From contig CAJIZI010000002.1 in the NCBI GenBank assembly GCA_905181885.1, positions 1 through 64,000 on the forward strand: 64,000 bases of DNA. Reading direction: 5' to 3'. Origin of the DNA: an uncultured Gammaproteobacteria bacterium (GTDB taxonomy: Bacteria > Pseudomonadota > Gammaproteobacteria > Nitrosococcales > Methylophagaceae). The notes below the pieces were generated by a model, which ran no database searches, was not told the origin of the DNA, and saw only the letters and a list, made by a program, of their open reading frames with translations. This document shows, one piece after another, positions 1 through 64,000 of the stretch; position 1 is the stretch's first letter, and each line of letters begins with the position of its first letter. The position numbers and the translations under genes are program-made.

Positions 1-535
1 CTTCTTTATCGGCTTCGGCATTAAATGCTCTCTCTTCCTCATCAGCAGCGGGCTTTGCATCAAGCTCATTTAAAAATGCAACTGTATCTGGATCGTCAAT
101 TAAATCACCTGCAACTTGCTTTTTATTGCTCAAAAAGCCACGTCTTGCTACAAAATGAAGTAATATTCGCCCAAATTCATGTGGATCTAACTGATGATCT
201 AACGCTTTTGTCCTTAGTTGATAAGGATCTCCTAGTTTATTGAGGATTATTTCTGGTTGCGTATTGCCTTGTAACTCACGCGGCAATAAGTTAAGTAATA
301 CAAGATAGTTCAACATTCTTTCTTTGCGCCGAGCTCGTCTTTGCACAACACGCCTACCAAGTCTCGAGTCGCGACGTTTTACATTTTTTGGAGTAGGTAC
401 TCCTGCAGCTACTGCTTTGGTGAAAATACGGCTACCTATAGCAATGATCCCATCAATATTGCCGGCAGATTCATTAAGTAGTGCCCAACCTATTGAATTG
501 CTTCCTAGATCTAACCCTAAAATTTTCTTGCTCAT
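1..535 (-). CDS. cas9: Cas9 endonuclease, N-terminal part (CRISPR type II, II-C-like; C-terminal part lies outside the window)
   Basis: Manual minus-strand translation from ATG at 533-535 gives 178 uninterrupted codons: MSKKILGLDLGSNSIGWALLNESAGNIDGIIAIGSRIFTKAVAAGVPTPKNVKRRDSRLGRRVVQRRARRKERMLNYLVLLNLLPRELQGNTQPEIILNKLGDPYQLRTKALDHQLDPHEFGRILLHFVARRGFLSNKKQVAGDLIDDPDTVAFLNELDAKPAADEEERAFNAEADKE. RuvC-I (GLDLGSNSIGWAL), Arg-rich bridge helix and LRxKAL...RRGFxSNKK motif present. RBS AGGGAG at 541-546. Confidence 0.95.
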   Translation of the reverse strand, partial: MSKKILGLDLGSNSIGWALLNESAGNIDGIIAIGSRIFTKAVAAGVPTPKNVKRRDSRLGRRVVQRRARRKERMLNYLVLLNLLPRELQGNTQPEIILNKLGDPYQLRTKALDHQLDPHEFGRILLHFVARRGFLSNKKQVAGDLIDDPDTVAFLNELDAKPAADEEERAFNAEADKE

Positions 536-563
536 AACATCTCCCTGTGTATATAATCAAGAT

Positions 564-672
564 TCTTAGTGTAACCGACTAAGGTCTATTGATTGCTTTT
601 CATACTAAGAAATTGTTTTTCGTAGGCTCCGCTTTTAAGCGAGACAGGCCCTCCGCAAGGGGGGTTTTTTAT
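564..672 (+). ncRNA. Candidate tracrRNA divergent from cas9
   Basis: Perfect TATAAT at 552-557 on +, weak TTGCTC -35 at 528-533 (18-nt spacer), internal complementarity TTCTTAGT (564-571)/ACTAAGAA (604-611), hairpin CGCTTTTAAGCG, and CCCTCC-GCAA-GGGGGG-TTTTTT terminator. No protein gene on + upstream needs that terminator. Confidence 0.6.
650..670 (+). terminator. Intrinsic terminator of the candidate tracrRNA
   Basis: ccctccgcaaggggggtttttt: 6-bp GC stem, GCAA tetraloop, U-tract. Confidence 0.7.
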
Positions 673-840
673 TGCCTTTATTTTGATAACACTCCCACAT
701 TTTAATTTCCTTAGTCAGCACCTTTTACTAAACTAAAGCATATATATGATCATAAGTCTAGGCGATAACAGTTCTTATTCTCATCTATAACTAGTGACTA
801 TTAACTCGCTAAATCCTCGCGTACTGCTGCGTAAACTCTG

Positions 841-1260
841 TCATTTAGATAGTTTCAAACGTGAACATTGATAGTCTTTCGTCTGTTTTTCTCGATAGCC
901 TTTGCCTCTCGTTTTGGCTAGATATGATGCTCGATAAATAGCTGCTTGAGCAGTTTCTTCACTATCTACAAAATAGAATGGATTTTTAATTGTTGGAACG
1001 TGGTAGCCACCTGTTGGCCTTTCCCATGCCTGTCTGACCATGTCATTTATCCTTGATGAATGACGTATCAAACCTCCATCTAGGAACAATACCCAGTGAT
1101 AATGCTGGCCTTTACCTTTACCGTGATATTCCCTTGCCCAACAAAATCCGATTTGCTTAAACCCATACTCACGTTTTAGCTTTTGAAATAATCGCTTTCT
1201 AAATAAAGTCATTTGTTTATTGTGATTAAACTCAGTAGGAAGATGAAGGTCAAACCTCAA
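841..1260 (-). CDS. Inovirus Gp2 / YagK-YfjJ-family protein, C-terminal domain (replication-associated)
   Basis: GFCWAREYHGKGKGQHYHWVLFLDGG and following C-terminal sequence resemble the YagK/YfjJ C-terminal (inovirus Gp2) family. ORF start is TTG; the frame stays open upstream to 1569 without an ATG. Confidence 0.6.
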   Translation of the reverse strand: MRFDLHLPTEFNHNKQMTLFRKRLFQKLKREYGFKQIGFCWAREYHGKGKGQHYHWVLFLDGGLIRHSSRINDMVRQAWERPTGGYHVPTIKNPFYFVDSEETAQAAIYRASYLAKTRGKGYREKQTKDYQCSRLKLSK

Positions 1261-1586
1261 TACAAAAACCCTCTTCCATTTAATCCGAGCTATTTCAAAC
1301 TGTTCAATAATTCTTTGTAATATTCCGGTAAAAAGACCGAATTTTTCCCGACCTTTTCCATTATTTATTTGATAGGTTTTGTCATGGTGCGTAATAGAGT
1401 CTTTATCAGTTACTCGCTTCCTGTTTACAGTCCGCTTTAACTTCTTAGGCCTTGGTATTGTTTCTACATTATTAGTATCGTGGGTTACATTCGCTTCGCT
1501 ACTAGATAAAAGAAATAACCATTCATTTTCGTCACTTTCATGAATAGGTAAGTCCCAGCTGTTGAAGCCTCATCTATCCTTTCGTG

Positions 1587-1611
1587 TGTCAAAACCGCCA
1601 TGTCAAAACCG
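1587..1611 (+). repeat. Two 11-nt direct repeats TGTCAAAACCG (14-nt period)
   Basis: tgtcaaaaccg at 1587-1597 and 1601-1611. Confidence 0.6.
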
Positions 1612-1683
1612 TCCTCTGTTTCAGGGGTAGCTTTTGGCATAAGAGCACAACTTGCTATTTAACTTTGGTAATCTACTCATTGC

Positions 1684-1881
1684 TTACGCCTCCCCGTTGC
1701 GAGAAGCCGCTATTCTTTCTTCGAGCCATTGGTCAACCTCAGAGGTTAACCAGCCGCTTGAACGCTCACCCAGTTTGATAGGACTAGGAAACGTCCCTTG
1801 TCTTGCCTTACGGTAAATTGAGCCACCGCTTAAACGGGTAATAAGTTTAAGTTCTTTCAATTTTAATATTTGTTGAGTCAT
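1684..1881 (-). CDS. AlpA-family (CP4-57-like) DNA-binding regulator / excisionase-like protein
   Basis: 65 aa; LITRLSGGSIYRKARQGTFPSPIKLGERSSGWLTSEVDQWLEERIAASR is the typical AlpA wHTH. RBS ggagg upstream. Confidence 0.9.
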   Translation of the reverse strand: MTQQILKLKELKLITRLSGGSIYRKARQGTFPSPIKLGERSSGWLTSEVDQWLEERIAASRNGEA

Positions 1882-1915
1882 GTTAGTGAACCTCCAAGTT
1901 CGTTATTAACATGAC
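1877..1915. promoter_or_regulatory. 9-bp inverted repeat overlapping the alpA start codon (candidate operator)
   Basis: GTCATGTTA (1877-1885) / TAACATGAC (1907-1915). Confidence 0.4.
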
Positions 1916-2048
1916 TACTTATCATAAGCATATAAACTGAATATGAAAGCGAGTTTTTTTAATTATTTTCTTAGTAAGCCACTTTTTTTCTTATTTTCTT
2001 CGTATTTTCTCTTGCAAGCTAAGACCATTTGTTCAAAACCAAATAAAA

Positions 2049-2614
2049 TCAATACTCTATATCATCAAGATCAAGCACCTGCTGTTCAAATGCATTGAGA
2101 AAACTCTTAGAAAGAACCTTTTCTGCATGTTTTTTTGTAGTATCTGATATACGTTGTGTTGTGTCTATCGTCAAATTCATCAGGGAATATCAAATCACCT
2201 AACTGCTTATTTGTAATTTCTTTCTGCTCTACATTAGCTATAAGCTTTAAATCAATATATTGTAGTACCCCACTTTCTCACCCATTTGTCTATAGTTGCT
2301 TGATTGACATCGTTTTTAGGTGTCTGGCTTTCATGGGATAACCTATAGCAGAGAGCCACTCCTTAAAATCTGTTCTATCTGAGTATCAGTTGCGTCTAAG
2401 TCAACAGTAATATGGGCATGACTACATCAGCTCCAGCTCTACGTTCAAGTCATCAAAGGAGCCATAATATTTTGACTTGTTCATCCGTTGCCTTGCCTTT
2501 ACTCACTGCTTCATATGACTCATCAAAAGTGGCAAGTAGTCCATTGTCTACAGCGATTTGAGCAGATGCTGGCAAGACCTCAACAGACTGTGTGTCTCTG
2601 GGATAAGTTAGCAT
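2049..2614 (-). pseudogene. Decayed accessory protein gene (frameshifted remnant, function unassigned)
   Basis: Minus-strand coding-like segments in shifting frames: MLTYPRDTQSVEVLPASAQIAVDNGLLATFDESYEAVSKGKATDEQVKILWLL*, TDFKEWLSAIGYPMKARHLK, YIDLKLIANVEQKEITNKQLGDLIFPDEFDD, TTKKHAEKVLSKSFLNAFEQQVLDLDDIEY*. Confidence 0.4.
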
Positions 2615-2700
2615 CCCTTATAGGAGATAGCTCAGCCTTTAAATAAGTGGCTTCCTCTTTCTATTACAGACACCTACTTCTTTTATTATCTCTAGCAAGC

Positions 2701-4092
2701 TCAGCAGTTCTGCTCAGCTTCGCTGTCTAAGCTGTCCATGATGAATCTTTGTACATGCGTATCTATAGATAATTTCTTATACCACTCTTCCAAGCTCAAT
2801 TCTGGTAAAGAACTATAATTTTCGGGTTTAAACCAGCTTGTATCTAATTTACTCATTTTATTCCCTGCCTTGTTAATAGGGACAACGTTTCCGCCATTGG
2901 CTTGCCCATCTAGATAGTCAGCCCATGCTTGCATCATTTTCTTACGGTCTGGCAAGTATTGCGCGTAGTTGTATGCCCCTCTCACTCCATTCCTTTCAAC
3001 ATGTGCTAATTGGCGTTCTATCCAATCATAGTTGAAGCCCTGCTCATTAAGGTTTGTAGAGGCCATGCTTCTAAAGCCGTGTGCTGTCATTTCCTCTTGG
3101 GTATAACCCATCCGTCTTAGAGCGGCGTTTACGGTGTTTTCACTCATTGGTCTAGTGATTGTTCGACTGCTAGGGAAAACATACTTGTCACGGCCTGTGA
3201 GTGGCTTTATTTGCTCTAGTATCTCTACAGATTGTCTTGATAGCGGTACGATATGTACTACACGACTTTTCATCTTTTCTGCTGATATACGCCATTCAGC
3301 TTTGCTTAGATCGATCTCTGACCACTCTGCCTTTCTTAACTCTCCCGGCCTGACAAATACTAGAGGTGATAATTTTAAAGCTGAGGCTACAATACTTGTG
3401 CCTGTAAAGTCCTGTATGGCTCTCATCAATGCCCCTATTGCAACAGGATCGGTTATTGAAGCATGATGCTTTTCTTTTGTTGGTGGTAATGCTCCCTGCA
3501 AATCAGCACTAGGATCTCGTTCAGCGCGCCCAGTCGATATAGCATATTTAAACACTCGTCCACATATTGACTTGACTCTGTGAGCAGTTTCTAAATGGCC
3601 CTTGCTTTCAATACGTCTTAATATCGTAAGTACTTCGGGTGCTGTTATGTCATTGATATTCTTGTTGCCTAGCCAAGGAAAAACTTTTTGCTCTAATCTC
3701 AATATAGTTTTATCAGCATGGCTATCTGACCAGGTATTGCGAAATTTGATGTGCCATTCACGGGCGACTGTTTCAAAGCTGTCTTTATCCATTACAGATT
3801 GCTTATCAGCTTTTCTTAAATGTGATGGATCTATCCCATCAGATAATGACTGGCGAAAAATATTTCTTTTCATTCTCGCCTGTTTCAGACTTACTTCAGG
3901 GTAAGCACCCAGTGCTAATAATTTCTGTTTACCCTCGTAACGATACTTTAATCTCCACAACTTTCCTCCACTTGGAGCAACCTCAAGATACAAACCCTTT
4001 TCATCAGCCATTCGATACAGTTTGCTGGTGGCTGTACCATCAGGCTTTATCTTTGCTTTGGCGTTCTTTATTTTTACATCAGTTAATGGCAT
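2701..4092 (-). CDS. P4/CP4-57-type tyrosine recombinase (integrase with N-terminal arm-binding domain)
   Basis: MPLTDVKIKNAK...LYLEVAPSGGKLWRLKYRYEGKQKLLALGAYPEVSLKQAR plus catalytic RPGELRKAEWSEID, TAHGFRSMASTNLNEQGF and QLAHVERNGVRGAYN motifs. Starts next to the ssrA 3' end. Confidence 0.95.
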   Translation of the reverse strand: MPLTDVKIKNAKAKIKPDGTATSKLYRMADEKGLYLEVAPSGGKLWRLKYRYEGKQKLLALGAYPEVSLKQARMKRNIFRQSLSDGIDPSHLRKADKQSVMDKDSFETVAREWHIKFRNTWSDSHADKTILRLEQKVFPWLGNKNINDITAPEVLTILRRIESKGHLETAHRVKSICGRVFKYAISTGRAERDPSADLQGALPPTKEKHHASITDPVAIGALMRAIQDFTGTSIVASALKLSPLVFVRPGELRKAEWSEIDLSKAEWRISAEKMKSRVVHIVPLSRQSVEILEQIKPLTGRDKYVFPSSRTITRPMSENTVNAALRRMGYTQEEMTAHGFRSMASTNLNEQGFNYDWIERQLAHVERNGVRGAYNYAQYLPDRKKMMQAWADYLDGQANGGNVVPINKAGNKMSKLDTSWFKPENYSSLPELSLEEWYKKLSIDTHVQRFIMDSLDSEAEQNC

Positions 4093-4155
4093 TTGGTGGT
4101 AGATTCCTTTTTAGGTATCAATCTACCACCAAATCTACCACCATAATTGGTGGTA
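4091..4155. repeat. Inverted-repeat cluster at the int start (candidate arm-type or autoregulatory sites)
   Basis: Perfect 15-bp IR ATTTGGTGGTAGATT (4091-4105)/AATCTACCACCAAAT (4120-4134), followed by 8-bp IR TACCACCA (4136-4143)/TGGTGGTA (4148-4155). Confidence 0.7.
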
Positions 4156-4202
4156 TGTAAAGGAATGTTATATGACGCTATGAAACGACAGGCACAAAAA
4201 AA

Positions 4203-4219
4203 CCCATATATAATGGGCT
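4203..4219 (-). terminator. Probable ssrA terminator
   Basis: Minus strand AAGCCCATTATATATGGGTTTTTTTG. Confidence 0.6.
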
Positions 4220-4255
4220 TTTAAGTTCTTCTTGGTAGGTTGTGAAACCTATATA

Positions 4256-4613
4256 TGGTGGAGATGGCGGGACTCGAACCCGCGTCCGCAAATCCTCCGC
4301 TCTCAGCTCTACATGCTTATTTCATCTATTATTTTAACTAGAAACTACCCGATGAACAGGGAAAATAACTAGCGATCTTGAGAGGTTTCAGACCATCAGT
4401 ACCAAGCATACTTATGGCTTGTCTTATGAGAATTGACCATTGAAACCTAAACGCATAAGCACGGCTTTAGTCAATGGCTAGCAAGCCTAAGCTGCTAGTT
4501 TGTAGTTGTTATCGTTTGCAACTATATTTTGTTAATCTGTTTTACGAGAAGAATTAACATACTCGGCATGCACCTTAAGTTTTGTAACCCACGTCGAAAC
4601 CAGAGTCATCCCC
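4256..4613 (-). ncRNA. ssrA: tmRNA (transfer-messenger RNA)
   Basis: 5' GGGGATGACTCTGGTTTCGACGTGGGTTACAAAACTTAAGGTGCATGCCGAG, tag reading frame GCAAACGATAACAACTACAAACTAGCAGCTTAG (ANDNNYKLAA*, 4487-4519), 3' ...GGACGCGGGTTCGAGTCCCGCCATCTCCACCA. Confidence 0.95.
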
Positions 4614-4671
4614 AAAGTGTTGTACGATATAGACAGTATATGTCAGTGATTGTATCCAAGCCAGACATATG

Positions 4672-5154
4672 TTATTTATTTCTAAAAATTCGAGACTTTT
4701 CACGTGCCCAGTCTTTATCTTTTTCGGTCGCACGTTTATCGTGATGTTGCTTACCTTTAGCCAGTGCTATCTCAAGTTTAGCTCTACCCTTTTTCCAATA
4801 CATAGAAACCGGTACGATGGTATAACCTTTTCTATCAACAGCAGCTACCAAACGGTTGAGTTCGACCCTATTTAATAGTAGTTTACGACGACGAATGTCA
4901 TCAGGATGAATATGAGTTGATGCCGATAACATCGGTGAAATATGGCAGCCGTGTAACCAAGCCTCACCTTGGTGAAGTTGAACATAACTTTCATTCAACT
5001 GACCACGCCCGTCACGAAGGCTTTTGACCTCCCATCCTTCCAACACCAATCCTGCTTCAAAATTATCTTCTAAGAAAAAGTCATGACGCACACGACGATT
5101 TTTAGCAATATTACTGCTTGTACCTTTTTCTTTTTTACTTTTCTTTGTGGCCAT
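4672..5154 (-). CDS. smpB: SsrA-binding protein SmpB
   Basis: [40 protein letters not shown]; 160 aa; adjacent to ssrA. Confidence 0.97.
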
Positions 5155-5393
5155 AGTATCTATTATAAGTGCAAGTTGACTTGAACGCTCGGCTAATCAC
5201 TAATCTAAGTCAATTCTCTGTAGTTCTTGAACTCCTAGTGAATTTAGATCATAAAAACCATTTGTGGAGATAAAAAGATTTGGACTATATAAAATCAGTC
5301 ATTATGTTTATTATATAGCTACATCATCAAGAAATAGCAAAACTCATACGAGGCTGCTATTCCAACTTAAACCCTTAGGTAAAAAAACACAAT

Positions 5394-6755
5394 ATGGCTA
5401 GACCATTACAATCTATTCACGGTCAATGGTCGTCTCGCTGGGCTTTTGTCCTCGCAGCTACGGGTTCTGCCGTTGGGTTAGGGAATATTTGGAAGTTTCC
5501 TTATATCACTGGTGAAAATGGTGGTGGTGCATTTGTTCTAGTTTATCTTGCTTGTCTCGTCTTGATAGGTTTACCCGTAATGATGGCCGAAATTCTCGTG
5601 GGCCGACGAGGCCGTCAAAACCCAGTAAACTCTCTTCATAGTCTTGCAATAGAAGAGAAAACAACCCAAGACTGGCAATATTTAGGCTGGTTGGGCCTGA
5701 CGGCAGGCATTTTAATCATGTCCTATTACAGCGTCTTTGCCGGTCAAGCGCTTGCTTATGTTTTTAGAAACTTTTCTGGTGTATTCGAAGGGGTTACTGC
5801 TGACGGGGCTACTTCTATTTATAACGCCCTTGTTTCTGATCCTGAGCGCCTTTTAGCTTGGCATACAATCTTCGTGATCATCACATCTATAGTCGTTGCT
5901 CGCGGAGTTCAAGGAGGATTAGAAAAAGCTGTTAAATTTTTAATGCCAGCCCTCCTCGCCATCCTATTTTTATTAGTAGGTTACGCTGCAAATACCGGTA
6001 TCTATTTTCAACAAGGAATTGATTTTTTATTCCATGCTGACTTTTCAAAACTTTCTGGTGATTCAGTCCTAACGGCAATGGGTCATGCATTTTTCACACT
6101 CAGCTTAGGCATGGGCGCGATAATGGTCTATGGTTCTTATCTGCCAAAAAGTGCTTCTATCTTAAAAATGACCTTTGCTATTGCCTTCGCCGACACTGCC
6201 GTTGCCTTATTAGCTGGTATGGCTATCTTCCCACTTGTATTCGCTAATGGTTTAGACATTGATGCTGGCCCAGGTCTTATTTTTCACACACTACCCATAG
6301 CTTTTGGTCATATGCAGGGTGGCGCTTTCTTTGGTGGCTTATTCTTTTTACTCTTAGTCTTTGCAGCGTGGAGTTCCGCCATTTCTTTGATAGAACCTGC
6401 TGTAGCGTGGTTAGTTGAAAATAAGGAAGTTAGTCGACGTCGTGCTTCAGTAATAACGGGTTTAGTCACTTGGTCTCTTGGTTTATTAACTGTTTTCTCA
6501 TTTAATATTGCATCAGAATGGACTGTATTTGGTAACACCTTTTTTGATTTACTTGACTACCTCACTGCAAATATTATGTTGCCTCTCGGTGGTTTATTAA
6601 TAGCCATATTTGTAGGTAGAATAATGAGCCAAGATTCAAGTGAAAAAGAACTTAATATTAAACCCCAGTATCTTTATTCAACCTGGCGTTTTCTAATCCG
6701 ATATATTGCCCCCGCTGGCATTATTATTGTCTTTTTAAATATGTTGTGGAATTAA
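5394..6755 (+). CDS. Sodium-dependent (NSS/SNF family) transporter
   Basis: SSRWAFVLAATGSAVGLGNIWKFPYITGENGGGAFVLVYL. Confidence 0.93.
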   Translation: MARPLQSIHGQWSSRWAFVLAATGSAVGLGNIWKFPYITGENGGGAFVLVYLACLVLIGLPVMMAEILVGRRGRQNPVNSLHSLAIEEKTTQDWQYLGWLGLTAGILIMSYYSVFAGQALAYVFRNFSGVFEGVTADGATSIYNALVSDPERLLAWHTIFVIITSIVVARGVQGGLEKAVKFLMPALLAILFLLVGYAANTGIYFQQGIDFLFHADFSKLSGDSVLTAMGHAFFTLSLGMGAIMVYGSYLPKSASILKMTFAIAFADTAVALLAGMAIFPLVFANGLDIDAGPGLIFHTLPIAFGHMQGGAFFGGLFFLLLVFAAWSSAISLIEPAVAWLVENKEVSRRRASVITGLVTWSLGLLTVFSFNIASEWTVFGNTFFDLLDYLTANIMLPLGGLLIAIFVGRIMSQDSSEKELNIKPQYLYSTWRFLIRYIAPAGIIIVFLNMLWN

Positions 6756-6782
6756 CCAATTTCACTAATGCCAAAGTAAACA

Positions 6783-7217
6783 ATGACGACAATTACTCGA
6801 AACTCACTAGTGTCTTACACCCCTGATCAAATGTATGCTTTGGTGAATGATATTGAAGCTTATCCTAACTTTTTACCTTGGTGTCATGGTAGTAAAATCA
6901 TTAGCCGAACAGAAACAGAAATCTCTGCATCACTTGATTTGGCTAAAGGTGGGATCCATCATAAATTCTCTACTCGAAATAAACTCTTACCCGGAAAATC
7001 TATTGCTATCTCATTAATCGACGGCCCCTTCCAACATTTAGAGGGTCATTGGCAATTTGCGATGATTGGTGACAACCAAGGATGCCGTATTCAACTCGAT
7101 ATGGACTTTGAATTTTCAAATCGTTTAATTAGTATGGCCTTAGGCCCTGTTTTTACTCAAATATCAGGCTCTTTAGTTGATGCTTTTTCTAAACGTGCTC
7201 AGGAAGTGTATGGCTAG
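6783..7217 (+). CDS. ratA: RatA/PasT-type START-like (Coq10/ribosome association toxin family) protein
   Basis: SYTPDQMYALVNDIEAYPNFLPWCHGSKI. Confidence 0.9.
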   Translation: MTTITRNSLVSYTPDQMYALVNDIEAYPNFLPWCHGSKIISRTETEISASLDLAKGGIHHKFSTRNKLLPGKSIAISLIDGPFQHLEGHWQFAMIGDNQGCRIQLDMDFEFSNRLISMALGPVFTQISGSLVDAFSKRAQEVYG

Positions 7218-7542
7218 CCACATAAATATAGAAGTCTGTTACGCTTTACCCGATGAACAACGAATATTTTCACTAGAAGTACCAGATAGTTATGATGTCG
7301 AAGAAGCCATTAAACGCTCCGGCGTCCTCGAGGCCTACCCAGAAATCTCTTTAGACACATTCAAAGTAGGTGTTTTCGGCAAAATATGTAAGCTTAATAA
7401 TAGTTTGCATGATAAAGATCGCATTGAGATCTATCGTAAGCTTATCGCAGATCCGAAAGAATCACGACGCAAGAAAGTTGAAATGGAGCGTAAAAAAGCA
7501 GCTCAAGCCAAACAAAAAGCTAATACAGAATCCAATCTCTAA
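7210..7542 (+). CDS. ratB: RnfH/RatB family protein
   Basis: MASHINIEVCYALPDEQRIFSLEVPDSYDVEEAIKRSGVL; ATG at 7210 overlaps the ratA stop. ORF track start at 7177 is probably too early. Confidence 0.85.
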   Translation: MASHINIEVCYALPDEQRIFSLEVPDSYDVEEAIKRSGVLEAYPEISLDTFKVGVFGKICKLNNSLHDKDRIEIYRKLIADPKESRRKKVEMERKKAAQAKQKANTESNL

Positions 7543-7543
7543 A

Positions 7544-8350
7544 TTATGCATGACCTTCTAACAAAGCCATCTCAGCATCTGTAAACCCGGCTTGCTTACG
7601 TGCTTCAGTATGAAAAGGCCCTCGTAACTGACCATCAAAGTAGTTATCTAATATATCTTTAAAGGTTTCAAGAGCATCAACTCCGCGTTGTTCACAAAGG
7701 TAATTAAACCAGTGTGTACCGATAGCAACGTGGCCTATTTCTTCTCGTAAAATGAGCTCTAAAATTTCAACGGCTCTTAAGTCTCCGGTTCCTCTTAGCT
7801 TCTCCATCATTTTCGGCGTTACATCTAAGCCACGAGCCTCCAGTACTCTGGGTACAAGAGCCATTCTCATCAGAGGGTCATGGTGAGTCTTTTGAGCCAT
7901 CTCCCACATACCATTATGAGCTGGGAAGCTTCCATAGTCATAGCCTAGTGAGACTAAGTGATCACGTAATAAAGTAAAATGTTGTGATTCTTCATAAGCG
8001 ACTCTCACCCAATCGGCATAATATTGCCGAGGAAGACCTGGAAAACGTGCCACAGCATCCAATGCTAAGTTAATAGCATTAAATTCAATGTGATTAACGG
8101 CATGAATCAAGGGTGCAACACCCGTAGCTGAACTATTTTTACGCTTTGGTAAGTCACGTGGTGCCACTAACTCTGGCTTGTCTGGCTGTCCCGGTATATC
8201 GGGTACAGATAGTTCGGCTTTCGAGATAGATAATGTCTCTTCTTGCCAACGCCGATAAAGCTTTTGTGTTTGCTTAACTTTATCCAAAGGATCTTTCATT
8301 AGTAGGCAAGATAGTGCTGCTTCCCTTAATCCATTATCATTTTCTGTCAT
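7544..8350 (-). CDS. DUF455 ferritin-like family protein
   Basis: HAVNHIEFNAINLALDAVARFPGLPRQYYADWVRVAYEESQHFTLLRDHL; EIGHVAIG. Confidence 0.85.
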   Translation of the reverse strand: MTENDNGLREAALSCLLMKDPLDKVKQTQKLYRRWQEETLSISKAELSVPDIPGQPDKPELVAPRDLPKRKNSSATGVAPLIHAVNHIEFNAINLALDAVARFPGLPRQYYADWVRVAYEESQHFTLLRDHLVSLGYDYGSFPAHNGMWEMAQKTHHDPLMRMALVPRVLEARGLDVTPKMMEKLRGTGDLRAVEILELILREEIGHVAIGTHWFNYLCEQRGVDALETFKDILDNYFDGQLRGPFHTEARKQAGFTDAEMALLEGHA

Positions 8351-8361
8351 AAATCCAACTA

Positions 8362-9345
8362 TTAATTATCCATGGTGACACGTGGATCAACCAAGGTATA
8401 GGAGAGGTCTGTCAATACCAAACCAACAATATATAGTACCGAACCTAGAAAAACCATCGCCCGAACAATAGCAAAATCCTGTGCTTGAATTGCATCAATG
8501 GTGTAACTTCCAAGGCCAGGAATACCAAAAAATGATTCTATAATTAAACTACCCATGAACAATGTCGGTAGTACCACGACAACTCCAGTTAAAATTGGGA
8601 TCATGGCATTTTTTAATACATGCTTGAACAACACTTGTAACTCTGAGAATCCTTTGGCTCGGGCTGTTCTAACATAGTCTTTAGAAGCCTCTTCTAGAAA
8701 TAAAGTTCTATACCAGCGTGAGCCTCCACCAATTCCTGAAATAACTCCGATCACTACAGGCAACAACACAAACTTAATCGCACTAAAACCATCGCTATAA
8801 CCTGATATAGGTACAAGCTGCATGAGCTTACCCACTAAAAATTGACCACCAATAATGTAGAATAAGCTGGAGATAGACATAATGACAACACATAGAATGA
8901 CACCGCCCAAGTCAATATAACTGGCTCTGAAAAACACCATCAATAGAGCGAAGGTAATATTGACCATCAGGCCAATGACCAAAGTTGGAACTGCTATAGC
9001 TAGACTAGGCCACATTCGTGTTTTGATATCTTGCCCAATATTTCGCCCATCATCAGCTTGGCCAAAATCAAACATAAACAAACTCAATGATTTTTCAAAA
9101 AATATCGTCTCAGTAGCTTTATCTGTAAAACTCTCAGCATCACTCTCCCACAAAAGTGCTTTATCGTAACCACGAGCTTCTTTCCAAGCATCTACTGAAA
9201 CTTGAGTTACGTGTTTAGTGCCGAGCTGCATCCTTGCCATATCATCAGGCGTATTCACCATGAAAAACAGCGCAAACGTTAAAGCATTTACACCCATCAG
9301 AATAGGAAAGGCATACAGAATTCTTCTTACAATATAAGCAAACAT
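8362..9345 (-). CDS. DppB/YejB-type ABC transporter permease
   Basis: MFAYIVRRILYAFPILMGVNALTFALFF; EASKDYVRTARAKGFSELQVLFKHVLKNAMIPILT. Confidence 0.9.
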   Translation of the reverse strand: MFAYIVRRILYAFPILMGVNALTFALFFMVNTPDDMARMQLGTKHVTQVSVDAWKEARGYDKALLWESDAESFTDKATETIFFEKSLSLFMFDFGQADDGRNIGQDIKTRMWPSLAIAVPTLVIGLMVNITFALLMVFFRASYIDLGGVILCVVIMSISSLFYIIGGQFLVGKLMQLVPISGYSDGFSAIKFVLLPVVIGVISGIGGGSRWYRTLFLEEASKDYVRTARAKGFSELQVLFKHVLKNAMIPILTGVVVVLPTLFMGSLIIESFFGIPGLGSYTIDAIQAQDFAIVRAMVFLGSVLYIVGLVLTDLSYTLVDPRVTMDN

Positions 9346-9468
9346 GGTCGTTAGTCATCTATAAGAGCAACAAAGCAATAATTATAGGCCTAACGAACTG
9401 AGTTTTGTTTAATCATTCACTGATATACACTATAATTTTTAGATGAACTCTTTTTAGAAGGTGCCTCC

Positions 9469-9819
9469 ATGGTGATGACCGCAATTGATTTAGTAAAAGA
9501 AGCAAAAAAAACAATCAACGAAGTTAGTGTAGAACAAGCGAATAGGATGATTACCAGTGGTAGTATCGTATTAGATGTTAGGGAAGTAGCTGAATTTGAA
9601 GCTGGTCATATTCCAAATACAGTCCATCTCTCCCGAGGTGTCTTAGAATTTAAAATTTGCGACCATGAAAAATTCCAAGATAGAGATGCCCCCATCCTTA
9701 TTTATTGTCGTAGTGGCGGTCGATCGGCTCTAGCTACTATTGCACTGAAGAAATTAGGGTTTACCGATGTCCATTCAATGGGCGGAGGCTACGAGCTCTG
9801 GAGTCAAACCAAGAGTTAG
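9469..9819 (+). CDS. Rhodanese-like domain protein
   Basis: VLDVREVAEFEAGHIPNTVHLSRGVLEF; IYCRSGGRSALA active-site loop. Confidence 0.93.
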   Translation: MVMTAIDLVKEAKKTINEVSVEQANRMITSGSIVLDVREVAEFEAGHIPNTVHLSRGVLEFKICDHEKFQDRDAPILIYCRSGGRSALATIALKKLGFTDVHSMGGGYELWSQTKS

Positions 9820-9899
9820 GCAATAAGTAGTCCAATTGTTTGTAACATTTGTAGAGTCCACTTGTCATAATGAATAAGTAGTTCTTTTGGAAATTAATT

Positions 9900-10751
9900 A
9901 TGGACACAATCGAATACGCAGTTTCAGGTGCTGGCTTGGGCTTACGCCGTGATTTTATGGGTGAATTAGCTGAACGTAAAGATCAACCTTTTGATTTTTT
10001 AGAAGTCGCACCAGAAAATTGGATGGAGATAGGTGGTGCATTAGGTAAAAAGTTTGCTTATTTTACCGATCGCTACCCCATGATGTGTCACGGGTTATCA
10101 CTATCTCTTGGCAGCCCTGCTCCACTTGATGAACACTTTGTCATTCGTGTCAAAAAGTTTTTAGATAAACATAATATCCGAAGCTATAGTGAACACTTAA
10201 GCTACTGTGGTGATGATGGCCATCTCTATGACTTGATGCCCATTCCATTTACAGAAGAAGCTGTCAGCTATGTAGCTGCCAGGATAAAGCGTGTTCAAGA
10301 CATATTAGAGCGCCAACTCATTATTGAAAATGCATCTTATTATGCTGCTCCTGGTCAAGAAATGACAGAAGCTAACTTTACAAATTCAGTGCTTGCAGAA
10401 GCCGATTGTGGGTTACTTCTAGACGTCAATAATATCTATGTTAATAGTATTAATCACGGTTATGACCCTGTGCAATATATGAAATCAATGCCAACAGAGC
10501 GTATTGCCTATCTCCATATTGCAGGACACTACAGTGAAGAAAATGATTTAAAAGTCGACACTCACGGTAGCGACGTTATTGACCCTGTCTGGGACTTACT
10601 TGAAAAATCTTATCAATGTCATGGAGTCATACCTACACTTCTAGAACGTGACTTTAATATTCCTTCAATTGCATGCCTAACACGCGAAGTTGATAAAATT
10701 CGTCATTATCAATTACAACAGGAACAAAGTCGCATTGCACAAACCTCCTAA
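9900..10751 (+). CDS. DUF692 / MNIO family protein (BufB/MbnB-like)
   Basis: GLGLRRDFMGEL...DFLEVAPENWMEIGG...CHGLSLSLGS...SEHLSYCG...ENASYYAAPGQEMTEANF...LLLDVNNIYVNSINHGYDP...YLHIAGHY. Confidence 0.92.
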   Translation: MDTIEYAVSGAGLGLRRDFMGELAERKDQPFDFLEVAPENWMEIGGALGKKFAYFTDRYPMMCHGLSLSLGSPAPLDEHFVIRVKKFLDKHNIRSYSEHLSYCGDDGHLYDLMPIPFTEEAVSYVAARIKRVQDILERQLIIENASYYAAPGQEMTEANFTNSVLAEADCGLLLDVNNIYVNSINHGYDPVQYMKSMPTERIAYLHIAGHYSEENDLKVDTHGSDVIDPVWDLLEKSYQCHGVIPTLLERDFNIPSIACLTREVDKIRHYQLQQEQSRIAQTS

Positions 10752-11496
10752 AATACCAAAATTTCAGCAAGTTCAATATCAGTTCTCTGCACATATTCGC
10801 GATCCAGAGAATATCGCAATGCCTGACGATATAGAACAGAGACGAATGAACATCTATACAGAATTATTTTATAACAATATTGATAACTTTTTATCTTCGG
10901 GCTTCCCTGTACTCAAAAAAATTATCTCTGAAAAGTCATGGAATGTAATGGTTCGCGACTTTATGGTGAAACACCAATCAAGATCTCCATTATTTAATGA
11001 GATGGCCTATGAGTTTTTGACTTACCTTAACAATGAGCGTGAAAGTTCTAGCGATCCAGTTTTTATCAAAGATCTCTGTCATTACGAATGGGTTGAACTT
11101 GCACTCAGTACTACTGATAGCCAAGTCTGCCCAATCAATTTTGATGACCAACAGGACTATTTAGCAATTCAAATTAAGACATCACCGCTGGCGTGGCCAC
11201 TATCCTACCCCTTTCCAGTACACCATATCTCACCTGAATTTCAACCTAGTGAGCCTAGTGAAGTGCCCATATTTTTACTCGTTTATCGAAACCTAGATGA
11301 TGAAGTCTTATTTTTAGAGCTCAACCCTATGAGCGCTAAGTTGATAGATTTACTTAATGAAGGGAAAACGGGCCAACAAGCAGCACAACAACTTGCCGAT
11401 GAATTACAGCATCCCAATCCAAAGGTTGTCATAGAGGGTGCTAGAGAGTTGATCCATGACTGGATTAAACGAAGCATTTTAATTTACCCTTCATAA
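10690..11496 (+). CDS. DUF2063 family protein (BufC-like partner of MNIO enzymes)
   Basis: FQQVQYQFSAHIRDPENIAMPDDIEQRRMNIYTELFYNNIDNFLSSGFPVLKKII; overlaps and follows the DUF692 gene. The true start may lie downstream of 10690. Confidence 0.85.
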   Translation: MIKFVIINYNRNKVALHKPPKIPKFQQVQYQFSAHIRDPENIAMPDDIEQRRMNIYTELFYNNIDNFLSSGFPVLKKIISEKSWNVMVRDFMVKHQSRSPLFNEMAYEFLTYLNNERESSSDPVFIKDLCHYEWVELALSTTDSQVCPINFDDQQDYLAIQIKTSPLAWPLSYPFPVHHISPEFQPSEPSEVPIFLLVYRNLDDEVLFLELNPMSAKLIDLLNEGKTGQQAAQQLADELQHPNPKVVIEGARELIHDWIKRSILIYPS

Positions 11497-11529
11497 AAAA
11501 TATACAAATATCAATCGCTAACAACAAAA

Positions 11530-11559
11530 AAGGCTAATGGGGAATACCCCATCAGCCTT
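11530..11559. terminator. Bidirectional intrinsic terminator
   Basis: aaggctaatggggaataccccatcagcctt between convergent genes, with A/T tracts. Confidence 0.8.
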
Positions 11560-11599
11560 CTTTCGTTTCGATGTCTTTAAGTAAATCTAGCCCAAAGTT

Positions 11600-12232
11600 T
11601 TAACCCGTCGCTAAGACAATCGCTTCTATCGATAAACGTGTAATTTCATCCCAGTCCTCTGCATCCACTAAACTAGCTGCACACATCCAAGAACCACCTA
11701 CACAAGCAACATTGGACAGGTTGTAATACTCTTTAACATTTTTCTGGCTCACTCCTCCCGTTGGGCAGAAAGAAATTTGTGGTATTGGAGCCCCGATTGA
11801 TTTGAGCATTGGTACCCCACCTGCTGCTTCAGCAGGAAAGAACTTCATTTCAGTAATACCTTTTTCAAGTAAATTCATCGCTTGGCTTGGGTTGGCAATA
11901 CCGGGTAACAATGGAACGCCAGTCGCTAAAGCTGCATCAATCATCTTATCTGTTGTGCCCGGGCTCACAATGAATTCAGCACCCGCATCAATCGCTTTAT
12001 TAAGTGTTTCTATATTGATAATAGTACCTGCACCGACAATAGCATCAGGCACTTCAGCTCTAATACGTCTAATAGATTCTAATGCTGCTGGTGTACGTAA
12101 AGTGATCTCTAATACTTTCAAGCCACCTTTTACTAACGCATGTGCTAAAGGCACAGCATGTTCAACATTATTAATTACCATTACAGGCACAATCGGCGAA
12201 ATAGCCATGATCTCTTTAATTGTTCTACTCAT
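11600..12232 (-). CDS. eda: 2-dehydro-3-deoxy-6-phosphogluconate (KDPG) aldolase
   Basis: VEHAVPLAHALVKGGLKVLEITLRTPAALESI...VGAGTIIN...KFFPAEAAGG; next to edd. Confidence 0.95.
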   Translation of the reverse strand: MSRTIKEIMAISPIVPVMVINNVEHAVPLAHALVKGGLKVLEITLRTPAALESIRRIRAEVPDAIVGAGTIINIETLNKAIDAGAEFIVSPGTTDKMIDAALATGVPLLPGIANPSQAMNLLEKGITEMKFFPAEAAGGVPMLKSIGAPIPQISFCPTGGVSQKNVKEYYNLSNVACVGGSWMCAASLVDAEDWDEITRLSIEAIVLATG

Positions 12233-12276
12233 ACTTTTCTAATTTCCTAAAAATCTAAAAATCTATTTGGCTAATA

Positions 12277-14100
12277 TTACTCAACATTAAACAAGTTAAT
12301 CGCACCTGTTTCGGCAGTAGAAACACCACGTCGGAAACTATCGAATAATTCACGGCCTGTGCCGTAATGATGTTCAGTGTTAGCCATCACACAAGCTACA
12401 CGCCCCTCTAGTTCCTTATCGTCAACGAGAACATTAAGTTCTCCAGTTTCTGCATTCAAACGGATAATATCGCCATCTCGTACTTTAGTTAGCACGCTAC
12501 CATCGGCACATTCAGGGCACATATGAATCGCAGAAGGGACTTTACCTGAGGCACCAGACATACGGCCATCAGTTACTAAAGCCACTTTAAACCCTTTATC
12601 TTGTAGAACACCCAATGGTGGCGTTAACTTATGAAGTTCTGGCATTCCGTTCGATTTGGGTCCCTGAAAGCACAATACTACAATAACGTCTTTATTCAAC
12701 TCACCACGCTTAAAAGCTTCAACAACATCATCTTGATAGTCAAAGACCATTGCAGGAGCTTCCACCACCCGATGCTTAGGATCAACAGCAGATACTTTAC
12801 TCATTCCACGACCCAAATTACCTTGCATCAAATGTAAGCCTCCACCTGCAGCGAAAGGATTTTTGACTGAGCTTATAACTTCAGGATCTAGTGTTACTAA
12901 TGGACCTTCTACCCAAACTAATTTGTCATCAACTAATTTTGGCTCTTGCGTATAAGATTTCATACCACGCTTGTCCGCTACGGCAAGAACATCTTCATGC
13001 ATAAGACCATTTTCATTCAACTCTCTGATTAAAACACTCATTCCACCCGCTGCTTGGAAATGGTTTATATCGGCATCACCATTTGGATAAACGCGTGTCA
13101 CTGAGGGTACAACTTTGGACAAGCGATCAAAATCATCCCAGTTAATGATCACACCTGCAGCACGTGCAATCGCAATTAGATGAATTGTATGATTTGTTGA
13201 GCCACCGGTAGCTAACAAACCAACCAATGCATTCATAATTGCTTTTTCGTCGATCATATGACCGATGGGTCTATAATCATCACCTTGAGCAGTAAATTTC
13301 AGTACTTGCCGTGTTGCTGCTTTAGTTAACTCATCGCGCAGCGGTGTGTACGGGTTAATGAATGATGTCCCTGGCATATGAAGACCCATCATCTCGACCA
13401 TCATCTGGTTACTATTAGCTGTACCGTAAAAAGTACATGTACCTGCACTATGATAAGACTCTGATTCTGCTTTCAACAATTCATCACGGCCGACTTTACC
13501 TTCGGCATAAAGTTGACGTATTCTTACTTTCTCTTTATTTGGTAATCCACTTGGCATTGGTCCTGCTGGCACAAAGACTGCTGGTAGATGACCAAAACTC
13601 AAGGCACCTATTAATAAGCCTGGGACAATTTTGTCACACACGCCTAAATACATAGCGGCATCGAACATGTTATGACTTAGAGCGATCGCTGTCGACATCG
13701 CAATAACATCACGACTAAATAAAGATAACTCCATGCCTGGCTGACCTTGAGTAACCCCATCGCACATGGCAGGAACACCACCGGCAAATTGGGCAACGCC
13801 ACCCGCTTTCTTGGCTGCTTCTTTAATTAACTTAGGGTAATGTTGAAATGGTTCATGCGCAGACAACATATCATTGTAAGCTGAGACAATAGCAATATTA
13901 TCTTTTTTATTACCTGTTAAATCAGCCTTTTCATCCGCGGAACAAGCGGCAAAGCCATGTGCTAAGTTACCACAAGCTAGTACACCACGATGCCTATCTT
14001 CTGTCATAGCATCATCTACACGGCTAAGATACGCCTCCCGTGTTTTTTGACTTCGCTTTATGACATCATTAGTCACAGATTTTAATACTGGATGGATCAT
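12277..14100 (-). CDS. edd: 6-phosphogluconate dehydratase
   Basis: 607 aa IlvD/Edd family; [53 protein letters not shown]. Confidence 0.95.
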
Positions 14101-14320
14101 ACTTTCACTTCTCTCTATAGATTCTTGTCAATATGCAACCGATAACAATTTTACAAATACGTTAAATTGGTAGAGCTACTATTTAGATAAACTGGACAAT
14201 TAGTATACCGCGAATAGGCCTTTTTCGCACTGTGATTCATATTCGGGTGGCGTAGCTGTTTAGAAAATAACTCTGTTTAAAACTTTGATAATCATATTGA
14301 AATAGCGACCTAAAAGTGCG

Positions 14321-15409
14321 TTAAGTTCCAGCTAAATTCATTACCCAAGAAAACAATACAACCTGAGGCACTGTCACTAATGGCAAAAACAGAGCTATTT
14401 TCCATGATCCTGTCGTCTCTTTCAGAGACATAATCTCAGTATAATCAGTTGCTACACCAGTCATTAAGAATGCGAAACCATTACCCGGGGCTTCAGCTCG
14501 TGTCACAAGATCAGCGGCTATCGGAGTCGATCCCTCGGAACAAATCTCTAAAATAGTCGCAACGATTAAAGTCATTCCTAAACCTGCCATAGTCGCACCG
14601 AAATAGGTTTGAAAACTGTCAATCGGCACAAAAGTACGAATAGTAGCTGCCAACAAGACACCTAATAACAGCCAACGGACAATCATTCGTGAGTCTTTGA
14701 TACCTTCCCATAACATTGACATCGTCCATGTTGTATCAAATGAGGTAGCTTTAAAGCGTTGCTTCGCTTCTGGCCATGCTTTAAAGCCATTCAAGTCCGC
14801 TGTGTTTGGGTTTTCTGGTAATTTTCCTGATGCCACTAAAACATTAAATATTAACCCACTAACGACACCTATAATCATTGAACAAGCAATAAACAATAAA
14901 GTCCAATACCATCCTATTAACGCAATTAAAATAACAGTGAGTGACAGAGAATTCCAAGGACTGGCAATTAAAAAGGCCATCACCTGTCCCAAACTAGCAC
15001 CCCGTTGATATAAACGCATAGCTACAAGCAATATCCCATGACTACAAAGATCCAGTAGTACACCAGCAAAAGTGGCTCGTAAAATTCCTACAAAGGTATC
15101 TCCCTTACCTAGTAGAGCTGTAACAAACTCTCGTGGAACACGACCCAGTAGGCCTACAAATAGCATACCTAATCCAAGCCCTATCCACATACTATCCATG
15201 ATGCCTCTGACTGCGGAGAACAAAACACCAACAGCTATAGGAAAACTAGTTAGCTGTTCCGTAAATAATAGATCCATCAAATAGCCAAAACTAACCAGTA
15301 CCAGAGTAGACATAAGCAAAATATCTGGACGTGATTTTTTTGTTGTTTCAGTACTACAACATCCGGGTGGCGGTTCCACCGGTTCTGGGGTTGGACAAGA
15401 TGAAGACAT
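14321..15409 (-). CDS. Permease of the DUF318/ArsP-like family
   Basis: LLDLCSHGILLVAMRLYQRGASLGQVMAFLIASPWNSLSLT; N-terminal CC motif (GCCSTE). Confidence 0.75.
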   Translation of the reverse strand: MSSSCPTPEPVEPPPGCCSTETTKKSRPDILLMSTLVLVSFGYLMDLLFTEQLTSFPIAVGVLFSAVRGIMDSMWIGLGLGMLFVGLLGRVPREFVTALLGKGDTFVGILRATFAGVLLDLCSHGILLVAMRLYQRGASLGQVMAFLIASPWNSLSLTVILIALIGWYWTLLFIACSMIIGVVSGLIFNVLVASGKLPENPNTADLNGFKAWPEAKQRFKATSFDTTWTMSMLWEGIKDSRMIVRWLLLGVLLAATIRTFVPIDSFQTYFGATMAGLGMTLIVATILEICSEGSTPIAADLVTRAEAPGNGFAFLMTGVATDYTEIMSLKETTGSWKIALFLPLVTVPQVVLFSWVMNLAGT

Positions 15410-15510
15410 ACAAAACTTTCCAATGATTTAAGGTATGATCTATCTAGTCTACTTGTCTTAGATAAAATTTAACATCTCTTCTTTAAATACTGATGATATA
15501 GCAAAATATT

Positions 15511-16194
15511 ATGCCAGAACAAAAAACACTTCGGACTATTCGCAGCTTTGTACGACGCGAAGGTCGTCTTACCCCTGGGCAGCAACGTGCAATTAATGAA
15601 CTTTGGGCCCAGTTCGCATTAGATGAGGGTGATGATTTGTTGGATTTAAATCAGTTGTTTAATCGAAAAGCACCTAAAGTTATCGAAATTGGGTTTGGCA
15701 ATGGTGCGTCCTTAGCAGAAATGGCTAAAAGTAAACCAGACACAGACTTTCTTGGTATCGAAGTACACAGGCCGGGTGTCGGCCAATTATTAAACCTTAT
15801 TGATAAGAATGGGCTCTCTAACCTTCGAGTTGCTTGCACAGATGCTGTTGAGTTACTCAAACATCGAATAGCTGACAATAGTCTAGATAGACTCCAACTT
15901 TTTTTCCCAGATCCTTGGCATAAAAAACGACATCATAAAAGGCGTATTATCCAACCTGATTTCGTCAAGCTATTAGCAAAAAAAATAAAACTCGGGGGCC
16001 ACCTTCATATGGCTACTGATTGGCAGCATTATGCCGAACAAATGCTCACAGACTTCTCTGATAATACCAATTTTAAAAACTGTGCAGATGACAAATATAT
16101 TCCCCGTCCAGATTATCGTCCTTTGACTAAGTTTGAACATAGAGGACAAAAGCTAGGTCATGGGATTTGGGATTTGTTATACAAACGTCATTAA
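15511..16194 (+). CDS. trmB: tRNA (guanine-N7-)-methyltransferase
   Basis: IRSFVRREGRLTPGQQRA...EIGFGNGASL...FFPDPWHKKRHHKRRI. Confidence 0.96.
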   Translation: MPEQKTLRTIRSFVRREGRLTPGQQRAINELWAQFALDEGDDLLDLNQLFNRKAPKVIEIGFGNGASLAEMAKSKPDTDFLGIEVHRPGVGQLLNLIDKNGLSNLRVACTDAVELLKHRIADNSLDRLQLFFPDPWHKKRHHKRRIIQPDFVKLLAKKIKLGGHLHMATDWQHYAEQMLTDFSDNTNFKNCADDKYIPRPDYRPLTKFEHRGQKLGHGIWDLLYKRH

Positions 16195-16592
16195 ATCATC
16201 TTCAGTTTAATTTCAACCTTCCAAACATTCTTCACTAACATCCGAAGCAATCATAACAAGGCACAAAGTGTTAGTAGATCTATCAATAAACTTATTCTCT
16301 GTAAAAAGTATACTACCAAGGACACAAGCCAAAGAGGCTACTCCCTGTGAGAGCATCATTGAGCAACCATAGGTTTTGCCAGGAGAAACAACTGAAATGA
16401 TCGCAAATGAATAGTATTTGGTGTAAATTGTTAATCATTAAAGTACTAGCCTGAATGTCTATCGTCCTTACTTAATAGTTCCTGTAACTAATTAAAAGAA
16501 TGATAATGGTTGTAACTTAAATGAATACTTTAACGGTAATCTTTTTTTATGTCCAAGCCTTTTACCCTAATATTTAGTCAAGAAAATCAGTT

Positions 16593-18386
16593 ATGAACAT
16601 GACCGATACTATCTCAGCAAAACAAGCTTGTACATTGTACGGCTTGTTCAAAGAACGCCTCAAGCGAAGTCCTCATATAACTGCTTATAAAAGCTATGAT
16701 CCAGAAACAAAGCAATGGTTTGATAGCACCTGGAGCGAAGTTGCTACTCGAGTGGCATGCTGGCAGGGTGCATTAATCAAGGAAGAGCTACAATCTGGTG
16801 ACCGTGTTGCCATCAATCTGCGTAACTGTATCGAGTGGGTGTTTTTTGATCAAGCAGCATTAGGTTTAGGACTCGTATTGGTGCCTTTATACCCTGATGA
16901 CCGCCCTGAGAATGTTGCCTACATATTACGTGACGCCGATGTTAAGTTGCTCCTATTGCAGAACTGTCAACAATGGAGAGCACTTGAACCGTCAATTACT
17001 GCAGAGCATGCTCTAAAGCGTGTTTTGATTCAAAATACTGATACGCCGACACTTAATAAGCCAGCTTATTATGTCGAAGAATGGCTAAATCCTGCTGATA
17101 CGAAATTGCAGAGTGATCCTGGACAACCTCACGAATTAGCCTCAATTATATATACCTCCGGCACAACTGGACGCCCCAAAGGTGTAATGCTCAGCCACCA
17201 AAATATGTTATCCGTAGCTCAAGGCGGACTGACCCGTATCAAAATAGTACCCAGTGATTTATTTTTGTCCTTTTTGCCACTTTCTCATACCCTTGAGCGA
17301 ACTGCCGGTTATTACTTACCCATGATGGCTGGAGCCACAGTAGCTCATGCACGTGGAATCCTTCAGTTAGCAGATGATATGCTAACAATTAAACCAACAG
17401 TATTAATTGCTGTCCCGCGTATTTTCGAGCGTATTTACACCCGTATCCACAGCCAACTTAAAGAAAAGTCAGGCCTTTCTCAATGGTTGTTTCACAAAAC
17501 CGTTAGAATAGGATTGCAACGTTTTGAATACCAACAAAAACGAGAAGCATGGAAGTTTAATTTTTTGGTTTGGCCATTATTGAATAAATTGGTGGCGTCC
17601 AAGGTAAGGCAACGTTTAGGAGGCAATATGCGTGTCATTCTTAGCGGTGGAGCAGCCTTGCCAAATACAGTTGCAGAGTTATTTGTTGGATTAGATTTTT
17701 GCATTTTACAAGGATATGGTTTAACAGAAACAAGTCCTGTGATTAGTGTAAATACCCCTCAAAATAATTATCCTGCTAGTGTTGGTACCGTTATTCCCGG
17801 TGTCACCGTCAAAGTCGGTGACAATCACGAATTACTCGCTCGTGGAACAGGCATCATGTTGGGTTATTGGGGTAATGAAGAGGCTACGTCACTTACTATT
17901 GATGATGAAGGCTGGCTTCATACAGGTGATCAAGCGCACATTAGTGACACAGGTCATATTTATATTACAGGTCGAATTAAAGATATTCTAGTCATGAGTA
18001 ATGGCGAAAAAGTACCACCAGGAGATATTGAAGCCGCAATATTAATGAACCCGCTTTTTGAACAAGTCCTTGTCATTGGAGAAGGACAGTCATTTCTGTC
18101 AGCTTTACTCGTACTCAATACCGATAATTGGTTTGAATTAGCCAAAAGACTTCATCTTGATAGCAATGACAAAGCTGTCTTGGACAATAAAATATTAAAC
18201 AGCTATATCATTAAGCAATTAAAAATATTACTGTCGTCCTTCCCCGCTTATGCCAAAATAAGACGCGTCTCAATACACCTCGATGTCTGGACTGCTGAGA
18301 ATGATTTAATTACACCGACAATGAAGATAAAACGCCCTAAAGTCATAGCACACCATAAAAAGGACATTGATAAAATATATCGGTAA
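16593..18386 (+). CDS. AMP-dependent long-chain acyl-CoA synthetase
   Basis: IIYTSGTTGRPKGVMLSHQNML; YGLTETSPVISVN; GWLHTGDQAHISDTGHIYITGRIKDILVMSNGEKVPP. Confidence 0.94.
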   Translation: MNMTDTISAKQACTLYGLFKERLKRSPHITAYKSYDPETKQWFDSTWSEVATRVACWQGALIKEELQSGDRVAINLRNCIEWVFFDQAALGLGLVLVPLYPDDRPENVAYILRDADVKLLLLQNCQQWRALEPSITAEHALKRVLIQNTDTPTLNKPAYYVEEWLNPADTKLQSDPGQPHELASIIYTSGTTGRPKGVMLSHQNMLSVAQGGLTRIKIVPSDLFLSFLPLSHTLERTAGYYLPMMAGATVAHARGILQLADDMLTIKPTVLIAVPRIFERIYTRIHSQLKEKSGLSQWLFHKTVRIGLQRFEYQQKREAWKFNFLVWPLLNKLVASKVRQRLGGNMRVILSGGAALPNTVAELFVGLDFCILQGYGLTETSPVISVNTPQNNYPASVGTVIPGVTVKVGDNHELLARGTGIMLGYWGNEEATSLTIDDEGWLHTGDQAHISDTGHIYITGRIKDILVMSNGEKVPPGDIEAAILMNPLFEQVLVIGEGQSFLSALLVLNTDNWFELAKRLHLDSNDKAVLDNKILNSYIIKQLKILLSSFPAYAKIRRVSIHLDVWTAENDLITPTMKIKRPKVIAHHKKDIDKIYR

Positions 18387-18455
18387 GGCTTAGTTGTTTT
18401 GACGGTCACCCATTGCTGCCAAAATAGCTTAGCTAAAAAGTGAAGTTATGATTAT

Positions 18456-19718
18456 TTAAGGTAACAAGATCACACTTGCAACAGTTTGAAATGAGCCAAA
18501 GATGACGACCCTATCTCCTTTTCTTGCATTGGCCATTGCCTCTCTATAGGCATTTGGAACACTATCAAAAGTATTGATCTTAACATCGTCAATAACCCCT
18601 TTTAATTTCAATGCTAAAGTATCAGCACTCATTCCACGACTGCCTGATAACCCCGCAATATACCAGTCGTCTATCGCAGGTTTAAGGATAGCGGAAACCG
18701 TTGACGCTTCCTTATCTTTTAACATGGCTAGGACCCCAATAGTACGGCCTTGAAAACCAGATCCTGTTAATAATTCAACTAAGCTTAAGGCGCCTTGCTC
18801 ATTATGTGTCACATCAAAAATGCGAAGTACGGCTCCAGGAACTTGTTGAAAACGACCAGCTAGTAATACTTCTATTAAACCTTTTTCTATCTGAGGCTGG
18901 GAAATGTTAAAGCCTTGCTCTATTAACAAACTAATGACTTGTAAAACAGCAGCAGCATTTTGTAGTTGATAACGGCCTGTTAATGCTGGGTGAGGTAACT
19001 TTCTCCAAGAAATAATTTCATTTGACCAATGCCATTGTTGCGAATCATATTGATAATTAAAATCAACTGTTGCTACAGAAATATGAGCACTTAACTCATT
19101 TGCATAGTTTATTAATGACTCGGGTGGTTTCTCAGCACAGACTAATGGCTTATTAGCTCTTATAATTCCTGCTTTTTCGAAACCAATGGTCTCACGATCG
19201 TGCCCTAACCATTGGATATGATCTAGGCTAATAGGTGTAATTAATGCAATATCGGCATCGAATAAGTTCACCGCATCTAAACGACCGCCCATGCCTACTT
19301 CTAAAATAGCGATATCAATCGCTTTGTTACAAAAAATATTAACAGCTGCTAATGTGGAAAACTCAAAGTAAGTGAGTGAAATGCCATCTCTCGCTTGATC
19401 AATTTCTTCAAAAGCTTCAGATATTAACCGATCATCGCAAGCCTCTCCATCAACTACAATACGTTCGTTATAATTAATTAAGTGCGGAGACGTATAAGCA
19501 CCAGTGCGATAACCTGCCGCACGTAAAATGGAATCGAGCATAGCAACAGATGAACCTTTACCATTGGTGCCGGCAACAGTAATAACTTTAAAGGGTAAAG
19601 TGGCTTTCCCTTTCAGCTGCTGCCAAACCTGCCTGACTCTTTCAAGGCCAGGATCAACTTCAGTGAAGTGGAGCTTTTCCTGCCAAGCCAGCCATTCTGG
19701 CAAGGTTTGAAATCGCAT
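18456..19718 (-). CDS. folC: Folylpolyglutamate synthase/dihydrofolate synthase
   Basis: VITVAGTNGKGSSVAMLDSILRAAGYRTGAYTSPHL. Confidence 0.95.
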   Translation of the reverse strand: MRFQTLPEWLAWQEKLHFTEVDPGLERVRQVWQQLKGKATLPFKVITVAGTNGKGSSVAMLDSILRAAGYRTGAYTSPHLINYNERIVVDGEACDDRLISEAFEEIDQARDGISLTYFEFSTLAAVNIFCNKAIDIAILEVGMGGRLDAVNLFDADIALITPISLDHIQWLGHDRETIGFEKAGIIRANKPLVCAEKPPESLINYANELSAHISVATVDFNYQYDSQQWHWSNEIISWRKLPHPALTGRYQLQNAAAVLQVISLLIEQGFNISQPQIEKGLIEVLLAGRFQQVPGAVLRIFDVTHNEQGALSLVELLTGSGFQGRTIGVLAMLKDKEASTVSAILKPAIDDWYIAGLSGSRGMSADTLALKLKGVIDDVKINTFDSVPNAYREAMANARKGDRVVIFGSFQTVASVILLP

Positions 19719-19731
19719 CCTTTATCTAAAT

Positions 19732-20589
19732 TTAAGCAACGTCACGTTTTTGTAACACCGATAACATTTTTGATAGACGATCACGCATATCTCGTCTATC
19801 AATAATCATGTCAACAGCACCGTGTTCTAGTAAAAACTCACTACGTTGAAAACCTTCAGGTAATGTTTCCCGAACTGTTTGTTCAATAACTCTTGGGCCT
19901 GCAAACCCAATTAATGCTTTTGGCTCTGCAATGTTAATGTCACCTAGCATTGCTAAGCTTGCTGATACGCCGCCCATCGTCGGATCAGTTAAAACAGAAA
20001 CAAAAGGCACGCCAGCCTTACTCAACTGCGCTAATATTGCGCTGGTTTTCGCCATTTGCATCAGTGAAAACAAACCTTCTTGCATACGGGCTCCACCGCT
20101 GGCAGCAAAACATATCAATGGTACTTTCTTTTCTAGAGCAACTTTAGCAGCTCGTACAAACTTCTCGCCAACGACTGAGCCCATCGAGCCAGCCATAAAG
20201 CTAAAGTCAAATGAAACCACAACAACAGGTAAGCTATTGATCATACCTTCCATCGCTAGTAAAGCATCCTTTTCGCCCGTGGTTTTTTGAGCCTGCGATA
20301 AACGATCTTTATATTTTTTACTATCTTTAAACTTTAATGTATCAATAGATTGCATATCTGCTGCAATTTCCTGACGGCCAGCTTTATCTAAAAAGCTTTC
20401 AAGCCGAGTGCGGGCTGTCACCCGATGGTGATGATCACATTTAGGACAAACATGTAAATTACGCACAAGTTCAGCGCGATATAGAACACTTTCACAACTT
20501 GGGCATTTACACCAAACCCCCTCAGGTACAGATCTACTTCGCACAGTTGTACGTATTTTTGAAGGCAGTATCTTTTCAAACCAACTCAT
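19732..20589 (-). CDS. accD: Acetyl-CoA carboxylase carboxyltransferase beta subunit
   Basis: [41 protein letters not shown] with zinc finger; [23 protein letters not shown]. Confidence 0.97.
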
Positions 20590-20620
20590 TTTTGTTACCT
20601 TTAAAAGTTCTATCCATCAA

Positions 20621-21457
20621 TTATTTTTTCATGTCTTTAATATCAATAGCAACCCGCATATCTGCAACCAACTCTGATACAGTTGCTGGAAGCAACTCTG
20701 GTGTCTTTTCATGCTCAGCTATACAATTTACTAATGTACTTCCTACAACAACACCATCAGCGACCTCTGATACTAACGCCGCTGACTGACCATCTCGAAT
20801 ACCGAAGCCAACACCAACTGGTAAGTCAGTATATTGTCGCAGTATATTAAGCTTTTCTCCTAATTCAGATGCGTCAATAGAAGCAGAACCTGTCACACCT
20901 TTAAGAGATACATAGTAAATAAACCCTTTTGCATGTGTGGCAATCGACGTCATCCGCGCTTTTGTTGTAGTCGGTGCCACAAGAAAAATAGTGTCTATGC
21001 CATGCTTATTCATAATGGGTAAGAAAATATCTGACTCTTCTGGCGGCATATCTACAGTCAATATTCCATCAACACCCGCTTTCTCCGCATGCTCAGCAAA
21101 CTGCTCATAACCCATAGCTTCAAGAGGATTAGCATACCCCATCAAAATAACCGGTGTTATTGTATCTTTTTCTCTAAATTGTGCCACCATCTCTATCACT
21201 TTCTGTATCGACACATCATTTTTTAAAGCACGTTCACATGCTTTTTGAATTGCAGGGCCATCTGACATTGGATCTGAGAAAGGCACGCCTAATTCGAGTA
21301 AGTTTGCTCCAGCCTCTACAAAAGCATGAAGCATCGGTACAGTTACCCATGGCTCAGGATCTCCTGCTGTGATGTAGGGTATTAAAGCAGTCTTCCCATC
21401 TAGTTTTAACTGTGCAAAGCATTCACTAATACGACTCATTTTCACTGACCCCTTCAA
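20621..21457 (-). CDS. trpA: Tryptophan synthase alpha subunit
   Basis: [32 protein letters not shown]. Start probably MSRISECF, slightly inside the ORF. Confidence 0.96.
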
Positions 21458-22673
21458 TTTTCAAGCCAGCTATTGAAGCGACTGTATGCATATCTTTATC
21501 ACCACGACCTGACAAATTCACCAAAATGGACTGTTCTTCACTCATCGATGCAGCAAGTTTATTGACATAAGCTAATGCATGACTTGTTTCAAGGGCAGGA
21601 ATAATACCTTCTGTTCGCGTTAAATCATGAAAGGCTTGTAATGCTTCATCATCTGTCACTGAAACATATTCGGCACGGCCGATATCCTTTAACCAAGCAT
21701 GCTCAGGGCCCACTCCTGGATAATCTAAACCTGCTGAAATCGAATGTGTTCCTGTTATCTGTCCTTGCTCATCTTGTATTAAATAAGTCCTGTTCCCATG
21801 CAGCACACCCGGAGTTCCCGCACACAATGCAGCTGAATGTTTTCCTGTTTCTATACCAAGCCCAGCACCCTCGACCCCATACATAGCAACAGACTCATCA
21901 TTAATAAAAGGATGAAATAAGCCTATCGCGTTAGACCCTCCACCGATACAGGCAACTAATGCATCAGGTAACTTGCCTGTAGAAGCGAGCATTTGCTGGC
22001 GTGCTTCACGGCCTATGACCGTTTGAAAGTCACGCACCATAGCAGGATATGGGTGTGGTCCAGCTACTGTACCAATAATGTAAAACGTATCATCAACATT
22101 AGTAACCCAGTCACGTAGAGCTTCATTCAAAGCATCTTTCAGCGTTTTAGAACCAGACTCAACAGGTATAACCTCTGCACCTAGTAACTTCATACGATAA
22201 ACGTTCATAGATTGGCGCTTCACATCTTCTGCGCCCATGTAAACAACACACTCCATACCTAAGCGTGCTGCAACAGTTGCGCTAGCAACGCCATGCTGAC
22301 CTGCACCTGTTTCAGCGATAATACGTTTTTTACCCATACGCTTTGCTAATAAGGCTTGACCAATCGTATTATTTATCTTGTGTGCACCAGTGTGGTTTAA
22401 ATCTTCACGCTTTAAGTAAATCTTTGCACCACCAATTTTTTTAGACCAGTTTTCTGCATAATAAACTGGTGAAGGACGGCCTACAAACTCGGCTAAATCC
22501 TTATCCATTTCGGCTTGGAAATCAGCGTCATTTTTGTAGAGTTCGTATGCCTCTTCCAAAGAATGAATGGCATTCATTAAAGTCTCACCGACAAAACGAC
22601 CACCATATGGACCAAAATGACCTTTTTCATCCGGATAAGTGTCGTAATAATTACTGTCTATCTTTTCAGCCAT
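21426..22673 (-). CDS. trpB: Tryptophan synthase beta subunit
   Basis: [41 protein letters not shown]. Confidence 0.97.
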
Positions 22674-23280
22674 TTTTTACCTCTTGCATAAAAGCGTTTA
22701 TTTTTTTTTGAGCTTTAATACCTTTGTCTTCTTCAACACCTCCGCTCACATCAACGGCAAAGGGTTGAACACGTTTTATTGCCTCTCCTACATTCTCAGC
22801 TGTTAAACCACCCGCAAGAATAATAGGTTTATCTATTTTTTTTATCATGGACCAATCAAAGGTCTGGCCAGTGCCACCCTGTACGCCAGGCTGATAGCTA
22901 TCTAATAGCAAAGCACAAGCATCATCATAAATTTCTGCTTGTGCAGCTAAATCTATTCCCTCACGCATTCTAATTGCTTTAAGGTATGGCCGCGAAAATT
23001 GTGCACAGTACTCTTGGCTTTCGTTACCATGAAACTGCAATATGTCAATCGGTAATGCCGCAAGACAATCATTGACAGTACTAGCAGCAGCATCCACAAA
23101 TAGTGCCACAACACTTACAAAGGGCGGCAAAACAGCCACAATCTTTTTTGCTTGCGCAATTGTCACGGCTCTGGGACTCGCCTCGAAAAAAACCAAACCG
23201 ATCGCATCAACGCCCATTTCAGCAGCAAATTCAGCATCTTGGCATCTCGTAATGCCACAAATCTTTACACGTGTTCTCAT
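22666..23280 (-). CDS. trpF: Phosphoribosylanthranilate isomerase
   Basis: [58 protein letters not shown]. Confidence 0.96.
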
Positions 23281-23315
23281 GAATTTAGTCTGAGATAAAA
23301 ATCTAAAATACTACT

Positions 23316-24098
23316 CTACCAGACCACTGGGAAAGTCGACACTGTAGGAAATGCGTATTCGGTAGGATAATGAGCATTAACGAAATAAAGGCCTTCTGGT
23401 GGTGAAGTTACCCCACCTTGTGTCCTATCACGACTCTCCAAGACATCTAATGCCCATGAAACCGGCTGCCTACCGTCACCTATAGGCACTAACACACCTA
23501 CAATATTTCGTACCATATGATGTAAAAAAGACTGTGCTTTAACATCAATAGCAATACAATCACCTTGCTTAGAGACTTTAATATATTCCATTGTTTTGAC
23601 TGGATCATGAGCCTGACATTCTTTAGCTCTAAAAGCAGAAAAGTCATGATGGCCCACCATCAAATTTGCTGCTTCTTGCATAAGTTTTATATCTAGAGAC
23701 TGAGTGTACCACCACATTTTATTATGATGAATTGAGGAGCGACTGACACGGTTCAGTATAAGGTAACGATAACTACGACTGATTGCCGAAAAACGGGCGC
23801 TGAAGTTCTCCCCTACTGACTTGGCCCATGTCACATTAACATCCTTTGGTAGGTGAGTATTCAACCCTAATATCCAATTACGCTGTTCACGCTCAGCTTT
23901 TGTATCAAAATGTACAACCTGCTGCAATGCATGCACACCAGAATCAGTTCTACCTGCAGCTACTGTCTTTACTTCATGGTTCGCAACATAACTAATTGCT
24001 TCAATTAAGCAGCCCTGTACTGTTCTTTGCTTTGGTTGCACTTGCCAACCATTGAACTTCGTACCATCGTATTCGAGACCTAATGCTATTCGACCCAT
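23316..24098 (-). CDS. truA: tRNA pseudouridine(38-40) synthase
   Basis: ALGLEYDGTKFNGWQVQPKQRTVQGCLIEA; AAGRTDSGVHALQQVVHF. Confidence 0.96.
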   Translation of the reverse strand: MGRIALGLEYDGTKFNGWQVQPKQRTVQGCLIEAISYVANHEVKTVAAGRTDSGVHALQQVVHFDTKAEREQRNWILGLNTHLPKDVNVTWAKSVGENFSARFSAISRSYRYLILNRVSRSSIHHNKMWWYTQSLDIKLMQEAANLMVGHHDFSAFRAKECQAHDPVKTMEYIKVSKQGDCIAIDVKAQSFLHHMVRNIVGVLVPIGDGRQPVSWALDVLESRDRTQGGVTSPPEGLYFVNAHYPTEYAFPTVSTFPVVW

Positions 24099-24112
24099 TA
24101 AAAACCTACTTT

Positions 24113-25150
24113 TTACAAATATTTTTCTACTAATACTTCCGCTATTTGTACGCTATTCAATGCTGCACCTTTACGCACATTGTCAGCTACAACCCATAAG
24201 TTTAATCCCTTCGGGTGTGAGATATCTTCACGAATACGGCCTACATAAACATTATCCTCTCCTTGCGCATCACTTGCTGCCGTTGGATAACCGCCATCTT
24301 CGTGAGTATCAACTAACGTTATACCTTTAAAATCAGCTAATAACTTTTTAGCGTCAGCCGCTGTGATTTTGTCGCGTGTTTCAATATGAATAGCTTCAGA
24401 GTGGCCATAAAAAACAGGAACTCTCACGGCAGTTGGGTTAACAACGATACGAGCATCGCCCATAATCTTTTTCGTTTCCCAAACCATTTTCATTTCTTCT
24501 TTTGTATAGCCATTTTCTTCAAAAGAGTCTATCTGAGGTAATACATTAAATGCGATTCGCTTAGGATAAACATGGTTTTCTGTGGGTCTCCCATTCAATA
24601 AATCTTGTGTTTGTTTTGCTAATTCATCTATAGCCGGTTTGCCCGAACCTGAGACAGCTTGATATGTACATACGTTAATACGCTCGATTCCTACAGCATC
24701 ATAGATTGGCTTTAAGGCTACTACCATCTGTATAGTCGAGCAATTCGGGTTAGCTATGATCCCACGCTTTGTATAATCAGCAATCGCTTCAGGGTTGACT
24801 TCCGGAACGACCAATGGAACATCATCTACATACCGGAACTCAGATGTATTATCTATAACAATACAGCCCGCTGCTGCTGCAATTGGTGCATATTCTTTAG
24901 AAACACTCGCCCCTGGTGAAAACAGGCCAATTTGTACTTTCGAAAAATCGAATGAGGCTAAGTCTTCAACCCTAATAGCTCGGTTACCAAACTCGACAGT
25001 AGTCCCTGCTGAACGAGCACTCGCGAGAGCATAAATTTTACCTACTGGGAAATTCCGCTGATGTAAAATATCTAACATTGCTTCACCAACGGCACCCGTT
25101 GCACCTACAACAGCCACATCTACTTTTTTAGTCAACATTTCACCTATCAT
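24113..25150 (-). CDS. asd: Aspartate-semialdehyde dehydrogenase
   Basis: [35 protein letters not shown]. Confidence 0.96.
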
Positions 25151-26225
25151 TTGAATTTAATACTGCAACAACTGCATCGCCCATTTCTACTGTGCCAATA
25201 AGTTTCATACCCTCAGAAAAAATATCTGCTGTACGGTATCCTTGATCTAGAACGACACTAACTGCAGTCTCGACCATATCCGCAATTTCTCCTTCATCCA
25301 AGCTATACCGCAACATCATCGCCACTGATAAAATAGTTGCTAATGGATTTGCAGTGTTTTTTCCAGCAATATCTGGCGCAGAACCATGAATAGGCTCATA
25401 CATACCCTTGCTGTTTTCATCTAATGAGGCCGAGGGCAACATACCAATTGAACCCGTCAACATAGATGCACAGTCAGACAATATATCCCCAAACATATTA
25501 GTCGTAACCATGACATCAAACTGTTTCGGCTCTCGAACAAGCTGCATCGCTGCATTATCAACATACATATGACTTAATTCAATATCACTAAAATCTTTTG
25601 ACAGGTTGATCATCGTCTCTCGCCATAGCTCTGTTGACTCAAGTACATTAGCTTTGTCCACAGAACATACTCGCCCTTGACGTTTTCTAGCAATATCAAA
25701 AGCCACTTTACCAATACGAATTACTTCGCTCTCACGGTAAACGAGAGTATTAAAGCCTTCTTTCTCTCCACTAGGTAAGGTTCGGATACCCCTCGGCTTA
25801 CCAAAATAAATCCCCCCCGTAAGTTCTCGTACAATCATTATGTCTAAACCTGAAACTATTTCAGCCTTTAAGCTTGAAGCATCTGCTAGTTGTGGGTACA
25901 AGATGGCTGGGCGTAAATTTGCAAATAAATTTAACTCACTACGAATGCCCAACAAACCTTTTTCAGGACGAACACTTATATCAAGTGATTCCCATTTATA
26001 TCCACCAACAGCACCTAATAAAATAGCATCTGCATCATCAGCAATTGCTAATGTTTCTTTGGGTAGTGGTGAGCCTGTTTCATCATAAGCGGCACCTCCA
26101 ATCAAACCATACTCAAGCTCTATATCTAAACCCTTTAACTGTAAAGCTTTTAAAACTTTAACTGCTTCTGCAACAATTTCTGGTCCAATTCCATCACCGG
26201 GTAAGACTGCAATTTTTTTTGTCAT
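25140..26225 (-). CDS. leuB: 3-isopropylmalate dehydrogenase
   Basis: [54 protein letters not shown]. Confidence 0.97.
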
Positions 26226-26270
26226 TGTTTATTCTTATGCTCTATTTGAATTTAAAGTACAGCTTGATTA

Positions 26271-26918
26271 CTAGTTTATCGAAGGAAATAACCATGGTGC
26301 TTCATGTTTCCTTCGCTCTTCATAAGCCTTTATTTCATCAATATGCCCCAGAGTTAACCCAATATCATCTAGTCCTTTTATCAAACAATCCTTTTTGAAC
26401 GCATCGATCTCAAAAACTAATTTTGAACCGTCAGGTGTAGTAATAGTTTGGTTTGGTAAGTCTACTTTAAGTTTATAGCCGGGTTGTGCTGCGACAGCAT
26501 TAAATAAATTCTCCACAACCATTTCTTCTAACTCGACAGCTAAAATTCCATTCTTACTGGTGTTATTAAAGAAGATATCAGCAAAACTAGAGGCAATAAC
26601 AACTCTGATACCAAAATCTTCTAATGCCCAAACTGCATGTTCCCGACTAGAACCACAACCAAAATTTTCACGCGTCAATAAAATGCTACCACCTGCATAG
26701 CGGGGAGAATTGAGAACAAATTCAGTGTTAAGTGGGCGAAATTCACATGACTCACCCGGCTTACCTAGATCTAAGTAACGCCATTCATCAAACAGGTTAG
26801 GACCAAAACCACTACGCTTTATCGACTTTAAAAATTGTTTAGGAATAATCGCATCCGTGTCCACATTGGGTCTATCAATGGGTATAACTATGCCGTCTTG
26901 AAGTGTAAATGGTTGCAT
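26271..26918 (-). CDS. leuD: 3-isopropylmalate dehydratase small subunit
   Basis: [37 protein letters not shown]. Confidence 0.97.
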
Positions 26919-27048
26919 TGGATTATCTTTCTTAATTTAAATGAGAAAAGTCTACTTTCGTATTTGAAAGAGAAACAAGTATATCAACTAAAAGCGTTGT
27001 TATTGACCTTTAAAATCCATAAATAGCTTTCTTACCAGCTCTCAACCT

Positions 27049-29211
27049 TTAATCAAGGTTCTTTAAAGTCATTTTTCTGTGTTTTTTTCTAAAGTAAATC
27101 ATGCCACCCGGGAGAATCAAGGCAATAATTATAAAAAATAAAATAGCTAATGGCCATATAATCGGCTGATTCCAAACTTGCTGCAGCTCATAACGCTTTT
27201 CAGCATCAATTCGACGATATTTCATCAAATTATTAGCCATTAGGTTTGGCTTTACATTCTTATTCCAAGCATGAAAAAGCGAAAATTGTTTAGGATGATA
27301 GCCCCAGACCCAAGGTGCATCCTCAGCCAAGATCTCTAACATCCGGTCAATTAAAGCCTGTCTTTCATAATTATTAGGCATAACCCGCATTTGTTCAAAT
27401 AAGCGATCAAACTCAGAATTTTGATAGTTTGCTGCATTTTCTCCACTTGATAAGGCTTTACTATTCGGGCCATATAGTAAGAAGAAGAAATTTTCTGGAT
27501 CAGGGTAATCAGCATTCCACCCCCATTGAAATATTTGAGCTTGGCCATTACGCATTTTATCTTGAAAACGATTATAGTCGGTGCTTCTAATCACTAATTG
27601 AACGCCTAACTTTTGAAACTGTTTCCGTAACCAGTCAAATTGTGCTCTTGCTTCAGGACCACTAGAAGGAGCATCAAGGAATAAAGTTAACGGTTCACCA
27701 CTGACAACTGCACGGCCATTTGGATATCCAGCCTCGGCTAGTAACGATCGAGCTTCCTCTATGGGCCTTCGCTTAACCTCGCTCCCTCGCCATTGATAAA
27801 CCTTATCATTTACTCCTGCCTCACCAGTTTTATAACCAAATATTCCCGGGGGAATAGGACCTTGAGCAGCAATTCCTCTCCCATTTAAAAAAATAGAAAT
27901 ATATTCCTCATAATCAATTGCAATTGATATTGCTTGTCGTAATTTACGAGCTTGTTCTGAATTACCGCCAACCACAGCATCTTGCATGTTAAAGCCAGTA
28001 TAGTAAGTGGAAGTGCCAACTGCAGTTCTTAATTGCACGCCTTTTTCTGCCATCTCTTGACTAAGGCCAAAATCACCACCACTGCTAACTTGAATTGCTT
28101 GATCAAAACTATCAGAGCTTATGCCACTAACATCATAATAACCTTGCAAAAATTTGTTCCAATATGATGTTTGTTCTTTTTCTAGTAAAAATACAATTTT
28201 GTCAACAAATGGTATCCGCTTATTAGCATCATCAAGTAAACCATTCTCTGAATCGGAATACTCCCCCTCTGTTGGGTATTGGTCTATTCTATAATAAGGG
28301 TTTTTCTCAAGCACCATTTGACTATTCGGGTCATTTTCTGTGAGTTGGTAAGGCCCTGTCCCGACGGGAAACCAATCCATAGTAATATTGCGCTTTATCA
28401 ACTCTTCTTGCCGATAGAAAAGATCTGCTTCCCACGGGACAGCTGCAAAAAAGGGCATTGCTAGCCAGTAACGTAACTGAGGATATTTCCCATATACTTT
28501 TATTTGATAGCGGTAGCGGTCAACTAGACTGACACCTTCTATTTCAACCCCTTTTATATCTAAAATATCTCCAGACTTGGCTCTGTCTTTAAGTAATTTC
28601 GCATAATCAGATAAGCCTACAATATATTCACTCATCAACCCCAATATAGGTGAGTGAGTTTCAGGGCTTGCTAATCGTTTAATTTGATAAATATAATCTT
28701 CAGCTGTCAACTCTCTAGTACTTTGAAGCTCAAAGTCAGACAAGGTCGAGATACTATCGAGCTCTCTCGGCTGAAGTTGATGGTATAAAAAATCACCATG
28801 CTCATCTGTAACAAATGCGGGGTGAGGTTGAAATTGAATATTGGGTTTAATAGTAATCGTGTAAACACTATAGGCTATATCTCGTCCTGAACCTTCTCCA
28901 ACTATAGCTCTGCCAGTCTCATCAAAATATTCAACTGTAGGTAATGATGTTGCAGTTAAAGGTTCAAGTTCGTATGGTCGCTTAAGATAATGATACTGCA
29001 ATGGCGGCTCATAAATTTGTCCCGTAAAACTAGCCTCATTTGAACTATAGGATCTCGCGGGATCAAGATGTTTTGGGCGTAATGTAAAAGAACTATATAA
29101 AATATTTTCTTTTGCCTGCTCGCTAGAATATGGGGAGTTAACAGCATTTAAATCACAGCCCGTTAAGGCAAGGAACAAAACGACATAAAAGCACGATAAA
29201 AATCGCATCAT
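27049..29211 (-). CDS. Family 5 (peptide-type) ABC transporter solute-binding lipoprotein with C-terminal TM segment
   Basis: Lipobox LALTGCDLN; SBP_bac_5 body; C-terminal WPLAILFFIIIALILPGGMIYFRKKHRK. Confidence 0.85.
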   Translation of the reverse strand: MMRFLSCFYVVLFLALTGCDLNAVNSPYSSEQAKENILYSSFTLRPKHLDPARSYSSNEASFTGQIYEPPLQYHYLKRPYELEPLTATSLPTVEYFDETGRAIVGEGSGRDIAYSVYTITIKPNIQFQPHPAFVTDEHGDFLYHQLQPRELDSISTLSDFELQSTRELTAEDYIYQIKRLASPETHSPILGLMSEYIVGLSDYAKLLKDRAKSGDILDIKGVEIEGVSLVDRYRYQIKVYGKYPQLRYWLAMPFFAAVPWEADLFYRQEELIKRNITMDWFPVGTGPYQLTENDPNSQMVLEKNPYYRIDQYPTEGEYSDSENGLLDDANKRIPFVDKIVFLLEKEQTSYWNKFLQGYYDVSGISSDSFDQAIQVSSGGDFGLSQEMAEKGVQLRTAVGTSTYYTGFNMQDAVVGGNSEQARKLRQAISIAIDYEEYISIFLNGRGIAAQGPIPPGIFGYKTGEAGVNDKVYQWRGSEVKRRPIEEARSLLAEAGYPNGRAVVSGEPLTLFLDAPSSGPEARAQFDWLRKQFQKLGVQLVIRSTDYNRFQDKMRNGQAQIFQWGWNADYPDPENFFFLLYGPNSKALSSGENAANYQNSEFDRLFEQMRVMPNNYERQALIDRMLEILAEDAPWVWGYHPKQFSLFHAWNKNVKPNLMANNLMKYRRIDAEKRYELQQVWNQPIIWPLAILFFIIIALILPGGMIYFRKKHRKMTLKNLD

Positions 29212-29332
29212 AAGATAAACCCATTCTAATAGTGAAGTTATTATAAACGGTTCAGAGGGTTACTGCCCGTTTCAGAAACAGGTAGACTAGGCGAGTTTTA
29301 TTCGTTTATTTGTTAATTTTAGGAGACTACCC

Positions 29333-30121
29333 ATGGGGTTTTTACAAGGCAAACGCGTTTTAATTGTTGGTGTTGCCAGTCCGCGTTCTATTGCTGCTGG
29401 CATTGCTCTAGCAATGGCACGTGAAGGTGCTGAAATTGCCTTCACATATCAAACTGATAAACTCAAATCTCGTGTTGAAAAAATTGCTGCTGAGTGTAAT
29501 GCAGACCCTACATTACTGTTCCCATGCGATGTTGCTAGTGACGACCAAATTTCTCAAGTCTTTGCAAAGCTTGGCCAGCACTGGGACGGTCTAGACATTA
29601 TTATCCACTCTGTCGGTTTTGCACCCAGAGAACAGCTTCAAGGAAGCTACGTTGATAGTGTTACACGAGAAGGTTTTGCCACAGCCCTTGATATCAGTGC
29701 ATATAGCTTTGCAGCATTAGCTAAAGCCGGAAAAGGCATGATGGCAGGTCGCAATGGCTCCTTACTAACTCTCAGCTACCTGGGTGCTGTGCGTGCTATA
29801 GATAATTACAATGTAATGGGAGTGGCTAAGGCCAGCTTAGAAGCTAACGTCCGTTATATGGCCTATTCCCTAGGGGAACAAGGTATCCGAGTCAATGCCA
29901 TATCCGCTGGGCCCATCAAGACCCTAGCCTCAGCAGGCATTAATGATTTTGGCAAAATGCTGGCCTATGGCGAACGTAATTCACCGCTTCGTCGTAATGT
30001 CACGATTGAAGAAGTTGGTAATGTGGCCGCTTTCTTGTGTTCCGACCTAGCATCAGGTATCACCGGTGAAATTACTTATGTAGATGCAGGTTACAATATT
30101 GTTGGTATCGGTGATAAGTAA
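29333..30121 (+). CDS. fabI: Enoyl-[acyl-carrier-protein] reductase (NADH)
   Basis: [59 protein letters not shown]. Confidence 0.96.
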
Positions 30122-30140
30122 CAACATTAATATGTTCCAT

Positions 30141-30169
30141 AAAAAAAAGGCGCCACAGGCGCCTTTTTT
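30141..30169. terminator. Bidirectional intrinsic terminator between fabI and ppiD
   Basis: aaaaaaaaggcgccacaggcgcctttttt. Confidence 0.85.
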
Positions 30170-30189
30170 CTTAGATGTATACCAAATTG

Positions 30190-32076
30190 TTATTCAAAGT
30201 AATCTGAAGAAACTTCAATATCAGATTCTGCTTTTAAACTCCCTATAAAAGCACGAAACTCGCTATCACCATAGTGCTGCACCAGATAGGAAGACAAACC
30301 CTCTCTATCCTGCTCCGAAGGGTTATCAAGCCCCCCTTCTATAACAGCAGTTAACCTAATCAGCACATAATTGCCATTGCGATCAGTAAAACCATGGTGA
30401 ATTAAATTTCCATTGGGCTTTTCCATTGCATAAACTTCATCTAACACTTCTCTATCTATTGAACTCTCACCACGTTCAATAAGCTTAGTTTCATGCCATT
30501 CAAATTTTGAAAAAAGTGACTTAGCATCGATACCTCCCTCGACTTTTTCAAGGAATTTCTCTCCGGTCTTAGTAGCCTTATCTTTAGCACCTTGAGCTTT
30601 TAATTTTAACTTAATGTCACCAGCAACTGCATCAAAAGGTAATTGGCCACTTAAGACATGTTCCTTCCTATGTAGCACAACTATATGTGAATCGGTTAGT
30701 TCAATGACCGTACTATTAAGCCCTTCTATTAAAACCTCATCAGTGAAAGCGATATTAACAACATTCTTATCAGCAGCAATACCTTTACCACCCTCACGAG
30801 TAAACAAGTTAGACGTCTTGATTTTAAGATCTAATTCTTCAGATGCTAGTACTAAGCTATCTGGATTTTCATAACTCAATTCAGCTAATTTTTCCGCTTG
30901 GTCAAAAAACAATTGCTCTGCTTCTTGGCGACGTACACTTTCTTCAATTTCTGCTCTTACAGCAGAAAAATCTTTTCCTTGCGAAGGAACAATTCCTGTT
31001 AACTTTATCAAATGATGACCAGACTCCGTTTTGATTATGGTACTGACATCATTAACATTGCCCAGTGAAAAGGCTGCATTTTCAAAAGCAGGTTCCATTA
31101 TGCCCCGTTGAAATAAACCTAAATCACCACCTTCTTGAGCAGAACCCGGATCTTGAGATAATTCTTGAGCCACGGAAGCAAAATCTTCACCTTGTGATAA
31201 ACGATACTCAACAGCTGCTAAAATCTTAATTGCTTCTTCAGAATCACCTTCAATTAAAATGTGACTTGCTTGTCTTTGCTCAGGGCTCATGAACTGCTCT
31301 TTGTTATCAGCATAAAACTGCTCCAGAACAGTCTCATTAACATCAAGAGTTCTAGCTAGCCCATCGACAGATAACTCAATATAATCGATTGAGACTCGTT
31401 CTGGTGTTGTATATCGGTTCTTTTGCTTTTCATAAAAGGCCTCTGCATCCTGATCGCTAATAATAATACTAGCTGCTAGTGGCGAAGCATCAATTACCCC
31501 GTAGGCGATTTCACGCTTTTGCTTTTCAATTCTTAATAAATTATCAACATCATATTTTGTGATTGTAGCCGTGCTTTGAATACTATTACCTAATTCTTTG
31601 ATCATTAGGTCAGTGCGTAACTGATTTTCATAACTAGCAGGAGAAAAGCCAGCACGTGCCAACAACATCTTGTAGCGTTCTGTATCAAATTTCCCTTCGA
31701 GCTGAAAAGCCTGTGTCTGCTGAATGGCTCCGTTAATGCGGGCATCGGATACGTATTGGCCTAACGCCTGATTTGTACTGAACAGTAACTTTTGCTCAAT
31801 CAAACCATTAAGGATAGTCTGTTTAGTACTTCTATTTTCGAATAAGCTTGGCTCAAAATCATCACCCATCATTTCTCGCATACGTTCGCGATATTGTTTA
31901 AGAGAGCGTTGGAACTCTGCCTGCTTGATAGGTTCACCGTTTACGCTAGCAACAATAATATCTGAAGGCCCTGTTATATATGAGTTGACACCCCACAAAG
32001 CGAATGGGATAGAAATCAATCCAACAATAAACCAAGCGACCCAACCTTGAGCTCGTTCACGAATGAAATGCAACAT
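30190..32076 (-). CDS. ppiD: PpiD-like peptidyl-prolyl isomerase/periplasmic folding chaperone
   Basis: N-terminal TM; SurA_N-like region; parvulin domain QRQASHILIEGDSEEAIKIL...DPGSAQEGGDLGLFQRGIMEPAFENAAF. Confidence 0.93.
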   Translation of the reverse strand: MLHFIRERAQGWVAWFIVGLISIPFALWGVNSYITGPSDIIVASVNGEPIKQAEFQRSLKQYRERMREMMGDDFEPSLFENRSTKQTILNGLIEQKLLFSTNQALGQYVSDARINGAIQQTQAFQLEGKFDTERYKMLLARAGFSPASYENQLRTDLMIKELGNSIQSTATITKYDVDNLLRIEKQKREIAYGVIDASPLAASIIISDQDAEAFYEKQKNRYTTPERVSIDYIELSVDGLARTLDVNETVLEQFYADNKEQFMSPEQRQASHILIEGDSEEAIKILAAVEYRLSQGEDFASVAQELSQDPGSAQEGGDLGLFQRGIMEPAFENAAFSLGNVNDVSTIIKTESGHHLIKLTGIVPSQGKDFSAVRAEIEESVRRQEAEQLFFDQAEKLAELSYENPDSLVLASEELDLKIKTSNLFTREGGKGIAADKNVVNIAFTDEVLIEGLNSTVIELTDSHIVVLHRKEHVLSGQLPFDAVAGDIKLKLKAQGAKDKATKTGEKFLEKVEGGIDAKSLFSKFEWHETKLIERGESSIDREVLDEVYAMEKPNGNLIHHGFTDRNGNYVLIRLTAVIEGGLDNPSEQDREGLSSYLVQHYGDSEFRAFIGSLKAESDIEVSSDYFE

Positions 32077-32127
32077 ATGACTAAACCTACGAAAATCCTA
32101 CATTAGCTAATATTAAAGCAAAAAAAA

Positions 32128-32146
32128 AGGCGCATTATATGCGCCT
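32128..32146 (-). terminator. Intrinsic terminator downstream of the tRNA-Val/tRNA-Asp unit
   Basis: Minus strand AGGCGCATATAATGCGCCTTTTTTTTT. Confidence 0.8.
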
Positions 32147-32160
32147 CTCTAATCTTAATT

Positions 32161-32237
32161 TGGCGGAGCGGACGGGACTCGAACCCGCGACCTCCGGCGT
32201 GACAGGCCAGCATTCTAACCAGCTGAACTACCGCTCC
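32161..32237 (-). tRNA. tRNA-Asp (GTC)
   Basis: Minus strand GGAGCGGTAGTTCAGCTGGTTAGAATGCTGGCCTGTCACGCCGGAGGTCGCGGGTTCGAGTCCCGTCCGCTCCGCCA. Confidence 0.97.
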
Positions 32238-32245
32238 ATTTTTTC

Positions 32246-32321
32246 TGGTGGGTGTTGAGGGGATCGAACCCCCGACCCTCGCCTTGTAAGGGCGATGCTC
32301 TCCCAGCTGAGCTAAACACCC
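32246..32321 (-). tRNA. tRNA-Val (TAC)
   Basis: Minus strand GGGTGTTTAGCTCAGCTGGGAGAGCATCGCCCTTACAAGGCGAGGGTCGGGGGTTCGATCCCCTCAACACCCACCA. Confidence 0.97.
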
Positions 32322-32339
32322 TGCAGAAAAAAAAAGCAA

Positions 32340-32425
32340 GTTTACAGCTTCTTTTAATGCTTTACCAGCTTTAAGCGTTTATTATTTTGGGTTAACAGCA
32401 TCTTTCAATGCTTTACCAGCTTTAA
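32340..32425 (-). repeat. Imperfect direct repeat of the hupB 3' end (35 nt, 51-nt period, 32/35 identical by eye)
   Basis: gtttacagcttcttttaatgctttaccagctttaa (32340-32374) vs gttaacagcatctttcaatgctttaccagctttaa (32391-32425). Confidence 0.85.
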
Positions 32426-32660
32426 AGGCTGGTATCTTTGCTGCCGCAATTGCAATTTCTTCGCCTGTGCGAGGGTTACGACCAGTGCGTGCTGCACGGT
32501 CACGAACAGAAAATGTACCAAAGCCAACCAAAGTAACTTGATTGCCTGAGCTTAAAGCATTAGTAACTGCAGAAGTCATTCCATCTACAGCTAAAGCTGC
32601 TTTAGCTTTTGAAATGTCGGCAGAGCTTGCTATTGCATCAATCAGTTCAGATTTATTCAC
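32382..32660 (-). CDS. hupB: DNA-binding protein HU
   Basis: [90 protein letters not shown]. Confidence 0.97.
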
Positions 32661-32869
32661 GGTTTAATTCCTCTTTATTAGTATAATTATCCAAAATTTC
32701 ATGCCCATCAGCAACTCATATTTGAAGGCAACCTGTATATAACTACAGCATAATGAAGGTGTCAAGAACCTTACGAAGTTTTCCTACAATCTTTTATTCC
32801 GAGCACTATTCAACTTTCCTCCAAGGCTCAATAAATTTATCGATATTATTCCATGCTTTATTGTGGCTA

Positions 32870-33671
32870 TCACATACACCCTTCACTTATCCATGCTTTA
32901 GTAATCTCCACATACTGCTCTACAGAAATTGTCTCTGGACGTTGCTTTAAATCAATGCCCATATCCTCTAAGGCATTAACAGATATCATATTTTTCAATG
33001 TGTTAGCTATCGTTTTTCGGCGTTGAGAAAAGGCCTTCGTGACGACAGTCCTTAGCGCGTCTACTGGCATGTCGCCACCACAATGCTGACTTAATGGTTT
33101 CAAATAAATAATTGCTGAATCTACTTTCGGCGTAGGTTCAAATGCCTCTGGAGGCACTGTAAAAAGTTGAACTGCTTCACATTGGTATTGCACCATTATA
33201 CTAAGGCGACCATAAGTTTTAGAACCTGGTTGCGCACAAATTCGCTGCACAACTTCTAGCTGAAGCATGAAACACATATCCTGAATATATTCAGCTTGTG
33301 ATAACAAATTAAATAATAATGGTGTTGTAATGTTGTAAGGCAAGTTTCCTATCACCCGTCAGCTTTTCATTACCCAAGGCTAACTTTCCGTAATCAAAGG
33401 CCAATGCATCTGCTTCATGTACAAACAACTGAGGGTATGAACTAAGATTATTCTCTAGAAGTGGTACAAGATCTCTATCTAATTCTATAACGTCTAATCG
33501 GTGGCAAGACTTAACTAATGATTCTGTAATGGCACCACGACCGGGCCCAATCTCCACAAGGTGCTCATCTATTTGCGGATCGATCGCCGCCACAATGTCA
33601 GCAATAATCATCTTATCTTGTAAAAAATTCTGCCCAAAACGTTTTCTAGCTCTAAGCCTATTTTTAACCAA
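32870..33671 (-). pseudogene. rsmA: 16S rRNA dimethyladenosine transferase RsmA/KsgA, apparently split by a single-nucleotide frameshift near 33359
   Basis: N-terminal ORF 33309-33671 (RKRFGQNFLQD...EIGPGRGAITE...GNEKL) continues in another frame as VIGNLPYNITTPLLFNLL (ORF 32870-33355). AAGCTGACGGGTGATAGG would join if one A were removed. Confidence 0.85.
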
Positions 33672-34668
33672 TTTTCTGCCTTTTCATATTACCAATCATC
33701 ATTTTAGCCATCTGCAGAGCCGACTCTAAACTCCCAATATTAGCTTCTCCCGTACCAGCCAAGTCTATGGCTGTGCCATGATCAACCGAAGTACGTATAT
33801 ATGGTAATCCCAATGTAATATTAACCGCACTAGCAAAGCCTAAATGCTTCAAAACAGGTAGGCCTTGATCGTGATACATTGCTAGTACCACATCAAACAT
33901 TTCAACTTTATCTTTAACAAAAATTGTATCTGCTGGCCATGGGCCAGAAACTTCTAAACCCTGTTCTCGGAAAAAATCAATAACTGGTGTAATAACATCT
34001 ATTTCTTCGCGACCTAGATGGCCATCTTCACCGGAGTGAGGGTTTAAGCCACAAACAGCGATCTTCGGTTCTAGAATGCCATACTGTGATTTCAAACAGT
34101 CATGAAGGATTCTAATAGTCTTTTTAAGTGAGGGTACCGTAATAGCGTCACTTACTTCTTTCAGAGGTAAATGCGTTGTCGCTAATGCAACTCGTAAAGA
34201 TGATGAAACTAACATCATCACTACTTTTTCAACACCTGCCTGCTGAGCTAAATACTCTGTATGTCCTGTGAAAGAAATACCCGCTTCGTTGATAATTCCT
34301 TTGTGAACAGGTCCTGTTACCATTGCATCAAACTCTCCAGACTGACAGCCTGAGAGAGCCATTTTTAGGGTGCGCAACACATATTTTGCATTGCGACTAT
34401 CTAATACTCCAGCTTCAACAGGTTCAATTAACTTTTCGGGTAAAAACCGTAAAACACCCGCTGGAGTCTCCTGTCGTTTTTCTTGTAAAATTGCCATTTC
34501 AAGATCAACTATCACTCCCAATTGTTTTGCACGTTGAGAAAGTAGTTCAGGATCTGCAATTGTGATTAATTCGTAGTCCTGATGAAGTCCAGCTAACTGA
34601 ATTGCTATATCTGGTCCAATTCCCGCAGGCTCACCAGTCGTTAATATAATCCGCGGAGTTTCGATCAA
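33664..34668 (-). CDS. pdxA: 4-hydroxythreonine-4-phosphate dehydrogenase
   Basis: ILTTGEPAGIGPDIAIQLA; TGPVHKGIINEAGISFTGHTEYLA; AMYHDQGLPVLK. Confidence 0.97.
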   Translation of the reverse strand: MIETPRIILTTGEPAGIGPDIAIQLAGLHQDYELITIADPELLSQRAKQLGVIVDLEMAILQEKRQETPAGVLRFLPEKLIEPVEAGVLDSRNAKYVLRTLKMALSGCQSGEFDAMVTGPVHKGIINEAGISFTGHTEYLAQQAGVEKVVMMLVSSSLRVALATTHLPLKEVSDAITVPSLKKTIRILHDCLKSQYGILEPKIAVCGLNPHSGEDGHLGREEIDVITPVIDFFREQGLEVSGPWPADTIFVKDKVEMFDVVLAMYHDQGLPVLKHLGFASAVNITLGLPYIRTSVDHGTAIDLAGTGEANIGSLESALQMAKMMIGNMKRQKIG

Positions 34669-35930
34669 AGGTCACGGTACTCAACATAAGACGAATCACG
34701 CAGTTCGCGTAACCAAGTATCTACCTCTTCTGCCTTTCTTCGGCTATGAATCTGTTCGCGCGCTTTATTACGTTTATACTCATCTGCCATATTTTGTTCA
34801 CGGCGGTCATGTAGTAAAATGAGGTGCCAACCAAAACGGCTTTTAAAGACTTCGCTCATTTCATTTTTTGCTAGAGCATTCATACGTTGTTCAAATTCAG
34901 GCACCATGGTACCTGGTGAAGCCCATCCTAAACTGCCTCCTCGAAGTGCGGAGACCATATCATCTGAATGTGCCCGAGCTAATTCTGAAAATTTTTGACC
35001 GTTTTCTATTCTAAGTCTCAAATTTTCTAGACGATTTTTTGCGTCTTCATCAGATACCAGCTCATTTGTATTAATTAATATGTGACTAGCTGACGTTTGT
35101 TTAACCATATGTGTTTCCTGACTATTCTTGTCAGCTAATTTAACAAGGTGGAAACCACTAGCGCTTCGAATAACTTCAGTCACTTCAGACACCGCTAATT
35201 TTGGTACATGGTTAGCAAACAAACTTGGTAACTCGCCTTGTGTCCGCCAGCCTAATTCACCACCCTCAAGTGCATTTTGACCATCTGAATAGCCCGAAGC
35301 AATTTCAGAAAAGTCTCCTCCTTCAGATATGAGTAACTTTACTTTTTTTAATTTCTTCTGAGCAGCCTGAACCTGTTTTGGCGATGCGGCCTCGGGAACA
35401 CTAATTAGAATATGCAATAAATAATAAGCATCTTCCATACTGCCTTGAGCTTCTTGCGTTGCTAAAAAATTATCTATTTCACGTTCCGAGACAATAATTT
35501 TATCTCCCACCTGCACTTTGTGCAGGCGACTGATAATCATATCTCCCCGTATCGTTTCTCTGAATGTATTAAAGTCATACCCATCAGCTTCAATAGCATC
35601 TCGGAACTGGCTTATTGACATGTTATTATTTTGGGCAATACCTTTAATTGAGTTATTTAGGTCATCATCATCCAACTTAATACCAATACGATCAGCCGTT
35701 ACCATTTGTACTTTTTTAATTATCAAACGTTCTAAAACTTGTGATACAAGTATATCTTGCGGGGGTAATGCAACCTGTCTTTTATTTAATTGCAAGCTAA
35801 TTGTCTGAATCATATCTCGCAGCTCGCTTTCAAATAAGACCTCATTCTCAACTACAGCAATAATACGATCCATCGGTTTTGCCCAAGCTGAACTCACTAT
35901 CAATAGGGATAAACATAAAATTTTAATCAT
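34665..35930 (-). CDS. surA: Peptidyl-prolyl isomerase/chaperone SurA
   Basis: MDRIIAVVENEVLFESEL; two parvulin domains (GGELGWRTQGELP, RGGSLGWASPGTMVPEFE); between pdxA and lptD. Confidence 0.96.
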   Translation of the reverse strand: MIKILCLSLLIVSSAWAKPMDRIIAVVENEVLFESELRDMIQTISLQLNKRQVALPPQDILVSQVLERLIIKKVQMVTADRIGIKLDDDDLNNSIKGIAQNNNMSISQFRDAIEADGYDFNTFRETIRGDMIISRLHKVQVGDKIIVSEREIDNFLATQEAQGSMEDAYYLLHILISVPEAASPKQVQAAQKKLKKVKLLISEGGDFSEIASGYSDGQNALEGGELGWRTQGELPSLFANHVPKLAVSEVTEVIRSASGFHLVKLADKNSQETHMVKQTSASHILINTNELVSDEDAKNRLENLRLRIENGQKFSELARAHSDDMVSALRGGSLGWASPGTMVPEFEQRMNALAKNEMSEVFKSRFGWHLILLHDRREQNMADEYKRNKAREQIHSRRKAEEVDTWLRELRDSSYVEYRDL

Positions 35931-36042
35931 TGAAAAACCTAAGAAAAAATATAAAACAGCCCAATCAGAGATACCGGCCGTTACTAAAAACTTCGATCAC
36001 ACCCTATATAATAAGACATGTTCCTCATGTAACATATTCTAG

Positions 36043-38289
36043 CTAGTCTTGATCGTACCCTAAAATACTGCGTCCTAGAAGCGCATCTGTTTTTTTACCG
36101 AAATTACCTAATCCTTTCAATTCAACCTGAAACAAGAGCGCCAAATTTCGATCTTGATCTGATGCATCATTTACATAGTCTCGAATTACTAGTCGAGTTG
36201 CCCAGCAGCAACTTTGATACTCAACACCAGCTAGGCCCTCTAGTAAAGAGCCATCTCGAATAGAACGATAATATCGTCCTACAACACTCCATTGATTAGA
36301 GATTGGAAGTCGACCTGAAATATCCACTTGCTCTAAGCCATTCAATACTGAGGTGCCATCCCGACGATATCGATGGGAAATATTCAATAGCTGCTCGTTA
36401 TTACCCCTATATCTCAATTGTAATGACGATAAGTTTGATATGTTTCCATGAGGATTCCATTGGAGTTCACCGCGGGCTGTCCAATCTCTAGCAATTGCTG
36501 CTGATACTTCGGCTACCATATCAGAATCTGAACGCGTTCCTTTCTTTCCAGATGGCATTACCACATCTCGATCCTGAAAGTGTTGAATTTTACCTAAACT
36601 TGCTCGAAAATGAACTCGACCAGTTTCAGAGTTAATAATCTTGCTTGTTAATGCCATTGATAATCGATTAGCATCGCCAACACGATCGTTACCTGAAAAG
36701 TGATTATAGGCAAATAGTGAACCGAAATGAAAAGTTCTCATGCTACTGTCAAAAATAGGAATATCACTTTGATCACGATCTGGTACATACAAATAAAAGG
36801 CCCGAGGCTCAAGGGTGTGTATATAATTGGTGCTAGATATCGTCATATCTCGCTCAAAAAACAGACCTGTGTCAACACTAAAAATTGGTAAAGTACGGCT
36901 AGGAGAATCGTCACTCAGCCCTGTAGTATTCGCATTCAAATCATATCGTGTATGTTTTAAACTCATGCGTGGCGTCATAAATGCAGCTGCTGATTGTAGC
37001 GGCAGACTCATTGATGGCTCTATATGGATCCGACGACCAGCAACCAAATCTGCATGGTCAAACTCTGTGAACTCGGCACGTAAGCCATAGCTTAAGCCCA
37101 AAAGCTGATCAGGTAACGATCCTTGTAACGACAGTTGAGGTAGACGTTGATAAGGTTTGAGCGCTTTTGTAATAGTTTGATAGCCCTGTAAATTGCCCTT
37201 GAAAGTCCAATTATCACTATTATAATTAACTTTTAAGCCGCGTTTAAGGTGTGTCGTACTAGCCAAACTCAAATTAGAGCCAAAATCTTCCAAGTAGGCA
37301 CTATCTGACACGTAGTTGTAATCAATATCACTTGACCAACCAGATTTAAAACGGCTGCTATGATTCAATGAAAAATGTTTCCGATCCATGCCATAAAATG
37401 GGTTTATGTCATCACCGTCTTTTTTCAATTCATCACTTTCAAGAAAACCTAAATTAACCTCGCCGCTTCCTTGCTGATATTTGTATCTATATTGACCATT
37501 TATTTGCAAGCCTCGTTCAGACATATAGCGAGGGGTAACTGTCGCATCGCTTCCAGGGGCAATGTTCCAGTAAAAAGGAGTTTGAATGTCCAGCCCTGTT
37601 TCACTACTACTCCCTATAGATGGGACTAATAGCCCTGATTTACGTTCATCATTAAGAGGGAAAGTAATGTATGGGGTATAAAATACCGGTACATCCTTAA
37701 TACGGACAACGACATCCATTGCAGTACCAACCGCTTCCTGATGATCTAAGTGCACCTCAGTCGCTTTTAAGCTCCAAAAATTATCACTCTTCAAACATGT
37801 TGTATAACTCGCATTGTGAAGGTCCGTTTCGCTCGCACCATTCTTAGATACATAACCTGCTTCTCCGCGAGCATGTGATCGCCGCAAAAGATACTCAGCG
37901 TCAATTAACACCCCTCTATCTGAATTCAGCGACCATTCAGCTTGCTCTGCATCTAAAATAATATCGCTATCACGTAACCTCAATTTATTTTGAGCCGTTA
38001 TTATGCCCGAGGATTGGTTGTAACTAGCACGATTAGTAGTTAATTCTTGACCACCACGTTTAACCACAACATTGCCTTTAAAAATAGAGGTCCCTTTACC
38101 GACTAATTGAGCATTGTCAGCCTCGATATCAACCAACTCTCCATCCATTTCCTGAGTAGAGTTTAAAAAACCAGTGTTTTTTGTTAAATCACAATAAGGC
38201 AAAGTAGCTTGTTTCGCCGTCACTGAGGTATTAAAGCACGACAATGCAACCATAAATAAAACAATCAGTTTCCGCATTATTTGTCCCAA
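36043..38289 (-). CDS. lptD: LPS-assembly protein LptD
   Basis: Signal peptide, OstA-like N-domain, VFYTPYITFPLNDERKSGLLVPSIGSSSETGLDIQTPFYWNIAP, C-terminal GVEYQSCCWATRLVIRDY. Confidence 0.96.
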   Translation of the reverse strand: MGQIMRKLIVLFMVALSCFNTSVTAKQATLPYCDLTKNTGFLNSTQEMDGELVDIEADNAQLVGKGTSIFKGNVVVKRGGQELTTNRASYNQSSGIITAQNKLRLRDSDIILDAEQAEWSLNSDRGVLIDAEYLLRRSHARGEAGYVSKNGASETDLHNASYTTCLKSDNFWSLKATEVHLDHQEAVGTAMDVVVRIKDVPVFYTPYITFPLNDERKSGLLVPSIGSSSETGLDIQTPFYWNIAPGSDATVTPRYMSERGLQINGQYRYKYQQGSGEVNLGFLESDELKKDGDDINPFYGMDRKHFSLNHSSRFKSGWSSDIDYNYVSDSAYLEDFGSNLSLASTTHLKRGLKVNYNSDNWTFKGNLQGYQTITKALKPYQRLPQLSLQGSLPDQLLGLSYGLRAEFTEFDHADLVAGRRIHIEPSMSLPLQSAAAFMTPRMSLKHTRYDLNANTTGLSDDSPSRTLPIFSVDTGLFFERDMTISSTNYIHTLEPRAFYLYVPDRDQSDIPIFDSSMRTFHFGSLFAYNHFSGNDRVGDANRLSMALTSKIINSETGRVHFRASLGKIQHFQDRDVVMPSGKKGTRSDSDMVAEVSAAIARDWTARGELQWNPHGNISNLSSLQLRYRGNNEQLLNISHRYRRDGTSVLNGLEQVDISGRLPISNQWSVVGRYYRSIRDGSLLEGLAGVEYQSCCWATRLVIRDYVNDASDQDRNLALLFQVELKGLGNFGKKTDALLGRSILGYDQD

Positions 38290-38560
38290 AGCAATAACTA
38301 AATAATTATTCGACGGAGTCGAATAAAGAGTATTCTAAGATTCTTCTCATACAAATGAGTTTTCATCAAATTGTCACTACTATAGCGGATCCAGAACACA
38401 ATACGAAATACCTAATCTTAAGTCCTCTGACTATACTTTTCAAAAGTGACTTTAACGACTATATTCTATACATATGCACTAGTCCTTGTTGCTGCCTCTA
38501 TGTTTTGAAAGTATTTGTTGACAGCGAAATTTGAAATCCATATAGTATGCGCTTGCTTTC

Positions 38561-38636
<76 letters not shown>

Positions 38637-38656
38637 GTAACAAAGCACCGTTTTAG

Positions 38657-38732
38657 GTCCCCATCGTCTAGAGGCCTAGGACACCGCCCTTTCACGGCGG
38701 TAACGGGGGTTCGAACCCCCCTGGGGACGCCA
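38657..38732 (+). tRNA. tRNA-Glu (TTC)
   Basis: gtccccatcgtctagaggcctaggacaccgccctttcacggcggtaacgggggttcgaacccccctggggacgcca. Confidence 0.97.
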
Positions 38733-38741
38733 TATAAGAAA

Positions 38742-38765
38742 GGGCCAGCGTGTTAACGCTGGCCC
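38742..38765 (+). terminator. Intrinsic terminator of the tRNA-Ala/Glu unit
   Basis: gggccagcgtgttaacgctggcccttttc. Confidence 0.85.
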
Positions 38766-38813
38766 TTTTCTATTTTAATACCACTAACAAGCCCACTCCT
38801 CAAGATAGCCTCG

Positions 38814-39878
38814 CTAATAAATCCGTCTCATTCCATAATAACCCAAACCTGCAAACAAAAAAGTCGGTAAAGCCGCAGAAAACCAAGGTGCAAGACCAAA
38901 GACAATACCAATGTTTTGGAAGCTTTGATTAAACAAGTGAAAACCAATTCCCACTAGAGCCCCAACCAATATCCGGCCACCGATCGGTGCGGACCTTAAT
39001 GGTCCAAAAACAAAAGGCACGGCTAAAAAAACCATAACAGCTGAACTCAAAGGCATCATCACTTTCATCCAAAATGCCATTTGATAATGATTCACAGATT
39101 GATGGTTTTTGTCCAAATATTCAATATATTCAAGTAAGGACCAAACGGGTAAAAACTCAGGCGGAACTATAACAATATCAAGCATATCTGGGTTTAAAGA
39201 AAATTCCCACTGTGTCTGTTTAGCAGTACTCACCTTAGCCCCGTCCTTATCTAGTGAGCTCTGTACAACCTCTGATAATATCCAACCCTCGTCCTCATAA
39301 CTTGCCTCTTCAGCTTTCGTCACAGTCAGTAGGCGGTTGTCGCCATCAAACTTATAAATTAAAATATCCTGAAAACGACCATCAGGTAAGATTCGCGCAA
39401 TATGATTAAAATGTCTTCCATCCCTAGTCCAAAATCCATTTTCAGTTCGCGTGCTTACTGTTCCCGTTTGCGCCATTGACTGGATTTCACGTGCTTTTTG
39501 CTCTGCTGTGGGCCTTATTACTTCTCCCACAAACAAAGCAATACACATCAGAGCTAAAGCTACCAACATGACAGCCTTGCTTATTTTCTCAATAGAAATA
39601 CCTGCAGCACGCATTACAACAAGTTCGGTTTGACTTGCCAAACTACCCAAACCTAATACGCTTCCCAACAATGCCGCCACAGGCAATAATTCATAGAACC
39701 GTTTTGGCGTAGATAATGCTAAAAAGGATAATACGTCTCCAAGCTGATATTTACCTTTACCAATATCTTCCAGTTCAGAAATAAAATCTATGAAGGTATA
39801 CAAGCCAAGTAATACCAGCAAAACTAAGCCAGTGCTCGCCAAAATAGTCTTAGCAATGTAGCGTTGTAATATTGTCAC
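38814..39878 (-). CDS. lptG: LPS export ABC transporter permease LptG
   Basis: MTILQRYIAKTILASTGLVLLVLLGLYTFIDFISEL; YjgP/YjgQ family, after lptF. Confidence 0.95.
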   Translation of the reverse strand: MTILQRYIAKTILASTGLVLLVLLGLYTFIDFISELEDIGKGKYQLGDVLSFLALSTPKRFYELLPVAALLGSVLGLGSLASQTELVVMRAAGISIEKISKAVMLVALALMCIALFVGEVIRPTAEQKAREIQSMAQTGTVSTRTENGFWTRDGRHFNHIARILPDGRFQDILIYKFDGDNRLLTVTKAEEASYEDEGWILSEVVQSSLDKDGAKVSTAKQTQWEFSLNPDMLDIVIVPPEFLPVWSLLEYIEYLDKNHQSVNHYQMAFWMKVMMPLSSAVMVFLAVPFVFGPLRSAPIGGRILVGALVGIGFHLFNQSFQNIGIVFGLAPWFSAALPTFLFAGLGYYGMRRIY

Positions 39879-41011
39879 GATTGGTGACCTTTATTAGGTT
39901 TATATTGCACCCACAGTTGGCTGACTTTTTGCTGGTTAAACAACAGTAATAAAACAACAATCAGCAGCAGATGTACCCATAAACCACCCAGCCAAGGTGA
40001 TATAACACCCTTAGCTACCCATGCTCGAGATATGCCCAATAGATTGCTATAAATTATATAAAGTAAAATCGCAGGTAGAAGTCCAGCGTAACGACCTTGT
40101 CTAGGACCTGTATTAGCAAAATGCATTGCAAAAAAACATAACAGCACTGTCATAATTGCAGCGGAAATACGCCACTGAATTTCAGCTAAATCTTTATTTT
40201 CCCCACGTGTCCACAAATCCGAGGTAGAAAGAGACTTATGACGATCTCTAACTTGTTTATCTCCACCCTTTTCAACTAGTAAACTATGAGTTTCAAACTC
40301 GAAAATGACGAAATTCTTATCGCCAGCTTGTCCCTCATAACGATAACCATCTTCCAATACTAAATATTTATTTCCAGTCTGGGAATCAATATCAAACCGT
40401 CCTCGTTTGGCCCTAAAAATAAGGGGTCTCTCACCACGGTCAATCTCAATAAACACACTTTCCATCTTTTGATTGTCATTACTTAAGCCCTGAGAATAGA
40501 AAGTCCAACTACCATCACGACTTTCTTTAAAACTACCCGCAACAAGACCACTAGTATCAGCCGCCATTTTTGCTCTTTGTTCTAATTCATAACGGCCTGA
40601 CAATACATTAGGTACGATTGCTAATGACAACATAGCCACAACCAATGCGGTTGAAATGGAGAAGATAGCAACATTACGTATCACGCGCTGATTCGGTATG
40701 CCACAAGCGGCTATGACCGTAAGTTCGCTATCAGAATTCATTCGCCCTAGTGCTAATAGAACTGCTAGAAAAGCCCCTATCGGTAGCAATAATGATAACG
40801 CTCCTAGTGAGCTGTAACCCAATAGAGTAAAGATTACCTCACCTGGTAAATTACCCAAGGCAGCCTGCCCTAGATACCTAGAAAAACGCGTTGCAACATA
40901 AATCAGCCACAAGACACCGGTAACAGCTATCAAGTTTAATGAAAACTCGCGTAATAAATAGCGGTCGATCACTAAAAAATTTGCACAGATAATTTTACGA
41001 ATAGCAGGCAT
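39875..41011 (-). CDS. lptF: LPS export ABC transporter permease LptF
   Basis: VIDRYLLREFSLNLIAVTGVLWLIYVATRFSRYLGQAALGNLPGEVIFTLLGYSS. Confidence 0.95.
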   Translation of the reverse strand: MPAIRKIICANFLVIDRYLLREFSLNLIAVTGVLWLIYVATRFSRYLGQAALGNLPGEVIFTLLGYSSLGALSLLLPIGAFLAVLLALGRMNSDSELTVIAACGIPNQRVIRNVAIFSISTALVVAMLSLAIVPNVLSGRYELEQRAKMAADTSGLVAGSFKESRDGSWTFYSQGLSNDNQKMESVFIEIDRGERPLIFRAKRGRFDIDSQTGNKYLVLEDGYRYEGQAGDKNFVIFEFETHSLLVEKGGDKQVRDRHKSLSTSDLWTRGENKDLAEIQWRISAAIMTVLLCFFAMHFANTGPRQGRYAGLLPAILLYIIYSNLLGISRAWVAKGVISPWLGGLWVHLLLIVVLLLLFNQQKVSQLWVQYKPNKGHQS

Positions 41012-41162
41012 TAATTAATAGTCTTAGTTACAATAGAGTTATATAAAAGAAAAAAACAGCTCACTCCCTATCAGTACAATCATTACTTTTAAGGCTAAAG
41101 CTATTATCTTTTTTTAATGTTAAGTTTGCAGTCTAAATCATCTACGCTCATAGGAGAAATTA

Positions 41163-42653
41163 ATGCAGTATTTTGTCACAACTAATACACCCGCAGCAGA
41201 AAAAACAGATTGCGTGGTCATTGCCATCTTCGAACAAAGCTTACTAAGCTCGGCCGCTACAGCCCTTAATGACAGTACCAACGGGCGAATAGCATCTATT
41301 GTTAAGCGTGGTGATATTACAGGTAAAGCGGGTCAAACATTACTACTCCATGATCTTGATGGTGTCAAAAGCCCTCGTGTTTTATTAGTCGGTTGCGGTA
41401 AAAAAACAGGCATAAAAGAAAATGACTTTAACACTATCATTACTGCCGTTACAAAAATGCTAGACAACTCTGCCGCAGAACAAGCAAGCTTATATTTAAA
41501 CGACCTTAACGTCAGTGATAGGCCAGTACAATGGTTAGTTACACAGGCCATCATTGTGGCCGAATCAAGTTTATATCAATATACGACAACTAAAAGTAAT
41601 CCAAAAACCACTAAAAACCCGATCGAACGACTCTCATTTTTTACTGATGTTAATGAAGTTGAAGTTAGACAAGCTACTGCTAACGGACTTGCGATTGCTA
41701 ACGGTATGCATTTGGCCAGGGAACTTGGTGATTTACCAGCTAATGTTTGTACTCCTAGTTATCTCGCAGAACAAGCAGAACAAATTGGTAAACAATTTGA
41801 TAACGTTACGACAACAATCTTAGATGAAGATGAGATGGAGTCACTAGGTATGGGGTCTCTACTCTCAGTTTCTCGAGGAAGTCGCCAACCCGCCAAACTC
41901 ATCACCATGAACTATCAGGGCGCTAACGATGAAAAGCCCGTAGTGCTAGTTGGCAAAGGCCTAACTTTTGATTCTGGAGGTATTTCACTCAAGCCCCCCG
42001 GCGGTATGGATGAGATGAAATATGATATGTGTGGTAGTGCCAGTGTTTTCGGTACAATTACTGCCATCGCTGAACTTAATTTACCCATTAATGTAATAGG
42101 GCTCGTACCTAGTTCAGAAAACATGCCTGATGGTGATGCCAATAAGCCTGGTGATATCGTTACCAGTATGGCTGGTAAGACAATTGAAATCTTAAATACT
42201 GACGCTGAAGGACGATTAATTTTATGTGATGCATTAACCTACAGTGAACGTTTTGACCCGGCTGTCGTTATAGATATCGCCACATTAACCGGTGCCATTA
42301 TAGTGGCCTTAGGTAGTAAAACAACTGGTTTAATGGCCAACGATCAAAAGCTAGCTGATGATTTACTTCAAGCAGGCCTTGATAGTCACGATAAAGCTTG
42401 GCAGCTGCCTTTATGGGATGAATATCAGGAGCAACTTGACAGTAACTTTGCTGATATTGCTAACATAGGAAGTAAGGGAGCTGGAAGTATCACAGCGGCT
42501 TGTTTCTTATCTCGTTTTACAGAGAAATTTACATGGGCCCATCTTGATATTGCTGGTACTGCATGGACAAGTGGCGGTAAAGCAAAAGGTGCCACCGGTC
42601 GTCCCGTTCCGATGCTAGTACAGTACTTAATGAATCGCATAAGTAAAAATTAA
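41163..42653 (+). CDS. pepA: Leucyl aminopeptidase (M17)
   Basis: VGKGLTFDSGGISLKPPGGMDEMKYDMCGSA; NTDAEGRLILCDAL. Confidence 0.97.
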   Translation: MQYFVTTNTPAAEKTDCVVIAIFEQSLLSSAATALNDSTNGRIASIVKRGDITGKAGQTLLLHDLDGVKSPRVLLVGCGKKTGIKENDFNTIITAVTKMLDNSAAEQASLYLNDLNVSDRPVQWLVTQAIIVAESSLYQYTTTKSNPKTTKNPIERLSFFTDVNEVEVRQATANGLAIANGMHLARELGDLPANVCTPSYLAEQAEQIGKQFDNVTTTILDEDEMESLGMGSLLSVSRGSRQPAKLITMNYQGANDEKPVVLVGKGLTFDSGGISLKPPGGMDEMKYDMCGSASVFGTITAIAELNLPINVIGLVPSSENMPDGDANKPGDIVTSMAGKTIEILNTDAEGRLILCDALTYSERFDPAVVIDIATLTGAIIVALGSKTTGLMANDQKLADDLLQAGLDSHDKAWQLPLWDEYQEQLDSNFADIANIGSKGAGSITAACFLSRFTEKFTWAHLDIAGTAWTSGGKAKGATGRPVPMLVQYLMNRISKN

Positions 42654-42668
42654 GTAACAGTATTAAAA

Positions 42669-43103
42669 ATGACTCGGATCAGCTTTTATATTTTAAAAAG
42701 TTCACAAGAACACGACCGGCAAGTATTTGCTTGCCGGTTAATTGAAAAAGCTCATGCGAAAGGCAACCAGATTTATATTCATGCAGACAGTCAGGAACAA
42801 GCAAATCAATTCAATGACTTATTGTGGTCATTTAGATCTGACAGTTTTGTACCTCATCAACTTATGTACGACACATCTCAAACAACACAGGATGACTGTC
42901 CTATTCTGATTGGCCATGAATCTACTCCACCCCGACTAATGAATCTATTAATCAATCTTAGCTCTGAACAACCGATGTTTTTCAGTCAATTTGAACGTGT
43001 TGCCGAATTTATTAATGATAATGAGACCACCAAAGCACAAGGCCGAGAACGCTACCAATTTTACAAAGAACGCGGCTACGAATTAGAAAGCCACAACCTT
43101 TAA
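42669..43103 (+). CDS. holC: DNA polymerase III chi subunit
   Basis: [63 protein letters not shown]; between pepA and valS. Confidence 0.95.
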
Positions 43104-43204
43104 ATGGCTCTGAGTCAAACTTACAATTTTTACAGAAAAGCATTGGCTCAACACGTTACAATAGCTGTATCAATTTAACGACTAACTTAAAAAATAAAGC
43201 AATC

Positions 43205-45961
43205 ATGGAAAAAACCTACGACCCCGACCAGATAGAACAAACTTGGTATAAAAAATGGGAAAAAGATGGTGAGTTTTCACCTTCTGGTAAAGGGACACCT
43301 TATGCCATTATGCTGCCCCCACCCAATGTGACGGGGAGCCTTCATATGGGCCATGGTTTTAATAACACCATCATGGATACGCTTACTCGATATCACCGAA
43401 TGAAGGGAGATAACACCTTATGGCAACCTGGTACGGATCATGCCGGCATTGCCACTCAGATGGTAGTCGAACGTCAATTGAATGCTGAAGGTAAAACACG
43501 CCATGATCTAGGTCGCGCACAATTTATTGACCGCGTTTGGGATTGGAAAAAAGAGTCTGGTGATAACATAACACGTCAATTGCGTCGTCTAGGCTCATCT
43601 CTAGACTGGTCTCGCGATCGATTTACTATGGATGATGGTCTATCTGAATCCGTTAAGCATGTCTTTATTAAGCTCCATAAAGAAGGCCTGATATACCGTG
43701 GAAAACGCCTCGTCAATTGGGATCCTGTTCTACACACAGCTGTCTCTGACTTAGAGGTATTATCTCAGGAAGAGTCGGGGCATTTATGGCATTTCAAATA
43801 CCCATTAACTGATGGATCTGGCCACCTCATTGTAGCTACAACAAGACCTGAGACTATGCTCGGTGATACGGCCGTAGCCGTGCACCCTGATGATGAACGC
43901 TATAGTCATTTAGTTGGCAGAATGATCACATTGCCACTCGTTGGCCGTGAAATACCAATAATTGCTGATGACTATGTCGATCCTGAATTTGGTACAGGTT
44001 GTGTGAAAATAACTCCTGCTCATGACTTTAATGATGCTGAAATGGGCCAACGTCATAACTTAGAGAAAATAAATATTCTCACCATTGATGCTGCCATTAA
44101 TGAAAATGCACCTGATAAGTACCGAGGACTTGATCGTTACAAAGCACGAAAAGTAATCGTACAAGACTTCGATGACCTAAACTTGTTAGATAGTGTTAAG
44201 GAGCACAAACTCATGGTTCCCCGAGGTGATAGAACTGGAGCTGTCATTGAACCTCTACTAACAGACCAATGGTATGTCAAAGCTGATGTATTGGCCAAAC
44301 CAGCAGTCAAAGCAGTTCAAGAAGGAAAAGTAAAGTTTGTACCAGGTAATTGGGATAAAACCTTTTATAACTGGATGGATGGTATCCAAGATTGGTGCAT
44401 ATCTCGACAAATATGGTGGGGGCACCGCATCCCTGCATGGTACGATGACCAGAATAATATATACGTCGGGCAAGATGAAGGTAGTGTTAGAAAAGACAAT
44501 AATATCCCGTCCACAACGCCACTAAGACAAGATGAAGATGTATTAGACACCTGGTTCTCATCTGCACTTTGGCCATTCTCAACACTAGGCTGGCCAGAAA
44601 ATACTGATGCTGTCAAAACTTGGTACCCCGGTAGTGTTTTAGTAACAGGTTTTGATATTATATTCTTCTGGGTTGCCAGAATGATGATGATTGGTCTACA
44701 TTTTATGGACGAAGTGCCATTTAAAGAAGTTTATATTCATGGGCTAGTTCGTGATTCTCACGGTCATAAGATGTCGAAGTCAAAAGGTAATGTCCTTGAT
44801 CCCATAGATATTATTGATGGTATTGAACTAGAAACATTAGTAAAAAAACGCACCTCGGGAATGATGCAGCCCGCATTAGCTGCCAAAATAGAAAAAGCAA
44901 CTCGTAAAGAGTTCCCCGATGGCATTAATGGTCATGGCACAGACGCTCTACGATTTACGTTTGCATCACTCGCATCTACAGGCCGTGATATCAATTTCGA
45001 TATGAACCGTATTGCAGGTTATCGTAACTTCTGCAATAAATTATGGAATGCTGCCCGCTATGTCTTGATAAATACAGAAGGGCAAGATACTGGCATCAAT
45101 AATGATAATATTGAATTGAGTCTCGCTGACCGTTGGATCCTCTCGCGACTTCAGACCACAATACTCGATGTGACTACAGCCATTGATAATTATCGATTTG
45201 ATCATGCTGCACAAGGAATTTACGAGTTTATTTGGAACCATTATTGTGACTGGTATTTAGAATTATCTAAACCTGTGTTGACCAATGAAAATGCTTCCGA
45301 AGCAGCGCAGCGCGGAACACGTAAAACCTTAGTTATAGTTTTAGAAAGTGTACTTCGCCTCACTCATCCGATCATGCCCTTCATCACAGAGGAAATTTGG
45401 CAAACCCTAGCACCACTCGCAGGTAAATCTGCTGATGGTAGTATCATGAGTCAGCCATATCCTCTAGTCGATAATGAGCAACTAGATGTCATTGCAGTTG
45501 CTGATATGGAATGGTTAATGGAGTTCATAACCGGTGTACGTTCAATCCGCTCACAAATGAATATTCCTCCTAAAAAGAAACTAGATGTACAGCTTAAAGA
45601 TTCTACGAAATATGACCAAAAGAGATTATCAGCTAATCATGAATTTTTAAGCCGTTTGGCAAACCTTGAATCCATCACATTACTCAAAGGTGATGCGCCT
45701 GCTGCTGCAACGGCATTAGTCGGTAAAATGGAAATACTCATCCCATTAGATGGGTTAATAGATAAAAATGCGGAAATTCAACGGCTTGATAAAGAAATAA
45801 CTAAGTTTGAAAAAATCATCAAACAATCAACTGATAAACTTAACAATGATAACTACGTTGCTAAGGCACCCGCAGATGTTGTTCAAAAAGAGAGAGATAA
45901 ACTTGGTGACATCGAGCAGGCCTTATCGCAATTGCAGCAACAGCGCCAATCTTTAACTTAA
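43205..45961 (+). CDS. valS: Valyl-tRNA synthetase
   Basis: [31 protein letters not shown]; 918 aa. Confidence 0.98.
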
Positions 45962-45982
45962 GTTAGCTCCACACCAATATAA

Positions 45983-46012
45983 AAAGCCTAGCATGCTCTC
46001 ATGCTAGGCTTT
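45983..46012 (+). terminator. Intrinsic terminator after valS
   Basis: aaagcctagcatgctctcatgctaggctttt. Confidence 0.85.
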
Positions 46013-46082
46013 TACAAGTACTGTCTTACAGGCTTTGATTACATTTCAAGTGGCTTAATCTCCCTTCGAAATAAATAAAGGC

Positions 46083-46382
46083 TTAAAGCAAATGTGTACC
46101 GTGAGTAAGTGCAGCACCTGCTCTTAGGGCAGTTGCAACAAAAACAGTTTCAGATAGCTCTTGCTCCGTTGCACCCGCTTTTTTAGCAGCTGCTTTATGT
46201 ACTTCTAGGCAATAAGGACATTGAGTTGTTAAGGCAACAGCCAAAGCCATCAATTCTTTGTATTTTACTGGAATTGCACCATCTGCAAGCGCAGCTTTAT
46301 CAAGTGCTTGAAACGCAGCTAGCGCCTCAGGTGTATTCTTTTGCAGCGTGGCTAATTTATCCAGGTTAGACATATCATACAT
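46083..46382 (-). CDS. AhpD-like carboxymuconolactone decarboxylase family protein
   Basis: ALAVALTTQCPYCLEVHKAAAKKAGATEQELSE (CxxC/H motif). Confidence 0.92.
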   Translation of the reverse strand: MYDMSNLDKLATLQKNTPEALAAFQALDKAALADGAIPVKYKELMALAVALTTQCPYCLEVHKAAAKKAGATEQELSETVFVATALRAGAALTHGTHLL

Positions 46383-46659
46383 TTCTACTTTCCCCTCATT
46401 ATGGTGTCGTATATAAATAAAACTTTATTGGTTCAGCCAAGTGACTAAAGACCAACTACTAGACTATTGGATTGTTGACTTAAGATCAAGCTATCATCAG
46501 TGAGAAAAAAAGACTTACTTTTAAACCTCACGTGACAGCTGATAGTAAAATGAACTGCTCTTATGCCCTCTTTATCTTTTATAAATAAAACAGTTCTATT
46601 AGTTTATTTTATAATAACTAACACCCGTAAAACTCATAAGCCTCAGTATAGCCTCAATT

Positions 46660-48378
46660 TTAATGAGGATCGGCTGGCTTGTACTCTCTGTATTTAGGCA
46701 CCCAAAACTCTAATTCGATAGCTGTTCTTAAGGCTTCATTTGACATTTTAGCTGCCAAACCTTGCTCTTGAGCTACTTTCCCAACAGCAAAAGCAATCTC
46801 TTTACTCAATTCACCTATATCTGCCAAATTTGGTAATAACGCTTCTTCTTGGTTTTCAACTGAGGAGGAAGCAGTAGCAAGCACCTCACTAGCAGCGACA
46901 AGCATCTCATCACTTATGTGTTGGATCTTAGCCGCCACTACAGCAAGGCCGAAAGCTGGGAAAATATAACTATTATTACATTGAGGAATATTGTAAGTCT
47001 GGCCTTCATATGTAACCGGCTTAAATGGACTTCCTGTTGCTATTAAAGCACGTCCTTTTGACCAGCTAATAAGCTGCTCTGGTGTTGCTTCAATCTGTTT
47101 AGAAGGGTTGCTTAACGGTAAAATAACAGGTTGCTCACAACCCAGCATCAACATGTTAATAATTGCTTCACTAAATAAGCCTGTTTGCCCCGACACACCA
47201 ACCAAAACCGTTGGTTTTACATAACGTATCGTCTCGTAGAGAGAGGGGTAGTCACTAGAGTACTCCCAACTTTGGATCTCGTTAGGATCTTTAGATAATG
47301 AAAACTGAAAGTCTAACAATGTCTTCATATTGGAGACAAGCAAACCGTGCCTATCAATCATAAATACTTGGCTTCTAGCTTGTAATTCGGAAACTCCTTC
47401 AGCACACATCTGCATAACAATTTGTTCTGCAATACCACAGCCTGCTGAACCTGCTCCTGCAAACACCACTTTTTGTTCACTCAAGCGTACATTTTTGATT
47501 CTACATGCAGATAATAAGGTACCTACTGTCACAACAGCCGTACCCTGTATATCATCATTAAAGCAACAAATCTCATCACGATAACGTTTCAATAATGGGA
47601 GAGCATTAGTCTGGTTAAAGTCTTCAAACTGTAATAATACTTCAGGCCAACGTCGTTTAACTGCTTTGATAAAAAGGTCCAAAAACTCATCATACGCGAC
47701 TTGATCTATACGCTTTTGATGCCATCCCAGATATAAAGGATCATCAAGTAATTCCTCATTGTTAGTTCCTACATCGAGCATTATTGGCAGCGTGTTTTCT
47801 GGACTTATACCTCCACAAGCTGTGTATAACGACAGCTTTCCGATTGGTATTCCCATTCCACCAACACCCTGGTCTCCCAAGCCTAGAATACGACTACCAT
47901 CAGTGACTACAATTACTTTGATATCATTCTTAGCGACATTACTTAATATCTTATCAATGTCATAGCGGTCTGGAAATGCAATAAAAAGACCTCTTGCACG
48001 CCGATATATTTCGGAAAACCTTTCACATGCTTCACCCACTGTCGGCGTATAAATAATGGGCATCATTTCTTCGATATGCTCTCGAACTAAACCATAAAAT
48101 AATGTTTCATTGCTGTCTTGAATCGCGCGTAGATAAATATGTTGATTAATTGCTTCATCAAAGCTTAAATACTGCTGATAAGCACGCTCAACTTGCTGCT
48201 CTAAGGTTTCATAACTCTGGGGTAATAAACCTAAGATACCAAACTCTATACGCTCTGATCGGCTAAAAGCACAATCTTTATTTAACAGCGGTATAGTAAG
48301 TAGCGTTGCACCAGAATAAGGCAGATAAACTGGCTTTCTATTATTTTTAGCATGTTCTGTCATAGCTCTAAATGTCAT
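46660..48378 (-). CDS. maeA: NAD-dependent malic enzyme
   Basis: [76 protein letters not shown]. Confidence 0.95.
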
Positions 48379-48483
48379 ACCCTAAATTTAGTTTTCTATA
48401 ATTCGAATAATCTTGCCTTAATAGGGAGCAATTTATTTTGCAATTACCCACGTAAGACATCCAGCAGAACTAAAATAAAAAGA

Positions 48484-48813
48484 CTAAAACATACCCAATT
48501 GCAATTGTGCGGCCTCACTCATCATATCCTTGGTCCACATAGGTTCCCAAACCAATTCAACATGTGCTTCAGCAACACCCGGCACAGAGCCTACTTTAGC
48601 TTCAATTTCACCTGGGAATGACTGAGCAACCGGGCATCCTGGCGCTGTCAAGGTCATTTGAATATCAACGACTGATGCTTCACTGATCTCAACACTATAG
48701 ATAAGACCAAGTTCATGTATATTGATCGGTATTTCAGGATCAAAAATAGTTTGAAGCATTGCGATCACACTTTCTTTCAATTCTTTTGGACTCGATTTAA
48801 CTAATTTTTCCAT
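48484..48813 (-). CDS. sufT: SUF system MIP18-family (DUF59) protein
   Basis: VIAMLQTIFDPEIPINIHELGLIYSVEI...MTLTAPGCPVAQSFPGEIE; in the suf cluster. Confidence 0.9.
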   Translation of the reverse strand: MEKLVKSSPKELKESVIAMLQTIFDPEIPINIHELGLIYSVEISEASVVDIQMTLTAPGCPVAQSFPGEIEAKVGSVPGVAEAHVELVWEPMWTKDMMSEAAQLQLGMF

Positions 48814-48822
48814 CGTTTTGCC

Positions 48823-49275
48823 TTACTCTGTTGTCACTGAAATATCATGATCACTTTCCATTGCAGTATGCATAGTATGCCATGACAAAGTTGCACATTT
48901 AACACGAGCTGGAAACTCTCTTACACCGCCTAGCACTTCTAATTTGCCTAAAATAGCTGGGTCAGCATCTTCATTTGTCATTTGTTTATGAACTTGCTGG
49001 TAAATTTCTTCTGCCTGTTCTATTGTTTTTCCTTTTAAGATCTCAGTCATTAATGAAGCTGAAGCTACAGATATAGCACATCCACTACCCTGAAAGCTAA
49101 GATCTTCAATTACATCACCCGCCATTTTAACAAATACCACTAACGCGTCACCACATAACGGATTATTGCCATGTGCTAAATGATTGGCATCCAACATTTC
49201 ACGGAAGTTACGAGGCTTTTTATTGTGATCCATGATTACTTGTTGATAAAGATCTCTTATGTTGCTTCCACTCAT
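48823..49275 (-). CDS. sufU: SufU/NifU-like Fe-S scaffold
   Basis: LYQQVIMDHNKKPRNFREM...GNNPLCGDALVVFVKM...GSGCAISVASASLMTEILKGK...VKCATLSWHTM. Confidence 0.93.
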   Translation of the reverse strand: MSGSNIRDLYQQVIMDHNKKPRNFREMLDANHLAHGNNPLCGDALVVFVKMAGDVIEDLSFQGSGCAISVASASLMTEILKGKTIEQAEEIYQQVHKQMTNEDADPAILGKLEVLGGVREFPARVKCATLSWHTMHTAMESDHDISVTTE

Positions 49276-50498
49276 TAGGCAAATAACTCCTGTACTTTTT
49301 CGATCGCATCAACCAGAGCATCGACTTCTTCCATCGTGTTATAAAAAGCAAATGATGCTCGTGCTGTTGCTGGTATACCATAAAATTGCATCACCGGTTG
49401 TGCACAGTGATGACCCGCTCGAATAGCTACACCCTGCTGATCAAAAATAGTCCCGACATCATGTGGATGTACTCCATCGATCATAAACGACAACACACTC
49501 GCTTTATTTTCTGCAGTACCAATAATACGAATGCCATCCATTGCAGTTAGTTTATTCGTCGCATAAACCAATAGATCTTGTTCATACTTAGCTAATGCTT
49601 CAATGCCAACACTGTTCATATAATCAATGGCCGCACCCAGACCAATAGTCCCAGCAATATTAGGTGTACCCGCTTCAAATTTATAAGGCAAAACGTTGTA
49701 TTGTGTTTTTTCAAAGCTGACCGATAAAATCATATCGCCACCACCTTGCCATGGTGCCATTTCTTCTAATAAAGCTTCCTTACCATACAAAACGCCGATG
49801 CCTGTCGGTGCAAACATCTTATGGCCAGAAAAAACATAAAAATCGCAATCTATATCTTGGACATCTGCCGGCATATGAGGCACTGCCTGAGCACCATCTA
49901 TTAGAACAGGAATGCCTTTTTCATGCGCTTTTCTAGTCATCATCTTGACGGGGTTAATTGTTCCCAGAGCATTCGAAACTTCGCCTATCGCCATAATTTT
50001 AGTTTTTGATGTTAATAAATCATCAAATGTACTTAAATCTAATTCGCCACGGTCTGTCATAGGAATTACAATCAGCTTGGCGCCAATCTCATCACAGAGC
50101 ATCTGCCACGGCACAATATTGGCATGATGTTCCATATGGCTGATCAATATTTCATCGCCTGCATTTAACATTGGGCGAACAAAACTATGTGCGATTAAAT
50201 TAATCGCTTCTGTCGCACCACGTACAAAAACAATTTCTTTATCCGACTTTGCATGAATAAAATCACGAACCTTACTACGTGCACCTTCATAAGCATCAGT
50301 TGCACGTTGGCTTAAACGATGAACGCCTCGATGAACATTGGCATTATCTTGACGATAGTAATCATTCATAGCCTCTATAACTTGAATAGGCTTCTGACTG
50401 CTTGCCGCATTATCAAGATAAGCCAATGGGAAACCATAAACTTCTTGCTCAAGTATAGGAAAATCTTTTCTTACCGCGTGAATGTCAAATATACCCAT
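49275..50498 (-). CDS. sufS: Cysteine desulfurase SufS
   Basis: [70 protein letters not shown]. Confidence 0.97.
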
Positions 50499-50500
50499 AT

Positions 50501-51832
50501 TCAGCGCTCCCCAGTAGGTAATTGCTGTTCAATAACAATTGACATTGCTTTTCTTATAGTGTCGTTAGGTATACGGTCCAATACCTCAACTGCAAATGCA
50601 TGTGTCAACAAACTACGAGCTGATACTTCATCTAGACCCCGTGCTCGTAAGAAAAACAATTGATCTTTATCTAGCTGTCCTACTGTGCTGCCATGTCCAC
50701 ATTTTACATCATCAGCATAAATTTCCATTTCTGGTTTAGTATCAATTTCGCAATCACGTGACAATAATAAATTATGGTTATATTCTTTGGAATCAGTTTT
50801 TTGGGCATCTTTATGCACGATCACTTTGCCGTTAAACACACCATGACTCTTGTCATCCAACACCCCTTTATACAACTCATTACTAGTCGTATTTGGAACT
50901 AAATGATCGATCCGAGTGTGGTTATCAATGTGCTGTGCATCGTTTAGTAAATACAAGCCATCCATTGTCGTGTGGGACTTCTCACCTTCCAATAGACTAT
51001 GCACATCATTTCGTACTAATTTTGCACCTAAAGAAATGTTATTTGTATGCCATTGGCTTCCAGCAGCTTGTTTAGCTGCCAATGTTGCGATGTGAATAGC
51101 ATTCTTGGATTCTTTCTGTAATTTATAATGAAATAGCTCGGCATTATCGGCCAACACGACTTCACTAACTACATTAGTAAAGCAACTTAAATCTGATAGT
51201 CCCACATAGTGCTCAACCACTGTGGCCGTTGCATCGTGATCCAACATAATCATATTGCGTAGATGCGTTGCCAAATTATCTGTTGTACCACTCTGAATAA
51301 CTAATAGTTCAATCGGCTTTTTAACCATTGTCTTAGCAGAGACATGGACCATCACACCTTCTTTCATCAATAAAGTATTAAGTGCCGTCAACCCTACTTT
51401 GTCCATAGAAACTTGCTGACCTAATTGCTGCTCAACTGTGTCCAATGATTGTGAAAATGGACGTATTGTTACCCCAACTTGTAAATTGTCTAGTTGTGAC
51501 AACTCAGCATCAAATACTCCATCAATAATAACAACACGGTAAGCATCATCTAGTAAGGCAATACCCTGACATTCTTGCTGACTGACAGTCACTGCTAATG
51601 CCTGATGGTTGAAACTCTGCTGTGTTAGCTCCCATAGACTAGTATATTTCCAATTTTCTACTTTTTTACTAGGTAGACCATACTCATTAAATTGTGTCAG
51701 TGCTTTATCACGCATTGTTTTGAGCCAAGACAAATCTTGTCCTGGCAAATTTTCATCCTCTGCCACGCTAGCAAAAGGAGTCACTAATTCGGTGAATTTC
51801 TTCATGCGGCTGGGCCTTCTGAGTGCAGCCAA
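50501..51832 (-). CDS. sufD: Fe-S cluster assembly protein SufD
   Basis: [47 protein letters not shown]. Confidence 0.96.
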
Positions 51833-52557
51833 CTATATCCTTTCAATTCGAGCTCTTTTGATAGCTCCTTGTCACCTGACTTCACGATTTTCCCATCCGA
51901 AAGAACATGTACAAAATCAGGCACAATGTAATCAAGTAAACGCTGATAATGAGTAATCATTACGATTGAGCGTTCCTTAGAACGCAATTCATTCACACCA
52001 TCTGAGACTGTTTTTAATGCATCAATATCTAAACCTGAGTCCGTTTCATCAAGAATAGCTAGCGATGGCTCCAATAAGGCCATTTGCAAAATTTCATTGC
52101 GTTTTTTCTCACCGCCTGAAAAGCCTTCATTCACGCCTCGATATAAGAACTCCTCATCCATTTTGACCAGTTGCATCTTCTCTCTAACTAAACTAAGGAA
52201 ATCTATCGCATCCAATTCCTCTAGACCTTGATATGTTCTTACGGCATTTAAAGCTGCTTTTAAAAGATAAACATTACTAACACCCGGAATCTCTACCGGG
52301 TATTGGAAGGCTAGGAATATACCACGCTGAGCGCGCTCTTCAGCTTTCAGTTCTAATAAGTTATCACCTTTATAAATAACTTCACCTTGCGTTATCTCAT
52401 AGCCATCTCTACCCGCAAGTACATTTGATAATGTACTTTTCCCAGCACCGTTTGGGCCCATGATTGCATGGACTTCACCTGCATTTACCGTCAAGTTAAT
52501 GCCTTTGAGAATATCTTTACCATCAACACTGGCATAAAGGTTTTTAATTTCTAACAT
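51802..52557 (-). CDS. sufC: Fe-S assembly ATPase SufC
   Basis: Walker [46 protein letters not shown]. Confidence 0.97.
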
Positions 52558-52615
52558 GTTTTATCTCTTTTAATATGATCAGCAAGTAATACTGCTCAAG
52601 CAAATTTAATCTGTC

Positions 52616-54076
52616 TTAACCTACAGAGCCTTCTAGCGATAGTCCTAGTAAGTTTTGTGCTTCTACAGCAAACTCCATTGGTAATTGATGAATTACTTGC
52701 TTACAAAAACCATTCACAATCATCGAGACAGCATCTTCTGTGTCCATACCTCGTTGTTTACAATAAAACAATTGATCCTCACTAATTTTGGAAGTTGATG
52801 CTTCATGCTCAACTTGAGCTGTAGGGTTTTTTACTTCAATGTAGGGGAATGTATGTGCAGCGCTGGTATCACCCATTAGTAGAGAATCACACTCAGTATA
52901 ATTACGCGCATTATCAGCATTTGGCCCAACACGAACAAGACCACGATAAGCATTTTGTGAGCGACCTGCTGAGATACCTTTCGAAATAATTGTTGAACTA
53001 GTATTTTTACCTAGATGAATCATTTTTGTACCAGTATCAGCCTGTTGCATATTGTTCGTTACTGCAACGGAATAAAACTCACCAATTGAATTATCACCTT
53101 GCAATATCACACTAGGATATTTCCAAGTAATAGCAGAACCTGTTTCAACTTGGGTCCACGACACCTTCGAACTCTCGCCGCGACATACTGCCCGTTTTGT
53201 GACAAAGTTATAAATACCACCCACACCATTCTCATCACCTGGGTACCAATTTTGTACTGTTGAGTACTTAATCTCTGCCCTTTCTAATGCAACCAATTCG
53301 ACTACAGCTGCATGAAGTTGGTTCTCATCACGCATCGGCGCTGTACATCCTTCTAGATAACTGACATAAGCATCATCATCAGCAATGATTAACGTCCGCT
53401 CAAACTGTCCGGTATTAGCAGCATTAATTCGAAAATAAGTCGATAATTCCATCGGGCATCGAACACCCTTTGGAATATACACAAAAGAACCATCACTAAA
53501 AACGGCAGAGTTTAAGGCTGTATAGTAATTGTCACGATAAGATACAACACTACCTAAATATTTTTTAAGCAATTCAGGGTGTTCCTTCACTGCTTTTGAA
53601 AAAGGCATGAATAAAATACCTTCTTCGGCTAACTTATCCTGAAATGTATTAGCTACTGATACACTATCAAAAACTGCATCCACTGCCACGCCCGCCAATC
53701 TTGCTCGTTCTTCTAATGGAACGCCTAGCTTTTCATAAGTGCGTAACAACTCAGGATCAACTTCATCCAAACTTTTAGGGCCGTCAGTTTTTTGCTTTGG
53801 TGCAGAATAGTAACTGATAGCTTGATAATCAATTTCGGGATAAGTAACGTGCGCCCATTCTGGTGTCTCTAGCGTTAACCAATGACGATATGCTTTTAAA
53901 CGCCATTCCAGTAAAAATTCAGGTTCACCTTTGATCGCAGAGATTTGACGAACTACATCTTCGCTCAAACCTGGCGGTAAGCTATCTGATTCAATATCCG
54001 TAACAAAACCTGCCGAATATTCACTTGGAACGAATTCTTCTATCTGTTGCTTTTGCTCAGCCATGAATACCACCAT
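52616..54076 (-). CDS. sufB: Fe-S assembly scaffold SufB
   Basis: [48 protein letters not shown]. Confidence 0.97.
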
Positions 54077-54551
54077 CTTGTTTTATAACTATTTCACTCT
54101 GTTTCACAGAGGAATAAAAATGAATTGTGCTCACACCATTAACATGCGTTTGCTCTACCAACATATCAGAGAGTTTGACTTCATCTAATGCATGATAAAC
54201 AGCACTATTGATCCGCTCCCAATTGGTTTGGACAACACAATGTACTTCTTGTTCGCAATGGCTTTCTGTACTAACACATTCTGTTAGTGCAATCGGGCCT
54301 TCAATCGCTGTAATCACTTCCGCTATTGAAATATCACGAGGAGTTTTACTTAAGCTATAGCCACCGTGAGCCCCTCGCTCAGAATCCAACAGCCCATATT
54401 GAGATAAAGCTTTCAATACTTTTCTTACCGTCGGTAAAGGAACGCGTACAGCTTCAGAGAGTGTGTGAGCATTATGATGAACAGCTGTACTTTCAGCTAA
54501 ATAACTCATCAATACGATCCCATAATCTGTTAGTTTTCCCATACGCAACAT
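54057..54551 (-). CDS. Rrf2-family regulator of the SUF operon
   Basis: [21 protein letters not shown]...[62 protein letters not shown]. Confidence 0.94.
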
Positions 54552-54740
54552 GTCTTACTCTCCTAATTAGGACCATTATAGTACTAATTAAGCTATATAC
54601 CAAGCTAAACCTAGTAATAGTGTGTTTAAGCCGTTAACACAGAATTTGTGAGAGAATATCGGCTATGGAACTTTTTATTATGATAAAAGACTAAAAATAT
54701 TCTTTCTCCATCACCTTTAAATTAACTAGAGACTCACGAA

Positions 54741-55415
54741 ATGAAAGTCAAAACATTTATCATCTTGCCAGTACTATTAGCATTAGCAAGCCTAGTCAAC
54801 GCATCAGAGCTTAAAACAGATAAGGACAAACTGAGCTATATTTTTGGCGTTCAAGTTGGCCAAGGTCTACGAGCTGAAGGTGTTGAGTTAGAAATGGATG
54901 CATTTACAGCGGGTATAAAAGATATGCTTGCTGGTAATAACTCCCAGATTGACGCAGCCCAAGCACAAATATTAGTTTCTGACTACCAAGAAAAAAAGCA
55001 ACAAGAAATGGCTAAAGTATCAGCAAAAAAACAAAACGAATCTTCTACATTTTTAGCTAATAATGCAAAAAAAGATGGCGTTTTTGTAACAGCATCAGGG
55101 CTACAGTATAAAATTGTTGAAAAAGGCAAAGGTAAATCACCCACTAGTGAAAATAAAGTTATTGCACACTATACAGGTAAGCTTTTAGACGGTACGGTCT
55201 TTGATAGTTCTCATGACCGTGGCGAGCCTGCTACATTTCCAGTTTCAGGGGTCATTAAGGGTTGGCAAGAGGCCTTGCCGATGATGAAAGAAGGAGGAAA
55301 GTGGCAAATTGTAGTACCTGCAAACCTGGCATATGGAGATCGTGGTGTGGGTAATTTAATCGGACCAAATGAAACATTGATCTTTGATATTGAATTAGTA
55401 TCTATTTCTAAATAA
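54741..55415 (+). CDS. FKBP-type peptidyl-prolyl isomerase (Mip/FkpA-like), secreted
   Basis: Signal peptide; GKGKSPTSENKVIAHYTGKLLDGTVFDSSHDRGEPATFPVSGVIKGWQEALPMMKEGGKWQIVVP. Confidence 0.95.
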   Translation: MKVKTFIILPVLLALASLVNASELKTDKDKLSYIFGVQVGQGLRAEGVELEMDAFTAGIKDMLAGNNSQIDAAQAQILVSDYQEKKQQEMAKVSAKKQNESSTFLANNAKKDGVFVTASGLQYKIVEKGKGKSPTSENKVIAHYTGKLLDGTVFDSSHDRGEPATFPVSGVIKGWQEALPMMKEGGKWQIVVPANLAYGDRGVGNLIGPNETLIFDIELVSISK

Positions 55416-55437
55416 ATTCAAATACTCTTTAATAAAA

Positions 55438-55464
55438 AATCATGCCTGAAATCAGGCATGATTT
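55438..55464 (+). terminator. Intrinsic terminator after the FKBP gene
   Basis: aaatcatgcctgaaatcaggcatgatttttt. Confidence 0.85.
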
Positions 55465-55516
55465 TTTATACTCTATAGATGGCTTTATTGCTATTTCAGC
55501 AATTTGACGATAGAGG

Positions 55517-56071
55517 CTAACTGTTTTGTAACAAGCTATATAATTTTTCCCAATCAAAATAAGGACCCGGATCTGTTTTTCTACCCGGTGCTATTTGAGA
55601 ATGTCCTTTTATCTGGCCCGTATTGAGTTGTGGGTAATGGGCACATAGTAATAAAACAAGTTCTGCAAGACTCTTGTACTGTATTTGTTCAAAATACTGC
55701 TCATCACAACCTTCTAATTCAATACCAATTGTAAAGTCATTACAACGCTCCCGCTCCCCCCAATGAGAATTACCGGCATGCCATGCTCTTTGATTTAAGG
55801 GCACGTACTGAATAATTTCACCATCACGTCGGATTAATAAATGACATGATACTTTCATACCCGCAATTGATTCAAAGTACGGGTGGGCTTTTGAGTCGAG
55901 CTGATTCAGAAAAAAGTCATTGATCCAGCCACCACCAAATTCCCCTGGGGGCAAGCTAATATTATGAACCACGATACCGCTAATATCTTCTTTATCCGGA
56001 CGAGAGTCCTGATTGGGAGAACATCGATAGGCTACATCGGATAATAGTCCAGTTTGTTTATTTATTTCCAC
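55517..56071 (-). CDS. ampD: 1,6-anhydro-N-acetylmuramyl-L-alanine amidase
   Basis: VVHNISLPPGEFGG; SCHLLIRRDGEIIQYVPLNQRAWHAGNSHWGERERCNDFTIGIELEG; GHSQIAPGRKTDPGPYFDW. Confidence 0.96.
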   Translation of the reverse strand: MEINKQTGLLSDVAYRCSPNQDSRPDKEDISGIVVHNISLPPGEFGGGWINDFFLNQLDSKAHPYFESIAGMKVSCHLLIRRDGEIIQYVPLNQRAWHAGNSHWGERERCNDFTIGIELEGCDEQYFEQIQYKSLAELVLLLCAHYPQLNTGQIKGHSQIAPGRKTDPGPYFDWEKLYSLLQNS

Positions 56072-56179
56072 TGGTCAGACCCCTCTTTACCTAGAGTAAA
56101 ACTCACAAATATATTAAAAAAGATAGAAACTTGGCCTATCAAACGTTAACCTTTACCTTTTAGACTAGCAAAAACAACA

Positions 56180-57028
56180 TTGACAATGACGATCACAAAT
56201 ACAATATCTGAATACACTATCTCATCTCAAGTTAAATTAGCACTTGAAGAAGATATCGGTCAACATGATATCACTGCCGATTTAATTCAGCCTACCACCA
56301 TAGCATCGGCAATTATAATCAGCCGGGAGGCCGCTACACTCTGCGGACAAGCTTGGCTTAATGAGGTTTTTAAGCAGATTGATCCTAATATAAAAGTTAT
56401 ATGGCACTTCAATGATGGAGATATTTTATCAAGTGACAATATACTCTGTGAACTTAGCGGCCCAGCTCGTAGCTTGTTAATGGGCGAACGCACCGCAATG
56501 AACTATATCCAGACGCTCTCTGCTACTGCAACAATCAGTCAAGATTATGCAAAAAAAGTAGAGGGGTTTAACGTGCAAATTTTAGATACCAGGAAAACGA
56601 TTCCAGGCCTTCGCTTAGCTCAAAAGTATGCCGTTCGTTGCGGTGGCTGTTATAACCACCGGATTGGTCTTTATGATGGTATTTTAATCAAAGAAAATCA
56701 TATTAATGCATCAGGATCTATTAATGCTGCTATTACTCTCGCACGCAGTCTCCACCCAGCTATCCTTATTGAAGTGGAAGTTGAAAACCTCCAAGAATTT
56801 AGCGAAGCACTCATGGGCCAAGCTGATATTATTATGCTAGACAACTTTGATGCAAAAGCTCTAAAACAAGCCGTATCACTCAATCAAGGCCAAGCTATAT
56901 TAGAAGCTTCTGGTAACGTAAATTTAAACTCTATCAGAACCATTGCTGAGTCGGGTGTCGACCGTATTTCGGTCGGGGCATTAACTAAAGACATCAAAGC
57001 TATCGACCTTTCAATGCGTTTTATCTAG
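56180..57028 (+). CDS. nadC: Nicotinate-nucleotide pyrophosphorylase
   Basis: ALEEDIGQHDITADLI; ILDTRKTIPGLRLAQKYAVRCGGCYNHRIGLYDGILIKENHI. Confidence 0.97.
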   Translation: MTMTITNTISEYTISSQVKLALEEDIGQHDITADLIQPTTIASAIIISREAATLCGQAWLNEVFKQIDPNIKVIWHFNDGDILSSDNILCELSGPARSLLMGERTAMNYIQTLSATATISQDYAKKVEGFNVQILDTRKTIPGLRLAQKYAVRCGGCYNHRIGLYDGILIKENHINASGSINAAITLARSLHPAILIEVEVENLQEFSEALMGQADIIMLDNFDAKALKQAVSLNQGQAILEASGNVNLNSIRTIAESGVDRISVGALTKDIKAIDLSMRFI

Positions 57029-57050
57029 GCTTCTTATCAAATGACTCAAC

Positions 57051-58115
57051 TTATGCTGCGGGCAACCTCTTACTAGCGTCAGATAATACTGCAAGCTCTC
57101 GCATAACTGCTGTTGCATAACTCCCTGCGGGCAGGAAGAAACGTAATTGTAATTCATTATCAGCTATATATTTCCACTCAAAATATTGTGGGTACAAGCG
57201 TAAAGCACGTCTTTCTTGCTTCATACCCGCTTTCTCAAGACCAGACTGCCAATCATTCCAAGTCAACAATACTTGCTCCTCTATAGCTAGACAATCATTC
57301 TGAGTTAATGACTGTCCTTTACCCCATAAAGGGCCTGTTGGATGAATATCCATCGTCTTCACTCGCGATAGTAAATTAGTATCAGTAAGTTCTGCATTAA
57401 ATAAACTGGCCTTAGTACCTGCCAATAGCATCACGTCACCTTCAATAGCTTGATTCCAATTTCCCGACTTCACTCTCTGATCTAAAATAAGGTTGAATAA
57501 CCATGACCGTGCAGATGATAAATACATACTTTTCTGTTGACGCTTCTTGGGTCCTTTTCCTGTTAAGAACCAGTTCCCCACTGCGTGTAAATTGTTCGCT
57601 TGTCTGCCAAAGCGCTGCTCAGCAAAGTAATTAGGGACGCCTTGCTGTGCAATTAGTTCTAGATGTTCCTGCCATAGTTCAAGATCACCAGTCATTTCAG
57701 TTAAATGCAAATCAAAAGTATTACCTGCCAACACGCCCCGTTTTAGTTTTTTACCATGCCGTGTTTGCTCAATAATTTCAATATTAGCTATTTTAAATTC
57801 AGACCACTCTGGCTCAGTGACTCCTTCCACTTTGATACTAAACCATTGGGTTGTCACTGCGTGTCGATCTTTCAAGCCAGCATAACCTACAGCTACCTGT
57901 GGTACTTCCGCAAAGCGGGCTAGCTCATTAGCTAACCAGTCAGTATTGATGCCCCTTTTACGAATTTTTAGCCATACATGCCCACCTTCTCCATCTGGTT
58001 GAAAAGGCAACACTTCATCAACTTGAAAAGAACCGTGTTGATGGCGGATGCTAGCCGAACAAGATACTGCTAATGAATTAGCACGTGCCAAGGAAGAGAA
58101 GTCAAAATCACGCAA
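57051..58115 (-). CDS. truD: tRNA pseudouridine(13) synthase
   Basis: VGYAGLKDRHAVTTQWFSI; VPNYFAEQRFGRQANNL. Confidence 0.96.
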   Translation of the reverse strand: MRDFDFSSLARANSLAVSCSASIRHQHGSFQVDEVLPFQPDGEGGHVWLKIRKRGINTDWLANELARFAEVPQVAVGYAGLKDRHAVTTQWFSIKVEGVTEPEWSEFKIANIEIIEQTRHGKKLKRGVLAGNTFDLHLTEMTGDLELWQEHLELIAQQGVPNYFAEQRFGRQANNLHAVGNWFLTGKGPKKRQQKSMYLSSARSWLFNLILDQRVKSGNWNQAIEGDVMLLAGTKASLFNAELTDTNLLSRVKTMDIHPTGPLWGKGQSLTQNDCLAIEEQVLLTWNDWQSGLEKAGMKQERRALRLYPQYFEWKYIADNELQLRFFLPAGSYATAVMRELAVLSDASKRLPAA

Positions 58116-58118
58116 TAA

Positions 58119-58601
58119 TCAATCTTCCGAGGTTAATAAAACAACGGCGTGAGCGGCAATACCCTCTTTACGACCCGCAAAACCCAACGATTCAGTTGTT
58201 GTCGCTTTCACATTAACGAAGGAGGTAGACACTCTACAATCAGCAGCTATATTTTCTATCATCGACGGAATAAATAGTGCTAATTTTGGTTCTTCAGCCA
58301 CTACGGTGCTGTCAATATTTCCAATTTTATAGCCCTGTGAGTTAAGATCTCCTATCACCCGACGTAATAAAATACGGCTGTCAATATTTTGAAATGTACT
58401 ATCGGTATCAGGAAAGTGGTGTCCTATATCTCTAAGACCAGCTGCCCCCAGTAAGGCATCACAAATAGAATGAATCAAGACATCACCATCCGAATGTGCT
58501 TCTAGCGCCCGTGTATGAGATATTCTCGTACCACCAATGGTCAAGAATTTACCCTCGCAAAAGCGATGGACGTCATAACCATGACCAATACGCATTAGCA
58601 T
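58119..58601 (-). CDS. ispF: 2-C-methyl-D-erythritol 2,4-cyclodiphosphate synthase
   Basis: [46 protein letters not shown]. Confidence 0.97.
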
Positions 58602-59335
58602 TCTCCACGTTGTTGTTGCATGAATAGTTGCGCCAATGCAAGATCCGTCGACACAGTGATTTTAATATTATCTGAATGGCCCTCCACCATCACAGGTTCA
58701 AAACCAGCAAATTCTATAGCACTAGCTTCATCAGTCACAGTAATATTCTGCTCCATTGATGTTTCAAGTGCTGATTTTAGCAATACTAAGCGGAACATTT
58801 GTGGTGTAGAAGCCCTCCATAGGTTTTGACGTTCTATCGTTTCTAAGATGACATTATCATCGCCTGTCCGTTTCACTGTGTCATTAACAGGAATACCTAA
58901 TAGTCCACCAACATCATGCTTTGATAGCATTGATAACAGCCTATTTATATCTTCCTGCCTAATACAAGGACGTGCGGCATCATGCACTAACACCCATGGA
59001 TCGTCAGTAACTAACGTCGATAATTTATCCAATGCCTTCAGAACAGAATACGAACGCTGCTTCCCCCCATTTACTACATAAAGTGGGCAAGATACATCTA
59101 TAGAGACTGTGGGCCACCACCCATCCTCTTGAGCAACTGCAATCACAATCCCTTTAATCTCTGGGTGAGAAGCTAAACGTTGTAATGTATGTTCAATCAC
59201 TAACTTATCTTCAAGCTGCAAGTACTGTTTCGGTCTATCGGATTGCATCCGTTCCCCAATACCTGCCGCGGGGACAACAGCCCAAAAACCGCTACTCATC
59301 TGTCTGTTCATCAATGATTTGAATAAAGGTTTCAT
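58595..59335 (-). CDS. ispD: 2-C-methyl-D-erythritol 4-phosphate cytidylyltransferase
   Basis: [47 protein letters not shown]. Confidence 0.96.
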
Positions 59336-59579
59336 CCTGCTTAATCATACCTAGTTCACTTCGCGCTCTTTCTTCAATTGCATCGAGTCCACTTTTCAAG
59401 TCTTGTACTTCAGCTGCTAATACTTGATTACGCTCTTCCAAAATCAAATTACGTTGTTCTTGAAGCACAACAGAACGATACAAGTGCATAACTGAAGGTA
59501 AACCATCATGACTGAACCATAACCGATATTGCAATAAGAGCAATACCACCGTAAGCAAAATCATAATGGGTTTCATCAA
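59292..59579 (-). CDS. ftsB: Cell division protein FtsB
   Basis: TM plus coiled coil; [65 protein letters not shown]; between eno and ispD. Confidence 0.94.
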   Translation of the reverse strand: MMKPIMILLTVVLLLLQYRLWFSHDGLPSVMHLYRSVVLQEQRNLILEERNQVLAAEVQDLKSGLDAIEERARSELGMIKQDETFIQIIDEQTDE

Positions 59580-59585
59580 TAGAGG

Positions 59586-60887
<1,302 letters not shown>

Positions 60888-60900
60888 TTAATATATTTAG

Positions 60901-61736
60901 TTAAATTAAATCATCTTCAATAAATACTTGCTTCTTGACCGTCTTATCTAGCGTCATTAATGTCTCTAATAAAGTTTCCATCCTCGCTAGTGGCCATGAA
61001 TTAGCGCCATCACTCAGAGCTTTTTCTGGATCAGGATGTGTTTCCATAAACACACCCGCAACTCCCACAGCAACTGCTGCTCGAGCTAATACAGGTACAA
61101 ACTCACGCTGTCCACCGGAGGAACCACCTTGCCCGCCTGGTTGCTGTACCGAATGTGTTGCATCAAACACTACAGGACAATCCATCGCACGCATTACGGG
61201 CAAACCACGCATATCTGACACTAAGGTGTTGTAACCAAATGACGTACCACGATCACATAGCATTATTTGTTGATTACCTGTCGATTTGGCTTTTTCAGCA
61301 ACATGAGTCATGTCCCAAGGTGCTAGAAATTGACCTTTTTTAATATTAACCGGCAAACCCTGCTCAGCTACTTTTAAAATAAAGTTAGTTTGACGACACA
61401 AAAAAGCCGGTGTTTGCAATACATCTACTACACTCGCTACTTCATTTAAGGGCGTATCTTCATGCACATCAGTCAAGACCGCTAAGCCGTATTCTTTTTT
61501 CACTTTTTCTAGAATTGCCAAGCCTTTTTCTAAGCCGGGCCCGCGATAACTCTTGGTCGATGTCCGGTTTGCTTTATCAAATGATGATTTATAAATAAAC
61601 TGGATACCTAATTTATCTGTCATTTCTTTTAGCCGACCCGCAACATCCATGGTCATTTGTTCACTCTCAATCACACAAGTACCCGCGATCAAAAACAACG
61701 GCTGTTGTCCACCTACTTCATGGCCACATAACTTCA

Positions 61737-61737
<1 letters not shown>
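60901..61737 (-). CDS. kdsA: 2-dehydro-3-deoxyphosphooctonate aldolase (KDO-8-P synthase)
   Basis: [56 protein letters not shown]. Confidence 0.97.
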
Positions 61738-63419
<1,682 letters not shown>

Positions 63420-63478
63420 TCAGATTGACTACATATTCTATACAATCTATCTGTTTTTCTCAATGAGGTTCTATAATT

Positions 63479-64000
63479 TCACACTGATTTCAATAATGGT
63501 AAATACCCTTCTTGACCAGTCATCAACTGGCATTGCTCACTTAACCCATATCCCACAACAGCAATCAGTTCATTGTCATAAAATAGCAGGGGTATGCGGT
63601 CACGTTCCCAAGGAGGAACAGCCCATTCCTGCCATAAGGTTTTTAAACTTTTATGGTGCTGATGACCATGCAATTTAATCTTCTCACCACCTTCGCGGAA
63701 ACCCACTCGCAATCCATCATTAAACATTGCCTGACTAATACCCCTGTTTTCGACCACCAGCCAAGTTAAAATGCAACCTTCAAATAACTTTAAACGCTCT
63801 GGCGTCTTACACAAAAATGTCTGAGAAGTATTAACAATCTTTTGTGGCTTCAAAAAGAAAATTTCACCACGATAGCGTCTAATTTGAATACCCGGCCATT
63901 GAATCATCGGCATACTATCTTCAGCTGACAAACACACTTCATCTATAATTCTTTGCAGCATAGTCGCGGATGGTAAGGAAAATTGGTGAAAGACTATAAA
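63479..64000 (-). CDS. tilS: tRNA(Ile)-lysidine synthase, C-terminal part (5' end beyond the window)
   Basis: QWPGIQIRRYRGEIFFL...VPPWERDRIPLLFYDNELIAVVGYGL; frame remains open to the window edge. Confidence 0.85.
   Translation of the reverse strand, partial: FIVFHQFSLPSATMLQRIIDEVCLSAEDSMPMIQWPGIQIRRYRGEIFFLKPQKIVNTSQTFLCKTPERLKLFEGCILTWLVVENRGISQAMFNDGLRVGFREGGEKIKLHGHQHHKSLKTLWQEWAVPPWERDRIPLLFYDNELIAVVGYGLSEQCQLMTGQEGYLPLLKSV

Follow-up and report, generated by a model that had tools for sequence, protein, structure and literature searches.

A predicted tracrRNA gene divergent from cas9 in a gammaproteobacterial, probably type II-C, CRISPR–Cas9 system

Results

The window (the whole 64,000-nucleotide stretch of DNA analysed) begins at base 1 of its contig, C2, inside cas9. 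The N-terminal 178 codons of that gene occupy 2–535 on the minus strand (start at 535, cut by the contig start), with the frame open throughout and a match to TIGR01865 over its cut-off (1.1e-35). Divergent from cas9 and adjoining it, as is typical of type II tracrRNA genes, is a candidate tracrRNA gene at 564–670 on the plus strand, with a predicted transcript of ~107 nt that would start 7 nt past its −10 and end at a T-run. The −10 is a perfect TATAAT (552–557), separated by an 18-nt spacer from a weak −35, TTGCTC (528–533, three of six matches to consensus), which overlaps the first cas9 codons; the conserved bases at the −35 site are therefore also cas9 coding sequence. A probable cas9 ribosome-binding site, AGGGAG (541–546, minus strand), can be read between the two promoter elements. 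Within the RNA, an anti-repeat (568–604) is followed by a nexus hairpin (605–625, CUA-A-GAAA/UUUC-G-UAG), a second hairpin (630–641, CGCU-UUUA-AGCG, CGCTTTTAAGCG) and a terminator (646–670) whose stem, 646–667, runs into T665–670; nexus and terminator hairpins 3′ of the anti-repeat are likewise features of a type II tracrRNA. The original prediction had named TTGCTC, TATAAT (552–557), the hairpin and a terminator ending at about 670; all of these read directly in the sequence, and the positions it gave are correct.

Single-sequence evidence for this gene is uneven. A terminator scan gave hits on the plus strand only, with three overlapping matches against 0.3 expected from shuffles, and the free RNA fold is only moderately more stable than shuffled sequence (z −1.9). 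A consensus promoter scan did not call the tracrRNA promoter, because its −35 has only three of six matches, and shuffles yield 1.8 such sites in the region; taken alone, the promoter is no better than chance, and its support is the −10, kept as TATAAT or TATACT at the equivalent position in most relatives. Rfam has no tracrRNA family match at this locus.

The strong evidence pointing to a tracrRNA is comparative. The 11 nearest cas9 relatives (L005–L015, 68–76% identical to the window part), on contigs labelled Nitrosomonas, Pseudomonadales, Cycloclasticus, Methylococcales, Thiotrichaceae and others, all encode a homologous RNA divergent from cas9, and in L006, L009 and L013 a CRISPR array is present too. 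An RNA model built from 12 sequences (window plus 11 relatives) matches the window at 565–651 and, searched against 369 genomes of the class, recovered five further loci, each beside an array and a cas9 whose product is 43–65% identical to the L009 Cas9. A search of viral contigs and plasmids returned no close copy. Sixteen other loci, with cas9 identity falling as low as ~43%, retain the nexus, the second hairpin and the terminator. This breadth makes it most improbable that the locus is a degenerate stray CRISPR repeat with a chance promoter and terminator, a reading to which the weak −35 and the general resemblance of anti-repeats to degenerate repeats would otherwise lend something.

Cognate pairing for the proposed tracrRNA is judged on the repeats of relatives, those of the window genome being unassembled. 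Positions 568–589 are perfectly complementary to the 3′-terminal 22 nt of the CRISPR repeat in L006 (GTTGTGATTTGCAGATAGACCTTAGTCGGTTACACT) and L036; the next longest match to the relative's repeat within the 64 kb is 10 nt. Beyond these 22 bp the duplex resumes across internal loops, 594–596 pairing with GCA and 600–604 with UGUGA, giving a predicted energy of −45.7 kcal/mol compared with a shuffled mean of −18.9 (sd 3.2). The expectation that CRISPR repeats would pair within 564–603 thus holds for the repeats of related loci, with the anti-repeat placed at 568–604. As for the repeat-like sense proposed at the outset, 22 nt (ATAGACCTTAGTCGGTTACACT) are common with the real repeat, but the two diverge towards the 5′ end, since an internal loop opens the duplex at that point. 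A single anti-repeat lies outside the array in both L006 and L009; among array-bearing relatives we looked for repeats without complementarity to this RNA, or a second tracrRNA in the locus, and found neither.

Across seven different repeats, repeat and anti-repeat co-vary, as expected of a type II tracrRNA: the cognate assignment is the best of all 5,040 (total energy −301.7, against a mean of −224.3 over the full set). In L013, for instance, C-G becomes U-A and A-U becomes G-C; in L037 and L038 C-G is replaced by A-U, as is G-C in L040. The call of a tracrRNA, its extent of ~564–670 (107 nt) and its plus-strand direction are accordingly borne out on related loci, and in our view 564–670 almost certainly encodes the tracrRNA of a type II-C CRISPR–Cas9 system, a function predicted from sequence. 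The array repeats of L037 and L038 end in TACAAT, similar to the −10-like end of Neisseria repeats; crRNA transcription may thus begin within the repeats of these loci.

The hairpins 3′ of the anti-repeat retain shape while sequence varies. Nexus changes are paired across loci (GAAA/UUUC, GAGA/UCUC, GAAG/CUUC), and the stem of the second hairpin is built from other pairs in relatives (CGCU/AGCG, CAGC/GCUG, CAUCU/AGAUG, CACCG/CGGUG, GCCU/AGGC). Among the 12 nearest sequences the stems are too conserved for a formal covariation score, the different pairs occurring in distant loci. An 8-bp pairing had also been proposed, and TTCTTAGT (563–570) and ACTAAGAA (604–611) are indeed exact complements in the window; as a conserved hairpin, however, the pairing fails in all 11 near relatives, which have ACCAATGA where the window has ACTAAGAA. 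The latter overlaps the 5′ arm of the conserved nexus stem, an arm that pairs with UUUCGUAG. In that arm the window has CTAAGAAA instead of the CCAATGAAA of L005–L015, a 1-nt deletion plus one substitution, and the nexus still folds.

The interleaving of tracrRNA and cas9 promoter regions that had been noted is real as an overlap, but it belongs to a common compact layout and is no special arrangement. Promoter and start codon overlap in 12 of 17 loci, and in the window and 11 relatives the anti-repeat core begins 31–36 nt from the start of cas9. The more distant L025 and L026, of the same class (38–40% identity to the window cas9 part), also have a tracrRNA-like gene immediately beside the start of cas9; in L012, L037, L038, L039 and L040 the tracrRNA is ~60–390 nt from cas9. 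Close packing is therefore common and not required. With only ~33 nt separating the anti-repeat from the start of cas9, that gene's promoter probably lies inside or beyond the tracrRNA gene; scoring the minus strand for it in all 12 loci gave no consistent site. On the repeat-like strand of the anti-repeat is TTACACT, similar to the −10 present in other II-C repeats. A repeat-derived TACACT driving cas9 was considered and found weak, TACACT being lost in L014 though the tracrRNA is still adjacent.

A cas9 promoter so placed would give cas9 mRNA a repeat-like leader antisense to the tracrRNA. Tentatively, and we give the idea little weight, the tracrRNA could pair with this leader, or the two promoters could compete, keeping the Cas9 level matched to guide supply; the literature, covered in part, yielded no description of such a switch in II-C systems. 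The overlap with the cas9 5′ region could also indicate a regulatory RNA, either a scaRNA or a long-form tracrRNA guiding Cas9 to host genes or to the cas9 promoter, and known regulatory RNAs do lie near type II loci (PMC13431127). Such a role is very unlikely here: the anti-repeat is complete and covaries with repeats, and we saw no guide-like sequence upstream of it, the predicted start being so close (~4 nt ahead of the anti-repeat) that a natural guide would not fit.

Because the contig begins inside cas9, the window's own array is unreadable, and subtype is taken from relatives. L009 is complete, with cas9 (1034 aa), a type II-family cas1, cas2 and 12 repeats in the order cas9–cas1–cas2–array, the crRNA sense of the array running towards cas9; no csn2 or cas4 was seen among these components. 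The gene set of cas9, cas1 and cas2 only, a Cas9 of about 1000 aa, the gene order and the array direction together make L009 type II-C, the window itself having only the 5′ part of cas9. Cas9 of this subfamily resembles solved Cas9 proteins including 8jtj and 6jdq, the latter (E 1.4e-68 for the L009 Cas9) being Nme1Cas9.

Further along the window, 841–4613 (between cas9 and ssrA) encodes a replication-type protein, an AlpA regulator and a phage-type integrase (2701–4092) that adjoins the ssrA tmRNA gene (4256–4613, Rfam): the CRISPR–Cas9 locus sits on an integrative element at ssrA. L006 offers a delimited counterpart at 7464–19632, a 12-kb element with perfect 28-bp direct repeats at its borders, one at the ssrA end, carrying cas9, cas1, an 11-repeat array, a DUF4917 gene, a terminase small subunit and an integrase. 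Its cas1 (13065–13799) is seemingly shortened relative to that of L009 (244 versus 303 codons), and the genes listed for L006 include no cas2 reaching 100 aa. Together the two loci show this CRISPR–Cas subfamily travelling on integrative, satellite-like elements in at least two cases. Of 29 genomes in the genus, the window genome is the only one with a type II cas9 scoring above the cut-off, which fits a recent gain.

The truncation of cas9 by the contig end raises the question of whether this is the decayed tracrRNA of a broken locus, homologous in sequence but belonging to a system that no longer works. Searching the genome's own 1.5-Mb, 99.7% complete assembly for repeats (≤3 mismatches), Cas1, HNH_4 and full Cas9 returned the window copy only, with no cas1, remaining cas9 or repeats elsewhere, and the nexus arm is unlike that of all 11 near relatives. 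Against decay, the break falls at the contig end and not within an assembled gene, cas9 stays open for its 178 codons at 68–76% identity to relatives, and the anti-repeat and terminator are intact, as is the folding of the altered nexus. The assembly also holds the smpB–ssrA flank twice, at window 4124–6286 and at 1–2163 of contig C3 of the same genome, 98.2% identical. Contig C3 was considered as the far end of the element and rejected, its first 2163 nt being this same flank; it continues past the 2.2-kb copy into other sequence. An ssrA flank without the element suggests that the duplication is likely a branch in the assembly, some cells having the cas9-bearing insert and others lacking it. 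Decay is, on this evidence, unlikely, and an intact tracrRNA gene remains our reading.

Discussion

Cas9 needs a tracrRNA, usually encoded nearby, and as biology the finding is expected. By analogy with its family, a sigma-70-type promoter would start the ~107-nt RNA and an intrinsic terminator end it. The anti-repeat would pair with the pre-crRNA repeat through 22 bp of upper stem and, past an internal loop, a lower stem, with Cas9 binding the nexus and the hairpins beyond. Duplex processing by RNase III, or crRNA synthesis from promoters in repeats, might then give the mature dual guide and DNA cleavage. What the window supplies is the anti-repeat, and hence most of the expected repeat, for a compact Cas9 subfamily (~1030 aa in relatives) spread over gammaproteobacterial and other MAGs; with consistent cognate repeat/tracrRNA pairs, guides could be designed.

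The closest counterparts are the Cas9 loci of Nitrosomonas, Cycloclasticus, Pseudomonadales and Thiotrichaceae MAGs (L005–L015), which have the same cas9 subfamily and tracrRNA, mostly at the same distance. Among established systems, the layout of the Neisseria meningitidis type II-C locus is the basis for a wider likeness: it shares with L009 the cas9–cas1–cas2–array order, a GTTGT repeat start and an array directed towards cas9, its tracrRNA is upstream of cas9 as here, and its Cas9 is a sequence relative. The repeat and anti-repeat sequences differ, however, and the Cas9 is only distantly similar. The Neisseria locus, too, sits on a mobile element (PMC13431127). EH CRISPR–Cas9, from the El Hondo metagenome, is a type II-C system whose EHCas9 was shown to be active, and its ~100-bp tracrRNA gene is upstream of cas9 with its own promoter, an anti-repeat and a rho-independent terminator (PMC10281378); likened by layout, it follows the same plan as the window tracrRNA with a different Cas9. 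The window tracrRNA is thus of the ordinary, Neisseria-like type II-C kind, built to an already known plan.

What the first reader, a model, noticed from the sequence alone, without database searches (positions are those of the whole stretch)
1..4256. Possible mobile-element-borne Cas9: ssrA-integrated P4/CP4-57-like island with cas9
Order from ssrA 3' end leftward: integrase (start facing ssrA), decayed gene, AlpA regulator, Gp2/YfjJ-type gene, tracrRNA candidate, cas9. The ssrA-int-alpA-yfjJ-like arrangement mirrors E. coli CP4-57. I saw no second copy of the ssrA 3' sequence between 1 and 4255, so the far attachment site may lie left of cas9, which would place cas9 inside the element. CRISPR-Cas9 on such an island could act in inter-element competition or phage exclusion. 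Cargo status is inference.
Basis: inference. Interest (0 to 1): 0.8.

Follow-up and report, generated by a model that had tools for sequence, protein, structure and literature searches.

The report
CRISPR-Cas9 carried by tmRNA-gene island
Next to the tmRNA gene of an unnamed gammaproteobacterium sits the integrase end of a small mobile island that very probably carries a CRISPR-Cas9 immune system; a complete version of such an island, with both ends visible, was found in an unrelated bacterium, which shows that Cas9 of this family can travel on small satellite-like elements.

Summary
From ssrA leftward: intact integrase, decayed gene, AlpA, YfjJ-type gene, tracrRNA, cas9. The window is the start of contig C2, so cas9 is cut after 178 codons. 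No other cas9 piece, cas1, CRISPR repeat or true far att site was found in this assembly. The exact ssrA-3' copy on contig C3 is a second, strain-variant ssrA locus. The tracrRNA is real: conserved upstream of all 12 related cas9 genes, it pairs with a relative's repeat. Cas9 occurs in this genome only, of 63 in the order. ssrA in congeners is either empty or occupied by related integrases; a complete congener island (about 12.5 kb) carries a small terminase but no cas9. The decisive support is L025, a Pseudomonadales MAG: a 12.1-kb ssrA island bounded by identical 28-bp repeats, holding int, AlpA, small terminase, cas9-cas1-cas2 and a 10-spacer array. L034 shows tRNA-Ser, int, AlpA, cas9. Against: one congener has a tracrRNA relic 205 bp from ssrA, beyond a native-type terminator, so a resident cas9 neighbour remains possible. 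Cargo status here about 0.75. Cas9 on integrase islands is known; Cas9 on a small satellite-like ssrA island appears new.

The parts
2..535 (-). cas9, first 178 codons (type II-C-like), cut by the contig edge; RuvC-I motif and arginine-rich bridge helix present
   Evidence: TIGR01865 E 1.1e-35; PADLOC Cas9; 68-76% identical to Cas9 of L024-L034; alignment
569..671 (+). tracrRNA: anti-repeat, nexus and terminator, divergent from cas9 and about 31 bp from its start
   Evidence: Conserved 26-129 bp (nearly all 26-37 bp) upstream of all 12 cas9 homologues; duplex with the L025 repeat -45.9 kcal/mol against a mean of -18.2 and a lowest of -28.3 for 500 shuffles
841..1260 (-). YfjJ/YagK C-terminal-domain gene (rolling-circle Rep-like G2P match); reading frame opens further upstream without a start codon, apparently frameshifted
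   Evidence: PF11726 E 1.5e-10, PF23343 E 2.4e-8; frames
1684..1881 (-). AlpA-type excisionase/regulator
   Evidence: PF05930 E 6.3e-16; PHROG excisionase; 58-69% identical to AlpA of congener ssrA islands L087 and L088
1900..2700 (-). decayed gene between AlpA and int; the integrase frame runs into a DUF6387-like start
   Evidence: stops in all frames; DUF6387 E 9.9e-5 (below the curated cut-off) at the int C-terminus; alignment
2701..4092 (-). tyrosine integrase of the ssrA-targeting type
   Evidence: PF13356, PF22022, PF00589; 68-73% identical to integrases behind ssrA in congeners; catalytic residues
4256..4613 (-). tmRNA gene (ssrA), integration site; its 3' end (4256-about 4282) is the near attachment site
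   Evidence: ARAGORN and Rfam RF00023; att identity by homology with L025 and L088

Best explanation
The stretch 1-4256 is the integrase-proximal end of a small integrative island in ssrA, and it carries a type II-C-like CRISPR-Cas9 system as cargo. Inferred mechanism: the integrase recombines the 3' end of ssrA with the island's att site, restoring an intact ssrA with an island-encoded terminator; AlpA regulates excision; YfjJ may start replication; and, as the relatives' small terminase suggests, the intact element may be packaged by a helper phage. The Cas9 system, with its own tracrRNA, would defend host and island against phages or rival elements. Shown here: the parts, the tracrRNA, the ssrA occupancy polymorphism, and a homologous att-bounded ssrA island with a whole cas9 operon and array. 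Inferred: that cas9 lies inside the att sites in this genome, mobility, packaging and targets. This copy looks partly decayed and may no longer move.
For: L025: a 28-bp ssrA-3' repeat at 7465 and 19606 bounds 12.1 kb holding cas9, cas1, cas2, 11 repeats, small terminase, AlpA and int. L034: tRNA-Ser, int, AlpA, cas9 in one direction. No att-like sequence or native ssrA terminator lies between cas9 and the YfjJ gene or AlpA. Cas9 is absent from the other 62 genomes of the order, including all 28 congeners. Congener ssrA is either empty with a native-type terminator or occupied by related integrases, with one complete island, L088. Close Cas9 relatives are scattered over many genera.
Against: The far att site is not visible; the contig ends inside cas9, and no further cas9, cas1 or repeat is in the assembly. 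Island genes are partly decayed. Congener G004 has a tracrRNA relic just outside a native-type ssrA terminator without any integrase. Most close cas9 relatives with readable context (L024, L026, L028, L030-L032) stand in the chromosome with no integrase alongside, as do the more distant ones. None of 80 viral contigs with related integrases carries cas9. The assembly mixes strains at this very spot.
Confidence: 0.75

Rival explanations
1. Resident neighbour: a chromosomal cas9 locus stood beside ssrA in this lineage; an ssrA island inserted between ssrA and cas9, and its far end with the att site later eroded, so cas9 only looks like cargo.
For: In congener G004 a lone tracrRNA (E 4e-28) lies 205 bp from ssrA, beyond a native-type terminator, beside an IS3-like fragment and with no integrase. 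The island genes in the window are partly decayed. Most family members are chromosomal.
Against: No congener has cas9 at or away from ssrA. The G004 tracrRNA is closer to that of L025 (93%) than to the window's (90%), which suggests separate arrivals. No att or native terminator is left between cas9 and the YfjJ gene. The L025 arrangement directly shows the cargo state in a relative.
Confidence: 0.18
2. Assembly join: the cas9 end and the integrase end come from different molecules or strains and were joined wrongly.
For: The assembly holds two strain versions of the ssrA locus with different left arms, and the contig ends inside cas9.
Against: The int-ssrA junction recurs in congeners, and an int-AlpA-cas9 neighbourhood recurs in L034 and, in another order, in L025. 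Base composition is even across the stretch, 0.38-0.42 against 0.40 for the rest.
Confidence: 0.05
3. Dead remnant (compatible with the cargo reading): an old immobile island with an inactive Cas9 system, of no present function.
For: Decayed gene, frameshifted YfjJ gene, integrase fused to a remnant; in L025 cas1 and cas2 are frame-split; in G004 only the tracrRNA is left.
Against: Integrase catalytic residues, AlpA, tracrRNA and the visible cas9 part are intact and conserved. The L025 repeats are all alike with 10 distinct spacers.
Confidence: 0.3

Closest known systems
CRISPR-Cas on genomic islands of Vibrionaceae (PMC6360697)
   Same: Integrase-bearing islands carrying CRISPR-Cas; type II-B Cas9 systems on islands next to tRNA genes in Vibrio and Salinivibrio; VPI-6 carries type I-F and excises.
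   Different: There type II-B with cas4, in V. natriegens on a 30-kb region at tRNA-Met; here type II-C-like, at ssrA, and in the complete relative a 12-kb element with a small terminase.
CampyICE1 of Campylobacter (PMC8743540)
   Same: A mobile element carrying a type II-C Cas9.
   Different: A 70-129 kb conjugative element with Cas9 alone; here a small island without visible conjugation genes, and with cas1 and cas2 in L025.
Small phage satellites: PICI, PICMI, P4-like, VEIME, tycheposon (PMC6092414, PMC10803314, PMC8628076, PMC11389934)
   Same: Small size, integrase, AlpA; small terminase in L025 and L088; no capsid genes recognised; satellites are known to carry antiviral cargo (PMC9122126).
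   Different: No satellite carrying a CRISPR-Cas9 system turned up in the literature searches. Helper dependence is not shown here.
E. coli CP4-57 cryptic prophage
   Same: ssrA site, integrase, AlpA, YfjJ-type gene (gene types from Pfam; the E. coli order is from memory).
   Different: Carries Cas9; no further CP4-57 genes seen in the 4.3 kb available.

Membership tests
ssrA-integrated genomic island | tyrosine integrase gene directly behind the ssrA 3' end | tested here: met
ssrA-integrated genomic island | second ssrA-3' direct repeat bounding the element | tested here: inconclusive
   not in the window or contig ends; contig ends inside cas9; present in relatives L025 and L088
ssrA-integrated genomic island | empty site in related genomes | tested here: met
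   at least ten congeners have ssrA followed by a native-type terminator and no integrase
type II-C CRISPR-Cas | cas9 with tracrRNA | tested here: met
   cas9 only in part
type II-C CRISPR-Cas | operon cas9-cas1-cas2 without csn2 or cas4, plus array | tested here: inconclusive
   beyond the contig edge here; cas1, cas2 and array follow cas9 in L025, L028 and L032
small phage satellite (PICI/PICMI/P4-like) | integrase and AlpA-type regulator | tested here: met
small phage satellite (PICI/PICMI/P4-like) | packaging gene (small terminase) without structural genes | tested here: inconclusive
   found in L025 and L088; not readable in the window
small phage satellite (PICI/PICMI/P4-like) | induction and packaging by a helper phage | not testable with these tools
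   needs culture work
P4/CP4-57 family | P4-type replication and capsid-control genes | not tested
   only 4.3 kb of the element is available

The most novel reading that the evidence does not exclude
A lineage of small (about 12 kb) helper-dependent satellites that use ssrA or tRNA sites carries complete, self-updating CRISPR-Cas9 systems, so that a satellite rather than the host or a conjugative element owns adaptive immunity and spreads Cas9 among gammaproteobacteria, with cas9 lost and gained at ssrA repeatedly.
Probability: 0.3. Interest if true: 0.75.

Novelty: new variant of a known kind. Interest (0 to 1): 0.55.

Why it matters
It gives a concrete vehicle for the horizontal spread of type II-C Cas9, whose scattered distribution is usually noted but seldom tied to a defined element. 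If satellites carry adaptive immunity, their spacers would record which phages and rival elements they fight, which makes the question of whom MGE-borne CRISPR defends directly testable.

Tried and rejected
The exact ssrA-3' copy at C3:2006-2026 looked at first like the far att site; it is a second ssrA-smpB-SLC6 locus, 6 differences in about 2 kb, followed by what looks like the decayed start of another integrase, so it was rejected as the far end. A search for an ssrA-3' fragment followed by the native terminator in the genome found nothing. IMG/VR was searched for the L025 Cas9, the anti-repeat and the tracrRNA nexus without a relative; 80 viral contigs with related integrases gave AlpA in 32 but no cas9. 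Phage records hold only distant Cas9 (at most 27%) and the best plasmid matches listed are at 27-29%. A 17-nt match of one L025 spacer to the congener satellite L088 covers only part of the spacer and is not taken as a target. The Cas9 tree on the N-terminal part does not put the three island copies together, but support is weak. No structure prediction was made; a truncated Cas9 would not add to the argument.
Full report
What is in the window. The window is bases 1-64000 of contig C2 (94.7 kb) of a three-contig, 1.5-Mb assembly, rated 99.7% complete. From the tmRNA gene (4256-4613, minus strand) leftward lie a tyrosine integrase (2701-4092), a decayed stretch, an AlpA-type regulator (1684-1881), a YfjJ/YagK-type gene (841-1260), a tracrRNA (about 569-671, plus strand) and the first 178 codons of cas9 (535-2), all but the tracrRNA on the minus strand. 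The integrase keeps its catalytic residues but its frame runs past the usual end into a remnant of a DUF6387-like gene; the YfjJ frame has no start codon upstream and seems frameshifted.

The tracrRNA is real. The anti-repeat AGTGTAACCGACTAAGGTCTAT, nexus and terminator are conserved upstream of all twelve cas9 genes examined (the window's included), nearly always 26-37 bp from the start codon and divergent from it. The window copy pairs with the CRISPR repeat of L025 at -45.9 kcal/mol, against a mean of -18.2 and a lowest of -28.3 for 500 shuffled repeats. In this genome the sequence occurs once; there is no CRISPR repeat, no cas1, and no further cas9 in the assembly. The missing part must lie in the gap left of C2 (inference).

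The apparent second attachment site. An exact copy of the ssrA 3' end exists at C3:2006-2026. It belongs to a second ssrA-smpB-SLC6 stretch that matches window 4256-6286 with 6 differences, diverges beyond ssrA, and is followed by what looks like the decayed start of another integrase. The simplest reading (inference) is two strains in one assembly with different left arms at ssrA. It is not the far end of the cas9 island.

Sibling genomes. Of 29 genomes of the genus, 27 gave ssrA or smpB matches. At ssrA, two states are seen. In at least ten, ssrA is followed by a hairpin of the type ACCACC-GGTGGT with a T run and no integrase. In others it is followed by a different terminator and an integrase: 68% and 73% identical to the window's in G025 and G001, partial in G003, a fragment in G007, and a more distant one (36%) in G018. 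G025 (L088) holds a complete island of about 12.5 kb, from ssrA to an ssrA-3' fragment followed by the native-type hairpin. It contains integrase, S24 repressor, AlpA, small terminase, a DUF5681 protein and a weak tape-measure-like protein, and no cas9. None of the other 62 genomes of the order has a Cas9 of this family. The cas9 of the window is therefore most likely a recent, local acquisition at a site of high turnover.

Relatives of the Cas9. A scan of 84,980 species genomes gave eleven relatives at 68-76% identity in scattered groups: Nitrosomonas, Pseudomonadales, Methylococcales, Cycloclasticus, Hydrogenovibrio, Thiotrichaceae, Methylophilaceae and one MAG labelled archaeal. Those with a readable context mostly stand in the chromosome without an integrase; cas1 and cas2 follow in L026, L028 and L032 and an array in L028 and L032, while L024 has a transposase in their place. 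Two are different. L025 (Pseudomonadales MAG, CALJVT010000002.1) is an ssrA island. Identical 28-bp copies of the ssrA 3' end at 7465 and 19606 bound 12,141 bp that hold int, AlpA, a small terminase, a DUF4917/PDC-S21 candidate defence gene, cas9 (1030 aa), cas1, cas2 and an array of 11 repeats; beyond the far repeat comes a host-type terminator. Its cas1 and cas2 are frame-split, by decay or sequencing error. L034 (Methylophilaceae, JAPKBG010000010.1) reads tRNA-Ser, int, an unknown gene, AlpA, two genes, cas9, all in one direction, and again runs off its contig inside cas9. The window, L025 and L034 thus show the same association at two kinds of integration site, with different internal order.

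Evidence that points the other way. In congener G004 a lone tracrRNA (109 bp, E 4e-28) lies 205 bp from the ssrA 3' end, beside an IS3-like fragment (by eye), with no cas genes; it lies beyond a native-type ssrA terminator. Read strictly, that places it outside an ssrA island, and allows a model in which cas9 was a neighbour of ssrA and the island in the window inserted between them. Against this, no att-like sequence or native hairpin remains between cas9 and the YfjJ gene in the window, and the G004 tracrRNA is closer to that of L025 (93.4%) than to the window's (89.7%), which suggests separate arrivals at ssrA. By chance a relic would fall that near ssrA in a 2.4-Mb genome with odds of roughly 1 in 4,000 (own estimate), so the link between this Cas9 family and ssrA is itself supported.

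How it most likely works. The integrase recombines an island site with the ssrA 3' end and leaves ssrA intact; AlpA controls excision. The complete relatives carry a small terminase but no recognised capsid or large-terminase genes, which suggests helper-dependent satellites. Cas9 with its own tracrRNA and, in L025, its own adaptation genes and array, would give the element sequence-specific immunity that serves host and element alike. Mobility, packaging and targets are inferred. Three L025 spacers searched in IMG/VR and three in phage records gave no target.

Known or new. CRISPR-Cas on integrase islands is known, including type II-B Cas9 at tRNA genes in Vibrionaceae (PMC6360697), and type II-C Cas9 on a large conjugative element (PMC8743540). 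Satellites are known carriers of antiviral cargo (PMC9122126). In seven literature searches no CRISPR-Cas9 on a small terminase-bearing ssrA island was found; subscription papers and preprints are mostly outside that library. I therefore call it a new variant of a known kind, with interest 0.55, held down by the contig edge and by the unresolved neighbour model.

Noticed in passing
L072 1188-1296 (congener G004, C80:22145-22253): Lone tracrRNA relic beside an IS3-like fragment, 205 bp from ssrA and beyond its native-type terminator; no cas genes nearby.
   Followed up: yes
L088 5003-5191; L076, L061, L070, L075 behind ssrA: Several congeners carry a small unit of about 160 bp behind ssrA (CAAAATTGTCAGG ... 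GAGCAATTCCCGCCG-CTCCACCA) that ends in a copy of the ssrA 3' end; it may be a mini-element that uses the same site.
   Followed up: partly
G000 C3:1-2163 against window 4124-6286: The assembly holds two versions of the ssrA-smpB-SLC6 locus with different left arms, so strains are mixed at this point.
   Followed up: yes
L025 7699-9315: The L025 island also carries a DUF4917 protein (PADLOC candidate PDC-S21) and an unknown 183-aa gene between the far att site and cas9; a second defence gene in the same island.
   Followed up: partly
L025 13065-14318: cas1 and cas2 of the L025 island are each split between reading frames, although the repeats of the array are all alike.
   Followed up: partly
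window 9469-11496: Rhodanese-like gene, then a protein that looks like the DUF692/MNIO family and a likely partner gene (by eye), as in RiPP-type clusters.
   Followed up: no
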